Assembly: GCA_964017065.1 (NCBI GenBank)
Contig: OZ024785.1
Span: 11,921,086-11,985,085 of the forward strand
Direction of reading: 5' to 3'
Length of the DNA: 64,000 bases
Source of the DNA: Haliclona indistincta
Taxonomy: Eukaryota; Porifera; Demospongiae; Haplosclerida; Chalinidae
In this document: piece by piece, positions 1 through 64,000 of the stretch
Layout of the letters: each line of letters starts with the position of its first letter
How positions within the stretch are numbered: position 1 is the first letter of the stretch
Translations under genes and position numbers: made by a program
The notes under the pieces: model-generated
Told to the model about the DNA's origin: nothing
Database searches by the model: none
What the model saw: the letters and a program-made list of their open reading frames with translations, nothing else

Positions 1-109
1 TTTCCATATTAAAGACTTATAGCTATTATAATTATCTTCATGCTCCATATATCCATTTTTAGCATTAATTTGTTTTTCACAATAATTACTCATTGTATAG
101 TAATATATG

Positions 110-1186
110 AGACACTCAGATCTTCTGGTCTTTCTACTGAAAGAGATCAGCAATTAGTGAGCCATCCAGACGTACGAGGAGTGGAAGACTGGAAACGACA
201 TGTACTGCTTTTGCTAGACGAAATGCACATCAAAGAGGACCTCGTCTATAACAAACACAATGGGGCTCTTGTTGGATTCGTGAATCTTACCGACATTACT
301 GTTCACTTGGAAGAATTTGAACGTTCACTAACTAACCAAGCCTACAGTCTAGCTCCACCCACCCTAGCCAACTCTTTGTTCATGGTAAGAGTTCTATTTT
401 ACCATGATTCAAATTCTATACGCCCAGTTCACTTGCCCAAATCTAACTGGCGAACAGATCTTCCCAATCTTCTGGGAAGCAGTGTACAAGATAGAGCGGA
501 GTCAGCTGAAAGTACATGCAACTACTTTCGATGGAGCGGCACCGAACAGGAGATTTTTAGAGCTGCATAGAACAGCTGATTCAGCAGATGAGATCATACA
601 CAAGGTCAAAAATCTGTATACACGTGAAAAAGAGATATTTTCTTGTCAGATCTTCCACATCTAATCAAAACTACTCGGAAATGTTTCGAGTCATCAACTA
701 GACAGCTTTGGGTAAGTGTGCACTTTGGCATGTATAAAATTACACATGAAGTGCAAGCCCTTAAACATTATCATTTTTAAACTGTATTCTGCATGTGCAC
801 CGTAATAGAACAATGGCAAGGTCATCTCATGGAAGCACATCAAGCATCTTTAAGAGACAGGGAATGGTGCAATCAAGGAAGCACCTGGGCTCTCACTGCT
901 GCCAAAGTTGAAATATGAACAAATACACCTGACCTCATTCTCAAAGATGAGGGTCGATTTGGCAGCTCAAGTTAGTTAAGTTTAATAATAATTTTTTTAT
1001 GATCCATTGTTGAAGCAGGTATTGAGTAGTTCTGTGGCTACTGCATTGCAAGTAGTAGGAGGAGAGGAGGCTGCAGAAACTGCCAAGTTTGTGGATTATT
1101 TTTTTGACTGCCTGTATGTCGATTCTGGCAAGAAAAAGAATAGTTTTAAAGACCCCTATCGTTCATCCAAAGAGTTTTTTTTGAAG
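110..1186 (+). pseudogene. P-element/THAP9-like transposase, broken
   Basis: The reading frame matches the RNase H-like catalytic core and the GTP-binding insertion of P-element/THAP9-type transposases. Seen: a DEMHIKEDLVYNKHNGALVGF block near 217-280 (first catalytic Asp), a TFDGAAPNRRF block near 520-550 (second), SDLPHLIKTTRK near 640-680, then LPKLKYEQIHLTSFSKMR and VLSSSVATALQVVGGEEAAE. Exons read as about 110-711, 809-970 and 1019-1186, joined by GT-AG introns of 97 and 48 bp. It is dead: a frame change near 397, another near 635, and an in-frame TAA at 851-853 where relatives have a sense codon. The 5' part (THAP domain) and the 3' end are missing; at about 1250 the sequence passes into a BEL/Pao remnant. 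Confidence 0.85.
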
Positions 1187-1249
1187 GTATCACTGTTTAT
1201 GTGATTGTACTACTATTTCTAACTATTTCTAACTCACCTACTGACTGGT

Positions 1250-1810
1250 TTTCGGATCCTCACAATACCGGACACAGTCATTATTGAGGAAGATACAGAA
1301 TTCACTCCATCATCGGAAGAATTATCCAGGAGAAAATCACACTTGTGCAAGGTAATGCAAAATTTCTGGAAAAGGTGGAAGAGAGAATACCTCTTGGAAT
1401 TGAGAGAGTTTCATCGTACTCAACCAAATAAGGGCATCGATAGATCTCCAGAAAAGGGAGAAATTGTCTCAATCTATGACGAAGATCATCCTCGTGGGGT
1501 TTGGAGAATTGGACGAGTGGATGAGCTGATCGAGGGAGCTGATGGAATCGTGCGTGGAGTGGTAGTAAAGACCATGTCTAAGAAAGGCCAGATGAGAACG
1601 CTTCGACACCCAGTTCAACAAATTTATCCCCTTGAGGTCAAGGCACACCAAGAGGTCAAAGCGCACACAGATACACATGTGTACGACACTGAAGAGGACA
1701 AGTTCCCACATGCTGACTTACCACCAAGCAGTCGTCCGAAACGAGCTGCCTCCGTCAATGCTAGATTGATTTCGAAGATGGTTCTCCGAGACGAAGATGA
1801 TGAAGACTGA
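1250..1810 (+). pseudogene. BEL/Pao polyprotein, C-terminal fragment (DUF5641 region)
   Basis: An open frame from about 1256 to the stop at 1808-1810 carries the end of a BEL/Pao pol protein: SRRKSHLCKVMQNFWKRWK, EYLLELREFHR, then GEIVSIYDEDHPRGVWRIGR and a terminal HPVQQIYPLEV. This is the DUF5641-type domain after the integrase core. The same domain occurs at 10657-10971, which supports the call. No protease, RT or integrase core lies upstream; the preceding DNA is a P-element-like remnant, so this is a truncated copy. Confidence 0.85.
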
Positions 1811-1840
1811 ACAGCAACTTGTTGAAGCTTCTGTCCAACG

Positions 1841-2047
1841 GGGGGAGGATGTCGTGGACATTATTCTATTTACTCTATTTACCAATGTATATTTATTATT
1901 TCTTTGAACTACATTATTAGAACATATACACGTGCTTTGATTTTGGTTCTGTATCAGTACCCTTGAGATTTTGATTGATTCTAATTCTGTGTGCGTGATT
2001 CTGTCGACAATAAAGTCAGTGAACACAATAAATCTAATACAGTCTCA
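1841..2047 (+). repeat. Polypurine tract and putative 3' LTR of the BEL/Pao fragment
   Basis: A purine run (1841-1849) sits 30 bp after the pol stop and is followed by TGTCGTGGACATTATT, the expected TG start of a 3' LTR. The LTR includes an AATAAA-type signal near 2030. The right boundary (about 2047, ending CA) is uncertain because no 5' LTR remains for comparison. Confidence 0.55.
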
Positions 2048-2186
2048 GTACCTGGTGACTTACTCCCAGGTTGCGACTCACTGGTCCAGCCTAACCCCGC
2101 CTCTTCCTGGGCCAAAACTAGTCAAGAACCTTATCCACGTATGGGCGCGCAAGCAAACATTAAAATCCTACTCATCCCTTACTTAA

Positions 2187-2584
2187 AAGAAAATAAAAAA
2201 GATTTCTATCGAAATCAAAAGGATGTAGGGTTGTGAAATCTACCACTGGCTCACAATGTATACTAACAAGGAACAAGCATGGAATGGTAACACGATTGAC
2301 TTGCTAACAGACCATAGATCCCTACATCAGTGGCTGCTGTGGTTGGCCATAGCTAGTTCAGCTAGTGCTGTTGCTAGTGGTGTGGTCGACCTACTTGTTG
2401 ACTGCTGACACCTGACGTTCATTCAGCTTGTGTACAGCCACTGATGTAGGGATCTATGGTCTGTTAGCAAGTCAATCGTGTTACCATTCCATGCTTGTTC
2501 CTTGTTAGTATACATTGTGAGCCAGTGGTAGATTTCACAACCCTACATCCTTTTGATTTCGATAGAAATCTTTTTTATTTTCTT
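2187..2584. mobile_element. Palindromic MITE, copy 1 (150-bp arms)
   Basis: Arms 2187-2336 and 2435-2584 are near-perfect inverted repeats of 150 bp around a 98-bp centre. Each arm carries GGATGTAGGG, ATGGAATGGTAACACGATTG and CCCTACATCAGTGGCTG in mirror order. A second full copy is at 39805-40199 and one diverged arm at 34121-34273. No coding capacity is visible. Confidence 0.92.
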
Positions 2585-3420
2585 GTTTGTGTCCTTTTTC
2601 TTTTTCAGTGAAATGCAGTTCAATATCTTGCGGCACGTACTGAGCCGTCTTTGTTTCCATCATTGGTTTAGTTTTCCTGTTGCTGATGGCTTTTCTTCAT
2701 TATTAAGAATTTAAACTTGTAGCTAAAAATAATTGTTACTCAGCTCGCCTACGCATGCATGCATGCAGTGGATACGAGCCCCGCCCACACTTGCTTGTAG
2801 ACCTGTACGGCGGTTGAAATTATCTGGCAAGCGCAGAATGGCGATCCTATAGCTTGCCGTTCTTCGAAGACTCCATAAAGATATGCGTTCTCCGTGAACC
2901 ATACGGCGTGGAGATACTCAAGCTAGTGCTTGGTCACGTGCCCTAACCACTGCTTGGTCACGTGCGTATTGCGCAATCACATTAATGGCGTCTAACACTT
3001 AGCTGACAATGGATCACGATCGAGAAATCGCGGAATTTATATCGCCGTTACGCTAAAAACAATGTCCAAAAGGCACATGCCAGGAGAATTTCACGACTGT
3101 TCGTGGGTGTTTTGGTTTCGGCACTGCTCGCGTAAAGGCGCTAGGCGAGTGGAAGAAAGAAAGAAAGAAAGAAAGAAAACGAAGATGACGAAAGTCGATT
3201 TTCACCGTTTTCAGGTTCGTCACTTTAGTAAAATTTCGAGCAATCTCCTTGCTACTGTACGATGGGGCAACGCCAGATAGCAGATTTAAGTGTCCTTTGA
3301 CGTATAAAATTCATCACCAGGCGAAATATCAGCGTTTGAACGCTAATACATTGTATGTAGCCGCCATCTTTTTTTCTCGTTCAACCCTACGAGAAAAAAA
3401 GACTACCGTGTCTCCCTAAT
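2585..3420 (+). repeat. Composite repeat, copy A (adjoins palindromic MITE)
   Basis: This stretch is homologous, in inverted orientation, to 38997-39804. Shared landmarks are the AAACAAGAAAATAAAAA edge next to the MITE, a (GAAA)n-containing tract (about 3150-3180), TATCAGCGTTTGAACGCTAA, GTAGCCGCCATCTT and a terminal CCGTGTCTCCCTAAT. In both places the 150-bp-arm MITE abuts the same edge, so MITE plus this segment (about 1.2 kb) behave as one unit. The short frame at 3062-3280 lies inside the repeat and has no conserved features. Confidence 0.8.
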
Positions 3421-3452
3421 AAACTGAAGTTTTTCTCCTCTGTTTTGTTCAG

Positions 3453-3740
3453 GTTGTCAAACAGCCAAACCTTTTTGGTCGCTATGGGACTTCCACTATT
3501 GATTTAGTCTTTTTGTCCCGTCCGGATAGTTGTCGGATAGTCGCACCACTTGGAAATTCTGACCATCATGGAATTTCTGTTAAAGTCAATGGAAAGTGTC
3601 AGCCAGGAAATATGTTGCAGGTAGCAGGCAGGTGTGGAGGTATAGGCATGCTGACTTTGATAAAGCTTGCTGTCTCCTTGAGAAAGTTGCACAAGACACA
3701 GTTGCAGGCCATCCGAATAGTCACAGCTGTACAATGCTTG
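3453..3740 (+). pseudogene. Non-LTR retrotransposon (LINE) endonuclease fragment
   Basis: After an AG at 3451-3452 the frame reads a STIDLVFLSRP block and then PLGNSDHHGISV, the end of an apurinic-type endonuclease (the SDH motif holds the catalytic His). In a second frame near 3632-3715 a WRYRHADFDKACCLLEKV block follows, typical of the linker before LINE reverse transcriptase. A frame change separates them. No RT motif follows, so this is a short scrap. Confidence 0.75.
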
Positions 3741-4059
3741 GGTTTTGACTGCAGTGAGGATTCATTTGATTTGAATACTTGTATTGTCAATTGCATCTCA
3801 GAGCTTTGCACAACAGTGCCACAAGGTCATGATCTACCAACAATCTGTTCTTCTCCAAATAAGTGCTGGGAAAAGAACTACTCAGTAGTATCATTTTTTA
3901 CGAATGGTCAGCTGATCGCCGAGTAAAAAAGAGTGGCTAACATGCTCAGGCTGCCATCATGCTCAAAAAACTCAGTGGGTAAGGATCGTAGATTGGCCCA
4001 ATATACATGTGACACAGTTGGCAGAGTGATCGTGTGAGCAGGTAAGAAGCCAGATACGT

Positions 4060-4840
4060 AAACGTGGAGATCAGCATCAGTGGATTGCATCGTACGATGG
4101 ATTTTACATGACTCGCGGCCACTATTCCAACAATTCATCTGGCACGACAGACGACTACACAACTGGACATGTGGACTGGTTACCCACCGAACCAAAAGAG
4201 GAATTGAACACAACTGGGAGGGCACTTCAGCAGGAGCCGAGGAGAATATGCATAATGAAATGCTCGAGAAGGTGAAAGCTGCTGACTTTATTATACAGGA
4301 GATAGTCACAGACAAAGACTCATCTGGAAATGCAATATTTTGCAGTCACTTTCCAGAGGGCTCCATCACATTCTGTTCTAATCACTCGGCAAAAACTCTC
4401 CACAAAGAGCTACAGAAAATAAAAGCAAACAAAAGCAAGGTAATTAAGTGAAATAAAAAATGTTTGAATTCACGTACCAATAATATTATTTTTAGTGTCC
4501 CAAGGGCCCCAAGGGTCAAGGTCGATCATGTAAAAGGATGGACGACAGCTTCCTCTCGGGATGTAAGGCAGCACTGAGCAACCTGTTATCAACTGACACA
4601 ATCAACAACAGCGACGATCCCTTCACAGCCTTTTCATCGGCTATTATGAATTTTTATAGCCACTACTGTTTTGACGAGCACAGCTCCAATTGGTGCCATC
4701 ATGACAAGGTCTACCGCATAATAGTGTTCTAAATATAGTTTTATACTTACTTATAGGAAGGTTTTTGTACGCACCATTTCAGACTGTATAACACTTTTTG
4801 TAGAAGCAAAGGGAGAAAGGCAATCAAACTAAGAGTAAGG
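4060..4840 (+). pseudogene. Decayed Mutator-like transposase, diverged relative of the 18.8-kb copy
   Basis: Three blocks line up with the transposase at 18788-21144. From 4096, DGFYMTRGHYSNNSSG parallels its DGTWLTRGHFSKNH (first catalytic Asp). From about 4260, EIVTDKDSSGNAIF and SITFCSNHSAKTLH parallel its WQDADSSS...CAGHVGRCH (second Asp). From about 4500, CKRMDDSFLSGCKAALSNLL and a Cys/His stretch parallel its cysteine-rich domain. A frame change lies between blocks one and two; introns at about 4437-4497 and 4709-4756 keep phase. The third catalytic residue was not found. Confidence 0.6.
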
Positions 4841-6120
4841 TAAAGGTAACATAATTATTTGTTTACTGTTTAATTAGGCATTATTGTCATGATTATTGTT
4901 ATGGTTTTGTTTCACAGAAGAAGCTTCGAGGAGATGCAAGGAGTGCCGAGAGAGAAGAATAGTCAGTACGTTGAAGGAAAAGCTGGAGGAGGTAGACTGG
5001 GCGAGTGTGCAACTTGAATAGCACAGTAATAATAATTATTCTGCCACTATGCACGTAGTAAAAAACAATAATTGTAATGTACGCTGGCTGTATAATTATT
5101 GTGTGCAATAGTAACACATGCCTGCATAGTTGTATGATATACCACTTGTGAGAACAATAATAAGCTTCTGATCCATTATTTATCTGCATCACTGCTTATC
5201 TGCATAATTATTTTTATTCTGTAGTCAAGGAAAGTGATGGAATTAGTATCGCAAGGTATCCAAGCGGCAAAAAGTGGTTTCATGAACGGCGAAAGTAATT
5301 TTTTATCTTTGAGTTATTGTCACTTGTATATCGGTCCTGGCTGAGCTCAAGGCATTTGAGCTGTGTAGTAAAGTAAGCTTATACATTTTTCTTGAATAAG
5401 AAGATACTTATTGTTGTAGAAAAATGCCAGGGACAGTGCACGACGTTTCAGCGATAGAGGTGAAGACGATGTGGTAGTCAGATGGGGGAAAATACAGTTG
5501 TCAGATGAGATTACACTAAAAGTAATGATTCCTAATAGTAATGTATTTTTAAGTCTCCAGAAGCCTTGAATTATGTGCACAAGTGATTTGTGTGGTCAAA
5601 TCATACATTCATATTAATTAATTGCATTCCTTTGTATAATAATACACCAATCTTGCACTTAAATATCTCAGCAACCATTCAGTTTTCCTAAATTCTACTT
5701 GAGGATCTCATTATTATTAACAAACTCAACAATTATAGTCTAAAATGAAAGAAATACAAGAGTTGATCTGCCCTAAAGAACTGCCTCCCACTCCTTCTCC
5801 CACTCCGGCCTACGGAGGCCTCAGTCAATATCCAATTCACTCATACCTTTACATCATCGTTCCATTCCGTTCTGTTTTTCTGTTTACTTAATCAATTTTG
5901 TCATTTTGTCAGATACTGTTATTTTGTCAAATCTTAACCACTTATGAAATCCAGACATATACACTCCTTAATGACACGTGTACCTAATAGCTATCAACAT
6001 TATTCATTTAAATCTCCCTTGACATTATAAATTATAATCTCTAAAAATTATTTTGTTAATCAGATTTTGTTCTTGAGTTAATTTCTTCAGCCTTGAAGAG
6101 GAAGAGAGAGTGTAAATTAA
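4841..6120. other. No recognisable gene
   Basis: AT-rich DNA with only short frames in both strands. A possible exon near 4915-4975 (basic, after a GTTTCACAG acceptor) might belong to the transposase remnant upstream. I see no repeats or motifs that can be named. Confidence 0.5.
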
Positions 6121-6170
6121 TTTTAATTACATCAAGAACCAAAGCGCTTGCCGAAATTTAGAGGTTTTCT

Positions 6171-6323
6171 ATGCATTTCAGCGACAACCCACCACCATCA
6201 GTGTATGATGCCTCGGCCAAGACTGAAGGACACCCATCACTCAATGACTGCCTACTCACTGGTCCAAAGTTCAATCAGAAGATTTTGGACATCCTGCTCC
6301 GATTTCGTGCTCATATCACAGCA
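6171..6323 (+). pseudogene. BEL/Pao reverse transcriptase, 5' piece of a split copy
   Basis: The frame reads VYDASAKTEGHPSLNDCLL, then TGPKFNQKILDILLRFRAH, the conserved start of BEL/Pao reverse transcriptase. It stops exactly where the piece starting at 9390 resumes with the DIEKAF block, so the two were once continuous and have been separated by a 3.07-kb insertion. Confidence 0.85.
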
Positions 6324-6339
6324 AAATCGTCCCTATTAT

Positions 6340-6545
6340 ACGTAGTTTCACTGGGTACCGTAAAATGCGATGTGCACGGTATACAGACGGGTTTGTCTCA
6401 GAACGGTACCGTAATGTTTACCGCATTATCGCATTGTCCATTCGACGGGCTCCACGACGGTACATACAGTAGTAACAATACGCATAATTGGGGGCGTGCA
6501 CAATGGGCGGGGAATAATGGTAAGCACGTGGCAAGGAAGGAGAGG
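6340..6545 (+). promoter_or_regulatory. Duplicated 5'/promoter-like segment, copy 1
   Basis: Diverged direct repeat of about 7076-7270. Shared pieces include ACGGGTTTGTCTCAGAAC versus ACGGGTTTTTCTCAGAAC, a GGTACCGTAA/GGTACCATAA block and GGTAAGCACG shortly before an ATG. Copy 2 lies directly upstream of the first exon at 7268, which suggests a promoter or 5' UTR role; this is an inference. Confidence 0.5.
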
Positions 6546-6720
6546 TCGATGCTGCTTGCGCTGTAGCTGGCTGTAGCCATGCTGCTCAGGATTGGAACAG
6601 CTGTATTCATGAGGATTTATTTTCCAGGACTCTGGAGGTAATGTATACACACGTTTTATCCATATCCTAGTTCACGTGTTAAACTGTTTGTGGCTTTGTG
6701 CATACACATACTGTACGTCT

Positions 6721-7036
6721 GGTTGTCTTGGGCTTTGTGGTTGTAAAACTGTCAGTCTGATACTCTAGGCTAGTGGGTAGCTGGTATTGTTGTTCATACA
6801 CATTCTGCCTGGTTGTGTTGGGCTTCGTGGTTGTAAAACTGTCAGTCTGATACTCTAGGCGAGTGCGTAGCTGGTATTGTTGTTCATACACGTACTGCCT
6901 GGTTGTGTTGGGCTTTGTGGTTGTAAAACTGTCAGTCTGATACTCTAGGCTAGTGCGTAGCTGGTATTGTTGTTCATACACGTACTGTTTGGTTGTGTTG
7001 AGCAGCAAATTAAGACTGATACTCTAGGCTAGTAAT
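6721..7036. repeat. 90-bp minisatellite, about 3.5 copies
   Basis: Units begin at 6721, 6811, 6901 and 6991 with GGTTGTNTTGGGCT and share GTCAGTCTGATACTCTAGGC. The unit is a multiple of three, so it yields an open minus-strand frame of 109 codons that I regard as an artefact of the repeat. Confidence 0.95.
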
Positions 7037-7075
7037 CCTAGCGTATCAGGATTACTAGCAATACCATCCATAATA

Positions 7076-7267
7076 TTCGGTGTTTCGCTGGAAGCCGCAT
7101 CATGCAGTGATCACGGTAACGATACGGGTTTTTCTCAGAACTGCACAGACCGGTACCATAACATTAGTTATGAGCTAGATGGGAGTGTCGCACAATAGGT
7201 ACTGGGTGTGGCAATGTAGCGAAACGCATTATGGTATGTAATACGGTAAGCACGCCTGTGCGCAGCC
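7076..7267 (+). promoter_or_regulatory. Duplicated 5'/promoter-like segment, copy 2
   Basis: Second copy of the segment described at 6340-6545, ending at the ATG of the 7268 gene. It lies on the other side of the 90-bp minisatellite. Confidence 0.45.
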
Positions 7268-8970
7268 ATGGAGTCTCAAGCGCATAAACGGAGGTATTGT
7301 GATTGTTGCCAAGATCTGGTGTCCCGGGCAACATACTACCGACACAAGCGACAGCGCTGTGTTACCTCGGATTCTGAGGTAAAGCCAGATTAGCCAGTCT
7401 AGATTATGTAGCAGACTAGCACTTACTACTCAGTACGTAGTCCTAGTCATGTAAAAACTAACTTAATATAATTGTAATTATAATTATTATTTAGATTCGC
7501 ATGGAACTACTCCTAGACAAATAAGTAACTGATTCAGTCCAAGCTGTTTTAATCCTTTGAGGCTCTGTATCTACTTCAAGACATGTAAGTAACTGATTCA
7601 GTCCAAGCTGTTTTGATCCTTTAAATATATAGTAGCAGACTGGCTCTGTACGTACGTACTCCAAGACATGTAAGTAACATTGTTATGAGTGACAATCTTA
7701 CCATTTGTTTGTGATTGTAGATAATCTATGGTACGTAAAATTTCACAAAACTTAGCAGAGCAGTCCTCTTTAATCAAGACCTGTAAGTATTCTAATTATA
7801 AGCTCTACAAGTATTGTAATTGCTGCTAACAGCCTAAATCATCATGTGATTTCTTACTTTTGATTAGCGATGCCAAGATCAGCAAGCCAGCTCACAATTG
7901 CATGCTGAGCTGACGTCAATGATATAGGCAGCAATCGCTGATAGAGAGGGTACTGGCTAAGCAAGAAAGGATTGCTCGGGTCTGAGCAGTCGTCTCAGAA
8001 TCATTGAGGATTAAGTCGGCAAGGTTGGTGATACACCAGTATCTTCAAAATCAACAGACAGGAAGAGGAAACTTGGAAAGTGCCACACAGTCTTTTCTGT
8101 GAGTAGTACTTTGATTTGAAATGACGATGGCAATGCCCATACTAGATTCAAATTTCCAAGATAATTATTATAATAAAATGGTGAAAACAGACCTCTTTGA
8201 GCAGATTATTTCTTCACCTCTCAATTCATCTGACGAAGACACTGTAAAAAGTATACCACAGATGTGTGTTTTCATGTGTTACAATTTATTCTCACCTCTT
8301 CAGCAGTGAATATTCAGCGGACCACGACAAGGTACATGTAACATTGTGTAATGCTTCTTGATCCCAGCAGTGGACGGCGGACCACGACAAGGTACATGTA
8401 ACATTGTGTAATACTTCTTGATCCCAGCAGTGATGTTCAGAGTCAGTTCACAGGTATTATGAATCACGCCGAAGGATTTTAAACGACCAAAAACCTGAAA
8501 GGCAACATATCGTTGCAGAGCAAAGGAAGCTATCTAAAATGAGAGCTCTACAGAAGCAAGTAAGCAACTATGTAATAGTCATGTGTTCATAATTTGTATT
8601 TCTTCTTTAGTCATATGAGAGGTGTGGAAAACACTTGAAACCAGCTGAAGTATAGTTTTGGAACGCTATAGGTCCCCTATATATGTCGGAGGAAAGTAGT
8701 GTGGAAGAGGGAGACGAGACTGTTTTTAAGAAGCATACACCACCATGGCGCTCACAATGTAAGTCAGTTTATTTGTATGATAATCTAATGATATGTTTTT
8801 AAGTACTGAACAAGTTCATCGCTAAATTAGACAACCGATGGCAAAGGAATTCCCGCAAGGGTGCTGGTTTGTATAGAGGTTATCCCAGAGTTTCAAGCAC
8901 GCCATCTTCGTCAAGTCCCCCAAAAAAATGCCCCAAATGGGCAATAAATGACTCTTCCACTTCATGTTAG
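7268..8970 (+). pseudogene. Multi-exon gene with N-terminal C2HC finger, interrupted by TAG
   Basis: First exon 7268-7378 (37 codons) encodes a CDCC...H...C zinc-finger-like module (KRRYCDCCQDLVSRATYYRH) and ends at a GTAAAG donor. Later exons that read through in phase are 8454-8559 (YYESRRRILNDQKPERQHIV, basic/coiled), 8611-8758 and 8804-8970 (LNKFIAKLDNRWQRN ... PPKKCPKWAIND). Exons 8454, 8611 and 8804 join without frame breaks. A TAG at 8653-8655 interrupts exon 8611-8758 while coding continues in the same frame on both sides. Exons between 7379 and 8453 were not fully resolved; 8121-8252 (acidic, ends SSDEDTVKSIPQ) is one candidate. I recall similar architectures in sponge and cnidarian transposon-linked proteins but cannot name the family. 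Confidence 0.55.
8301..8424 (+). repeat. Tandem duplication of a micro-exon with its intron
   Basis: Two near-identical units (8301-8364 and 8365-8424), each an acceptor CAG, a 24-28 nt block ending GGACCACGACAAG and a GTACATGTAACATTGTG intron start. Both look spliceable (8304-8331 and 8368-8391). A third acceptor with the same lead-in is at 8425-8427. Confidence 0.6.
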
Positions 8971-9000
8971 TCTATAGTTTTATATATTATGTTTTTCCAT

Positions 9001-9218
9001 TCATTTCAGAACACGATATCGACATTGATACTACACCAACCCGTAGTTGCACACAATCATCAAAGCAGCTGTTCATTACTAATAGCAGTACTACTACAAC
9101 TTCATCTGAACCAAGGGAGCCGGAGTCATCTGAACCAAGGGAGCCGGAGTCATCTGAGGATGTCGGCAGTAGTGCCAGCGACAGTGACAGTGACGTTGAT
9201 TTTCCTGAATGTTGACAG
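9001..9218 (+). CDS. Acidic Ser-rich terminal exon (uncertain)
   Basis: After a TTTCAG acceptor (about 9006-9010) an open frame runs to a stop at about 9213-9215. It encodes EHDIDIDTTP, a 24-bp tandem repeat (SSEPREPE twice) and an acidic tail (SDSDSDVDFPEC). It may be the last exon of the 7268 gene or of an alternative transcript; I could not find a donor that joins in phase without a stop. Confidence 0.35.
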
Positions 9219-9389
9219 TTTTCTATTTTCTTCATTACTAATAATCTGCTTCTTGTTTACTAACGTAACGTAGCAACGCGTGGTATAAATGGTAGCAAGC
9301 TAGCTAGCAAAGCCCACGAATGCCGTTACTTTGCCGTACAATAGATTATAACAACGGCAGACCGTTCAGACACCGTATGTATAGGTGGC

Positions 9390-10974
9390 ATTGCCGCAGT
9401 CATTGCCGATATAGAGAAAGCCTTCCTGATAGTGGGAGTTGCCGAGAAGGATAGAGACGCTCTTCACTTTCTTTGGGTGAAGGATGTTCACGCCAAGGAA
9501 TTAACTGTCCGTCCCTTACCGTTCACTCGAGTGGTTTTCGGAGTTTGTTCGAGCGCTTATCTTCTCAACTATACAATTCAACACCACTTACTACAGTACC
9601 AGAGCTCACATCCAGAACTGATCAAGAAAGTCATTGAATCCTTCTATGTGGACGATGTGGTGACAGGAGCATCAACAGAAGAAGAAGCCTTTCAGTTGTA
9701 CACAGACTCAAAGAGTATTCTCAAGGATGGCGTATTCAACCTTCGAAAATTCCGAACTAATTCTCCCTCCCTTCAGATGAAGATCGACTCACAAGGCAAT
9801 CAGTCAAGCAGTGCCCCCTCTGAGCAATTTGACGACGAGACGTACGCTGACATCACGCTATGTCAACAACACAGTGTCACATCGCCTGCAATTGTCAAAG
9901 TACTTGGCATCCTATGGAATCCTCAAGAAGACCAATTGTGGTGCGTTCTAGTGGACAGACTAAGAGTGGTAAAGTTTGGATATGCCTGTTTACATGTCTT
10001 ACATCAAGAGCTGTTCATTTAGATACTGTACTGGACATGACAGCTGAGACGTTCATCAGAGCACTGAAAAGATTCTCTGCTAGAAGAGGACTCCCTAAGA
10101 AAATCATTTCAGACAACGGCAAGACATTTAAGGCTACAGCAAGTTATATACAGACCATGGGCAAGTCAGAAACAGTGCAGGACTACCTTGCTGGAGAAGG
10201 GTGCAAGTGGTTGTTTAATGTAGAGAAATCACCATGGTGGGGCGGCGTCTTCGAATGCATGGTAAAGTCCACCAAACGATGCCTGAAGAAGATTTTCGGC
10301 CGAGCCTGCTTTAACCATGATGAGCTACTCACAGCTGTGACAGAGATTGAGTCTGTCATCAACTCTCGACCATTGCCATATGTATCAATAGAAGACACCG
10401 AGGAAGCACTGACACCTATTCTCATCTCATGACTGGGCGTCTCCCAGATAACCTCGACTATTCCCTACCAGACCCTACTGATGAAGATTTTGATCCCGAT
10501 GCGTCACAGCTTACAAGACGATTGAAGCACCTGAATGGCGTTCTTACCCACTTTTGGAATTGATGGAGGAATGATTATCTTGCGGAACTGCGAGAAAGTC
10601 ATCGATACCTTCTCAGCAAGTCAACAGGCAACCCTAGGGTCTCAGTTGGAGACATTGTGGTAGTTCATGATGAATCTCTGCCACGTGGATTCTGGAAACT
10701 CGGTCGTGTTCAGTCAGTTCTGGTTGGACACGATGGACAAGCTAGAGTAGCAACTGTCAGGCTGATGAGAAAGGACGGACAATCTGCTATCACTCTGAAT
10801 CGACCCTTGCAACGGTTATACCCACTTGAGATCAAGTATGAACCACCGGGCACATATATAAGAGACCAGAGCAATCCCAAGGCGACCCTGATTCTCCGTC
10901 AACATCTCAAGATGCCTCCATTTCAAGTGTTCAAGATCACGCCAAGCGACCCCGGCGTGCTACTGCCCTAAGAC
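9390..10974 (+). pseudogene. BEL/Pao pol: RT, integrase and DUF5641, internally deleted
   Basis: Frame one (to 10022) starts in the RT with DIEKAFLIVGVAEKDRDALH and includes the catalytic YVDD box at about 9646-9657, then the LGILWNPQED block that follows BEL RT. At about 9940 it jumps directly to the integrase core (frame 9860-10432): GKVWICLFTCLTSRAVHLDT with the first Asp, SDNGKTF with the second, and WWGGVFECMVKSTKR with the Glu. The RNase H region expected between them is missing. The DUF5641 region follows (10474-10971: HFWN...WRNDYLAELRESHR, stop TGA at 10561, then VVHDESLPRGFWKLGRV). Several frame breaks make it inactive. Gag and protease are not nearby; the RT start is at 6171. Confidence 0.88.
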
Positions 10975-11044
10975 CCGAAGCATTGTGGAAGAACTTGGAC
11001 GCTCTACATTATTGATCAGTAACTATAGACATCTCCTGACCAAT

Positions 11045-11208
11045 GGTGGGAGGGTGTTGTGAACTATTATTGATTATGAGTATAACCCTATCGATTATAA
11101 TAAAAATAGGTTGAGCACGTGTCATCACGAATACAAGAGTCCGAGTGTGCATACCATAGTAGATCTAGAGCGGACAGTAACCAGAAGTTCAGATAGACAA
11201 TCTAGAAC
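11045..11208 (+). repeat. Polypurine tract and 3' LTR of the BEL/Pao element
   Basis: A purine tract at 11045-11054 is followed by TGTTGTGAACTATTATTG, analogous to the arrangement at 1841. The LTR includes TATAATAAAAATAG near 11095. It runs up to the ATG at 11209, so the next gene starts inside or immediately after LTR sequence. The exact right end is unknown. Confidence 0.55.
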
Positions 11209-12018
11209 ATGACAAGGTATCAAACCAAACCAACCTGCTCACAGCTAAAAAGTTCCACTGATCCAGCTAAACCGCAGTCTGCTGCACAACATCCTCCGCT
11301 GGCTACACAACAACCGCAACAAGAATCAGCTACACTACAGTCTGGTATGCAACAGCAAATTACTACGCAAGACTCTGGTATGCAACAACCTACAACTCCG
11401 CTAGCTACACCACAATCTGGTATGCAACTACCTACAACTCCGCTAGCTACACCACAATCTGGTATGCAACTACCTACAACTCCGCTAGCTACACCACAAT
11501 CTGGTATGCAACAACCTACAACTCCGCTAGCTACACCACAATCTGGTATGCAACTACCTACAACTCCGCTAGCTACACCACAATCTGGTATGCAACAACC
11601 TACAACTCCGCTAGCTACACCACAATCTAGTATGCAACAACCTACAACTCCGCTAGCTACACGAGAATCGAATATGCCTACTCCTGATGTTCTTCTACAA
11701 CCAGATGAAGTGATATTTAAATATCCGAGACTACTGACTATTTCTTGTGCTGGTCGACTGGCTGTGCGGTTAGCATGTGAATCTTACTTTGGAAAACCTA
11801 TGCTAAAAAAATGCACTGTGAATGGACAGAAAAATTACCCAGCATTACCCAAGGAAAAAGTGATGGAGTTAAAGAACATTACAAGAGTTCACCCACAGTT
11901 TATGTCTACTCCTGTAGAATTCGAGCCGATCTGGACCAAGTGTGTGAATGCCATTAATCACTGTGCTTCTTCTTTAAGATCAAAGGCACCACCAATTCTA
12001 ATCGACCCTTCAAATTGA
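11209..12018 (+). CDS. BEN-domain-like protein with a Gln/Pro/Thr-rich repeat
   Basis: A 269-residue intact frame with an ATG start. Residues about 1-55 are Gln/Thr-rich; about 58-152 are 14-residue tandem repeats of the type TPQSGMQLPTTPLA (42-bp DNA repeat). The C-terminal 110 residues form a compact domain: LLTISCAGRLAVRLACESYF, KCTVNGQKNYPALPKEKV, then EFEPIWTKCVNAINHCASSL. This resembles the helical BEN (DNA/protein-binding) fold seen in chromatin and transposon-linked proteins, including the pattern of a small basic residue run before P-A-L. The match is from memory and moderate. The gene starts at the edge of a BEL 3' LTR. Confidence 0.6.
   Translation: MTRYQTKPTCSQLKSSTDPAKPQSAAQHPPLATQQPQQESATLQSGMQQQITTQDSGMQQPTTPLATPQSGMQLPTTPLATPQSGMQLPTTPLATPQSGMQQPTTPLATPQSGMQLPTTPLATPQSGMQQPTTPLATPQSSMQQPTTPLATRESNMPTPDVLLQPDEVIFKYPRLLTISCAGRLAVRLACESYFGKPMLKKCTVNGQKNYPALPKEKVMELKNITRVHPQFMSTPVEFEPIWTKCVNAINHCASSLRSKAPPILIDPSN
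11383..11665. repeat. 42-bp coding minisatellite
   Basis: About 6.5 near-identical 42-bp units (CTACAACTCCGCTAGCTACA recurs in each) inside the BEN-like gene. The unit is in frame, so copy-number change would not break the protein. Confidence 0.95.
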
Positions 12019-12310
12019 TACTAGTATGATCATACTTGTTGTAAAATTTATTACCTGTCGTGTTCATACTCATAAATTTTTGGCAAAATTTGCCTATGCC
12101 GCATTTATGTAGGTTTTCTTACCATGAGCATTGGCTGTGTAAACCAGCAGAACACAAATACGTACGCATGGCATATAGAGCTTGTTCACCTACATTATTA
12201 CAAGTGATCCAACGGGTAAATGCCATCAGCTCAGACAGTAAGCAAGCGCGCTATTGTGTCGGATTTGAGTCCAATGTTGAGTCGAGTATTATAAACAAAC
12301 CACGCCTACT

Positions 12311-13273
12311 ATGACAACCACACCTACCAAACACGTGAAGACTTGGACTATGCTTATGTCGCGCTCCAAGCTGAGGTCGAAGAGAGGCAAGGGCAGAAAG
12401 GAACGGATGAAGATCAAACTAGAAAAAATGGCGATTGAAAATGAGCAACATCAACTTGAGACGAAGAAATTGATTAGAAAGAATTTAGAACTGAAAAAGT
12501 GAGTCCACAGTGTTCTTCAAGTTACATAAACTATGCAAATTATCTGCTTTTACCTTGTAGGTCATTGTTTTCTGTGACAGTTAACAAGAGAATAACACTC
12601 TTAAACTCTCAAACTTGCTCTGTTGGCGCTAGTTGTGCTACAAGACCATCTGTACCTACACAAGTAGTTCCTTCAACTGTAACACTGGCCTCAATTGAGC
12701 GTTATAATCCAGGGGATGTGTTTTTGGAAAATGTTATTTTGGCTATGTTGGACCACAAAGTGCTTGTATTGAAGTTCTGAGGAATGGGCATAAATTTGAA
12801 GTTTCACTTGCAAATGAGGCGTCTCTGCTGTCGCATTGTTGCCATCCATTACTAATTGGAATTATGACAACATGTGCTGGTTATGAATGTTTGATTATGT
12901 CGTTTCTTGGAATCGATGGTGTCTCGTTTTCTCTTCACTCCTTGCTTACCAAGAAAAAAGAACATTTTTAATGACGATAGCAAATTGGAAGAGGGTAGTT
13001 GTCGGTGTAGTCCAAGTAAAAAAATATTTACATAGTCATGAAAAGGGTGCAATTCTTCACAATTACTTAAAGTGTGACAATGTCATCGTGGCTAATTCCA
13101 CTGGGAAGATCAAGCCATGTATTATCGACTTTGGGAAAGCATGTTTAGAATCAAACCCAAAATTATATCATTTATCAATGCCTGATAAAGACGTTTACAG
13201 GAAGCACCACCCACAGGTAGCCCCAGATGTAAGAGATGGTCTCTATAAACAGTCTACTGCATCTGACATTCGT
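12311..13273 (+). pseudogene. Coiled-coil plus protein-kinase-like gene, catalytic Asp lost
   Basis: Exon 12311-12497 encodes a Lys/Glu-rich coiled coil (KLEKMAIENEQHQLETKKLI) and joins in phase through a 63-bp intron to an exon starting 12561 (SLFSVTVNKRITLLNSQ). Near 12750 the frame changes and a kinase N-lobe appears: CIEVLRNGHKFEVSLANEAS (Lys-like and Glu region), HPLLIGIMTTC, IMSFLGIDGVSFSLHSL. After another frame change near 12960 comes YLHSHEKGAILHNYLKCDNV, where the catalytic HxD Asp is Tyr (TAC at 13064-13066), followed by IIDFGKAC (DFG at 13127-13135) and VAPDVRDG (APE-like). The two frameshifts argue for a pseudogene. Confidence 0.7.
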
Positions 13274-13379
13274 ACTCCTGTACCACTTCTCCACCGTTCT
13301 GACTTGAACCTTGGGTCGCTTGGCATCAGAAGCACTCGACGATCGTTTTGGGCAGACGTTTTGTCCGGTTAATGAATAA

Positions 13380-14060
13380 TTTGTACAGATACGTGGTAAA
13401 TTTGTCTGGATATTTTCCGTTTGCTGAAAGTTATCGCGAGCACTGTAGCTTTCCTCCTTGTCTTAGGCATAGTTATTCTCTTTCTTTTCGTCAGTTCCTG
13501 GGGGTTAACGGGTGTATCATCTTGTTGAAGTACTAAAGATTCTACAAGTACTTGACATGTCTTGATCACAGCTACGCAACTGTTATAAAGTAAATCATAG
13601 AAGTAGTCCACCCAATACCCTTTGCACATTACCTTAGCCTTTCCACCATGTGATTCAGCGTTTCAGTAGCAAGCACAACAGAACACGCGTGAAGGGGCGT
13701 GACAGAACGTAGACATTAGAATTTGCGGGAAAATATACGGTCAATATTATTGTCTATGTCCAATTATTCCGTGCTCACTAGTGTCAGGGGAGGCACCAGA
13801 TACCCTCCAATCGACCTCTGCTTTATAAAGAGTTTGATCAAAATCTGATAAATTATTGCTACTTAAGATTGTTTTGGCCATAAACGTACGCACCGGTTTT
13901 AACCAAGTACCTTGCAACATAACAGTGAGATTGTGATGCAGTAAAACCAATTTTAAGCCACTCCAATCAGTTAACTATCCGATTTTGGGCCTGAATTGAA
14001 TTGCCCAAAATCGGATTTGTTTATTGTGCAATTGTGTTGGTTTTCCCTGCTAGTTTACTC
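13380..14060. other. Non-coding stretch with a small palindrome
   Basis: No gene is recognisable. At 13979-14017 CCGATTTTGGGC and GCCCAAAATCGG form an inverted repeat of about 15 bp with a short loop, the only clear structure. Confidence 0.5.
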
Positions 14061-14089
14061 TTGACCTCTACTGTTACTATTACATATCC

Positions 14090-14929
14090 ATGTCTTGTTA
14101 CCTCCTGCAGCCTAATGCAATTTTCATATATTTTGGGCTGACAAAGTTTATATGGAAAATGTATCACGTGACAGCCAAATCAAGCATACTATACCTCAGC
14201 TCTCCTTTTCTTCGTCCGTTCAAGGCTGCAATTGACGACGACTTGACAAAAATAAAAACACTTGGACATAGAAAAACGAATAAGTGCTGTCATTCCTTCC
14301 GCAAGATTGGGAAATCATCTTCTGTAGATTTTTGGCTCTTCCGCCACGATCACTATATAAATTGTTCAGACTGTACATTCGATGACATAGACGGCACTGC
14401 ACAAGTTAGAATAAGGGATGTACCAATAGTTCCAAAATGCAGACAGAATGACCATGGAATGTTATTGTCATTCTACTATGACAATAAATCATTGCTACAA
14501 ATGTTTGAAGAAGATAGTTCCTTACCATTTTATTCTAACCAAATAAAAGTATTAAGGAAACTCTTGTCAAACTCTGCTTATGATCCAAGTTGCGATCTAA
14601 GTAACATATACTACACATCGGGGAGCCCGGACATGCTATCTGTTAGGTTTTCAGAGAATGTATGGACAAGGCGACTTTGCGGTGGTTTGCAAACTTTGCT
14701 GCCTGGTGTTGAAGTAAATTACACTGCAGAGGATGGCATGCAATTTGCTAATAAGCAGGAGTCAATTACGAAACTATCTGGCAACAGAATTCAGTGCTAT
14801 CTCTTTCATGGCGCGGCTGACATCACGATTAAGCAATCCGTAATTGTAGCTGACCTGTCCTATGATGAATACCACGTCATTGAGAACAAATTACAGCCTG
14901 ACAATCATGTCCTATATGAATTGTGTTAG
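14090..14929 (+). CDS. PD-(D/E)XK-like nuclease family protein, first family, C-terminally cut
   Basis: A 279-residue open frame. The C-terminal half is homologous to the fragment at 43323-43600 (FSENVWTRRLCGGLQTLLPG versus FCENTWSQRLCGGLNKIIPG) and to the spliced gene at 22143-24121. Near the end, FHGAADITI followed 17 residues later by VIENK matches the PD...(D/E)xK metal-binding pattern (GAPDL ... AELKNK in the 22143 gene); the Pro is replaced by Ala. The frame stops at 14929 before the Q-x-x-x-Y motif seen in the intact relative, unless a donor near the end joins a further exon. Residues about 70-130 contain a Cys/His pair cluster of unknown meaning. Intact frame, but domain probably truncated. 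Confidence 0.55.
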   Translation: MSCYLLQPNAIFIYFGLTKFIWKMYHVTAKSSILYLSSPFLRPFKAAIDDDLTKIKTLGHRKTNKCCHSFRKIGKSSSVDFWLFRHDHYINCSDCTFDDIDGTAQVRIRDVPIVPKCRQNDHGMLLSFYYDNKSLLQMFEEDSSLPFYSNQIKVLRKLLSNSAYDPSCDLSNIYYTSGSPDMLSVRFSENVWTRRLCGGLQTLLPGVEVNYTAEDGMQFANKQESITKLSGNRIQCYLFHGAADITIKQSVIVADLSYDEYHVIENKLQPDNHVLYELC

Positions 14930-15371
14930 TAGCTGTCTCTTTCCTTGTTTGCTTGCTGCTACAATGTTTCTTATCTTGTTGGCTAAACCTGCTGATGTTC
15001 ATACTTACAAATTTATATGTACAGTTACCTACTATTTTGCATTGGCATGTAAATTATATATATATATCTTATATCCCGTTGCTATGTGGTTGCTATGCAT
15101 ACACGTGTTTCATATTTTCGCCATAGCACTACCGGATGTGCTGAGTCAGCTTTTTCAGGTGTGAAAGTGCTGTATCATGCGGTCAAAAATGCTATTACTA
15201 GCGAGACCTGTGCTATATCAACTGTGAACTGTGCTGTATTGTCAGTAACCACAATCATTTATTACAAAGAATCGTGACAGAGAATTCAATTTTAACACAT
15301 TCCAGGTGCTCCTGGCAATACTAAGCAAATGTAATGATACAATTCAGAGTAGTATGTGACGCTAGTCTTTT

Positions 15372-15747
15372 CTAGGAACTTGTTGGAGGGGCATTGTAGA
15401 TTGTGACGGTGCATCCACTGAAATGCATTGGTGCTGATGGATGCTGTGTAGCTGCAACTGGTGGAAGCTCAGTAGGCACAACAGTCTCATTTACGCCAGC
15501 TATCCAAATTTGCAACAGCCCACTTGGTGCTAGTGGCGGTATTCTTGGGAACGAACCTCTCACTCAGTGTGGCTTGCCTGGTTTCATCAATCACTTGCCA
15601 ACGATGATCGTTCCCCTTATTCTCACGTTCCTTTCGGTTTAAACTCAGTCTTAGCTTCTTGGTAGACACAGGTTTGGATGATGATGAAGCTGAACTAGCG
15701 CTAGGATTCCAATCGGGATCAACAGCCTGAAGAGCTCTCCTCGCCAT
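15372..15747 (-). pseudogene. Crypton/QRICH1-type (DUF3504-like) protein, N- and C-terminal pieces
   Basis: Read on the minus strand from ATG 15747, the frame encodes a basic Ser-rich start (MARRALQAVDPDWNPS) and RFVPKNTATSTKWAVANLDS, which resembles the N-terminal core-binding segment of Crypton-derived tyrosine-recombinase-like proteins (KCTD1/QRICH1/ZMYM relatives). It ends at a stop after SWRK. A second frame (15372-15490) supplies HPSAPMHFSGCTVTIYN, similar to the short FSGCT-type C-terminus of the same proteins. The recombinase catalytic domain that should lie between is absent, so this is a deletion derivative. Confidence 0.5.
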
Positions 15748-15757
15748 TTTTTTGCAT

Positions 15758-15796
15758 TGACGTCATACTCGTTGCTAGGCAATGAAATTGACGTCA
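15758..15796 (-). promoter_or_regulatory. Two CRE sites upstream of the minus-strand frame
   Basis: Two full palindromic TGACGTCA sites at 15758-15765 and 15789-15796, 11 and 42 bp upstream of the minus-strand ATG at 15747. Next to them are GTTGCTAGGCAA and GTTGCCAAGG...ATAGCAAC, which resemble RFX X-boxes. Two perfect 8-bp CREs 23 bp apart are unlikely by chance; function is inferred. Confidence 0.5.
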
Positions 15797-15847
15797 TAGG
15801 TTGCCAAGGAATCCATAGCAACCACATAGCAACGGGAAATAAATCGC

Positions 15848-15962
15848 TTATATCCCTCCCACTCGGGATGTTGCGGTATATAGGCCCGCTGCCCTCGGGC
15901 GCTACGCGCCCTCGGGCGGTCGGGCCTATATACACGCAACATCCCTCGTGGGAGGGATATAA
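15848..15962. repeat. GC-rich foldback (115 bp)
   Basis: TTATATCCCTCCCAC ... GTGGGAGGGATATAA are the outer edges of an almost complete hairpin; inner arms (GTATATAGGCCCG / CGGGCCTATATAC) and a self-complementary core (CCCTCGGGCG) continue it. It is strongly GC-rich against an AT-rich background. Confidence 0.85.
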
Positions 15963-16527
15963 CTAATACATATATAATAATTATATATCTTATCCATCAT
16001 TAGCACCTGTGCTATTCCACATTTCTATGAAATGAAATGAAAAAAAAAAAATTAAGTATGACTGTACTTAGTAGTTAGTAACATAGATTTTCCTTTGTCC
16101 TTTAGGCTGTCTTCCCTCGATCTGCTCTGCTCCTGGCTGGTATCATCCTTGCTCCCTGCTCCTGGCTCCTGGCTTAGCTTGTAAGTATATTATTGTGCAT
16201 GTGTATGTAAGGCCACTACAAGTTGCACTTCTGTTTCTGTTCGCCCACCCGCACGGTTTCATTGACATGACATTTATTGGCATCATTGCGGTTACGCCCA
16301 CCCACACGCCCATGCCACACCTACTCAGTCGCGTGTGTGCTGTGTGATCGTCTGTCACTCTGACGCTGAATTCACTGAACAGAAGGTATATAAATGTTGT
16401 TCTTGTGTGCAAGTGTAGCTCATTTACAACTTTTCTTGTTTAATATAGCTATGTCCGTATCACCACTTGTAAACGCATCCATATATTGCTGTACCAGTCA
16501 GCAAGTGCTAGCTAGCTAGTATATCAA

Positions 16528-18587
16528 ATGCCAAGGTGCAATAGATGTTTAGCCAAAATTATTTCTCTTTCATTAGATGACTTACGAAGTTCAACAATGT
16601 CGTATGAACATGTTTGGGCTGAAATCTTGAATGGACTGACGAATTGTAAGAAGTATGCCAGTAGCTTGAAATTTTTAAACCCTTCTTTGACAGAGGTAAG
16701 GCATAATAATAGTAAAGCGTACACCATTGAGAAACTGTATAGTTATGGTGTGTGCGATTGAGAAGCTGTGTAGGTACAGTGTGTGCAACTATCGCACTTA
16801 CGGTGTGTGCGATAGTTGAGGTGCAGCAAGAATTTCAATTGGCAATTCTCTGTTGATAGCATGCAATACAGTTTCTTTGGCAGCCAGTTGCATGCAATAA
16901 AACTGGTCAATTAGTAGCTGCATTAGCAATAAAAACTGGATTTAGCCATAACAAGCTTGAGAAAGTGCTAATGAGCTCAAGAGAGCATGCTTTGGTATGT
17001 TATGCTGGTATGTACTGGTATGCTCTGTTTAATGACTTTACTGTGGTGATCAATGTTTTCATCTTTTCAGATCAATGATGAACACTTTCTTGATATTATC
17101 AAGACAGAACAAAATACATCACTTATTATGTTTTGTCTTAGACAGTGGAAGTCTGAACACGAAAATGTTGAAATGCAAGTACAGGTTTTACATATCCCTA
17201 TGGATGAACGACATGTAATTTCAGCTAAATATGCTGACATTGAGAAGGTATTGCAAAATCTGGCATGTACATCAATACTCAGTTCATGCATCGCTATTGA
17301 GTGTGTGATAGCGATGCATCGCTATTGAGCTATTTACCGAGTGTGTGATTACACTCGGTAATGAACTCTTGGCTGAAATTAGACCTTTCTAAGCCACTTT
17401 ACAGACTAATGTGCCTAGAATGTGCCACACTCTTCAATGTTCAAACCCTAACAGTTATGATGTTCAATGTAGGTAGTACACATATTAAGAGATAAAGGGT
17501 TATACCCCAAGTGGGTGTGACTACGTTCAGCAAGCCTGACGCCTATTTTTGGCGGTTGGCACGCAGTGTTACTGCCCATTATTGCCACGCTCTCGATTGG
17601 CAAGATAGCAGAAAACTGCGTTATAGTGTAGCTTTCCGCCGGCTATAGTCTACTGCGGCGGAAAGCTAACATCAGGAGCTATGTATATAGTCATAGCGAA
17701 TAGTGAATAGTGTCACTGTCATTTTCTTGTATAGTCACAGTCATTTTCTTGTATAGGTTTGGACACTCTATTTATACTACTTCAGTGGTAGATTTTCATG
17801 TTGCAACGATTTTCATTCTACCCATTCAAATAACACTGAACTTCCACTACAAATAAGTGCAGAAACAGCTATTGTTACTAAAGGCAAACAGGGAGAATAT
17901 GTACGGGTATCTGATAATTTGGAAGATAAATGTGCTTTCTATGTGTTTAAATACTTTGGTAAAGTACCAGGACCAAATAATACACGGGTAAACAACCCTC
18001 AAGTAACGGCAGCCAACAAAGCCACGATGGATTGCTTTGGAATACCTATCACCATCCCGAGGGCAAACCTTGTGGTAAGTTTTAGTTAAGGTAGGAGAGG
18101 AGGTTAATTTTTGTCCATTTATTTTTAACTTAAACTTGATGTCCTGATAGACAATAGCATACACAGTACACCTAGAGCATTTTTGGTCCAATACAATGTA
18201 CTGTTTCGAATATATTTTCTCTAAAGATTTCTACCATCAGGCTGACAAGATTGGCTTCAGCACTTATTGCTGTTTTCTTTGTCATATTTTGGTGTAATGA
18301 ATAATGATCAAATTATTCATGAATATTATTTGTGGTTATTTGTCTATAAAAATAAATATCTTCAAATCAGGAAATTCATAATAACTATAATAGCAGTGTA
18401 TATACAAGAATAAGAAAAATAAATAACTCATTGATTACAGCAGTTCAGTTCAATAATGAGGCCACAACATTATCATCGATACCAGTTGAGTAAGAATGAC
18501 CTATATAGTGACATAGATATCATGTAATCAGCTTAGTAAATGTTTTACCTATTTTTAATTGTAGGTCTATCTGCTGCAAAGAACTGA
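16528..18587 (+). CDS. Orphan five-exon gene, 244 aa
   Basis: Exons 16528-16695, 17071-17247, 17757-18074, 18441-18489 and 18565-18587 join with GT-AG ends and consistent phases (three phase-0 junctions, then one phase-1) and no internal stop; total 735 nt. The protein begins MPRCNRCLAKIISLSLDDLR (a CxxC pair), continues through an amphipathic helix-rich segment (EHFLDIIKTEQNTSLIMFCL) and a long third exon with Cys/His residues (FSCCNDFHSTHS) and KGKQGEYVRVSDNLEDKC. Not recognised. The splice consistency is the main evidence; the last small exon could alternatively be read from 18565 in another phase, ending at about 18621. Confidence 0.6.
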
Positions 18588-18787
18588 GTGTCCAGTGGGT
18601 GACAAGCTTGCAATAGAATAGAATTATGTATATATATTTTTCACAAAAGTATGTAACAGCAAATCCTTTGTACACTGACAATATTGCAAACAGGTACTAA
18701 AAATGTTTTGCTGTGTTGTTCTATTGTAATGCATATGCAACTATTTACCATGAGTATTGTGGTAAGTTGCACATAATTATGAAATAA

Positions 18788-21144
18788 TTACTTACCTGTC
18801 TTACCTTTATTCATGGGACAGTCTCGATGGCTAGTACGAAGATGAGAAGTGGAACCACATTTGCATTTTTTTGTAGTAATTTCTTGCTCAGAGATTGTAG
18901 AGTCACCTTGTAAGTCTACACTGTCATCCTCATGCCTCTTACTCTTATTCATGGGACACTCTCTGTGACTAGTTCGTAAATGACTAGTAGATCCACACTT
19001 GCACTTCTTTTTACTAGCTATGATGACAGCTCTATCAGGCCCAGACACTGAGGAGCTGCCAAGAAGTTCTCTAGCACCTGCTGAGTCAACTTCAACATCA
19101 TCTTCACCATCCTCTTCTCCGTAGTCATGTCTGATTTCCTGTTGCTTAACCCATCGCTTCCTCTCTTCTTGCTCCAAGTCACGTGCATTCTTCCACTTGA
19201 TCCTCTTCTTCTTTGACTCCTCGCTCCTTAGCTTCTCTAGTTTCCTTTTCCTATCCTTGTTTGCCTGCTCCAGTGCTTCCTGCATGCCATCCAGTAGTGG
19301 TAGCTTGAGTCGATTGAACAGATCCAGCAGCCAGTGGTATCCTGTGCCCTTCTTACCTGTCAGGTAGGTCATGTTGCTATGACACAGCCCCAGATTGGTG
19401 GATGTGACATAATGTAGGCGATGGAGGTGGAGATCTTTAGATCTAAATCTTATCAGCACATTATGGGAGCCCTCACATAAGTTAGAGTGGCCCTTACCAA
19501 GCTCAAGGTGTATGACATTATGTGCCCGTGCTGCTCTAATATTACACTCTATCTCATAGGCTAGTGCATGTAGAGGGCAGGTGAGTGGGTTTTTAGTGGC
19601 ATACTCCCTACCTTCACACTCCACCTCATCCTCTTCACAACTACCACAAGTACACATCTTCTCACTGTGAAAATCACAGCTACCACCCTCCCAGTTGTGA
19701 ATGTTACGTGCATGATACTTACCAAGATCACAAAACCGTTTAGCAAAAGCATCAGGATCTTTTCCTGATTGCACGAGGCAACAAAAAAAATTAATGCGAG
19801 CCTGTCGCAGAAAGCCATCTGACATGCAACCACATCCCTGGCTATGATTACCACCTTCGCAACAACATTTTACTGTCTCTACCTCAGGAAAGCTCTCCTT
19901 ATGCTTGTTTATGTATCGCTTAGTGAAATACTTCTTTTGCGAAAGTTTTGTGAGTGCTTTCGTGTGACAACGACCGACATGACCAGCACAAAGCATGATA
20001 CGTGACTTGGCTTCGTCGGGATAGTGTTTACGAAAGGATGCTGATGAGGAGGAGTCAGCATCCTGCCACTGCACCTCTACATGCATACCATCATCCTTTG
20101 CCATACCAAAGGCTTCATCAGCAGCATATCCCTCAGCTGACTTAGCTGTACCCTTATACAAATCACCCTCTACTAAATCATCCTCTCCTCTCATACACTC
20201 ATGTACTACATACAACAGAGCACCAGTCATGTAGTTACGTATAGTGTATGTGTGATTCTTACTGAAGTGACCTCTTGTTAGCCAAGTACCATCGCCTGTT
20301 ACTATAGCACGCTGCATGCTACCTAATTCACCAGGTGGTAATGCTTCCATGTCGTCCATAGCCTCAGTGCACATCTCATCTATCATATCACTTACATGGG
20401 GGAACACAAGCTTGATCATTTCATAAAATGGTTTACATGTAACAGCCTGAACACCTAGTGACTGTTTCAGTATGCGGTAGTACTGTGCATGTGTACATCC
20501 TGAGGCATAGAATGCTACCTGTAGTGCAAGGCTGACTATTGTACGGCGAGATGATTCTATCATAGGGGAACTATCGAAAGTCAGTCTTCGTATCTTGCAA
20601 CCATTACAAGCAATCTCTATCTTCAACCCCCCACCCAGCCCCTCACACACTACCCTGACAGGAACATACACACCACTACACCCTGGGGTACGACATGCCA
20701 TGTTAGCATTGACCTGATCTAAAAATGCTGACACCTGTGAAGAGAGACACACAAACATTCTTCTACCCAGACAAGCAGGCTCAACTGGCTGTTGCATAAT
20801 GGCAACCCGCCGTCGCTTCTCAGGCGTGGGGAAATAGTCAGACTCACTGCTGGGAGGTACGGAATCACTTTCAAGCAGCAAATCACTTACCTCAGGTCCT
20901 ATGGTCACTGTATCATGAAGGTATTTTCAGCAGACTGTGAAGTATCATCCTTTAAGCCAGCAACATCTTGATAAGTTGTGCTCTGCAAAGACATGTCTCC
21001 TTTTGTAGCTGTTTTCTGTCGACCGTGAGTAGCGGACAGTTCTCCAGAGGAATTCCCAGTCCTTCTTTTTCCTTTTCCCAGTTGGCTCATCAGTCGCTTT
21101 TTGGCTGAGGAAAGCCGCTTGTCCTTTCGTGAGCATGAAAACAT
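18788..21144 (-). CDS. Mutator-like transposase with tandem C-terminal zinc knuckles
   Basis: The main open frame (20908 down to 18788) encodes 706 residues without an ATG of its own; coding starts upstream at ATG 21144 (MFSCSRKDKRLSSAKKRL) with a frame change near 20930, as shown by comparison with the copy at 45184-46116. Along the 706 residues: Cys-rich segment about 72-104, DDE core with GDGTW (Asp206), WQDADSSSS (Asp283/285) followed by CAGHVGRCH, a cysteine-rich insertion about 348-425, and LCEGSHNVLIRFRSK (probable Glu479). A Lys/Glu coiled coil (about 545-600) precedes two CKCGSTSHLRTSH...CPMNK knuckles near 634-655 and 680-701. The order fits Mutator-like (MULE-type) transposases. 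A GTAAGT follows the last codons, so a further exon is possible. Confidence 0.75.
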
Positions 21145-21418
21145 TTTTTAATGCAAATATAACTGAAGGGCAGCAAAATGATTCAAAATCACAGCGACTA
21201 AGCTTATGTAGCGAACAATAGCTTACACAAAATCAGCAGGCTGCTTACCACATCAACAACAGCTCAATTACAAGCTGATACAAAACCAGTCTAATAGGTA
21301 AAGCAATGCAACGAAGGGCGGAATGTTATTTTTATGTTGCGAAATTAGTAGAGCGCACGTGGTCATTCGTTCGGGCCACGCCCAACTAGATCGATCTCCA
21401 TTGTGCGCCATCGTGCTA

Positions 21419-22035
21419 TGTGTTCTCTTCTCCCAGTGGCCTAGCCTGGTGTGCTCTTCCTTGTTTCTCTTTAGTGCTACCTTGTAAGTTACCAAGCTTG
21501 TGTTCATTTCTCAGTGGATCGATCCATCTCTATCTTGTGTTAATCTCAGTCAGCGGCCTAGTGTGAAGTCTCCGAGTCATCCAATCGTATACCTAGTCAG
21601 TGTTCTCTTCTCCCAGCTGGTGTGCTCTTCCTTGTTTCTCTTTAGTGCTACCTTGTAAGTTACCAAGCTTGTGTTCATTTCTCAGTGGATCGATCCATCT
21701 CTATCTTGTGTTAATCTCAGTCAGCGGCCTAGTGTGAAGTCTCCGAGTCATCCAATCGTATACCTAGTCAGTGTTCTCTTCTCCCAGCTGGTGTGCTCTT
21801 CCTTGTTTCTCTTTAGTGCTACCTTGTAAGTTACCAAGCTTGTGTTCATTTCTCAGTGGATCGATCCATCTCTATCTTGTGTTAATCTCAGTCAGCGGCC
21901 TAGTGTGAAGTCTCCGAGTCATCCAATCGTATACCTAGTCAGTGTTCTCTTCTCCCAGCTGGTGTGCTCTTCCTTGTTTCTCTTTAGTGCTACCTTGTAA
22001 GTTACCAAGCTTGTGTTCATTTCTCAGTGGCCTGT
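21419..22035. repeat. 171-bp tandem repeat, about 3.5 copies
   Basis: Units begin GTGTTCTCTTCTCCCAG at 21419, 21600, 21771 and 21942. The first is 181 bp because of a 10-bp insertion (TGGCCTAGC); the others are 171 bp and almost identical, so the array is young. It contains GCTACCTTGTAAGTTACC in every unit and lies between the minus-strand transposase and the start of the 22143 gene. Confidence 0.95.
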
Positions 22036-22142
22036 TACATGCATGTGCTATATAGCTCTTCCTGGTGTACCGATCGAACTCTTGGGGATCTTCAGTGCTA
22101 TTTACCTTGTGATCTGTGGCCTAGTGTGCTCTTCTTGGTGAG

Positions 22143-24121
22143 ATGGCAGAAAATTACACCACCTCATCAGGAAGAGTCTCTAAGTCACCTGACTTTTACA
22201 TGTTGTCACCAGGTAAATTGAATTTTATTTGTGAGAATAATTTTTGTAACCCTTCTTATAGATATGCATGTACCAGGTAAAAAGATTTTTATTTCAGAGT
22301 TTGCAAGGTACAGTGGGAAATTGCAGTAACTATAAGGCTGTGTGTTATGTTCAGTGGTAACAATAATACTATCAGTAATATTATTTTATTACAGAAGCCT
22401 TATAAGTTAGCTTGGTAATAGTATATATAGTGCTTGCATGCACTTTAGCTAAACTGTACTGGTGCGTTATTGGCACAGGTTGCTTATAGGTACATACATG
22501 TCATTGACTTTTATTAGGTGCATCTCGCTTTTATATATATAGGCGCATATTTCCTTGCTGTGGAAATAATAGCTCATGCGCCTAATAACGTGCCAGTACG
22601 GTATTGCTTCTTACATTTGCTACATTATAGCTTTGCTAATTTTCTGGATTGGTACAATAACGGAGCGTTTATGGTTAAAGGAAACAATGAGGAGGTACAG
22701 AGAAGCTAATTGTCTTCTTGAATTCATTATCATGTAACTATAGAAAATTGATTTATCTGTTTCTATGGTTACTGATGGAATCGATGATCCGAATTGCGAC
22801 TCAATCGACTATGGATATGGCGGGTGGCTAAGGACAGGTTGCATTAACTGCATCAAGGCTTTACATACTAGTCAGCTTTTAAAACTAACAAGTGGGGTGG
22901 ATTGGGAGTCGATTAAAGAAGGCCAGCGTCCACTTTTTAGGGTAAGCATTGTGTCTTATGTAAACATGCATGTTCCAATGACCTACTCTATCCTTAATAG
23001 CCGGACAAATTCGCCGAATTGTGTAGCCAGGGGAGGGAAGCTGTGAATAATAACTTTAAAAATGGCTGGGCAAAAAACCTAGTGAGGTCGGTCATTGACT
23101 GCATAAGAACAACCAGTCTGTGTTCCGATCACCGCGACGCTGTTGGAGTGTATGTTGCTATAATACATTATGTGCACTGAGTTCCTTTTTTCTTTCAGCA
23201 ATATGCCTGGAGGTTCACTAGAGGGCGTCAGTGTCACAATAAAAGATGATAAAAAACAATTTTATGATCTTTCGGTAATCTCTATTATACTGATCTGTGG
23301 TAGCTAATTTACCACTATAATAATGCATTTTCAGGGTGCTCCTGATCTCATTGTAAATTTTCATTCCGAACATAGTGTAGTTGTTCTAACTGCTGAGGTG
23401 AGATTATAACTTGCTTCACATCACATTCTAAGCATAATTATATATCAGTTAAAGAACAAAGAAAAGAATGGCATCCTTAATGATGATATAGGTGACACTT
23501 GTATAGGACAGTTGTTTGGATATATAATTGGCAAAGTACTACAAGATGTAAAATCAAACATAGTTAGGTCAGTTCCTCTACTTGGGGTGTACATGGAGGA
23601 ATCAAAAGTAAGTATGGTGTTGTGTTTTCTTAATTGTTCTAATTTTGATAATGCATTAGGCAGTACTAGTAAAGAGTAACCTGATCAAGAAAAAAGATAC
23701 CTCGTACAAACTAAACATGATTATGACCCCTATGGGAGAGAGTGCAATTGAAGTATTCTCCATAAAAGGATGTAGAGCAATGCTGGAAATCATACATCGA
23801 TTTATTTGCTTGCACTCCATTGATCGAAGTTGGTTATAGCAAATTGATGTCGGTGCCTTTATTAGTCAAATTTTTTATAGATTCCCGAAGAAGAATGATC
23901 AGTAGTAGTGCCAGTAAGTGATAAGATATGCATCTTCTGTTGGGATTATATTGCTCATTATTTGCATGTTCAGTTGTCACTAGTTTGGATCTATACAGTG
24001 CTGGTTGTGCTATTTTTCTGTAAATTTTGTTATTCTATAATACTTTTTCTTTTCAGATACTGCCAAAAGACTAAAGTATGATGATGATGAAGCTTATGCA
24101 TTACAGAATAGCACACATTAA
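22143..24121 (+). CDS. PD-(D/E)XK (RecB/Cas4-type) nuclease-like protein, spliced, intact
   Basis: A likely first exon is 22143-22212 (MAENYTTSSGRVSKSPDF). The region 22213-22510 is unresolved; an exon ends at 22694. From there splice phases are fully consistent: 22744-22941, 23001-23149, 23199-23274, 23335-23397, 23449-23607, 23660-23828, 23881-23913, 24057-24121 (stop TAA). Nuclease motifs in order: GAPDLIV (metal-binding Asp, exon 23335), LTAE|LKNK (the E-x-K pair, split by an intron at 23397), and GQLFGY (the Q-x-x-x-Y helix motif of RecB-like enzymes). The N-terminal half is helical and unknown; the C-terminus is basic then acidic (KRLKYDDDE). It is the best-preserved member of the family also seen at 14090 and 43323. 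Target (DNA or RNA) and role are not known; a nuclear role is plausible from the KR-rich tail. The 23828 donor (GTTGGT) is weak. Confidence 0.68.
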
Positions 24122-26400
24122 TAATTATTACATTTTTTGCTCCATGGCTAAAGTAACTACATGCAGCTTACTGGTGTAGTATTCCGTCCTGCTCTTGGGT
24201 CATTCGTTTTTCCTCACAATCGCTGTCTGTCATGTATAATATATAATGGATTATGTCATTCGTGCATAGCAATAGTGATCTACTGCCCGTGTTCAGTGCC
24301 ATGTTGGCCTATGATGATTTACCATGTCTTAGTTGAAGATTATATTGCTGTAATAGAATTGATTCTATCTTGGACTGTTTACTCTTATTGATTTTATACT
24401 GTGACAGAATCCAGTGAATCAAGCAGCAGCAGCAGCAGCCGCAGCAGTCTTGTTCCTAAGCAATAACTAATTCTCTGAATACTTATTTTGTTTGTGTTTT
24501 ATAAAATTAATGCTACGTTAATTGTTTGTGTTTCTTAAATGCCGATAAGTTATTAATAAAATTAAATACTGATCTAATCTTTACTGTAGCCAGAGGAGAT
24601 GCACAAATCCAAACCAAAGTTGACATAGAATTACCACAAATCAATTGCTAGTTGACATAAAATACACCACAGCTCATTAGTATGTTGTAGGTTCAGAACA
24701 GAACAGGTAAAACGCAATTCCACAACAAAATGGCTATATTGTGGATGCTTTATTGGCACAATCTAAACAATTAACCTGTTACTACAATTCTATCGTTTTT
24801 GATTTTCAAATTTGCATAAAATTAAGCATCAAACTCAAAAGATAAATGATAGCGTTTATCAACAACAATAATATGGAAAGTTAAAATAATTGGAACTAAA
24901 AAAAAACAACACTCTTGTACCTAAATGTGATTTGTACTGCCTGTATTGATCCCACATGTATCACTGCAACAACTCTTGCGGAATTATATAAACTAATAAG
25001 TAAAATATGCATTTGTCCATTTCAAAACTTCACAACGGAAGGTCATAATTCGTTCAAACCTGCTTTGATTATTGCCCATCATTTTGTTTCTTGGATAAAA
25101 TTATTTGCAATTTTGGATAATTTTCCCAAAAAATAACCTCCCTTTCTACCTTAAAGTATCAACATTTACAATTACTATTACTATCTCTTCGATAACGCTT
25201 TGTCTGCATACAGATTATAGCCTACAACACATTCGAACCATCCACTAAGGTATCAAATTGATTAGGATATTCATCGTGTTGCATCCAGAGGTACACAAAA
25301 ATGGTCACTAGCGAGAACGTTTTTCCTGTGCAGTATCGGCCTACTCGGGCCTAGGCGCCGAAAAAGAAGCCTACATCACATAGATAAAGATGAGCAAGAA
25401 TAAGACAGCAACAATGTACACTAACAATAGCTCGTGTTTGCAGTAGAAGTACACAAGAGTTTGACAACTTTTAGCTCGCTAATGTATTGGGTTAAGCGCT
25501 ACGCGGAGTGAACACACCAAAATGTATTGTTACTATGCGCTCACGTGAGCTAGAGACCAATCCCAGTCTGAAGGCAATATAATATCTCGATATGATATCT
25601 ATGTTGTGTCTCTGTATTGAAGGTGTCATGTGTTGTGTGCGTCTCTCATCGGTTTGTCAAATGTACATCAAATGTAAACGTATCCTTGTTATTTTATGTG
25701 GGCATTGTGTTTGTGTGTGTGTGTCTCTGTAGAAAGCATCGTGTGTTGTGTGTGTCTCTATAGAAGACATCACGTGTCCGTAGAAAGCATCTTGTGTGTC
25801 TCTCTCCGTATGTTTCGATCTGCTTGGTGTGTGTGCGTCTCAACATGTAGTAAGTATTGTGTACGAATCCACCACAGCAACAGAAATTGTACGTAGCAGC
25901 GCGAATTTGGTGTAAACATAATAGGCGTGGTCAATTATTAGTGATAAATATTTATTATTTTTGTTCTATCTTACTGCCTTGCCAAGTCCTAATGCTACTG
26001 GTCACCTTGTGTCCTGGCCTTGTATCTTTGTTTAGTTTTTCTTAAGTAATATTCGCAGTGATATTTCCTCCCCCAATGGTTATATTCTGTGAATAAATGA
26101 ACATTAATTAGATGCCTCCCTACTGAATTTTGCTTCTGGCTAATGTGCTGATATTCTTAATTATAATGGATAATTTCATTGTGATTCATGCCCCTATCAC
26201 CACAATAAATGACTGTATCTGGATCTATGACAATTTCTTAATCATGAACATTAGTATTTTTTGCCTTTTTTTCCTGCTTGTATTTTTGCTGTGTTATTAC
26301 CCCTTAACTTTACTTGTTAATACTTACAGGTGCATATATGGAGTGCTTGTATGTAGTGTTGTTTATAATTGCTAGTATCTTGTATGGTTTATTTTTCTCA
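24122..26400. other. Gene-poor region
   Basis: Only short frames. A possible Ser-rich terminal exon at 24410-24466 (after a TGTGACAG acceptor, SSESSSSSSSRSS then stop) includes an AGC microsatellite. Around 25690-25830 there is a degenerate GTGTGTCT(C)TGTAGAAAGCATC repeat. No recognisable domain. Confidence 0.5.
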
Positions 26401-26406
26401 ATAGAT

Positions 26407-27127
26407 ATGGATGCTAGTTCGCAGCATTGTTCAGAAGAGTTAGATATGGCAGCTAGTTCGCAGCTCTTTTCACTCGCAAAGGCAAATAGTTCAAGTTGTT
26501 ACCAGTTATCAAATGCTTACAAGAAGTCATCAAATGCTTCAGTTAGGATGACTACGAATGCTACAATCCGTAGTAAGTCTGTTAGTTCCCCCCTCGATTG
26601 CTGGATTTTTTTGCTGTTGCACATTATGATGAAATAAATAACCGTTATACCTATGAGAACGTCGTGGGCAAAGTTATTGAGTATGATGACAAGAGTAAGC
26701 ATGACAATGTAAAAGCTAGTGTTCAAACTTGGTTGGAGAAAGAGTGTGCGTATAACGTTCATGTGAAAATCGATGGAAGAGTCAGCAAGAAAAGATTATT
26801 AGTTACTGACGAATGTCGCCTGGCATTTAACACCAATGACCCTGACAAAATTACTGATCTGGCAATCTATGGTTCAGGTAGTAGGGATTTGCCTTACCTT
26901 CAGTTGGAGGTGCAATCATCAACGAAGCCGGTTTCAGAGGGCACCAGCAAGAGCAAAAAACAAGCTATCGATGGTTCGAGAAAAAGTACTATTCGTAAAC
27001 TGGGTTACTCACTGGTTGATCAGTTAATTTTTTTACGCAATCGCGTCAGTCTTGCCAAACGCAATCGCGTGAATCATGTCAGCTTTGTTAGCTCCACCAA
27101 TAGGGATCATAGGTATAAACCAACGTA
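26407..27127 (+). pseudogene. PD-(D/E)XK-like protein, second family, frameshifted copy
   Basis: ATG at 26407 (MDASSQHCSEELDMAASSQL) opens a Ser-rich N-terminus; homology to the 54725 gene begins at SKSVSSPLD. The frame is lost in a run of seven T near 26606-26612 and continues one base off as FFAVAHYDEINNRYTYENVV. Conserved blocks follow: DKITDLAIYG (Asp), YLQLEVQSS (E-x-Q), IRKLGYSLVDQLIFLRNR. The copy ends early (stop 27125-27127), lacking the roughly 60 C-terminal residues of the 54725 gene, and has a 13-bp internal duplication (ACGCAATCGCGT) near 27035-27070. Confidence 0.6.
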
Positions 27128-27444
27128 ACACTCCCGGGCACACCACAATCCAACCATAACTACCACTTAGTATCTAAGACTATGTACATCTGTGTAATGA
27201 TCTGTTACAGTATCCACAAGCCTGTGGATCAGGCCAATGGTGTCAGATATGCAGCTTGGGCTGGTGACTGTAGACAATGAGACAATCGTTGACCATGAGA
27301 CTATATGTGGACTGTTTGTTTGTTCGTTTGTTTGTGCCATTGGGGGAGTGGCCCTTGCGAGACTACCAACCAGACCACCACTTTTCCTAATGGATTTGGG
27401 TGTAAAGTACGTCCAACTGATTGGCGTACCTTGATAACAATTAA

Positions 27445-28273
27445 CACTCATTTAGATTATTGCACAGATGTCCCAAGCCAAGGCTAACACCATCTGCATT
27501 CAAACAACAGTGTCCCTCTATAGTATCATTGATAATTCTTGCTTTATCTCACTGGAATCTTGTTTATTTTTCGATATCTTACCGATAATAATACTTATTT
27601 CAATGAGTCTGTAGTACGTTGGTCCAATTGTGAACAATTCCATTTGCAAATAGACCATCACTTGAACAATCTACCTTTATTTATATACTGGACAATTATT
27701 GCAGTTATATTATCAGACAGAAGATACTACCATCACAATGGTTGTATTATTGATTCACTTAGATCCATGGTAAAATTATGCACACTTTATCACTCATTTA
27801 GATTATTGCACAGATGACCCAAGCCAAGGCTAACACCATCTGCATTCAAACAACTGTGTCCCTCTATAGTACCATCGATAATTCTTGCTTTATCTCACTG
27901 GTATCTTGTTTATTTTTTGATATCTAACCGATAATAATACTTATTTCAATGAGTCTGTAGTACGTTGGTCCAATTGTGAACAATTTTATTTGCAAATAGA
28001 CCATCACTTGAATAATCTACCTTCATTTATATACTGGACAATTATTGCAGTTATATTATCAGACCGAAGATAACTACCATCACAATGGTTGCATTATTGA
28101 TTTACTTAGATGCATGATAAAATTATGCACACTTTATAACTCATTTAGATTATTGCACAGATGTCCCAAGCCAAGGCTAACACCATCCGCATTCAAACAA
28201 CAGTGTCCCTCTATAGTATCATCGATAATTCTTGCTTTATCTCACTGGTATCTTGTTTATTTTTTTGATATCT
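27445..28273. repeat. 347-bp tandem repeat, 2.4 copies
   Basis: TGCACAGATG occurs at 27461, 27807 and 28154, giving periods of 346 and 347 bp. Copies share CAAGCCAAGGCTAACACCAT and CTCACTGGTATCTTGTTTAT and differ by scattered substitutions. No coding function is evident. Confidence 0.92.
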
Positions 28274-28373
28274 TCCTATAATAGGAAATTTATAGGAAAC
28301 CTAGTGGGAATTCAGATGAGATGGTGATATCAGATCAAATTCATATGCATTTCATACATTTTGGTGCAGTGCA

Positions 28374-28790
28374 GTGGGTCCACCACCTCCTTCTCACGAA
28401 GGACGACAAGCAGGTACCCTTCAGCTTGGTCCACCACCTCCTTCTCACGCAGGACGACAAGCAGGTACCCTTCAGCTTGGTCCACCACCTTCTTCTCACG
28501 CAGGACAACAAGCAGGTCCTCCTCTTCAGCCGGGTCCACCTCAGCTAAGTGTCGCTCAAACAATTCGACAACAAAGAAAGGTATAATACTTATTTAGACA
28601 AGCAGGCACAAGAGGTGATAGACAAGAGGTGAGTACATTGCGTTGCAGCCGCCAAACTGCATTAGAACCATTTGAGACACGACATAAAGAGAAAATTGCA
28701 TTGAGAGAAAAGGAGTTAAATATCCGACAAAAGGAATTAGAAATGCAAAAGCAGAAGTTGGAGTTGGAAGAGAAAGCCTCATGTAACAAT
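28374..28790 (+). CDS. Proline-rich repeat plus coiled-coil exons, partial gene
   Basis: An exon (about 28371-28582, after a TTGGTGCAG acceptor, ending at AAG|GTATAA) encodes three 17-residue repeats of the type GPPPPSHEGRQAGTLQL (51-bp DNA repeat, 28376-28530) and VAQTIRQQRK. A second frame (28626-28787) encodes REKELNIRQKELEMQKQKLE, a clear coiled coil. The order Pro-rich then coiled coil recurs elsewhere in this window. The start and end of the gene are not identified. Confidence 0.4.
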
Positions 28791-29154
28791 TTTCACTTGA
28801 TTTTCAGGTAGTTTTCATCAATTTTCTGATTTAGATTCAGATTCAGATAGTCAGCCAGGTCCTCATTCTCAGCCAGGTCCTCCTTCTCAGCCAGGTCCTC
28901 CTTCTCGGCCAAGTCTCCTTCTCATCCAGGTCCTCATTCTCGGCCAGGTCCTCCTTCTCCTTGGTAAGAGAGACAGAGTAGGCCTGTCACCATCTGTTAT
29001 TCAGAAAATATCAACCGAGCATTTGAAGAGCCAGTACCTTCATGCACAGCATTACTCTTGCTAAGGGAGAGGCAAATAGAAGAGGATAAAAGCAAAAGCA
29101 ACACATTGCAGAAGTCGATCTGCGCTGTTGCTGGTTCTTTTATTTACGTAGTGG

Positions 29155-29502
29155 ATGATAGCTAGCATCCTTGGCAACATGCATATCCATGTATTTATAG
29201 ACTCCAAGAAAGACCTAGAGGCCAAAATAGACTCGCACTTTGAGTATAACAGCCAAGTTGACAAAGCTAATCAGCCTGCTAAAAGAACAGCGTCATGTAC
29301 AGCGAAGAGGAGAGTTAAGGCAACAGCTATAGATGAAGAAGCCGCACTAGCCATAAGAAGAGCAACAAAATCTAAGGAGAAGAAGGAAAAGAGAAAAGCA
29401 GATTCTTCAGCAGCGAATGAAGCATATAAGGAGATTTTAGAAGATTTACTCCCGCAGCGCACCAAATGCAAATATGCACGCCCTGTTGCTTACTTCATGT
29501 AG
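29155..29502 (+). CDS. Basic Ala/Lys-rich frame, unknown
   Basis: A 115-residue frame with an ATG-independent start; its C-terminal part (ATKSKEKKEKRKADSSAANE) is lysine-rich and helical, followed by YKEILEDLLPQRTKCKYARP. No family recognised. It may be an exon of a longer gene or non-coding. Confidence 0.25.
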   Translation: MIASILGNMHIHVFIDSKKDLEAKIDSHFEYNSQVDKANQPAKRTASCTAKRRVKATAIDEEAALAIRRATKSKEKKEKRKADSSAANEAYKEILEDLLPQRTKCKYARPVAYFM

Positions 29503-29792
29503 GGGGGACGTACCGCTTGGTTGGATCTCATCCTCGGGCATGCTGACATCAGTGGCGACTGTCAGCACTTTGAGCGGTACCTCGTCACACCAGGTGTGAG
29601 GAGGTGCAACATCTGTGACACAATCATCTAACTCACCCCAGTCATCGGTTCCTGATCTCATTAGTCAAGGCGCTACTGGTGCTGGGCAAATTTCTATTGG
29701 AGGTGCAGGATCAGTAATCAGAGATTGCACCTAGAAGATATCAGACAGAATACGTGGGATCGGATTACCTTTGAGACAGTAATGCTAGCTTC

Positions 29793-30009
29793 CTTCCATC
29801 AAAGCCCTGCAACGGCATTGGAAGCGTTCATGTTGGGCTACTGATATGTGGGGGCAAGCTGACAGAAATATGATGGAATTAGGTGATTTAACTAGTTGGG
29901 GGTGGAAGGTGAACAATGAGCAGTCGTCTATTGATTGGGACAGCAGTGAAAATCAATCAACTATTAAAGAGAGGGTACGGCTGCTGACAAAGGGATGCAA
30001 GTGTGTATA
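29793..30009 (+). pseudogene. Fragment of a CXC/tesmin-like Cys-rich protein's upstream domain
   Basis: The frame reads IKALQRHWKRSCWATDMWGQ, ADRNMMELGDLTSWGWKV, IDWDSSENQSTIKERVRLL and TKGCKC before a stop at 30007-30009. I recall this pattern from cnidarian/sponge retroelement-linked proteins in which a CXC-type Cys-rich tail follows the GCKC; that tail is missing here. Recognition is from memory. Confidence 0.4.
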
Positions 30010-30119
30010 GACACTATCATGTATAACTGAAAATATATTATTCATTCTCATTGTACGCATGCGTGATTATTGAACACATGTTCTCTGAAAAATAATAATG
30101 TTACTGAACTTCAAAGCAT

Positions 30120-30135
30120 TGGTCCTTCGAACAGG
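30120..30135 (+). other. Putative tRNA primer-binding site of a BEL/Pao element
   Basis: TGGTCCTTCGAACAGG is complementary to a tRNA 3' end (it begins with TGG for CCA and includes a T-loop-like TTCGAA). It lies 230 bp upstream of the Gag start at 30366. The flanking LTR has no second copy, so its limits are unknown. Confidence 0.45.
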
Positions 30136-30365
30136 CTACACGTCCCATGTTACTCTAATCTGTGAACTTGTCTGATCTTCGGATCTTCGTGGCTGGGATG
30201 CTCTACTCTAACTACCTGGAATCGTGCGTCACACACTCAGCGCGGACATCGTGAAGCAACACTGAACTCTTGTTCTTCGAACTCACCGAGCTACTCGCCC
30301 TCTCGACTCTTCCCGAGAATAACAAAGTAAATCGCGGAAGCTTATAGTCTCTCCTACGACGTGCC

Positions 30366-31365
30366 ATGTCTGAGTTAACTCCTCTTAAACGCAAAAGATC
30401 TGTTCGTCGCTCCATTACTCACCTCAACACCAAGCTCAAAGACTTCAAAAGTTAGACAGACCGCACCTCCTTGGAACTCATAAAGGGCCTGGCTTCCAAA
30501 CTAAAGTCTCTGGACGAAGATTATCGTAAACTGCACTATGAAATTGCGAAACTCATAGATGAAGGTGATGCTACTGCACTAGCCAAAGAACAAGAAAACC
30601 TCGATACACATGATGAAGTAGAATTGTTAACTGTCCGAATTCGACAGTACGTGATTGCGAATGACACTGATAGCGACTCTCGAGCCACCCACACGCGCAA
30701 GCTCCCACGACTGGTTCGAACTGTTACACCCATCCAAACTGCAATCGATGCTACGCTGACTTCTACCGACATCTGTGTTCTTCATCTAGACGAAGAGCAA
30801 CTTCATGATGTCACCAGTGAGGTAGGACGTATCTACAAAGGCTTTGTTGCCATGTAGTTAAGTGAATCCGGCACCCCATTCACTACGCAAGCCAACCTGG
30901 AGAAGGAGTGTTTGACTGCTCGTTGAAAATCAAAAAACTACTGTCAACGAACGCATCAACCACCCCAACCCCTGCTACCTCTCCAATTGATTTCAAGGGA
31001 GTCAAGCTACCAAAACTGGACGTCCCCACATTTGACGGGTAAGTTGTCAACTGGCGCTTTTTTGGGAACAATTTGAAGTGTCTGTGAACAGCCAGACGGT
31101 CTTATCCGACTCTGACAAATTGGAAATCTGAAGCACACACTCGAAGATGGATCGGCAAAAAAGGTGATAGAAGGTCTGCCGCACACTGGCGACCACTACC
31201 AAGAAGCTATAGAACTTCTGAAGTCGCGTTACAATTGCCCAAGGTTGATTCATCAAACTCATGTGCAGAAGGTCCTTGAAGCTCCCTGTCACAGATATGG
31301 AACAGGCAAGGAGCTCAGAAGATTGTACGACGCTGTGCAACAGTACCTCAGAGCGCTCACAGCAA
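30366..31365 (+). pseudogene. BEL/Pao Gag (DUF1759-type), broken
   Basis: ATG at 30366 (MSELTPLKRKRSVRRS) opens a frame with a TAG at 30453-30455; the same frame continues with LASKLKSLDEDYRKLHYEIA to a stop at 30855-30857. After frame changes, VKLPKLDVPTFDG (about 31003-31040), LKHTLEDGSAKKVIEGL and HYQEAIELLKSRYNCPRLIH define the DUF1759 Gag domain. It is cut off at about 31365 (VQQYLRAL) by unrelated sequence; protease and RT are absent. Confidence 0.8.
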
Positions 31366-31540
31366 ACAGCATTATTAATTTTATCACACTTTCACATGCT
31401 GACCAGTATTATAGATCAGACTTTATTTCTCATTTCGTGTCAAAATCACAATGCATAATTAAAATGACAATTTGAGTTTATTGAGGAGCTGGGTGTGTGC
31501 CATGTACATATTTAGCAAGAGCATCTATTATTAAAACAGA

Positions 31541-31770
31541 TTGTATACTAAGAGATTGTTGAGATGTAGTAGCTCCGTCAGTGTATGCTCTACTGTAAGG
31601 CAACCAAGCATTTCTACTGTTGAACAACATTGGTTTCATTCTTTCATGAAAGTTGTTGAACACAGATTTGAAAATGTTTCAAGAGTTGCTGTTACTTCAA
31701 AACTAGATGAATTGTATGAAGAGGAAAAACAACAGTTGTTCACTCAAATCTCTTGTTCACGCCGTATAAG
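31541..31770 (+). CDS. Unknown frame before a large minisatellite
   Basis: Open frame with HWFHSFMKVVEHRFENVS and LDELYEEEKQQLFTQI, running into the CAGTTGGTCCTCAT repeats. It could be an exon of the zinc-knuckle gene that starts at 32514, since both are on the plus strand with repeats between. No family recognised. Confidence 0.3.
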
Positions 31771-32305
31771 CACCCCGGCAGTGGTCCTCATCTCCAGGCA
31801 GTTGGTCCTCATCTCCAGGCAGTTGGTCCTGATCCCCCGGCAGTTGGTCCTCATCCCCGGCAGTTGGTCCTCATCCCCAGGCAGTTGGTCCTCATCCCCA
31901 GGCAGTTGGTCCTCATCCCCAGGTAGCTGGTCCTCATCCCCAGGCAGTTGGTCCTCATCCCCCAGTAGTTGGTCCTTTCCTCGCGGCAGTTAATCCTCAT
32001 CCCCGGCAGTTAATCCTCATACCCGGCAGTTGACCTTCATCCCCGGCAGTTGGTCCTCATCAATCCCCGGCAGTTGGTCCTCAGCCCCAGGCAGTTGGTC
32101 CTCATCCTTCCCAGGCAGTTGGTCCTGGTCCTCGTCCTCATCCTCCCCCTGCAGTTGGTCCTCAGCCCCAGGCAGTTGGTCCTCATCCTTCCTCGGCAGT
32201 TGGTCCTCATCCTTCCCCGGCAGTTGGTCCTCATCCTTCCCCGGCAGTTGGTCCTGGTCCTCGTCCTCATCCTCCCCCTGCAGTTGGTCCTCATCACCCC
32301 CGGTA
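31771..32305. repeat. CAGTTGGTCCTCATCCCC minisatellite
   Basis: About 25 imperfect units of 18-30 bp. In one plus frame they encode AVGPHPQ-type repeats, in another PGSWSSS, and on the minus strand Arg-rich repeats. The first resembles the Pro/Gln-rich stretches at 28374 and 56240. Which frame is translated, if any, is unknown. Confidence 0.9.
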
Positions 32306-32513
32306 GTTGAAGAACAACAGAGAAGGTATAGTCATAAAGAGTTGGTTCTAGTTTCTTTGTGTGTATATATTGAATGAGTGTTTAGTTAGTCAAGACCATG
32401 CATTTTCAAAATTTAATGGTTTCATAATTTTCTTGCAACTTGGGTTTTCAATGTGAATGCTTCGGTGGTTGTAGTTTTCTGTGTATAAGAGATAAACTTT
32501 GCCACTTACAGGA

Positions 32514-33468
32514 AAGCATGGGTCAAAATTCAAAGAATTTCTCATTCATATGGCATCGATGACGATAAAGAAGATTACTTAGACCCTGCAGAGTTGAGAC
32601 AAAATATTGAAGAATATATGGACGCTCCCAGAAGCTCTCTACTTGTCTGTTCGTCTAATCTTCCTGAACTTCTTGACAGCGTCTCTGTGTCTATTGGTGG
32701 AAAGGGGTGTAAGAAGTGTGGTAGCAATACGCACCAAAGGAGCAGCCAAAAGGAGTGTCCCTATAATAAGAAGAACAGAACATTGGGAAACAGAGATGAC
32801 CAAGAACCAGCTAGCAGTATAAATCCAAAAGAGGCATGCAAGAAATGTGGAAGCACTACACATAGGCGTAGCAGCCACAGAGATTGTCCTTTCAACAAGC
32901 GATGTATTGCTCAAAGTCAGACAGAGAAACAAAACACTGATGAGGAGGTAGACCAGGAAACAGATGAAGACGTTTTGGATCATGATACAGATAAGTCAGA
33001 GGAAGAGAATGGAGAATGGTACCATGAAGATGAGTCAGAGGAAGAGAATGGAGAATGGCACCATGAAGATGAGTCAGAGGAAGACAATGAAGAATGGTAC
33101 GATGAAGATGAGTCAGAGGAAGAGAATAGAGAACAGAATGATCAAGATGAGTCAGAGGAAGAGGATGGAGAAAAGGACAATCAAGATGAGTCAAAGGAAG
33201 ACAATGGAGAATGGTACGATGAAGATGAGTCAGAGGAAGAGAATAGAGAACAGGACAATCCAGATGAGGAAGAGAATAGAGAACAGGACAATCCAGATGA
33301 GCCAGAGGATGTAAACAAGAAATGCCCTCACAGTACTGTACGTCAGCACAGAGTCGAAAACACGTGGTAGAGACAATGAAGGATGTCCGTGTCTGCTGCA
33401 AGAAATGTGGGAGTGTTTGTAGCAACCACAAAGATTGTCCTTTTAATAAAATGTACATGCATAAATAA
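32514..33468 (+). CDS. Zinc-knuckle protein with a long acidic repeat
   Basis: After a CTTACAG acceptor (32507-32513) an open frame encodes KAWVKIQRISHSYGIDDDKE, then two knuckles of the form CKKCGS-x-TH-x-RSS-x3-CP-x-NK (32708-32768 and 32840-32898), then about 140 residues of ESEEENGEWYHED-type acidic repeats to a stop at 33368-33370. A third knuckle (CKKCGSVCSNHKDCPFNK, one His spacing altered) lies in another frame at 33402-33458, so a frameshift or an intron separates it. The knuckles match those at the C-terminus of the Mutator-like transposase at 18788; shared ancestry is likely. Nucleic-acid binding is inferred. Confidence 0.6.
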
Positions 33469-33492
33469 AATTGGTTTGAAAAAAGTCAAAAA

Positions 33493-33808
33493 AGTGTTCC
33501 ATTATTCAAAGACTTGTTACAAAATGGAATATACACTTGTGGTACACAACGACGAGACAGAAAGTACTTACCTGTTGACATGAAGATTATATCAAAGAAC
33601 GGGCATGCAAATCGAGGTGACTAACAATTCTGTCAAGATGGCAATCTTGTTGAGACAGTTTGGCAAGACACCAAGCCAGTTTGCATGCTGCCAACTTTGT
33701 GGGATTCTGAAGATGCAACAACTGTAAGAAAAAAGAAAAATGGAGATACAATTGAAGTAAGGTGCCCAAATGTTGTGGATATATATAACAAGAACATGAG
33801 TGGTGTCG
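33493..33808 (+). pseudogene. piggyBac-like transposase, C-terminal fragment
   Basis: VPLFKDLLQNGIYTCGTQRR, then KYLPVDMKIISKNGHANRGD and, after a frame change near 33623, DGNLVETVWQDTKPVCMLPT, VRKKKNGDTIEVRCPNVV and DIYNKNMSG. This is the part of piggyBac-type (PGBD) transposases following the second catalytic Asp. It is a short isolated scrap; the 5' half of a similar protein is at 60687-61514. Confidence 0.75.
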
Positions 33809-33984
33809 CTTTGCAAGATTGCAGCGGTTTTGCAAGATTGCAGCGGGCTGCTTGATCAGTAGAAGCACTTTGCTAACAGTTTGACAAATGCTCAGGTGTT
33901 CCTGTTAAAACTCATTCACACTTCACCTTATAGCATCGGTATTACTCTCATAATTAAAGGCAATCCTCTATCATCTTGTAACAT

Positions 33985-34100
33985 GAAAAACACAATGGAA
34001 TGGATTCAGAAGAAAAAAATTGATTTTTTAAAGTTCTGAATACAATGATGAACAATTAGAAGACGATAGTGAACACCAACCATGGCGATGATACTGATGA
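33985..34100. repeat. Dispersed repeat, copy 1
   Basis: AACACAATGGAATGGATTCA, a poly-A run, TTGATTTTTTAAAGTTC and GAACAATTAGAAGACGATA recur in order at 60065-60180 with about 85-90 percent identity by eye. Probably part of the same transposon family as the nearby piggyBac scraps. Confidence 0.7.
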
Positions 34101-34120
34101 ATCTGATTAAGACCTATATT

Positions 34121-34273
34121 AAAGAAATAGAAAGATTTCTAACGATATCAAAATGATGTGTAGGGATGTGATGCAATGAAGAAGTCTGCCACTGGTCCAC
34201 AATGTAAACCAACAAGGCGGTAACACGGATGTAACATGATTGACTGGATAAGCATCCCTACATCAGTGGCTGC
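34121..34273 (+). mobile_element. Single arm of the palindromic MITE
   Basis: Matches one arm of 2187-2584 and 39805-40199 (AAAGATTTCTAACGATATCA, ACTGGTCCACAATGTAAACC, CCCTACATCAGTGGCTG) with a deletion of the central GGAATGG part. The mirror arm is absent. Confidence 0.8.
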
Positions 34274-34558
34274 AGTTTAGCCATATTGATTGATCGTGCT
34301 AAATACTGCTAACCTTTTTTATCAGAGCTCAGACTCACGTATGTGTGGTATGTAATATTGTTACCTGCCAGCCATAGCGTTATCTGTTGTGTTCGCTCCT
34401 AGTTTATCAAATAGATCTGCTTTTCTCTGACTGCTTGAAAATGTCTATGGCGCCTTTACTATACTTTTTGTACAAGTTGTAAGTTTGACTTGGTCATAAT
34501 GGTCATAGCGTAGTCTCAATAGTTTTGGCACAAGCAGGCACGTACAGGCACGAGTTCT

Positions 34559-35131
34559 TTGAACAACGATTGTGTGGTAGATCATGCGGAGGCAGGCACA
34601 AGTTCTTTGAGCAGCGATCGTGTGGTAGATCGTGTGGAGGCAGGCACAAGTATTTGTGCATCATCAATTACTACTTGTAATTTACAAATGCCCCCAGCTC
34701 TTCAATATTGGCCTTTGTATCAGCCCTCTTTTTTTCCTACACAAACCACTCCTACTTCTGCTGGTGCTACATGTGGCTATTCATTTCATTCTCAGGTCAT
34801 TTCTCCCTTTCCTTTTTCCTTAAAAATCCTTACTTCAAGAATCCAGATATGTCAAAGCTGTCGAATTCGTTTTCATCCCGAAAATGACCACCCCCATTAT
34901 AACTTGGTGATATGTAGAAAGGAATGTCGCCAATACAGGGGAAAGGATGGCCACATGAGAACACCTTCATCTCCCAGTAATTCTCATTATCACGTGAATT
35001 GGTCGTGCATTTGTGCGGCCGATTCTATGTTCACAGCAGATAAGCTGCTCGTTCCTACAGAAGTGCACAACTTGCTATTGCCGGAACACAAACAATTTCT
35101 GTTTACTATGCTGGGTCTACAAATAAACTGA
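34559..35131 (+). CDS. Conserved Cys/His-domain protein of unknown function, last exon
   Basis: Open frame to a TGA at 35129-35131 with no ATG at its start, so upstream exons are expected. It begins with a short imperfect 42-bp repeat (EAGTSSLSSDRVVDRVEAGT), then a Pro-rich linker (QMPPALQYWPLYQPSFFP), then a compact domain: IQICQSCRIRFHPENDHPHY, NLVICRKECRQYR, SNSHYHVNWSCICAAD, and LLLPEHKQFLFTMLGLQI. The CxxC...C...H-x-H...C-x-C spacing suggests a zinc-binding fold. I recall closely similar C-terminal domains in sponge and coral predicted proteins; no function is known to me. Confidence 0.55.
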   Translation: MNNDCVVDHAEAGTSSLSSDRVVDRVEAGTSICASSITTCNLQMPPALQYWPLYQPSFFPTQTTPTSAGATCGYSFHSQVISPFPFSLKILTSRIQICQSCRIRFHPENDHPHYNLVICRKECRQYRGKDGHMRTPSSPSNSHYHVNWSCICAADSMFTADKLLVPTEVHNLLLPEHKQFLFTMLGLQIN

Positions 35132-35556
35132 TCGTCAAAACCCTGGCAACAATATGTATCATAATTGTATCACAATCATAATTCGATATGTATCACAATG
35201 AAATTCAACAATAATGTATCACAATCGCAAAATTCAACATGTATCACAGTCAAATAATGTATAACAATCGCAAAATTGAACATGTATCACAGTCATAATT
35301 CTACACAATCATCTATGTGTTATTGACAATTCCACCTAGAAATCTTCAACTTGATAACTATCATGCATGTTCATTGCACATGCTAAAATGTTTTTCTATA
35401 ATAACCATTACAAAAATCATAGTGATCCATTATAATATATTATTATGTGTGAATAAATAATTTAACAGTAAAGTCTAGTATTACAGTAGAAACATGCAGT
35501 ACAGTGGATTCTGTGACAATCCCAGTTCATTCTTCTTGTTACTAACAGAGGTCACA

Positions 35557-35658
35557 ATGGCTAAGTGTCTCTGTTCACACTGCAATAAATTGCTGGGCAC
35601 TGATACAACACTGGCACTGATAGGTGATGGTACAGTGTGTGACAGTTGCCTGGATTAG
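35557..35658 (+). CDS. Possible 33-residue zinc-ribbon mini-protein
   Basis: ATG at 35557 opens a complete frame MAKCLCSHCNKLLGTD...GTVCDSCLD with two CxxC pairs about 20 residues apart, the layout of a zinc ribbon. It could be a first exon of a larger gene or chance. Confidence 0.3.
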   Translation: MAKCLCSHCNKLLGTDTTLALIGDGTVCDSCLD

Positions 35659-35918
35659 CTAGGTAGCTGTGAAACCTAAGGGAATATGGACGACATAGAT
35701 GCGACCATTTTAAGGTTTGACTTACTTTATAATTAGCATTACCTAGAAGTACAGACTCCATCAGTGCCAGGTGAGATCATCACTCTAAAACGATACGTCA
35801 CCACTGTAGTGTGAATATGACAATTTGACCACGCCTACTTGTAAGTGTACATGTAAACAAACAGAATTTCACTCTTTTGAACCATTCATCAGGGCGCTGT
35901 GGAGGTTAGACAGTAACC

Positions 35919-36125
35919 ATGGTGGTCACTGCAGTAAAAAGAGGTAATATACTATTAAACATCGTGCATACATTACTGCTGCTGTCCATTACAATTACAT
36001 CCATCCTGATCGCTAAGAACGAAGAGTTGGAACGCGAAGTCGAGGAGAAGGTAGCGCTATATAGAGAAGGCCCCGCGTCAGTCCCCGCTGACGATGTATT
36101 AATAATATTACTAGACGATTGCTAA
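35919..36125 (+). CDS. Small single-span membrane protein, hypothetical
   Basis: A 68-residue frame from ATG 35919: KR-containing start, a hydrophobic stretch (LLNIVHTLLLLSITITSILI, residues about 12-31), then an acidic helix (ELEREVEEKV). Looks like a signal-anchor peptide. No family recognised. Confidence 0.3.
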   Translation: MVVTAVKRGNILLNIVHTLLLLSITITSILIAKNEELEREVEEKVALYREGPASVPADDVLIILLDDC

Positions 36126-36377
36126 TGCAATGTGGGGCGAGCCTGAGCGAGTGTATATTTGAAATTTGAAATAAAATTATGCTGCCAGCCCTTCTTGGCT
36201 ATGTAATGTATCAGCTAATCATTAGTATAATTTTTAATTAAACGAATTAGCCCACGAGGAGTATGCAGTCATACTATAGTATAGATCTAGTTTCTAGTGT
36301 CTTTATGATTATCATGGTGAATAATAATTTTGATTTATCATAACGCACTATTCACAAGATTAAGGTACTACAGCTTG

Positions 36378-37132
36378 TTATTTATTGTACACTCCTGTGA
36401 ATGAAAATTTCTTTGATTGTATATCCATTCGTATTCGTTCACGTTCTTCTTCTTCAATTCTGACTCTGTGTTTGATGTCCATCTCAATTTCTCTATTTCT
36501 CCTTTCAGCGCTTTCTCTCTCTTTTTCATCATTTCTCCTTTTTCGTTCCTCTTGTTCAAAATAATAAACATCCTTTTTCAATCTCCTGATTTCTTCTTCA
36601 TTTTGTTTTAATGTCTCCTTCATCCTTCTATCTCTGTCTTGATAGAAATGAAGATTGCTCCTGAGATCACTACATTCCCTGTCTTGCTTTTCTAAGGTAG
36701 TTTTCAACCGTTTAATATATTGATTTGCCTCAACTAAATTTTGGTTGACTTCGCGCAGCCTCTTCTTTGCATTCATTCCATGATCTCTTTCCTTTCTAGT
36801 TATGTTTTTAAGTTTTTCTTCAATTGTTCCAAGTCCTTTTTTAGTCTTTCAACTTCAGATGGCCAGTCTCTGGCATCTTCAAAGATTTCTTCATCCTCTT
36901 CTTTCTTGGATTTTATAGAATCTATTTCCTTTTGTTGTTGCTCCAGCTTCTTTCTAAGTTCTTTCACCTCGGCGGTCCAGTCTCTGGCATCTTCATAGAC
37001 CTCTTCCATCATATCCAGTCTGTGGCGCGTCAGTTTTTGGAAGACACGTGCTGCTGTATGTGCGAGAATCGCTGCTGTAGCCCGGGTGCGAGGATCATAT
37101 ACGAGGATCACTGCTGTAGGTGCGAGGATCAC
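36378..37132 (-). CDS. Coiled-coil protein, minus strand, two frames
   Basis: On the minus strand the upstream frame (to 36800) encodes a duplicated unit, EVYEDARDWTAEVKELRKKL and EIFEDARDWPSEVERLKKDL, both heptad-like. The downstream frame (36776 to 36378) continues with LVEANQYIKRLKTTLEKQD, MKETLKQNEEEIRRLKKDV and a long Arg/Glu helix, ending FTGVYNK. The two frames differ by one base near 36805, so there is either a frameshift or a small intron. The upstream end runs into the GCGAGGATCACTG minisatellite, so the true start may be the MMEEVYED Met. Confidence 0.5.
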
Positions 37133-37240
37133 TGCTAGGTGCGAGGATCACTGCAGGTGCGAGGATCACTGCCGTATAGGTGTGAGGATCACTAGTGCTA
37201 GGTGCGAGGATCACAGCCGTAGGTGCGAGGATCACTCACC
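37085..37240. repeat. GGTGCGAGGATCACTGC minisatellite
   Basis: About eight degenerate units of 17-24 bp between the divergent coiled-coil gene (minus) and the RPA-like gene (plus), in a likely shared promoter region. Confidence 0.9.
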
Positions 37241-37295
37241 CTGGTGCTGGACTCTAAAAGCTCATTGAGATCCACGTGGCCGAATCGTTCACTTT

Positions 37296-38402
37296 ATGCT
37301 GTATCACGCCGTTGCTGTATCTGATGTGACTACTATGGCAAGCAATACTACTACGGACGTATCGGCTAACCTGCACATGACAGTGTCGGAGTTAAAGCCG
37401 ACGATCAATGCCACTGTCCACGGTGTGCTTGTCGGTATATCGCCAATGAAGGACAGCAAGCAGAAGCCAGACGTAAAGTACTTTGATGGAAGGATTTCAG
37501 ATGGCAATACCGATGCTAGAGTAGTATCATTCACCAGCGCAAAGGTGCCGCAATCATCGACACTGCATCACCAGTTCGTAAAAGCACACCAAGAAAAGAC
37601 CAGCATCGCTTTAACAGGCTGCACAATAAAACCGTGTAAATGGAACACGGAAGAGCTCGAGATTGTTACTAACTATAAGACCGAGATGCAGCCAAGCCCC
37701 AAAAGGTTTAAGATCAATCAAGATTCTTCGGAACCGACTGGAAATGGGATCACCCCGATTGCCGAGGCTTACAACGTGAGAGTAGGACAAACAGTAACGG
37801 TGAAAGGAAAGGTAGTGAAGATGATCGAAGCAGAGACGGTGTATTCTAAAGGAAAAGAGAAGATATTGAAGAAGCAAGAGATCATGATAGCAGAGAAAGA
37901 TAGCAGCATTAGAGGGGTACTTTGGGAGTCGCAAGTAGATGTTCTGACGCTGGAGAAGACGTACATCTTCAAAAATGCCCGCGTCCTCCAGTACAATGAT
38001 TCAAAATACCTGTCGTTTCCGGACAATTCATTTGAGCCCACTGATGATGTCGAAGTTCTAGATTTTGAAGAAGAGATGACGGAATTTTCAATGAGTCAAC
38101 CAACTATCGTTGTGGCAGAGATAGTCGAAGTCAATCGTGTGGAGAAATACATCTCGTGCCGCAACTGCTCATCTAAAGTGAACAAAAAGACTGAGCATAC
38201 CGGAGAGTGCAGCAAATGTAAATCTAGAATGAAGTTGTCCAGATGCCCTATGTCACTAACTGCACGTTTTGTGATCGAGAATGAAGGAGGCAGCACCATC
38301 CATCTGACAGCGTTCGGAGACATTGTTCAGGAGATGACTCAAGACATCGAAGGAGAGGACATGGAAGAAAAGCTGCTGAACACTCCAAAGTCCATAGTTT
38401 AG
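37296..38402 (+). CDS. Replication protein A large-subunit-like OB-fold protein
   Basis: A single-exon frame of 368 residues (ATG at 37296, or the second Met at 37335). First OB-like domain about residues 28-130 (NATVHGVLVGISPMKD ... GRISDGNTDARVVSF). Second OB domain about 158-250 (VRVGQTVTVKGKVVKMIEAE, SIRGVLWESQVDVL, YIFKNARVLQYNDSKYLSF). A C4 zinc ribbon about 288-320 (CRNCSS ... CSKCKS) is followed by RCPMSLTARFVI. The order OB-OB-zinc matches RPA1-like single-strand DNA-binding proteins. The frame stops at 38402, but VYDFPVDAKETFISNGMLYK continues in another frame to 38496, so the C-terminus may be shifted. Many animal mobile elements carry such proteins; host or element origin is open. 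Confidence 0.65.
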   Translation: MLYHAVAVSDVTTMASNTTTDVSANLHMTVSELKPTINATVHGVLVGISPMKDSKQKPDVKYFDGRISDGNTDARVVSFTSAKVPQSSTLHHQFVKAHQEKTSIALTGCTIKPCKWNTEELEIVTNYKTEMQPSPKRFKINQDSSEPTGNGITPIAEAYNVRVGQTVTVKGKVVKMIEAETVYSKGKEKILKKQEIMIAEKDSSIRGVLWESQVDVLTLEKTYIFKNARVLQYNDSKYLSFPDNSFEPTDDVEVLDFEEEMTEFSMSQPTIVVAEIVEVNRVEKYISCRNCSSKVNKKTEHTGECSKCKSRMKLSRCPMSLTARFVIENEGGSTIHLTAFGDIVQEMTQDIEGEDMEEKLLNTPKSIV

Positions 38403-38648
38403 CCAAATTGCAGTATACGATTTTCCTGTTGATGCCAAAGAAACCTTTATCAGCAACGGGATGTTGTACAAAATCATGATGGCACTACTGTATTAGCTCA
38501 ATGGAGCTGAGTCCTGGTAGCTCGACCATCAACACTTTAGACCTAACGACATTACAACAATACATTCAAATACATTTTTTTACAGGCAACACAGTTCAAG
38601 AAACGGTTAGATCATTATAAATTATTGTTTTTTTGGGGTGGTCAATGG

Positions 38649-38888
38649 TCATGGAGGGGTAGGTTCATCCCTCCGACAGAATTTGACATAGGAAATATTT
38701 TCATCTACCACGAGTTGCGTCTGGTAAGCTGTAATTTTGTTAGACAAATTATTGTTTTTTGTACAGAATGTCTCAGCAAATTGTGGTGGACTTGACAACT
38801 GGGGGCTAGCAATTGCTGTCACACCAATGCGCAGCCTCGGCACTGTCCTGGTTGCTACCGGGTCATGAAAGGGCAGCCTGGTCATCAC
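38649..38888 (-). CDS. Minus-strand frame, unknown
   Basis: A 79-codon frame (MTRLPFHDPVATRTVPRLRI ... VVDENISYVKFCRRDEPTPP). Composition looks protein-like and I have an impression of similar motifs in retroelement-linked proteins, but nothing certain. Confidence 0.25.
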   Translation of the reverse strand: MMTRLPFHDPVATRTVPRLRIGVTAIASPQLSSPPQFAETFCTKNNNLSNKITAYQTQLVVDENISYVKFCRRDEPTPP

Positions 38889-38996
38889 TTCCCCATTGAT
38901 GGGGCCATTCCGATGACTAGGCTGCCGACCCGGTACCCAGACACCAAGCTCACTCGCTCGATCGCCAAACTCTCTATTGAATCACTCGCTCAGATT

Positions 38997-39804
38997 ATTA
39001 GGGAGACACGGTAGTGTCTCCCTATGTAGGGATGAACGAGAAAACAAGATGGCGGCTACATACAATGTATTAGCGTTCAAACGCTGATATTTCGCCTGGT
39101 GATAAATTTTATACGTCCAAAGACACTTAGATCTGCTCTCTGGCGTTGCCCCATCTTACAGTAGCAAGGAGATTGCTCGAAATTGTTACTAAAGTGACGA
39201 ACCTGGAAACGGTGAAAATCGACTTTCGTCATCTTCGTTTTCTTATTCTTCTTTCTTCCACTCGCCTAGCGCCTTTACGCGAGCAGTGTCAAGACCAAAA
39301 CACCCACGAACAGTCGTGAAATTCTCCTGGCATGTGCCTTTTGAACTTACTTTTTAGCGAAACGACGATATACATTTGACGAGCTCACGATCACGAACAG
39401 TTGTCAGCTAGGTGATTGACGCCATTATTGTGATTACGTAATACGCACGTGACCAAACACACATGTAGAGTATCGCCATATGGAGAGCGCATATTGGCGT
39501 CTGGAGTCTTCGAAGAACAACTCACAGAGTAAGGTCGTGTAGTATCACCGTTCTGCTGCTTGCCAGATAGTATCACAGCCATACAGAAAATTCTAAACCA
39601 GAGTGGGCGGGGCTCGTATGCTGTGCATCCAGGCTGCAGCATGCATGAGCTAGTTTCACCATTTAGGAGCTACAAGTTAAAAAGCAATTATCAAGAAAAG
39701 CAAACCAAACCAATGATGGAAACAAAAAAGAGATACATTATCTTGCCGAATTCGAACTGCACCAAAAATTTGAAACTCACTGTAAAAGAAAAAAGGACAC
39801 AAAC
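38997..39804 (-). repeat. Composite repeat, copy B (inverted relative to copy A)
   Basis: Reverse-complement homologue of 2585-3420, from AGGGAGACACGGTAG at the left to the MITE edge at 39804. It starts with a 22-bp hairpin (GGGAGACAC / GTGTCTCCC). Sequence flanking the whole unit is also duplicated: AAACTCTCTATTGA-N-TCACTCGC occurs at 38967 and 40248. Confidence 0.8.
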
Positions 39805-40199
39805 AAGAAAATAAAAAGATTTCTAACGAAATCAAAAGGATGTAGGGATAAAGAAATCTGCTACTGGTCCACAATGTAAACCAACAAGGAGCAAGCATGG
39901 AATGGTAACACGATTGACTTGCTAACAGACCATAGATCCCTACATCAGTGGCTGACTACAGCAGTTCTGCTAGTTGCTATTGACTGACACCTGACATGCA
40001 TTGGTTAGCTTGTGACAAAATAATTATAGTATAGTCAAAATGTTATGTACAGCCACTGATGTAGGGATCTATGGTCTGTTAGCAAGTCAATCGTGTTACC
40101 ATTCCATGCTTGCTCCTTGTTGGTTTACATTGTGGACCAGTAGCAGATTTCTTTATCCCTACATCCTTTTGATTTCGTTAGAAATCTTTTTATTTTCTT
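39805..40199. mobile_element. Palindromic MITE, copy 2 (150-bp arms)
   Basis: Arms 39805-39954 and 40050-40199, mirror images around a 95-bp centre, same family as 2187-2584. The arms agree with each other better than with copy 1, suggesting arm-to-arm correction or a young copy. Confidence 0.92.
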
Positions 40200-40940
40200 G
40201 TCTATATTGCTATTGCCAAACTCTACAAACTCACTCGTTGAGATGATCAAACTCTCTATTGACTCACTCGCTCAGATTATCTATGTTGCCAAACTCTCCA
40301 AACTCTCCAAACTCTCTCTGTATTCTCTCTAATGTTCGTAGCTTGTTCGTTTTTTTTTGTTGTGTAGTAAATCATTTTCTTGAGCGGTTTGAGCTAATCA
40401 ATATTCATACGTCTTTATCAGCAAGAGCATAATGTTTTTGACAAAGCATTTCTATGTTACAGCATGGTATTGCAGAACTTGAGGAAAATCACAGAGGACT
40501 TGCCCAGTTCCAGTAATGGCTCCTAGGCAGCTTTCTACTATCCCATGGCAATTGTCATCATAATTATTGTTGCACTTGGATATCCGGGTCTGGCTAAGTT
40601 CACCCGTTTTAATTTCATGCCGGAAGCAGGCATAATCAAACAATGCGCGGGCTTTGGCGCGAAAGTTGTAAATAGTAAACACATAGTTTCAGCTGTCCTT
40701 TCGGCTTGTTGGTTCTCTTGAGTTCAGTGGGCTAGTTTGTTTGTGCGTCCGTTCTTGCTATCTCTGATCTGTCACAGCTACTTACATTCTCCTTTCTGTA
40801 ATAGCTAAATCTTAGTCTTGTAGCAAGACTGGCACCGTTATCACATTCCATGCAAACATTTCTTCACAATTTTTAAGTACAGAGATAGTTGGCAATGGAA
40901 TCAGCTACCAAAGTCATATCTAGAGGGACCATATGTTTCG

Positions 40941-41479
40941 ATGGATAGTACAGCTCTTACTAAGCAGGCGGAGTACATACAACTACATCAACAGCACAAT
41001 GACCAAGAACAACAGAGCGATGACCATCAATGTAACAAAGACAAATCACAAGTCAATGAACCTCTGATTGACAGTAACGAGCCTCCAATTGCAAGTGATA
41101 AGCCTTCGATTGCACAGGATGAGCCTCTGATCCACAGAGCTGAGCCTCAGGTAAACAAAGATTAAACACTATAACAAATAATTTTATTGTTGTTTGCTAT
41201 TGCACAGGAAACTATGTCAATAACAACAGCTGGGAGTAAGCTCAGAATTGCACTTGAAGAGATTGAGACTCTATCATATGCATGCACTAATCAGGGCATT
41301 TTGGTAGAAATAACCAAAAGTTTGGAAGAAGTAAAGAGTCATTTCATATCAAAGCTACCAGCACAGGAAGGATTGGTTATGCAATCAGCAGGATCATTAC
41401 GCAGGACGTATGCTGCTAGAATGCTCAAAAAGAAGTATGGCAAATTGAGGACAAAGAAACAATGCAAAAGGGAAGGAAG
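40941..41479 (+). CDS. Two-exon gene fragment with acidic repeat, 3' end lost
   Basis: Exon 40941-41150 (ATG; Gln/Asp-rich then NEPLIDSNEPPIASDKPSIA repeats) joins in phase 0 to 41218-41479 (ETMSITTAGSKLRIALEEIE ... LPAQEGLVMQ ... RMLKKKYGKLRTKKQCKREG), which ends at a GTACAA donor. The second exon resembles the C-terminal segment found after SWIM/MULE-type transposase domains in cnidarian and sponge proteins (my recollection). Its 3' continuation is not visible; a MITE begins at about 41700. Confidence 0.45.
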
Positions 41480-41700
41480 GTACAATCATGTATATTTATC
41501 ATGTGCATAACGAATTTATTGGTCAAGTAGGGTAAAGTAAGCAGAACAGACTCCACAGTCTCCTCACAGAGAACGGAGCCCACAGCAGCAGTCTAAAACA
41601 ACAGACTGGTTAGCTATTTCAAATGCATTAAAGTCAATAGTATGTATACATGTACACAGTTCCAAAGAGGGGACAGCACAAGTACTAGGTAAAAAAACAC

Positions 41701-42310
41701 ATGTATATGTTATGCGCAAACCATGGATCGGAACTATCCATGGATTGCGCTGCTCAAAGTATGGATCCGTGCTTTGCGCGGGCCGGGCAATCCATGGATT
41801 GCCCAGCACTAGCGCGATCCATCGATTGCGCAACCACACGTGTCACTAAGCGTTCGGGCAGTTGAAGTAGTCATATTTCAGTGTCAAAAGCCGCCTTCGA
41901 GGACTGCATCACAAAATCGTTTGTGCAAAAGAAGAAAGGAGCAAGGTGATTAGTCGAGAGTAAGGAAAAGGAAATCGTGGCTTATACCTTTCGGCTGGTG
42001 AAGATAAGGGCGATCCGCTGAATGGCATGCAGTGTTTTCGTCTGGCACACTATGTTCTCTTCAGATGATCATAATTGCAATGAACTATCTCTGCTAATAT
42101 TGCAGGCTAAAATACTAGATATTGAAGAATAAGAATCCAGGGATGTCTATAGAAGATTCTACTGAGGCCTTCTATTGCTAGTGTGATCACTGCATACCCT
42201 AGCTGCCCACAGCTCTTACAGCCTAAACTCAAGACTCATACAACCATATTCATCTCATGTATCTCAACCTAGCTGCCTCGATCAGTATACATGATATACT
42301 AGCTAGAATA
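41701..42310 (+). mobile_element. Palindrome-cluster MITE, copy 1
   Basis: 41701-41845 is a cluster of CCATGGATTG / CAATCCATGG palindromes and GCGCAAA boxes. The cluster recurs at 61514-61636 and 62195-62332, and the following 460 bp is homologous in reverse to about 61770-62194 (e.g. CACTAGCAATAGAAGGCCTC in one orientation). Non-coding. Confidence 0.8.
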
Positions 42311-42567
42311 ACAGCCCGTTTAAACTTGACCTTAGAACAGTTCCAGAACCGTTCCAAGCCCAATGTAAACGGATGCAGAACCATTCCAAACCGATCCGAT
42401 TCGCTGGGATCGGTTCGACATACAAGTGTAGGTCCAGACCGATCCAGAACGGTTAATTTTGATAGTGTAAACGGAAGCGATCCCAAGTATGCCTTTTAGC
42501 GTACTAAAATGGGCGTTTTCGCCTCGCCCACCACGTGTGTGTGCAATAGTTTCACTGTCGAGGATCG

Positions 42568-43110
42568 ATGGCTGCTTGGAGCGACAACCAAGTCCTCCAA
42601 CTAATAAGTGTTTGGGGAGAAGAAGGGGTGCAAGCGCAACTGGAAGGATCAAAGAGAAACAAGCACGTCTATGAAAAGATCTCTAAGACACTGGATAGAA
42701 ATGGCATCCACTTGTCTAGCGACCAGTGCAGAGCCAAAATGAAGAAGCTTAAGACAGACTATCGTAAGGTGAAGGATAAGAATGGCAAGACTGGCCGAGG
42801 AAGATCGATTTGGAAGTATTTTGACGCATTGGACGCTATTTTGGGCCACAGACCAGCTACCAAACCTCCTCTTCTTCTTGACACTGCAGCTGAAGAAGTG
42901 ATTGTTGCTTCGACAATAAATACTACTGATGCTGGTGAAAGTGAAGAGGAATCAGAGGAATCACCAGTTGATGATGGATCGTCATCTTCCACCACCACCA
43001 CCACTGAAGATGACGACAAACTAACAACACAAGCAAATCCAAAATTATCGACTGGAATCAAGGAACGACCTTCAAAGAAAACTAAGGAGGAGAAGATTGA
43101 GTCTGTATAA
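42568..43110 (+). CDS. Myb/SANT-like (trihelix) DNA-binding protein
   Basis: An intact 180-residue frame from ATG 42568. Residues 3-95 form a Myb/SANT-like domain: a Trp (AAWSDNQVLQLISVWGEEGV), YEKISKTLDRNGIHLSSDQC, KMKKLKTDYRKVKDKNGKTG, SIWKYFDALDAILGHRP, matching the extended Myb_DNA-bind_4 pattern. The remainder is an acidic Ser/Thr tail and a KKTKEEK end (possible nuclear localisation signal). Such proteins accompany Harbinger-type transposases or act as host regulators; no transposase is adjacent. Full domain and clean frame argue it is functional. Confidence 0.75.
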   Translation: MAAWSDNQVLQLISVWGEEGVQAQLEGSKRNKHVYEKISKTLDRNGIHLSSDQCRAKMKKLKTDYRKVKDKNGKTGRGRSIWKYFDALDAILGHRPATKPPLLLDTAAEEVIVASTINTTDAGESEEESEESPVDDGSSSSTTTTTEDDDKLTTQANPKLSTGIKERPSKKTKEEKIESV

Positions 43111-43322
43111 CTCAACAGCTCAATTTCCTGGCCAGGACACAACAAATAACACACTAGATGAAAATCCTAAATGTCCACGATCCCAAGAAAGAGCTGAAAA
43201 CATACAAGCTAACACTCAATTTGTTCGGCAGGGCAAATAACACATAACACACTATTAACATACATCCTAAATGCCCACAATCCCAAGAAAGAGCGTAACA
43301 AACACAACACCACACACAACAT

Positions 43323-43600
43323 GTGTACTGTGTGAAGCATGGTCGCAAAGCATATTACGCCGACGGAACACCTGGTATGCCTGGTATAAACTTCTGTGAA
43401 AATACCTGGTCGCAAAGACTCTGTGGAGGTTTGAACAAAATAATACCTGGTTATCAAGCATCGCTCACTGCGAATGATGGATTAAAATTTGTAACAAAAC
43501 AACAAAGGGACACAGGTCTTCCCGTTGATTTGTGTGACTGTTATCTCTTTAGAGGTGCCCCAGACATAGCCTCGGCCCCACGCTCTCCACAGAGAGCCTG
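43323..43600 (+). pseudogene. PD-(D/E)XK-like first-family fragment
   Basis: The frame has no ATG and reads HGRKAYYADGTPGMPG, FCENTWSQRLCGGLNKIIPG and CDCYLFRGAPDIA. It matches residues around 185-255 of the 14090 frame and the GAPDL region of the 22143 gene. It is lost right after the PD motif, before the E-x-K strand. The RecQ helicase ATG follows 139 bp later. Confidence 0.55.
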
Positions 43601-43738
43601 GTACAAGTTGCACGCGCATGCGCTAATTATCTCTTGATTTTAACCGAATCACTATAATTAGTATATTTATAGTACACTTTAGGATATTTTCCGTATACGT
43701 TAACTTCTCGTCAACCTTAGTAATCTTAAACAGTCGAA

Positions 43739-44811
43739 ATGGATGGTCAGGAGAAGTTTACCAGAGCGATTTCGTATGGCCTTGAACGTGTTGGTAAAGC
43801 TGATATTCGAATGAAGGATCATCAGAGTAAGGCTGTTCGGTATGTGTATGACAAGCATGACGTTTTCATTTGGCTCCCTACTGGCTATGGCAAATCATTG
43901 TGCTACGAGATTCTACCCTACGTTTTTGACAGTAAACTAGGTACAGACAGCAGTGTAGTCCTCGTGATATCTCCGTTAGTGTCCTTGATGATTGATCAAG
44001 TCCAAAGTTTGAAAGCAAGAGGTGTGCCAGCTGCAATTTTAAGTGGAAACACGTCAGGTGCTTACCAAGGATGCAGCAATCTGCTTGCAATGGTCAGCGA
44101 GTTGAGTGACGGAAGGTACAAGTTGCTGTTTGGTGCTCCAGAGGCTATTCTTGGCGGTGCAAGGTGGCGGGAGATGTTGCAAGAAGAACCATACTCTACA
44201 CATGTGGTCGCTGTTGCAGTAGATGAGGCCCACTGTGTATCAAAATGGTATAAAGATTATCATATCGTACTTAAAGTTATTGTTATTATTCTTTTAGGAG
44301 CAGTACATTCAGACCAATCTATGGGAGAATACACGAACTGCGTGCATTTGTTCCATCAGGTACACCTTTTCTTGCGTTGACAGCTACAGCTACTGCTTCG
44401 GTGAAGCTGGAGATTGTAGAAAAACTAGACACGACTGGTTGTGCAAGTGTATCTGTTTCTCCAAATCGTCCTAACATTTTCTATGAAGTGAAAGTCCGTA
44501 CTGAACTTTCTAATCTCGATTACATTGTTCAATCTCTCAAAGTGAGCAATATTCAAGCTGAGCGCATCATCATCTATTGTCGCTCCTTAAATATGTGCGC
44601 TAATCTGTATGAGTATTTTCTTAATGCTTTGCAAGATAAATCATACTATTCACCAACTTCAGAGCATGTAGCTAGTAATCGTTTGTATGGCATGTTTCAT
44701 GCACATACTCCTCAAGACAACAAAACTGCCATTCTTGCTAGTTTGAGTGACTCGAATGGTGTAGTTCGTGTTATATTTGCTACTGTCGTACTTGGAATAC
44801 GTGGAAGCTTG
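43739..44811 (+). CDS. RecQ-type DNA helicase, truncated before the last motifs
   Basis: ATG at 43739. Exon 43739-44247 carries the Q/motif 0 region (KDHQSKAVRYVY), Walker A (WLPTGYGKS), VISPLVSLMIDQVQSL (motif Ia), VDEAHCVSKW (DEAH box). A 50-bp intron (44248-44297) splits the Trp codon; exon two reads STFRPIYGRIHELRAFVPS, LALTATATASV (motif III), IIYCRSLNMC (motif IV), MFHAHTPQDNK, and VRVIFATVVLGIRG (motif V start). A normal RecQ would continue with motif VI (arginine finger). Here the frame stops at 44812-44814, or a GTGAGT donor at 44812 leads elsewhere. Without motif VI it could not couple ATP hydrolysis normally. RecQ unwinding acts in nuclear repair and recombination. Confidence 0.75.
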
Positions 44812-44941
44812 TGAGTGCTTTTTGTAATCCAGGTAAGTAAGTCTACCCACTTTAAGCTCTTTAAAGGGTTATTAGAAACACAAAACGACATCATCGACGT
44901 ACATTATCTTGTGGCTAATATTGTTTTCTTTAACCTCAGTG

Positions 44942-45178
44942 TGGCCAAGTGAATATTCTACTTTGAGTCAGTTCACACAATTAGTAAAGGACAAGGTCCT
45001 CAAACCAACGCCGAGCATAAACTTTAACCTGTCTGTTATTGATCAGCCCTGTGATTTGTTTCCCGTAACTAGTTGTATTACTTGCAAAGATATGCTTTCT
45101 GAGTAGGGGTTGATTCAGGCCATTATGAATGTGAGGTGGGCATTCGTACATACTCAGATGTATGACCTCACACAAGAG
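44942..45178 (+). pseudogene. Stray duplicate of exon 2 of the 46275 gene, with a stop
   Basis: After a CCTCAG acceptor the frame WPSEYSTLSQFTQLVKDKVL ... CITCKDMLSE*GLIQAI ... YDLTQEV matches exon 2 at 46457-46695 block by block (WPSGTSSLAAFKELVKDKLL ... CKQCKDLLTESGLLQSI). Where that gene has TCG (Ser), this copy has TAG (in the GAGTAGGGG at about 45101-45109). No other exon of the gene is found beside it. Confidence 0.75.
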
Positions 45179-45183
45179 GTTAG

Positions 45184-46116
45184 CTATCTTGTTGGAGCCT
45201 CAGTGCCCATTTCCTCTAACATATCACTAACATGGGGAAACACTAACTTGATCATCTCATAAAATGGCTTGCACGTAACAGCCTGAACACCTAATGATTG
45301 CTTTAGAATGCGATAGTACTGAGCATGAGTACATCCTGAGGCATAAAATGCTATCTGTAGAGCTAGGCTGACTACTGTACGGCGAGATGATTCTACCATA
45401 GGAGAACTGTCAAAAGTCAGTCTTCGTATCTTACACCCATTACAAGCAATCTCTACCTTCAACCCTCCACCCAGCCCCTCACACACTACCCTGACTGGAA
45501 CATACACACCACTACACCCTGGGGTACGGCATGCCATGTTAGCGTTGACCTGGTCTAAAAATGCTGATACCTGTGAAGAAAGACACACAAACATTCCCCT
45601 ACCCAGAGAAGCAGCGTCAACTGGCTGTTGCATAATGGCAACGCGCTGTCGCTTCTCAGGTGTAGGGAAATACTCAGACTCACTGCTTGGAGGCACAGAA
45701 TCACTCTCAAGCAGCGACCCACCTACTTCTGGTCCCATAGTCGCAGTATAAAGGTATCTATCGGTAGAACGTGAAGCCTCCTCCTCCTCCGAGCCAGCGG
45801 TCGATGGCTGAGTTGTCTCCTGCAGCGACATGAATTGAGATTCTCCTGTTGTAGTCAAAGTTTCCTGTTGATCTCGATCGCGAGTTGAGGACTGTTCTCC
45901 AGAGATGTTCCCAACCCTTTTTTCCTTTTTCACAGTTGGCTCACCAATATTTTCTTTGCTGATGAAAGCCGCTTGTCCTTCTTTGAGCGAGAAAACATTT
46001 CTACTATCAACTTGTACTTGTGGTACTGGTAGCAAAAATTCAAACACGTGCACACATGCGCATTCAGACGTGCATGACATTCTCTGATATTCAAGCTTCA
46101 TCGATATAGCTGACAT
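45184..46116 (-). pseudogene. Truncated copy of the Mutator-like transposase
   Basis: A 310-codon minus-strand frame from ATG 46116. It gives the N-terminal third in one frame (FSLKEGQAAFISKENIGEPT, GPEVGGSLLESDSVPPSSES) and the Cys-rich segment, close to 90 percent identical by eye to 20908-20350. It is cut just before the first catalytic Asp (DMLEEMGTEA), so it cannot transpose itself. It reveals the true N-terminus of the family, which is frameshifted in the 18788 copy. Confidence 0.85.
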
Positions 46117-46274
46117 TCTCTTATCTGTGAGCTGTGGGCTAACCTACATACAGCATCGAGTACGCCGAGGAAGAGGTAAGTTAGCTGGCTCACTCGCTAT
46201 AGCATGTAAAGTAGTAGTCCGTCACTAGTACTGGTCTTCAATATATAATTATGCTGAGGTTGCTAAAATTATAG

Positions 46275-47104
46275 ATGGCAGAACCGAGGGCAGAACTGCC
46301 ACCTGCTATAAAGCGGTGCAGGCATGATGGATCTGATGTATCTGACGCTTTTTACAGCAGTGACAGCCTTAGCTCATTAGACGAGGCAGACAGTCCAAGC
46401 AGTAAGTATCGTACTCTCCAAGGCACTATCAGTGTATTTATATTTCTCAACACTAGTCTGGCCCAGTGGTACTTCATCTTTAGCCGCTTTTAAGGAGCTT
46501 GTCAAAGACAAGCTCCTTAAACCATCTCCTAGTGTAACAGTCAAAGTGAAGATAGTACCTTTTAGTACTAGTGACTGTCCCACTTCAAATTGTAAGCAGT
46601 GCAAGGATCTGCTGACTGAATCGGGTTTGTTACAGTCTATCAAGACTGTAAGGTGGCGTCTGCTGCAAACTTCCATGTATAATCTGACTACAGAGGTTTG
46701 TCAATCCTTATGCATTTTACATGTTTACTTATGATCATTTTGATTATTAGGACCCAAGACTGTTTCAGTTAATGACGGCAGTCTGTAGCACACTGAGATT
46801 TGGTTGCTATAATGGCCATGCGAAACAACTCTCCTCTACACTGGTTTACTTGTTGCGGACGTACACTTTGTGCTCTGAGCACAACCTTTCAATCAATGTG
46901 TAAGTATTCATGTTGTTTATTGTGCAGTGTACTGATTTTATTATGTGACACAGCTTCAACCCCTCCAGCAGCAACGAGGCTGGAGGAATCGTTGCTAAAA
47001 TTGGATTCGCTGATAGCATCACAGAGTTAACATGGTCAAGACTCAAGATTGTGAAATTGAACATTGTTAGCACAGAGTTTTTGTTCAAACACTATTTCTA
47101 CTAG
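46275..47104 (+). CDS. Orphan four-exon gene, 221 aa
   Basis: Exons 46275-46401, 46457-46695, 46751-46899 and 46954-47104 join with GT-AG introns of 49-55 bp and consistent phases (1, 0, 2) to a TAG; no internal stop. N-terminus acidic/Ser-rich (SDAFYSSDSLSSLDEADSPS), then WPSGTSSLAAFKELVKDKLL, a CxxC (NCKQCKDLLTESGL), then FQLMTAVCSTLRFGCYNGHA and IVAKIGFADSITELTWSRLK. Not recognised. It starts 159 bp from, and diverges from, the truncated transposase at 46116, so the two could share a promoter; it may be the accessory gene of that element family. Exon 2 has a duplicate 1.5 kb upstream. Confidence 0.65.
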
Positions 47105-47282
47105 ACAGTCGTTCCTTTCTCGTTATGGGCTCCTGCTCAAACAGGCATTTGAGAATCTCATCTCGCGAATATATATCGGCTTCAGCAAGTACGAGGCAGT
47201 AATGTTGGATTCTGAGGTTCTCCAGTTACAGTGAAAGTATTCCCAGAATTAGTGGTACCATAAGCAAACAACATTATACACC

Positions 47283-47284
<2 letters not shown>

Positions 47285-47345
<61 letters not shown>
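47285..47345. repeat. (GA)n microsatellite
   Basis: About 30 uninterrupted GA dinucleotides. Confidence 0.97.
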
Positions 47346-47347
<2 letters not shown>

Positions 47348-48028
47348 TAGGGAGAGGCGAGGAGAAGGAAGAAAGAGATCAACCACATATACAACAATTT
47401 TCGTTGCTAACCATTCTTCCTTTGCAAGCGATCTTCGTGAAACAGTTCAGTCTGTAGAGTGGTGATGTCAACTTTTGAATATGTCTGACTCTGTAAAAAT
47501 TGATGTGACAAGTTATGTATACTCTGCTAATTGCTCACAGCATTTGTAGTGTCCTGATTTTTAGTGCTCAGCTGTTCGCTGATGGCGAAGCACTTTTCTC
47601 CCGTAAAGGAACGACCCAAGGAGACCATCTAGCCATGCCTTTCTATTCTAAACTATCACCATGGCAATTATATGATAATTATACCTCATAATCTTTGGTA
47701 ATGAGTTGCAACCCTTTCCTGTTAGTGAATCAATGACTTCATGACTGCTGTAATTGATCACTTGCTGAATTCACATTAATGCTAGTCTACGTAGTCTACT
47801 TATAACAAACTCCAAGACTATAGTGATGACTTGAGTACGAGGAACAAATAAGGGTGTTCAATATACCGGTATCTAGATATAATTTATTGCAGTGTTAAAG
47901 CGCTATTGTAATCCGGCACAACAAATGTTGCAGTATTGAAATAAATTATTGATAATATCGAAATACCGCGTAATACGGTATACCGTATACGTACAATCGA
48001 TTGTTGTTGCAGCTGTGCAGAATCAACG

Positions 48029-48274
48029 ATGGCGCCCACTAGCACTACACCAAGCGCGACACCAAGCAGTCAGTCGACTCAGTCTCACCTGATGGACAAG
48101 CCTGGAGCAAAAAGCATGGCATGGTCGCATTCTGCTCTGGAGAAAGGCAGTGATGGGAGGCCAAAGGATGTGAACAAAGCAGTATGCCGAATCTGTACTA
48201 GTTTTGTAGCTGGTAAGAATGGGAACACTTCCAATCTACTAGCTCATCTCAGAACACACCATGCTATCGTTTAA
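48029..48274 (+). CDS. BED-type zinc finger protein, short
   Basis: Intact 81-residue frame from ATG 48029: a Ser/Thr-rich start, then SMAWSHSALEKGSDGRPKDV, NKAVCRICTSFV and GNTSNLLAHLRTHHAIV, a CxxC...HxxxxH BED finger as found at the N-terminus of hAT transposases and ZBED proteins. No hAT catalytic domain follows. It is either the N-terminal exon of a lost hAT element or a stand-alone finger. Confidence 0.75.
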   Translation: MAPTSTTPSATPSSQSTQSHLMDKPGAKSMAWSHSALEKGSDGRPKDVNKAVCRICTSFVAGKNGNTSNLLAHLRTHHAIV

Positions 48275-48284
48275 AGCGACGTTT

Positions 48285-48498
48285 GTAGAAGCATGAAACG
48301 GAAGCACGATCATCAACTACCATTGGAAACAAAGAGGTGTGTCCACCAATGGTCTGCGGCATCCAAAGAAATAAGAAAAAGGTTCTGTGGAACGAATGTG
48401 AAATACGCTTGCAGTGGTACCACGCCGTGTGTGTGAGATTGTCTGAACAAGACAGACAGGAAATAGACACTTGGATGTGTGTTATTTGCAAGAAATAA
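48285..48498 (+). pseudogene. PHD-finger fragment
   Basis: A frame starting just after a TAG reads VCPPMVCGIQ, KKVLWNECEIRLQWYHAVCV, RLSEQDRQEIDTWMCVICKK and stops. The W-x-E-C...QWYHxxC...W-x-C-x-x-C pattern is a PHD finger (histone-tail reader), but one zinc-ligand Cys (expected two residues after the ECE) is missing, so it is probably inactive. Confidence 0.6.
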
Positions 48499-48993
48499 AC
48501 TACATGTTAAACACATGAACATTATTTGATCTTTATGATGTAGACTCGCTTAGAGCAAAACTAAAGGAAAGATAAGACACGCACCATCTCAAAGTTTTAG
48601 AATAATTATTAAGATTTTGTCTAGTTAAAGCTAATTACTTTCAATGTTTGTTAGACCAACGCAGGTCGTCATCACATGGCTTGTTGCCTGTCAGGCTCTC
48701 AATTATGTATTCCAAAAAATTAATGTCCAAAATAATACAGTGGATTTTTCACTGAAATAGAAGACTAGAGAATGCATGATAGTGCAAATTCAAAACATTT
48801 GAGTGCTGCAATGGGTGATGATAACTTGACGCCGAATGCCTGGCCAATGGCTCTTGTTGTCGCCGTACATAGTCTTACCTGATCGGCACAAGAAGCCATA
48901 ACTGTCAACAAAACAAGCCACACCTTTCAAGGGCTTAAACTTAGCTTGTTGTAGTGATTAACCTGTGCATTTGAAAACTTCACTTGTATTGTT
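48499..48993. other. No recognisable gene
   Basis: AT-rich spacer between the PHD fragment and the MITE. Only short frames, no repeats noted. Confidence 0.5.
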
Positions 48994-48995
48994 TA

Positions 48996-49455
48996 CAGTG
49001 GAACCTCTCTAAAGCGGACACCATTGGGACCAGCAAAATTGTCCCCTGTATAGAGGTGGCCCCAGTCGGGAGGTTAAAAATTAGTGGGCGTGACCAAGTT
49101 CGTCGCGCGGGGCGATGCGGGTGCGTCAAAACTGACTGAAACCCGAGTCTGTCGTACTTCACGACAATCTAAGCATCACCACGAGGTATCTTTCAGGCCT
49201 TGCTCGATTCTTGGAAGATCTCCAGGAGCAAGGTGTCACGCACACAGCGGGCTGTCAGCACTATCGAGTGTGTTAATGTATTACGTTGATCGTGTCGGAC
49301 CGAATATCGTGTCCGCAATACAGAATAGAGAGGTGGCCGCTATTCGGAATGTTTTATTGTATTACGACAATGGAGTTTCAATCCGGACCGCGCGTTGGTG
49401 GCCGCATTAGCGAGGTGTCCGCTATTGGGAATGTCCGTTAAGAGAGGTTCCACTG
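48996..49455. mobile_element. Pogo/Tigger-like MITE (460 bp) with TA duplication
   Basis: Ends CAGTGGAACCTCTCT and AGAGAGGTTCCACTG, flanked by TA at 48994-48995 and 49456-49457. Subterminal AGAGGTGGCC and GAGGTGTCCGCTATTGGGA motifs recur inside. CAGTGGAACCTC-type ends and TA target sites are typical of pogo-class Tc1/mariner MITEs. A central about 200 bp does not share the inverted-repeat character. Confidence 0.88.
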
Positions 49456-49469
49456 TATAGAATTTCACA

Positions 49470-50117
49470 CAATACGTATACGATACGATAGATGAAGTAG
49501 CTTGTGAGCAAAGAGTAAGATGGAATGGTCATGACAACAATTTGTACGGTATTTGCAGAGAGCATGGCAAACGCATTAGCCTTGCTATAAACACAGTAGA
49601 TGATGTGCAGGTAGTAGCTGATGCTGTCCAACAAGGTATTGCGCATTTAAGCACAGAGATCACCGTAATTGCTGTAGCAGCTTTAAGGGAAACTGGCTAC
49701 ACAGCTTTTCCTCTTCTTGCTCTTCCTTCCTGCAAAGCTGACATAGGTGAGAGGCAACGTGAGATGGTAAACAACATTCTTACTGAATGGAAAGATAGTT
49801 CACAAACTGCTTCACTAGGTCCAATAGTTTCGGTTGCTAAGGATGGTGATGCAAAGCGTCGTCTTGGATTTGATCAACTCCTACGAGTCGATGAACATTC
49901 CCAGCAAATTTTTGCTGTACTCAATCAACTGACACTGATGGACACTGCTGTTGGTGAAGGTGACATTGTAGTTCATTTTGATGATAAGCATGTCATCAAA
50001 CGATTGAGAGAGGTTTTGAAGAGCTACAGCAGAGGTTCTGTCGTACACAAGGTAAAGATTACAGGAGTTGTGATCAAGAGGTTTTTGGAAAAGATGAATC
50101 TACCAAATAATTATTAA
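49470..50117 (+). pseudogene. RNase H-fold transposase-like domain of a little-known family
   Basis: The open frame has no start codon at its 5' edge and is preceded directly by a MITE. It reads DEVACEQRVRWN...LYGICREHG, ITVIAVAALRE, IVSVAKDGDAKRRLGFDQLL, FDDKHVIKRLREVLKSYSRG and ends MNLPNN. The three Asp blocks sit in the same order as in P-element-type cores (DEM..., xDGxxxxR, DPxHxxK), so I infer a transposase catalytic core. I recall related predicted proteins in mushrooms and cnidarians. The 5' part is missing. Confidence 0.5.
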
Positions 50118-51430
50118 TCAGCTTCTTCATCCTGAAGACCCTCAGAATGTTCCATTGGCTTTCTCTCTCTCTCAAAGGCAGTAGCACAGCTTTTTATGTT
50201 CGATGGAACACTAACACAAACACATCTAAGTTTGCAGTGATACGTAGTCTAGAAGAGAGGGCTGGTACTACAGTATAGATAGAGGTAGCAATGGGAAGCA
50301 TGAGAGAGATGGTGGCAGCTCAACAAGTACTGAAGCCGTACTAAACAAAACAAGACAACTGTACTGAACAAGTGGTAGAGCCATTAGCAAGAGCATCTTC
50401 TAGGTGTACAAGTATTCTAGTATCAGCTTCTCCATGTTCACAAAGTTGCATGCAGTGGGTGGTGCCTCAGTCAATTACTGTAGTGCCTGATGTGATGAAA
50501 TTTGACGCCAGTGGTCAAGATCACAAACTCTGAAATACTATCAAGCAAACCGAACATTTGATAGACTGCTTTCTGTGACGACCTCAGTGAACGTTACCAA
50601 ACAAGCTCAAATAGACGTTCTCATTTTTTTTTGTTTTTTAACCAGGTGGTGTTGAGGCGTCGCGTGTAGATTTCGGTGAGTCGCATTCTATTGAGTCAGA
50701 GAAGGTAAGACCGATAGTAGCTAATTGCTCTTGCTCTGTTGTCCAAGAGTGTCAGAATCGCTGTACCATGTGTTCGGTTATTGATAATAGTTATTATGTA
50801 CATATTCGTCTTATTTAGGCTGATAAAGAGGTTGATCCAGGAATTATAGGAGAGCCAAGGACAAAATAACAGTCACTAACGAAAATCGAGACAATAAGTA
50901 TGAAAGTGATAAGGTGAAAGAAAGAAGGACATGCGGTTGAAAAGAGCACACAATGTAAAAATTTTCATTCACAACAGAGGAACGGTCTGTTCATTATTTG
51001 GAAACATCAGGAGGATCTAATGAGAGAATGACATCAATGAGAACTGAGACAAGAGGCCTGTCGACGTTGCCAAAAATCAAGTATGAAAACATCCATCAAG
51101 AATGCGTGCAGTGTTGTTATCAAGAATGCGTGCAGTGTTGTTGTTAAGCAGTGTCGTCGTTGTTAAGCAGTGTCGTCGTTGCAGTGTCGTCGTTAAGACT
51201 GCCACATGTGTCTGTCAGTGCAAAGCAGAGTTGACTAAAATTAATAATAAATGACATCTAAAGGCATATATGAATCATTAAGTGATCTTAACACCCATGA
51301 GGTACCTTTTTATACCATTGTACCCATAATTATTGCATTGACATAAATTAGGTTCTCCATATGGTTCGTTCTGATATCTCCTGGAGTTCTGGAGCTGGAG
51401 CTCCACAACGTTAAGGATACCCAGCTGCAA
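50118..51430. other. No recognisable gene; short tandem repeats
   Basis: Holds AAGAATGCGTGCAGTGTTGTT and GCAGTGTCGTCGTT units repeated in tandem at 51099-51196. Otherwise short frames only. Confidence 0.5.
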
Positions 51431-51439
51431 TTGTTAAAT

Positions 51440-51668
51440 GAGCTTTTCACGAAATTTATTCACAATTGTAACATTGTCCAGATTGACAGACTGATTGAGA
51501 TTAACAATGGACTTGTGTGTGTTGTATGTCGCTGTGTCATGCACGGCCCCTCTATGTCTACTGTGTTGTTCGTGTGATTTTATAAATATGGGTATGTGTG
51601 TGGAGAGTGTTAGTTCTATGAAAAAGTGTTGAAACTGTGAACACGTTAACATTGGAGGTTCGACCGAG
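51440..51668 (+). other. Leader region/5' LTR end of a Ty3/Gypsy element
   Basis: Upstream of the Gag ATG (51669) lies TTGAAACTGTGAACACGTTAACA, followed by TGGAGGTTCGACCGAG (51653-51668), which could be a primer-binding site since it starts with TGG. GAAACTGTGAACACC reappears at 54635-54650 right after the broken RT, possibly the last bases of a 3' LTR. The LTR start could not be set. Confidence 0.4.
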
Positions 51669-53429
51669 ATGGAATTCTCAAAGACGAGTGCAACACTCCC
51701 GGTGACTGTCCAGGAGCCCCAAAGCCCACGGATGGCTGAGGGGATAGAGTCCAGCAGTCACTGGGGAGTTGTTCGCCCAGAGCACGGCACGTTGCAAAGT
51801 CAGCTATTGACGCCGTGGCAGTCCTCGCAGACAGAGGACACGGAGCTACCCGAGGGACAACGTTTCTCTCTAAGCTCAGCCAGACTGAAGAGGGCTCACC
51901 TTAAGCTCACGGCAGAGGCCCTGGGTTTGCCTACTGGCGCGGGAGCCGAGGAGACTCGCCAGCTCATTGAAGGCCACATTATCAGTATCAACCGTGAGCC
52001 AGGTCTTGCCCAAGTAATAGTCCAGGAGAGGAGGAGAGTCATGCTAGGACTCAAGCTCTATCTGGTGGATCAAAGTGGTGTGTTTGCAGAGGCGCACACA
52101 GAAGACTTCCAGGACACGGCGCAGTCGGCCACCGTCACTTCGGAACTTGAAAACTATGTGAACAGCTTGAGAAAGCTAACTGTGAGCTTGAACGACTACA
52201 GCATCAACTCCATGAAACTGTCGAAGCTCAAGAGAGAGAACTGGAGAAGGAGAGACGACATAGCAAGCAACTCTGGAGACATATGTGTGATCGCGTGGGT
52301 AAGCTCGACTCCGCCCTTGCCGAGAAGGACGCATTGATTGAGGGGCTCAACCATCAGCTTGCAAGAGCTACTAGAAGCGGTAGTGAAGATCGTCAAGTGC
52401 AGTAATTGCCTCGAGCTCCTGGAGAGGACCCACCACATGATTCCCTGTATCCTCCCACTGAACACAGTGGACTCCTCTCTCTCCCTCTGCTTCCTTACTT
52501 TCTATATCTGAGCATTTGCATTCTCTCCCTCACCCTCCAGTAGGCCGACATGTCATCAGTCAGAGAGAACATCCAGTCCCTGCTAATATTCGTCGGCGTG
52601 GGAAAGCTCCCCCAGTGGAACCTTTTACTGGCGAGAAGCAAGATGAGCTCCTGCTACCCACTCTAGAACGAGCTGGTGTGTGGAATGCGTGGAGCAATGA
52701 AGAACTGTTAATGCAATTGGCTGGCCATCTCAGAGGCAGAGCTCTTCAAGAATGGAACCTACTGACACCAGAAGAGAAGAGCGGGCTGGAAGAATGCCGT
52801 TACAGCACTCAAAAGTAGACTGGAGCCACGAGATAGAGCAGTAGCTAGCTGCCCAAGACTTCCGACATGCCATTCAGAAAACATCAGAAAAAATGGCAGA
52901 TTACATCCGTCGGATAGAACGCGCTTTTCAGTTGGCATATGGCAGAGACAACATTCTCAGAGATACAAGAGAAATGATACTACTAACTCAAATCAAGGAG
53001 GGTTTGCTGTACCGATTGGTTGAAAGCCCAGCAGTATCAGGTGCGAGATCCTACTCAGAACTTTGTTTGACTGCTAAGAATGAGGAGAAGAGGCAGGCTG
53101 AGCTAAGTCGACGCCAGTACTATCAACAGACTGTTACGCCTAGAGTTGGGAAAAGGAAGCTCGGGTCCTACACTCCCACTCCTCAGCAAGTCAAATCTGA
53201 ACCACCACAACTGAACCTACCACCAGACCGTGGAGGGCAATCACCTACAGTTAAGGAGCCTCGACGGTGCTACAAATGCAATGGTATCGGTCACCTAGCT
53301 CGCAACTGTAGAGTTAGGCCTAAAGTAGAGAGTGGTGGACGACAGCCACAACAAACCAGGAATAAAAAAGTTCACTTCAAAGACGAAGATGAGCAAAAGA
53401 ATAATGAGCACATAGATCTATCACCTTAA
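51669..53429 (+). pseudogene. Ty3/Gypsy Gag with CCHC zinc knuckle, frameshifted
   Basis: ATG 51669 (MEFSKTSATLPVTVQEPQSP). A helical N-domain (RFSLSSARLKRAHLKLTAEA) leads into a coiled coil (ELERLQHQLHETVEAQEREL) that lies one frame off after about 52165. From 52516, PPVEPFTGEKQDELLLPTLE and LAGHLRGRALQEWNLLTPEE form the retrotransposon capsid domain; two more frame changes occur at about 52795 and 52845. The last frame (to 53429) holds MADYIRRIERAFQLAYGRDN and the nucleocapsid knuckle CYKCNGIGHLARNC at about 53270-53311. Otherwise well preserved, so inactivation may be recent. Confidence 0.85.
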
Positions 53430-53444
53430 TCATTTCTTCTTTCT

Positions 53445-54635
53445 TCCTCAGATTCAGAAGAAGGAACTGTTAAGATCGTTCACCTCCGAGATGGTGGCAG
53501 TGCTTCTCGTTGTGCTAAAGTATGTGTACAGGGAGTGCCCATGTATGGCTTAATTGACTCTGGAGCAGACATTACCATCATCGGCAGTACTATGTTTAAG
53601 AAGGTTGCTGCCACTGCTCGACTACGCAAGAAAAACTTTAAACCAGTGGATAAAGTCGCCTACTCCTATGACCACAGACCATTTCATCTGGATGGGAGAA
53701 AGGACCTGGAAATCACTTTCGACGACAAGTCTATTGTGACACCGGTCTACATAAAGATGGACGCACCTGAACAGTTGCTCTTGTCAGAAGGAGTCTGTCG
53801 ACAACTGGGCATATTGACTTACCATCCAGATGTGCAAGTCTGGCGGGGAGGTCATAAGAAAGTGAGAACACCACCACAACCAAAAGCTCAAGTACCATCT
53901 GTGCGTGTTAGACTTCTCAAGACCACACGAGTACCACCCTCCCGCGCGGTGGTTGTGCCTGTACGAGCAGATTCAAATCTCAGCAGCAAACAAGTACTGC
54001 TTGAACCCATTCCTGGTATTGAGTCGAAGATGGAGCCCACACTGGTAGACCTGAGTGGAGGAACAGCCTATGCGTGCATCTCGAATACAGACACATCCAC
54101 TCTGAAGCTAAACAGAGGAGTCCAGATTAGTACAGCTACTCAAATTGAGACTGTTGAAGTCGATGCAGGCTGCGATCAACTATGTGACAAGTCAGCTCTC
54201 TTTCACGTATCCTCATCAGATGAAAGATCCACAGAGCGCTGCAAGAAGCTACCAGATATCCTGGAGCAGGATGAAACTCACTTGTCTGGGCTACAGAAAG
54301 AGACCCTCCATGAGTATCTGTGCAACTATCACGAAGCATTTGTGCTTGATCCGAAAGAAAGAGGTGAAACTGATTTGGTGCAGTTCACCATTGACACTGG
54401 AGACGAACATCCCAAACGACAGCCTGCTCGACGAATGCCCTTTGCCGTTAGAGAAGAGGTAGCAAGACAGCTGAAATCAATGCAAGAGAATGGAGTGATT
54501 CGTCCATCCAACAGCTCTTGGGCTAGTCCAGTCGTCCTTGTTCGCAAAAAGAATGGAACTCACCGTTTCTGTGTTGATTATCGTGCTCTAAACTCGGTGA
54601 CAAAGGCTGACACATTCCCACCACCAAAGGGTTGA
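53445..54635 (+). pseudogene. Ty3/Gypsy pol: protease and start of RT, truncated
   Basis: The frame starts near 53445 and encodes the aspartic protease (MYGLIDSGADITIIGSTMFK, active-site DSG), a spacer, and the start of RT: FTIDTGDEHPKRQPARRMPF, VIRPSNSSWASPVVLVRKKN, FCVDYRALNSVTKADTFPPP. It ends at a TGA (54633-54635) just before the RT palm catalytic YxDD box. RNase H and integrase are missing. The next gene follows after 90 bp. Confidence 0.9.
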
Positions 54636-54647
54636 GAAACTGTGAAC

Positions 54648-54671
54648 ACCTCTGCTAGGAGCAGACGACTC
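54648..54671. repeat. 24-nt inverted copy of a segment of the downstream gene
   Basis: 54648-54671 is the exact reverse complement of 55197-55220, which lies in the E-x-E strand coding region of the next gene. It sits on the junction between the gypsy remnant and that gene. Confidence 0.85.
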
Positions 54672-54724
54672 CACCACCACCTGTTCTACGCAATAGTCAC
54701 CAATCTAAGCGGCGTTGTGTGTGG

Positions 54725-55489
54725 ATGAAGAACATGGAACACGACGATGATTTGGTCACTTTGGAGCATGTACAATTGAAGCGTAAAACGGATTCATCGA
54801 AGGGGTCAAATTTCAAACTTTTCCAAAAGTCCAGTTACGCCAGCGTCCAGCAGCCATCACCTAATGCCTCACAACGGAGCAAGTCAATTGTCGATAGTTT
54901 ATCACATGTGATAACATTCACCGTTGGTTTCTGTGATCAACCATGCCTTCCCTACGTCTTTAAAGATGTCCTTGGGTTTGTTCCGAACAGCACAGACCAC
55001 AACACTGTGCGGGATTCGGTGATCTACTGGTTGAAAAAGAAATTACTTCGCCAAAAAGCTAAGGGAAAATTTGCTGTGCTTGTTGGACGAGAATATACCC
55101 TCGAATTTCGAGAGGATACCCTGTGTGATTCATCCAAAGTTGCTGACATAGTGATTCGTGGAATGGGTGACATTGCATATGTTCAGTTCGAGGTAGAGTC
55201 GTCTGCTCCTAGCAGAGGTCACACATTGAGGAAGCTGGCGTACGGTTTAGTTGATCAACTCATTTATGCCAGGAATCGTCACAATACTGTTCAGTCAGTT
55301 TTTGGATTTTACATCTCTGTTCAAGGAGGTTTTGAAAAGCTGCATTGTAAATGGGTTGATGAGAAGTTTTGGTTTTTACTCGTGCCACACCAGCTTCAAT
55401 TGGCCGGTTGCCTTCAGCACAGCTTGTTTGATGATCCTACACCTGGCCAGTCAGATTGTCTACATGCACTGTTTTGGCTGAGACATTAA
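54725..55489 (+). CDS. PD-(D/E)XK-like protein, second family, intact single-exon gene
   Basis: ATG 54725 opens about 254 residues to a TAA at 55487-55489. Ser/Gln-rich N-terminus, then SKSIVDSLSHVITFTVGFCD, VFKDVLGFVPNSTDHNTVRD, SKVADIVIRG (Asp), YVQFEVESS (E-x-E where a canonical enzyme has E-x-K), LRKLAYGLVDQLIYARNRH and a hydrophobic C-terminal part (KFWFLLVPHQLQLAGCLQHS). The D ... E-x-(E/Q) spacing of about 14 residues and a following Lys/helix are consistent with a PD-(D/E)XK fold; the missing Lys leaves catalysis in doubt. Homologous to the broken copy at 26407. It is 90 bp from the truncated gypsy RT, so its promoter may be element-derived. Confidence 0.55.
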   Translation: MKNMEHDDDLVTLEHVQLKRKTDSSKGSNFKLFQKSSYASVQQPSPNASQRSKSIVDSLSHVITFTVGFCDQPCLPYVFKDVLGFVPNSTDHNTVRDSVIYWLKKKLLRQKAKGKFAVLVGREYTLEFREDTLCDSSKVADIVIRGMGDIAYVQFEVESSAPSRGHTLRKLAYGLVDQLIYARNRHNTVQSVFGFYISVQGGFEKLHCKWVDEKFWFLLVPHQLQLAGCLQHSLFDDPTPGQSDCLHALFWLRH

Positions 55490-55867
55490 AGTGACAGCCA
55501 AATTATATTCATACTCTGGTTTTGTAAATCATAGAATGAGGGCAGTGCATAAAAAGTGGATTCTCACAATTAAGGTGGGATTTAAATGTGGGAAGTGATG
55601 AATATGCTGTGAGATAAGGAGTTAGGTGACTGTGTGCAATCAGCACAGGCCGATAATATCACGTGATTAGTCTTTTCAGCCTGCTATAATGCAATAATTT
55701 TGATTTCAGGTTTTAGTTCTTGGCAGCGCAGCTATAGTACCTGGCCAGATATACTCCCGCTATATACTCTAGAGATACTTCGAGCTATACCAGTGAGATA
55801 CAATTCTTTGCGGCACGTGCAGGTTGAATTAACTATCACTTGTTGATTTTATAGCGGCAACACGGAC

Positions 55868-56450
55868 TAGATCGAAGGTTAAGCGATGGGCAATAGAGCA
55901 GGCAACAGTAACAAGAGCTGCCACGGAAGAGATCCAAAATGGTGATTCATATTATTGCTGTCGTACATGCATTATTGTTGTTGCATATGCGCGTTATTGG
56001 TGCTCGGTACATTGCGAAATTGATATTAAGCTTGCGCGATGGCCGCTTCGCAAGGTGGCATCGGGCAATAATCTTGATATTTCGTGTCTGTAGTGTTTCT
56101 TTTATGTTTAGGGAGTTTCAATCAATTCAGCAGTACTAGCGACTCGGATGAAGATGCATATATAACCGTGAGTTCACTCATACACATGCAGAACCGTGAC
56201 AATAACGTATACTGTTGTGCACCCTTTTATATGCAGAATTATCAAACCAGTACGCCTCGAGCAGTTCAGCCTCCATCTCGCGCACCTCCTGCAGTTCAGC
56301 CTCCACCTCACGCACCTCCTGCAGCTCAGCCTCCACCTTGCGCACCTCCTACAGTTAAGCCTGCACCTCCTCCACCTCCTGCAGTTCAGCCTGCTGTGGT
56401 TCGGCCACGTAAACGCAATGCAATTCCGAAACCAAAGGTATCAATTTTTG
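55868..56450 (+). CDS. Gene fragment: basic start, acidic linker, proline-rich repeat
   Basis: Candidate exons: about 55853-55938 (AATRTRSKVKRWAIEQATVT), 56113-56167 (SFNQFSSTSDSDEDAYIT, ending at a GTGAGT donor) and 56236-56436 (after an ATGCAG acceptor; AVQPPSRAPPAVQPPPHAPP repeats, then RPRKRNAIPKPK before GTATCA). The exon order basic/acidic/Pro-rich resembles other fragments in this window. No domain; function unknown. Confidence 0.4.
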
Positions 56451-56539
56451 TAACATTAATTTTATGTTGCTGGTATAAAATATATAAATTCAGAGATATA
56501 TTATGCTGCTGGTATTATGCCACGCGGTAGACGTGGCAT

Positions 56540-57050
56540 ATTTAGGGTTGGGCGGAAAACAAGATGGCGGCTACACTTAGGCTAAACGCAATAATTCACG
56601 TATATCTTGGCTGTTGACGACATCATGGGTATTTTAACTACCTAGGGGCTATCCTAAGAGGTAAGCGCTTCCAATGAGTCTACTCATAAAGACTATAAGG
56701 CCAGTTGCTATGGGCATGACAAGATGGCGTCTCGTCTGGAGGCACCAAGTACGGCACTGCCATATCTTCGCTATACGGGCGTTTCAAGCTAATCTAACGT
56801 TCTGACGCTCTTTGCACGATTTGTGTGATTATAAAGAGACCTTCAGAAGCAAAAGAAACAGGGTCTAAGGTGGTAAACCAGAGTTCACGTGGTCACCCGT
56901 TTGTTCATCTTCTTTCTTCTTCTTCTTCTTCTTCTCCAGCCAGCCTACCGCCGTGGCGAGTGAGCTATTCAGGACAAAACCTACACAGCAACTACACTAG
57001 TCGTTGGGAGCAGTGCACCTGATATCTATTTAAGCCTAAAACACTAACAG
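56540..57050. repeat. Possible diverged third relative of composite A/B
   Basis: AAACAAGATGGCGGCTAC (56557-56574) is shared with copy B (39043) and, reversed, copy A. A TTCTTTCTTC-rich tract follows in the same relative place. The similarity is patchy, so this is tentative. Confidence 0.35.
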
Positions 57051-57486
57051 AAGCGAGTATTTCCAAGAAAACAGCGATTTTTGGTCCATAACAGGCTCCA
57101 TTCCATCATTCTGTTTGAACTCCGTTACTAGGTTACGCCTACTCGCGCACGCCCGTGTATGTAATTATTCTAATACAAGCACACCTTAGTACAAATTGCT
57201 TGGAACGCGAGTGCTGCTGCCACTAGCAGTGTTGTTCACAGCAGACAACGTGCAAATCTTCACTATTACACTGGATTTGTCTGTTCAGGCTTGTAAGAAT
57301 GCTAGATTAAGCTTAGCTGATGTTGCATGGTACGTGTTGCTGCTGCATGCATGCAGTGCAGAGTCGATCGCCAGTGCACTGACTACCGTCGTACGGCCCC
57401 AGTCTCGGCTGAAATAGTTCAAGAGGCTCTTTACACTGTACTAGCATAAGTACCAACTGAGTCATTAATAAAAAAAAAGAAAAGAA

Positions 57487-57776
57487 ACAAGTAATAAAAA
57501 CATTTTAACCAAAATGCAAGAGATTTAGGGTCAGTACATTTGTCGAAAAAGAATGGAAACAAGATTTTGAAATGAAAAGGATTGTAACAATAGCAGTGTA
57601 ATGCTACCTCCCTAAATTAACTGCTTTCGATAGTTGTTGTTAATTTAATAGGGAGGTAGCATTACACTGCTATTGTTACAATCCTTTTCATTTCAAAATC
57701 TTGTTTCCATTCTTTTTCGACAAATGTACCGACCCTAAATCTCTTGCATTTTGGTTAAAATGTTTTTATTACTTGT
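57487..57776. mobile_element. 290-bp foldback MITE
   Basis: Arms of about 130 bp (ACAAGTAATAAAAACATTTT ... / mirror at 57776) are almost perfect inverted repeats around a 25-30 bp loop near 57630. Only one mismatch (CAGTACATT/CGGTACATT) is obvious. Young or gene-converted. Flanks are an A-rich run left and TATATTTACG right; no clear duplication. Confidence 0.92.
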
Positions 57777-58205
57777 TATATTTACGTTGCTGGTATTATA
57801 TTTATGTTGCTGGTATTTATGGTCCTGGTAAAAAAAATCTGCTTCACCAAGAGTGATTGATTTTCCAAAAAAGGCAAAGTACAAGGACATTCTTGAGAAA
57901 GGAAGGGCCACACTTTTCAAGAATGACACACATGACATGACATGTTATTGCCTCGCTGCTCCATTGGGTGTACCGTTTGAGGGTGGGTGTTAGAAGATTT
58001 TTAAAAAGAGCATCAGTTTCAGCCAAGCAAATTAATACTTTGTTCACACCTGCAACCAGTGTTGGCTTGGTTCGGTTCTTTATGGAACGGCACGGAAAAA
58101 CACCGAGCTCCGCATGCACTATACCTGTTGCTATGCGTCAAACGCTACCGCTGTGTTGTTGCTAGGAGTATATACATACGCTATGCTACAAGCTATCTCA
58201 CCGTC

Positions 58206-58443
58206 ATGGCAGACCCTCAAGCTCTTATAGCCCTCTGCAAGTTTTCAACAACACAAAAACGACGCCTGGGACAGTGCCACCAAAGCGTCGTTTTGCGTAT
58301 TCTCTGTAGTCGCAAAGTTTTCACTGCGCGCTTGGTTTTGCTGTTAGCTATTGTCTTTGCACTGTACACAAATACCCTTGCGAATGTATTACTTGTATTG
58401 CTTCACTTCCACAAAAAGATACTGATCTGTTTGGTGTTGACAT
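58206..58443 (+). CDS. Small frame, hypothetical
   Basis: ATG 58206 opens MADPQALIALCKFSTTQKRR, a helical basic start, followed by a hydrophobic part (LVLLLAIVFALYTNTLANVL) and a stop. May be a first exon; no family recognised. Confidence 0.25.
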
Positions 58444-58778
58444 GACTATATGTCACTCTGATGAAGTCTAAAAATGTGTAGAGTTGAATAAATCTAAGTT
58501 AAAAGGAGAAGATCTCGTACAACATTTAATTAAATGCAATCGTGTTCGAGACTTTTACAGAAATATGCTATATTCGGACAGTAGATCTGCTGCTCATTGT
58601 CTTCATCCATGATTGACGTAATTGATGTACTCATATCCAAATTCAGTATCTAGATATCTATAACCAAGTTAGTATAACCAAGTTAGAAACTTCAGACAGC
58701 CAGTTGCTTTGGCCACATGTGATACAAGGGCTCCACTGTGGAACTTTACATGTGTCAACAGCATAGTACGTACCGTTT

Positions 58779-59177
58779 AGTTACTAGGAAGCTCCAGAGT
58801 CTAGTAGCAACAGCAGCAGCATGCGAGTTGCACAGTAAGGCCCACTCGCACAAGTGCACAGGGGAGGCTCGCCACGCCCACACTTCAGGAGTAGCATTAT
58901 TGGGACAATTTGCTTTCGTACCACAGTCGCTGCAGTCTTTTGTAACTACCCAAATAGCACTTAAATTTACTATAAACGGAGCAGACATATGAATTGAATA
59001 TTGCCCGAGTGCCGAATGACTTTTGTTCGAACCCAGGTACTCTCGCGTACCCCCAATATTGCGAAAACATGGCCATGACGAGTCTCGCGCACGTGGGCGA
59101 GAGGGCAGTACTGTCTTTCCCAGTGCACCTCTAGTGCTGCTGCTGTTGCTGCTAGACTCTGGAGCTTCCTAGTAACT
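58779..59177. mobile_element. 399-bp inverted-repeat MITE
   Basis: Ends AGTTACTAGGAAGCTCCAGA and its mirror at 59177, with about 45 bp of inverted identity that includes an AGCAGCAGCAACA-type run. The interior contains a TGTTCGAACCC box (59025-59035), which recalls a tRNA B box, but no A box was found. Confidence 0.8.
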
Positions 59178-59218
59178 ATTAGTGGGTACACTAACATGTA
59201 AATTATAATAGGCCAGCA

Positions 59219-59922
59219 TTGGCAGCACCCTGCTGCCTCACAGTTGTTATTGTCATTCAAAGTTTACTGAAGGGCAGACTGCCAGATGATTGGAACGATC
59301 TGCAGTTGCAGCCATCTACCATTGCAAACGTCAGCTTGCCATGCAATAAGTTGAATAGTCTATCAGCCAAAAAAAAGATCTCCATGTTATATCTAGAAAA
59401 CTACTGTCTGGGTTATTCCACCATTGACAAAGGAGTCACTGATACTCCTGATGCAGTGGCAGAGTATTTTCATGTAAAAATCAATGCTCTACTTTTGAAG
59501 ACACAGCTAGCAATGCTTCCTGATGCCGTCAAGACAACATACGAAAGTTCATCTGTCAAGGTGAACCAGGTGACACAGGTGACGATTTGGGAAGACGCTC
59601 TGCTTCACGGCTCTTACAGTGGATGTTAGACAAGCTATGAGGGAAGCTAAAAAGAGTATTATAATTGTGGAATTTTATTGATTCAGCTAGCTACCTGGCT
59701 AAACGTGCGGGGGTTGCGGTTGATAATTATGTAGTACATTGCGCTTCCGCTGCACAATTTTCATGTACGGTTTTACCCAGACCATTTCCTCGTTGCGAAA
59801 GGGGCGCAACCCCAGAATATATGGTCGATGTGTCAAATGACTTCACTCTTCCTGAAAAACCACAACTGGCTTCCGATGAGCCCTTTTGGAGCAGTATGCT
59901 GAGAAGTGCATTGCACCAATAG
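59219..59922 (+). CDS. Two unrecognised frames
   Basis: 59219-59629 encodes KGRLPDDWNDLQLQPSTIAN and DAVAEYFHVKINALLLKTQL; 59665-59922 encodes CASAAQFSCTVLPRPFPRCE and FTLPEKPQLASDEPFWSSML. Composition looks protein-like, and they may be exons of one gene or of an old element. No domain assigned. Confidence 0.25.
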
Positions 59923-60064
59923 ATTCCTTATCAACTATATTATAGGTGATCCAACAATGTACAAAAATTGATCGCATGCTGTTAAAATAAAAAGATAGTC
60001 CAAGATGGAAGTAAGACATGATGTTGCATGTTCACTAATATTTTTATGAAAATTTAATGGAAAA

Positions 60065-60180
60065 TAAAAAACACAATGGAATGAATTCAGAAGAAAAAAA
60101 TTGATTTTTTAAAGTTCAGAGATGCAGTGAAAGAAAGTGAAGACAATGCTGAACAATTAGAAGATGATACTGAACATGGA
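60065..60180. repeat. Dispersed repeat, copy 2
   Basis: Second copy of the repeat at 33985-34100. Confidence 0.7.
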
Positions 60181-60686
60181 TTGAATTTCACTTTACGAGG
60201 TGGTGATGAGCATTGAAGTTTGCGTCTCTCACAGCTTGAATTTGGTAGCGAAAATGATAATAATAACCCTGGAAAAACAATTGACTATGTCGTGTATACT
60301 GAGTTTGGTTAAAAAATTGCCCAGGTGGAAGGAAACAGCTAATTTAAAACCTTAGTAACAAGAGTGTTCATTACTATTCACAACCTAAGCTTGGCAATCG
60401 CTGTCATGTTTACTTACTACGATTGTATATTTCTAAGCTTCCGTCAGTAGCAGTTGAGAAAGATATTTTTTATTGTAAACCTACCTCTAAACTGTCTTGA
60501 TGACATAGGCATATATACATTCCCACGAGCGGGTCGGTTCACCACGGTAGGCATATTTATATGCATTGACAGCAACACTACTTTACATTGTACTCGCAAC
60601 CAACGTACCGATTGCACATTGTGTATTACTGATGATACCAGAGGGAAACTACCTCATTGTAGTTGTGTTAATCAATTGTAAACTAG

Positions 60687-61514
60687 TTGCAGCTGGTATT
60701 ATTCAAACATACAGTCGCTAAGGGTTCTAGAGCAGTGTTTACGCTAGAGGATGTATTAGATGAGCTAGACAATGATGAAGAAATGAGTGATGGCAGTGAG
60801 GATGAGTTTCATGGCTACTTCGAAGAGAGTGAGAGGATTGATGAGAATGAACTAGAGGAAGAGACTAGTATTAAGAGTCCAGAGTGATCTGTTGCTGATG
60901 GTGCTGGTGATGATGATATGAATGGTGCTGGTGATGATATGGAGGTTGATGTTCCTTCTATAGCTGCTAGAGATCGGCCTGGTACTATTCCAACTTACAC
61001 TCTCCAACCAAATCTGGTTACTAGTCAGGCAGACAAGTCCCCATTAGCGTACTTCTCACGGTTTGTCACCCAATCTATGTTGGAGGAGATTGTGAAACAA
61101 ACCAAGCTGTACAGCGAGCAGTAAAGAAACTCGAATACCATCTCGAATAAATCCAGAGTTCGCCGCTGGCTGAAGGAAGAGCCCACTGTACCAGAATTTC
61201 TCCACTTCCTTGCTGAAATTATTGTGATGGGCATCATAAAGTATCCATCAATCGAATCCCACTGGAATACCTTTTGGCCTCACGTCACCGACACCTTTTC
61301 CAAAGTAAGGTTCTATAAAAATCAAAAACAATAGTTCATACTAAGCATAATGTGACCTTACAGGTGATGAAACGCGATCGGTTCACCATCATGTTGAAGT
61401 TCCTTCACATCAACGACAACTCGACGCACAAAAAGAAGGGAGAACCGGGTCATGACCCACTATTCAAAATCAGACCGTTTCTCGAGCAACTCTTCCACAA
61501 CTTTCAGGCAGCAT
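60687..61514 (+). pseudogene. piggyBac-like transposase, N-terminal half
   Basis: Acidic start (TLEDVLDELDNDEEMSDGSE) typical of piggyBac N-termini, then PLAYFSRFVTQSMLEEIVKQ, and after a frame change near 61125 RRWLKEEPTVPEFLHFLAEI and IVMGIIKYPSIESHWNTFWP. A 58-bp intron (about 61303-61363) leads to VMKRDRFTIMLKFLHINDNS and PGHDPLFKIRPFLEQLFHNF. The coding sequence is cut at 61514 by the palindrome-cluster MITE, before the first catalytic Asp. Confidence 0.85.
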
Positions 61515-61636
61515 ATATGTTGTGCGCAAACTATGGATCGGTACAATCCATGGATTGCGCTGCCCAAAGTATGGATCCGTGCTTTGCGCAACAATCCATG
61601 GATTGTCTGCTCAATCCATGGATCGCGCAAACGAGG
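61514..61636. mobile_element. Palindrome-cluster MITE, short copy (inserted in piggyBac)
   Basis: Same CCATGGATTG/GCGCAAA cluster as 41701-41845 and 62195-62332. It interrupts the transposase frame. The 460-bp arm seen in the other copies is absent here. Confidence 0.85.
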
Positions 61637-61769
61637 GACTCGAAGTATGGATCTCGGCCTAACCATTGATGCATGGACGCTCGTGAGAAGCGGCGGACTC
61701 TGGCAACGAAACTACCGCTGACGTTCGTCACTGAAGCACCTCCGGCAACAATGCTGTTCAACTTGATTG

Positions 61770-62332
61770 CCTGTAGTATTCTAGCTAGTAAATATGTATA
61801 TTGAGGCAGCAAGGTTGAGCCGGATACATGAGATGAATATGGTTGTACGAGTCTTGAGTTCAGGCTGTAATAGCTGCGGGGCAGAGTATGCAGTGATCAC
61901 ATGCACTAGCAATAGAAGGCCTCAGTAGCATCTGCTATAGTATTCAGTGGAAAACTGCCTGATTCTTCCAGCTCCATACCGTTTTCTTGGCTGGTAAACA
62001 CAGTAAAGTTCCTCACTGAGTCCAAGAGCTGCATGCACATAGGTAATCTAATAGGCGAAATCCACAAGACTACTTCACCCAGAACTTGCTCGCCTTTGTT
62101 TTCGCCAGCCGGCAAAAGATATGCAACGACTTCCTTTCTCTAGACTGATCACCTTGCTCCCTTCAGTCTTCTTCTTTTGCACGAACGCTTGACACATGTG
62201 TGGTTGCGCAATCCATGGATCGCGCAAGTGCTGTGCAATCCATGGATTGCCCGCGCAAAGTATGGATCCATACTTTGAGCAGCGCAATCCATGGATTGTC
62301 CCGATCCATTGTTTGCGCATAACATATACACT
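61770..62332 (-). mobile_element. Palindrome-cluster MITE, copy 2, inverted
   Basis: Reverse-complement homologue of 41701-42310: the cluster is at 62195-62332 and the non-coding arm at about 61770-62194. Identity by eye is about 75-80 percent, so the two copies are old. Confidence 0.75.
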
Positions 62333-62944
62333 ACATCGAGAGATATCTGTAGATCTATCCAAAACTCCGTCCCGCCCCCAGGAAGGTCTGGCCCGCGAGA
62401 CTAACGGTTGGTGTCTTGCTGTTTGCACTGGAATGACACTGACTGAAGATGAGCAATTTATCTGCTGCAAAGAAATGAGTGACAGCAACAATACAGTGTG
62501 AGTATTACTTCAATGACAAAATTGAAAATAAATAGGATGTTAAAGAGGAGGTCCTAGGAGTTAATAAGTACACTACAATGATATCCAGTCTGTTTATCCT
62601 GGACAAGAGATAAGTGATGCTGTAGTAGATTTCTTTGTTTGTAAGGTGTGTATGAAACATTCACACATACTTTAGCAATACAGAGCCATGCTTCCGGAAT
62701 CCATAAACACATATTACATTGTCAGCGCCTTGACATTTCAGGGCATCACAAGGAGGATAGCATAAAGTTGTCAGTCAGTCGATGAAAAGAAAAAGGCCAT
62801 GAAAGCAATGCACAAGGCTGTAAATGGAGGGAAAAATTTGGACTTAATCCTTGAGCATTTTCCCTAAGGTTGCTTATTGACTTACTGATTAGTAATCATG
62901 AAAGAAATTTACATTTTATAATGTGTACACACTTGACAAAGGGA

Positions 62945-63940
62945 AGAGATGTATTCAGAGTACTACAAACAAGCTTTGGAAAGAGTCTTTGCCATGCCTG
63001 CTTTCCAGGAGCATACGACTACCTCCTAGAAAACGGTGACTCAATTGTACTGGTGATTATACCCCTCCTGGCCATTATGAAATATCAGGTATATCCGTGT
63101 TCCAGTATAATGCAAACATTAGTAATAATACCAATTTTGTAACTGGTGATACAACAGACATAATATTACATAATTATAGAGTATTTAATGCACTGCTTTA
63201 TTTAGATAACCACACTCACAAGCAAGGGACTGTTGTGCACCTATGTGTCCGGGGAAGTGTCAGATTAGGAAATGTTGGCTGACATAGCTAAAGGCAATTG
63301 CCGATTGGTGTTCTTTTCACCAGAGATTATCATTGGTACTCAGCGATGGAGGAAAATAATAGGAGGCAATGTGTGGTGGGAGTGATTGAGAGCAGTAGTG
63401 ATTGATGAAGCCCACTGTGTAAAATATGATACGAATGAAACTTTTGTTATACTATTTTATTACATTTTTCTTCCATAGGGGTGGTACTTTCCGCGTTGTC
63501 CTGGCAAAACTTGGAGATTTGCGTAGTTTGATACCTAGATCAGTACACACGATGGCACTCACTGCAACAGCTACATCGAGTGATCGAATAGCAGTCAGTC
63601 GCACTCTGGGATTGAGATGCCCAAATGTTCTAACTAGGTCACCAGCCAAGCCAAACATCGCTTATGCAGTTGGGAATTTTACTAATGTGTCTACCACTTT
63701 TGAGGTGTTCTTCCCAAAAACTATTATATATGGGCAGACATTCTCTAAGTGTGGAGATATTTATACTTACCTACACCACAAGCATGGACATGGGTTCAAG
63801 GTGATGCTCCTGATAAACCAGAATTTGGACTGGTGGATGTGTCCACTAGTGTAACAGGATGTGAACACAAGGCACAGATTCTAAAGCTATTTAATCCTTT
63901 AACCCTAGTTATGAAAACTGCAGGAATGGCGAAAGTAGTT
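62945..63940 (+). pseudogene. RecQ-type helicase, second, degenerate copy
   Basis: Pieces in order: SFGKSLCHACFPGAYDYLLE (Walker A, Gly lost), IVLVIIPLLAIMKYQ (motif Ia), then after an intron or insertion near 63090-63250 MLADIAKGNCRLVFFSPEII and VVIDEAHCV (DEAH, with a TGA at 63385-63387), GGTFRVVLAKLGDLRSLIPR, MALTATATSSDR (motif III), KTIIYGQTFSKCGDIYTYL (motif IV) and a last piece at 63800-63940 (TSVTGCEHKAQILKLFNPLT). Several frame breaks and at least one stop. It is a different subfamily from the 43739 helicase, judging by LALTATATASV versus MALTATATSSDR contexts. It may continue beyond the window. Confidence 0.75.
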
Positions 63941-64000
63941 TGAGCAAAGTTGGACACCATCGCTCATGCTAGCTTCGCCTACAAACTACCTTCTACTAAA

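What the first reader, a model, noticed from the sequence alone, without database searches (positions are those of the whole stretch)
22143..24121. Intact spliced gene with a complete PD-(D/E)XK nuclease signature
Seen: GAPDLIV, an intron-split AE|LKNK and GQLFGY occur in that order across exons with consistent phases. Known: PD...(D/E)xK...Q-x-x-x-Y is the RecB/Cas4/lambda-exonuclease signature. Inferred: an active nuclear nuclease of a family I cannot name, with two degraded relatives in the same window (14090, 43323). Kinase-like and RecQ sequences lie near the relatives. Fusions of such nucleases to kinase or NTPase domains are known in Crinkler-type (CR) eukaryotic effectors, so an effector or element origin is worth testing.
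Basis: partly seen in the sequence, partly recalled or inferred. Interest (0 to 1): 0.78.

Follow-up and report, generated by a model that had tools for sequence, protein, structure and literature searches.

The report
Spliced nuclease gene inside a transposon
The gene is the second gene of a recently moved "jumping gene" (a Kolobok-type DNA transposon); it probably makes a DNA-cutting enzyme, and its sequence has diverged far more than the transposase beside it, which hints that the two halves of these elements have separate histories.

Summary
The exons and the motif order PD...ExK...GQLxxY are real. The gene is neither free-standing nor a Crinkler-type effector: it is the accessory gene of a 7.07-kb TTAA-flanked DNA transposon (18086-25154) with 28-nt inverted ends and a 712-aa Kolobok-type DDE transposase on the other strand. 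Three copies differ by at most 0.42% per region. Of ten end-paired loci with this transposase that I examined, nine, in five lineages, carry the nuclease-like gene; the tenth has only a weak remnant. Across the five lineages (24-36% identical to the window copy) P, D, E, K, Q and Y of the motif are invariant, as is an upstream C-x2-C...C-x2-H, and core introns match. Silent sites are saturated while the protein is constrained, so it has been selected. Kolobok elements with PD-D/ExK nucleases are in print (KolobokE); this one differs in layout and zinc finger. The odd part: transposase dS is only 0.24-0.36 between lineages whose nucleases are saturated. Likely role, inferred: processing DNA ends for homologous repair.

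The parts
18086..25154 (.). Whole transposon including the TTAA target duplication on both sides (18086-18089, 25151-25154); ends read GG...CC inside TTAA
   Evidence: 99% identity to copy A stops at these borders, TTAA on both sides in W and A
18086..18113 (+). Left terminal inverted repeat (with TTAA)
   Evidence: 28 nt, 86% complementary to 25127-25154
25127..25154 (-). Right terminal inverted repeat (with TTAA)
   Evidence: end pattern found at 40 places in the genome against 1 for the reversed control
18788..20926 (-). Kolobok-type DDE transposase, 712-aa open frame; its N-terminal start is unclear compared with P0001
   Evidence: 150 homologues at E<=0.001; invariant D211, D288, C312xxH315, E484 in 35 sequences; model and structural matches
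21420..22030 (.). Tandem repeat of about 171-bp units between the two genes; copy A has one unit fewer, copy B three
   Evidence: self-comparison; gaps of 171 and 513 bases
22143..22276 (+). Exon 1 of the nuclease-like gene (ATG 22143); least certain exon
22631..22694 (+). Exon 2 (less certain)
   Evidence: a similar stretch in the 8.01 lineage
22744..22941 (+). Exon 3, with C99-x2-C102
23001..23149 (+). Exon 4, with C173-x2-H176
23199..23274 (+). Exon 5
23335..23397 (+). Exon 6: P210-D211 (23341-23346) and E228 (23395-23397)
23449..23607 (+). Exon 7: K230 (23452-23454), IGQL 247-250 (23503-23514), Y253 (23521-23523)
23660..23839 (+). Exon 8 with stop TAG; in the 8.01 lineage this exon is split by one more intron
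45184..46143 (-). N-terminal part of a sister element's transposase (truncated)
   Evidence: 89% to residues 1-189 of the window transposase; 82% DNA identity 20360-21146 to 45196-46000
46275..47050 (+). 5' exons of a sister element's nuclease gene, core lost
   Evidence: aligns with residues 4-206 of the 9.45-lineage protein, score 458

Best explanation
The gene is the accessory (second) gene of a TTAA-targeting, cut-and-paste transposon of the Kolobok superfamily. The transposase excises and inserts the element (inferred from its DDE/CxxH signature, predicted fold, TTAA duplication and 99% copies). The second protein is probably a metal-dependent PD-(D/E)XK DNase: D211, E228 and K230 as metal and catalytic site, Q249/Y253 as the helix seen in RecB/lambda-exonuclease types (recalled motif), with an upstream, probably zinc-binding C-x2-C...C-x2-H part that may bind DNA or a partner. 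Proposed work (inferred, not shown): it trims or resects the DNA ends left at donor or target site and so steers repair to homologous copying, which keeps or raises copy number. My odds by step: accessory gene of the element 0.95; PD-(D/E)XK nuclease 0.75; end-resection role 0.4.
For: Element borders, TTAA duplication and 3 young copies. End pattern 40 against 1 control. Nuclease-like gene in 9 of 10 examined end-paired loci with this transposase, five lineages, and in one-ended copy B. P210, D211, E228, K230, Q249, Y253 invariant in 5 of 5 lineages. Saturated silent sites with constrained protein in 10 of 10 pairs. Core intron positions shared, and matching insertions in P0121. Other Kolobok lineages carry RecQ helicase, DEDDh, PD-D/ExK or His-Me nucleases (PMC9587614).
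Against: No known-family profile matches beyond noise; lambda exonuclease shows no similarity. The fold was not predicted. One of ten loci (C3:11.02) has only a weak remnant of the gene. Decayed copies have PN for PD (L005/L016, L018) or lack exon 6. No expression, splicing or activity data. No clean empty site was found.
Confidence: 0.7

Rival explanations
1. The protein is an accessory DNA-binding or end-pairing factor: the nuclease fold is kept for binding or site choice, not for cutting.
For: No profile of a known active nuclease matches; a conserved C-x2-C...C-x2-H part could bind DNA. Other two-gene transposons have DNA-binding second proteins (PMC4482050).
Against: The charged catalytic residues D, E and K are themselves invariant in 5 of 5 lineages, which binding alone would not require.
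Confidence: 0.15
2. The nuclease acts against rival DNA (other copies, host or competing elements) or as a homing-type cutter, rather than in its own element's repair.
For: KolobokP carries a homing-type nuclease with a proposed recombination role (PMC9587614). The right flank of copy A also abuts 9.45-type right ends at two other loci.
Against: No target site, no immunity partner and no long direct repeats as in KolobokP were seen. The shared-flank case has other readings.
Confidence: 0.1
3. A Crinkler-type effector or a captured host gene that merely rides in the element.
For: Effectors joining such nuclease domains to kinase or NTPase domains exist (PMC5289972, passages), and unrelated kinase-like and nuclease-like sequences lie nearby in the window.
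Against: The gene lies between the element's ends in five lineages, and Pfam finds no kinase, NTPase or header domain in it.
Confidence: 0.03

Closest known systems
KolobokE (PMC9587614)
   Same: Kolobok superfamily element with a PD-D/ExK-type nuclease
   [quoted passage not shown] here a separate multi-exon gene, divergent or upstream on the same strand, no CCHC finger, no detectable similarity to lambda exonuclease
KolobokP / KolobokD / KolobokH (PMC9587614)
   Same: Kolobok elements with an extra DNA-processing enzyme; in KolobokP the nuclease is on the complementary strand
   Different: His-Me nuclease, DEDDh exonuclease and RecQ helicase are unrelated enzymes; no long terminal direct repeats here
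Kol0 group with KolX (PMC9587614)
   Same: Two proteins per element
   Different: KolX has a cytoplasmic-ballast fold with seven conserved Cys; here four conserved C/H residues and a nuclease motif
ISL2EU (PMC4482050)
   Same: DNA transposon with a second ORF for an exonuclease-domain (YqaJ) protein
   Different: AT target duplication and another transposase type; no YqaJ hit for the gene here
Crinkler (CR) effectors (PMC5289972)
   Different: Ubl or other header plus NTPase or kinase domains are absent here

Membership tests
Kolobok superfamily | TTAA target duplication | tested here: met
   TTAA on both sides of W and A
Kolobok superfamily | Termini 5'-RR ... YY-3' | tested here: met
   GG...CC directly inside TTAA
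Kolobok superfamily | DDE transposase with C/DxxH between second D and E | tested here: met
   D211, D288, C312xxH315, E484 invariant in 35 sequences; catalytic-fold placement in the model
[quoted passage not shown]
   Separate gene: divergent in three lineages, upstream on the same strand in two
KolobokE | CCHC finger downstream of the first catalytic D | tested here: not met
   By reading, one Cys between D211 and D288 in the window transposase (sequence, numbering)
KolobokP | Long terminal direct repeats | tested here: not met
   No direct repeat joins the two ends in the self-comparison
PD-(D/E)XK nuclease superfamily | Motif D ... ExK with Q...Y helix | tested here: met
   Invariant in 5 of 5 lineages; the motif itself is recalled
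PD-(D/E)XK nuclease superfamily | Profile similarity to a known member family | tested here: not met
   Pfam, NCBIfam, PADLOC, PDB: none beyond noise; weak phrog_36882 of unknown function; lambda exonuclease none
PD-(D/E)XK nuclease superfamily | Restriction-endonuclease-like fold | not testable with these tools
PD-(D/E)XK nuclease superfamily | Metal-dependent DNA cleavage | not testable with these tools
   Needs the bench
Crinkler (CR) effectors | Header plus NTPase or kinase joined to the nuclease | tested here: not met
   No such domain by Pfam in the 340-aa model or its relatives
ISL2EU | AT target duplication and YqaJ second ORF | tested here: not met
   TTAA duplication; no YqaJ hit

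The most novel reading that the evidence does not exclude
These transposons are two-part mosaics: a recently spread left half (left end plus transposase) sits on an old, highly diversified right half (a new C-x2-C/C-x2-H plus PD-(D/E)XK nuclease gene and right end), in both gene orientations. The nuclease itself may drive the exchange, by making or resecting breaks that are repaired from other copies, so that the accessory gene would be a recombination engine for its own element.
Probability: 0.25. Interest if true: 0.75.

Novelty: new variant of a known kind. Interest (0 to 1): 0.5.

Why it matters
Accessory nucleases, helicases and homing enzymes recur in Kolobok elements (PMC9587614), and PMC4482050 says the role of the extra ORFs in the transposons it studied is unknown. 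Here are very young copies with an intact accessory gene, five lineages in one genome, and a measurable mismatch in divergence between the two genes, so the question 'what is the second gene for?' becomes testable by sequence comparison and a transposition assay. The protein family had no match in the family libraries searched (one weak phage-family hit of unknown function).

Tried and rejected
Protein database: the partial spliced gene gave none of 382 candidates; the three-lineage profile gave one hit among 3631 candidates, P0121. Scans of viral and prokaryotic genome contigs: 66 and 78 pattern matches, none a relative. PDB profile hits (NMDA receptor, kinesin, heat shock protein) are noise. 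The Mutator profile PF20700 does not list the window's own transposase at E<=1, nor does Pfam name it, so the Kolobok call rests on TTAA, termini, signature and relatives. A co-oriented transposase near L016 and L019 was rejected as an ancestral layout: decayed pieces that differ between the two loci. Free reassortment of halves is not shown: transposase and nuclease trees share the deepest split ({W, 8.01} against the rest, support 99 and 100) and disagree only inside the second group (11.21+6.36 at 95, against 11.21+9.45 at 98). Empty sites: none found for A or W. Paper searches; in the lists shown I saw no Kolobok with this gene layout or divergence mismatch; I can say no more of its absence from print.

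Readings weighed and dropped: toxin or effector (inside the element, no partner), composite with long terminal repeats (none), captured host gene (repeated association). Positive selection on the nuclease cannot by itself explain saturated silent sites beside a transposase at dS 0.3. Unusual nucleotide-level constraint on the transposase is possible, but the left non-coding end is also 79-92% identical in 200-base bins.

Papers: PMC9587614, parts 1-2 of 6 of the text and passages; PMC4482050 and PMC5289972, passages only; all others, search listings and starts of abstracts only. The RecB/Cas4/lambda-exonuclease motif is recalled.

Full report
What is there. My model has eight exons, 22143-23839, 340 aa. 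The core reads G-x-PD ... AE|LKNK ... IGQLFGY, with a phase-0 intron between E and L.

It is a transposon gene. A search of the window's own genome (144 Mb, 46 contigs) found three near-identical copies of the core. The identity covers window 18086-25158 in copy A (C3, 13.60 Mb) and 18674-25154 in copy B (C4, 6.17 Mb; left end lost) and stops abruptly. The ends carry TTAA and a 28-nt inverted repeat, 86% complementary; the flanks of the copies differ. Substitutions between copies are 0-0.42% per region, with a few indels and a varying 171-bp repeat, so the insertions are young. A pattern for the ends, up to 3 mismatches, finds 40 places in the genome against 1 for the reversed control pattern.

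The second gene across lineages. Ten end-paired loci that I examined contain this transposase: W, A, C1:9.45, C4:9.01, C3:11.21, C3:14.05, C3:11.63, C4:8.01, C4:6.36 and C3:11.02; copy B has one end. In nine of the ten, and in B, the nuclease-like gene is present with its core; in C3:11.02 only a weak fragment remains (E 1.5e-4). The nine form five lineages. In W, 8.01/11.63 and 11.21/14.05 the gene is divergent from the transposase; in 9.45/9.01 and 6.36 it is on the same strand, upstream. Core exon joins coincide, including E|xK; the 8.01 lineage has one more intron, and the N-terminal exons of 6.36 are poorly resolved. The only database relative, P0121 (E 6e-28), covers the part before the core and has insertions at two of the same joins. 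The five proteins have 29 invariant of 248 ungapped columns, among them C99, C102, C173, H176, P210, D211, E228, K230, I247-L250 and Y253. Two further fragments (L012, L043) keep the core; decayed ones have PN for PD (L005/L016, L018) or lack that exon.

Is it a nuclease? The motif and its conservation say PD-(D/E)XK; known-family profiles do not, save a weak match of unknown function that begins at E228 (phrog_36882, E 0.0048). The fold could not be run here. I put it at 0.75.

Two genes, two histories. Between the five lineages the transposase has dS 0.24-0.36 and dN 0.03-0.06 in 10 of 10 pairs. The nuclease has pS 0.75-0.85, at or above the mean of shuffled codons, in 10 of 10 pairs, while pN (0.33-0.57) lies well under the shuffled 0.72-0.73. 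So the protein has been under long selection and its silent sites are randomised, yet it sits beside a transposase at dS 0.3. DNA identity of W to 8.01 and 11.21 falls from about 0.9 to about 0.7 from window 20800 on and to 0.5-0.57 beyond 21200, around the transposase N-terminus. Faster protein evolution does not do this to silent sites; a shared or exchanged left half would. Against free exchange: both trees hold the same deepest split, and one inner node conflicts (95 against 98).

How it may work. Cut-and-paste by the transposase; the second protein probably processes DNA ends. Other Kolobok lineages carry RecQ, DEDDh exonuclease, PD-D/ExK or His-Me nucleases (PMC9587614). I infer a common need: directing repair of the donor or new site to homologous copying. 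This step is not shown.

Known or new. [quoted passage not shown] So: a new variant of a known kind, with an accessory family that the libraries searched do not hold.

Noticed in passing
G000 C3 and C4, mainly C3:10.8-14.3 Mb and C4:3.8-9.4 Mb: Hits of the nuclease family crowd on two contigs: 24 of 24, 29 of 29 and 38 of 40 on C3 or C4 (overlapping lists, lower bounds), as do 34 of 40 element ends, while PF20700 hits spread over C1-C9.
   Followed up: no
G000 C3:13754742, C3:13810023 (L044, L046), against copy A: The right flank of copy A (99%) also follows the TTAA of 9.45-type right ends at two other loci, so two element lineages abut the same flank; the left flank recurs at C3:13776760 followed by other sequence. 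Unexplained.
   Followed up: partly
window 26586-27128 (+) and 54659-55489 (+): Two ORFs share a DI-x-I ... (F/L)EV-x-S ... RKL-x-Y-x-LVDQL pattern, another nuclease-like family unrelated by eye to this gene.
   Followed up: no
window 14054-14929 (+) and 43299-43637 (+): A second nuclease-like family; related to each other and to places on C6, C1 and C4 (10 matches in the genome), not to the gene of the finding.
   Followed up: partly
G000 C4:6360100-6377800 (L031, L029, L030): The 6.36 element lies inside an exon of another nuclease copy: the pieces for residues 225-264 and 261-333 flank it.
   Followed up: partly
G000 C3:13497528-13557015: Nine minus-strand decayed core copies in a row, some 5064 bases apart, look like a tandem array.
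   Followed up: no
G000 C4:12704895-12705989 and C8:1150226-1151339 (L034, L035): About 1.1-kb stretches with paired ends and no transposase or nuclease match: probable non-autonomous derivatives.
   Followed up: no
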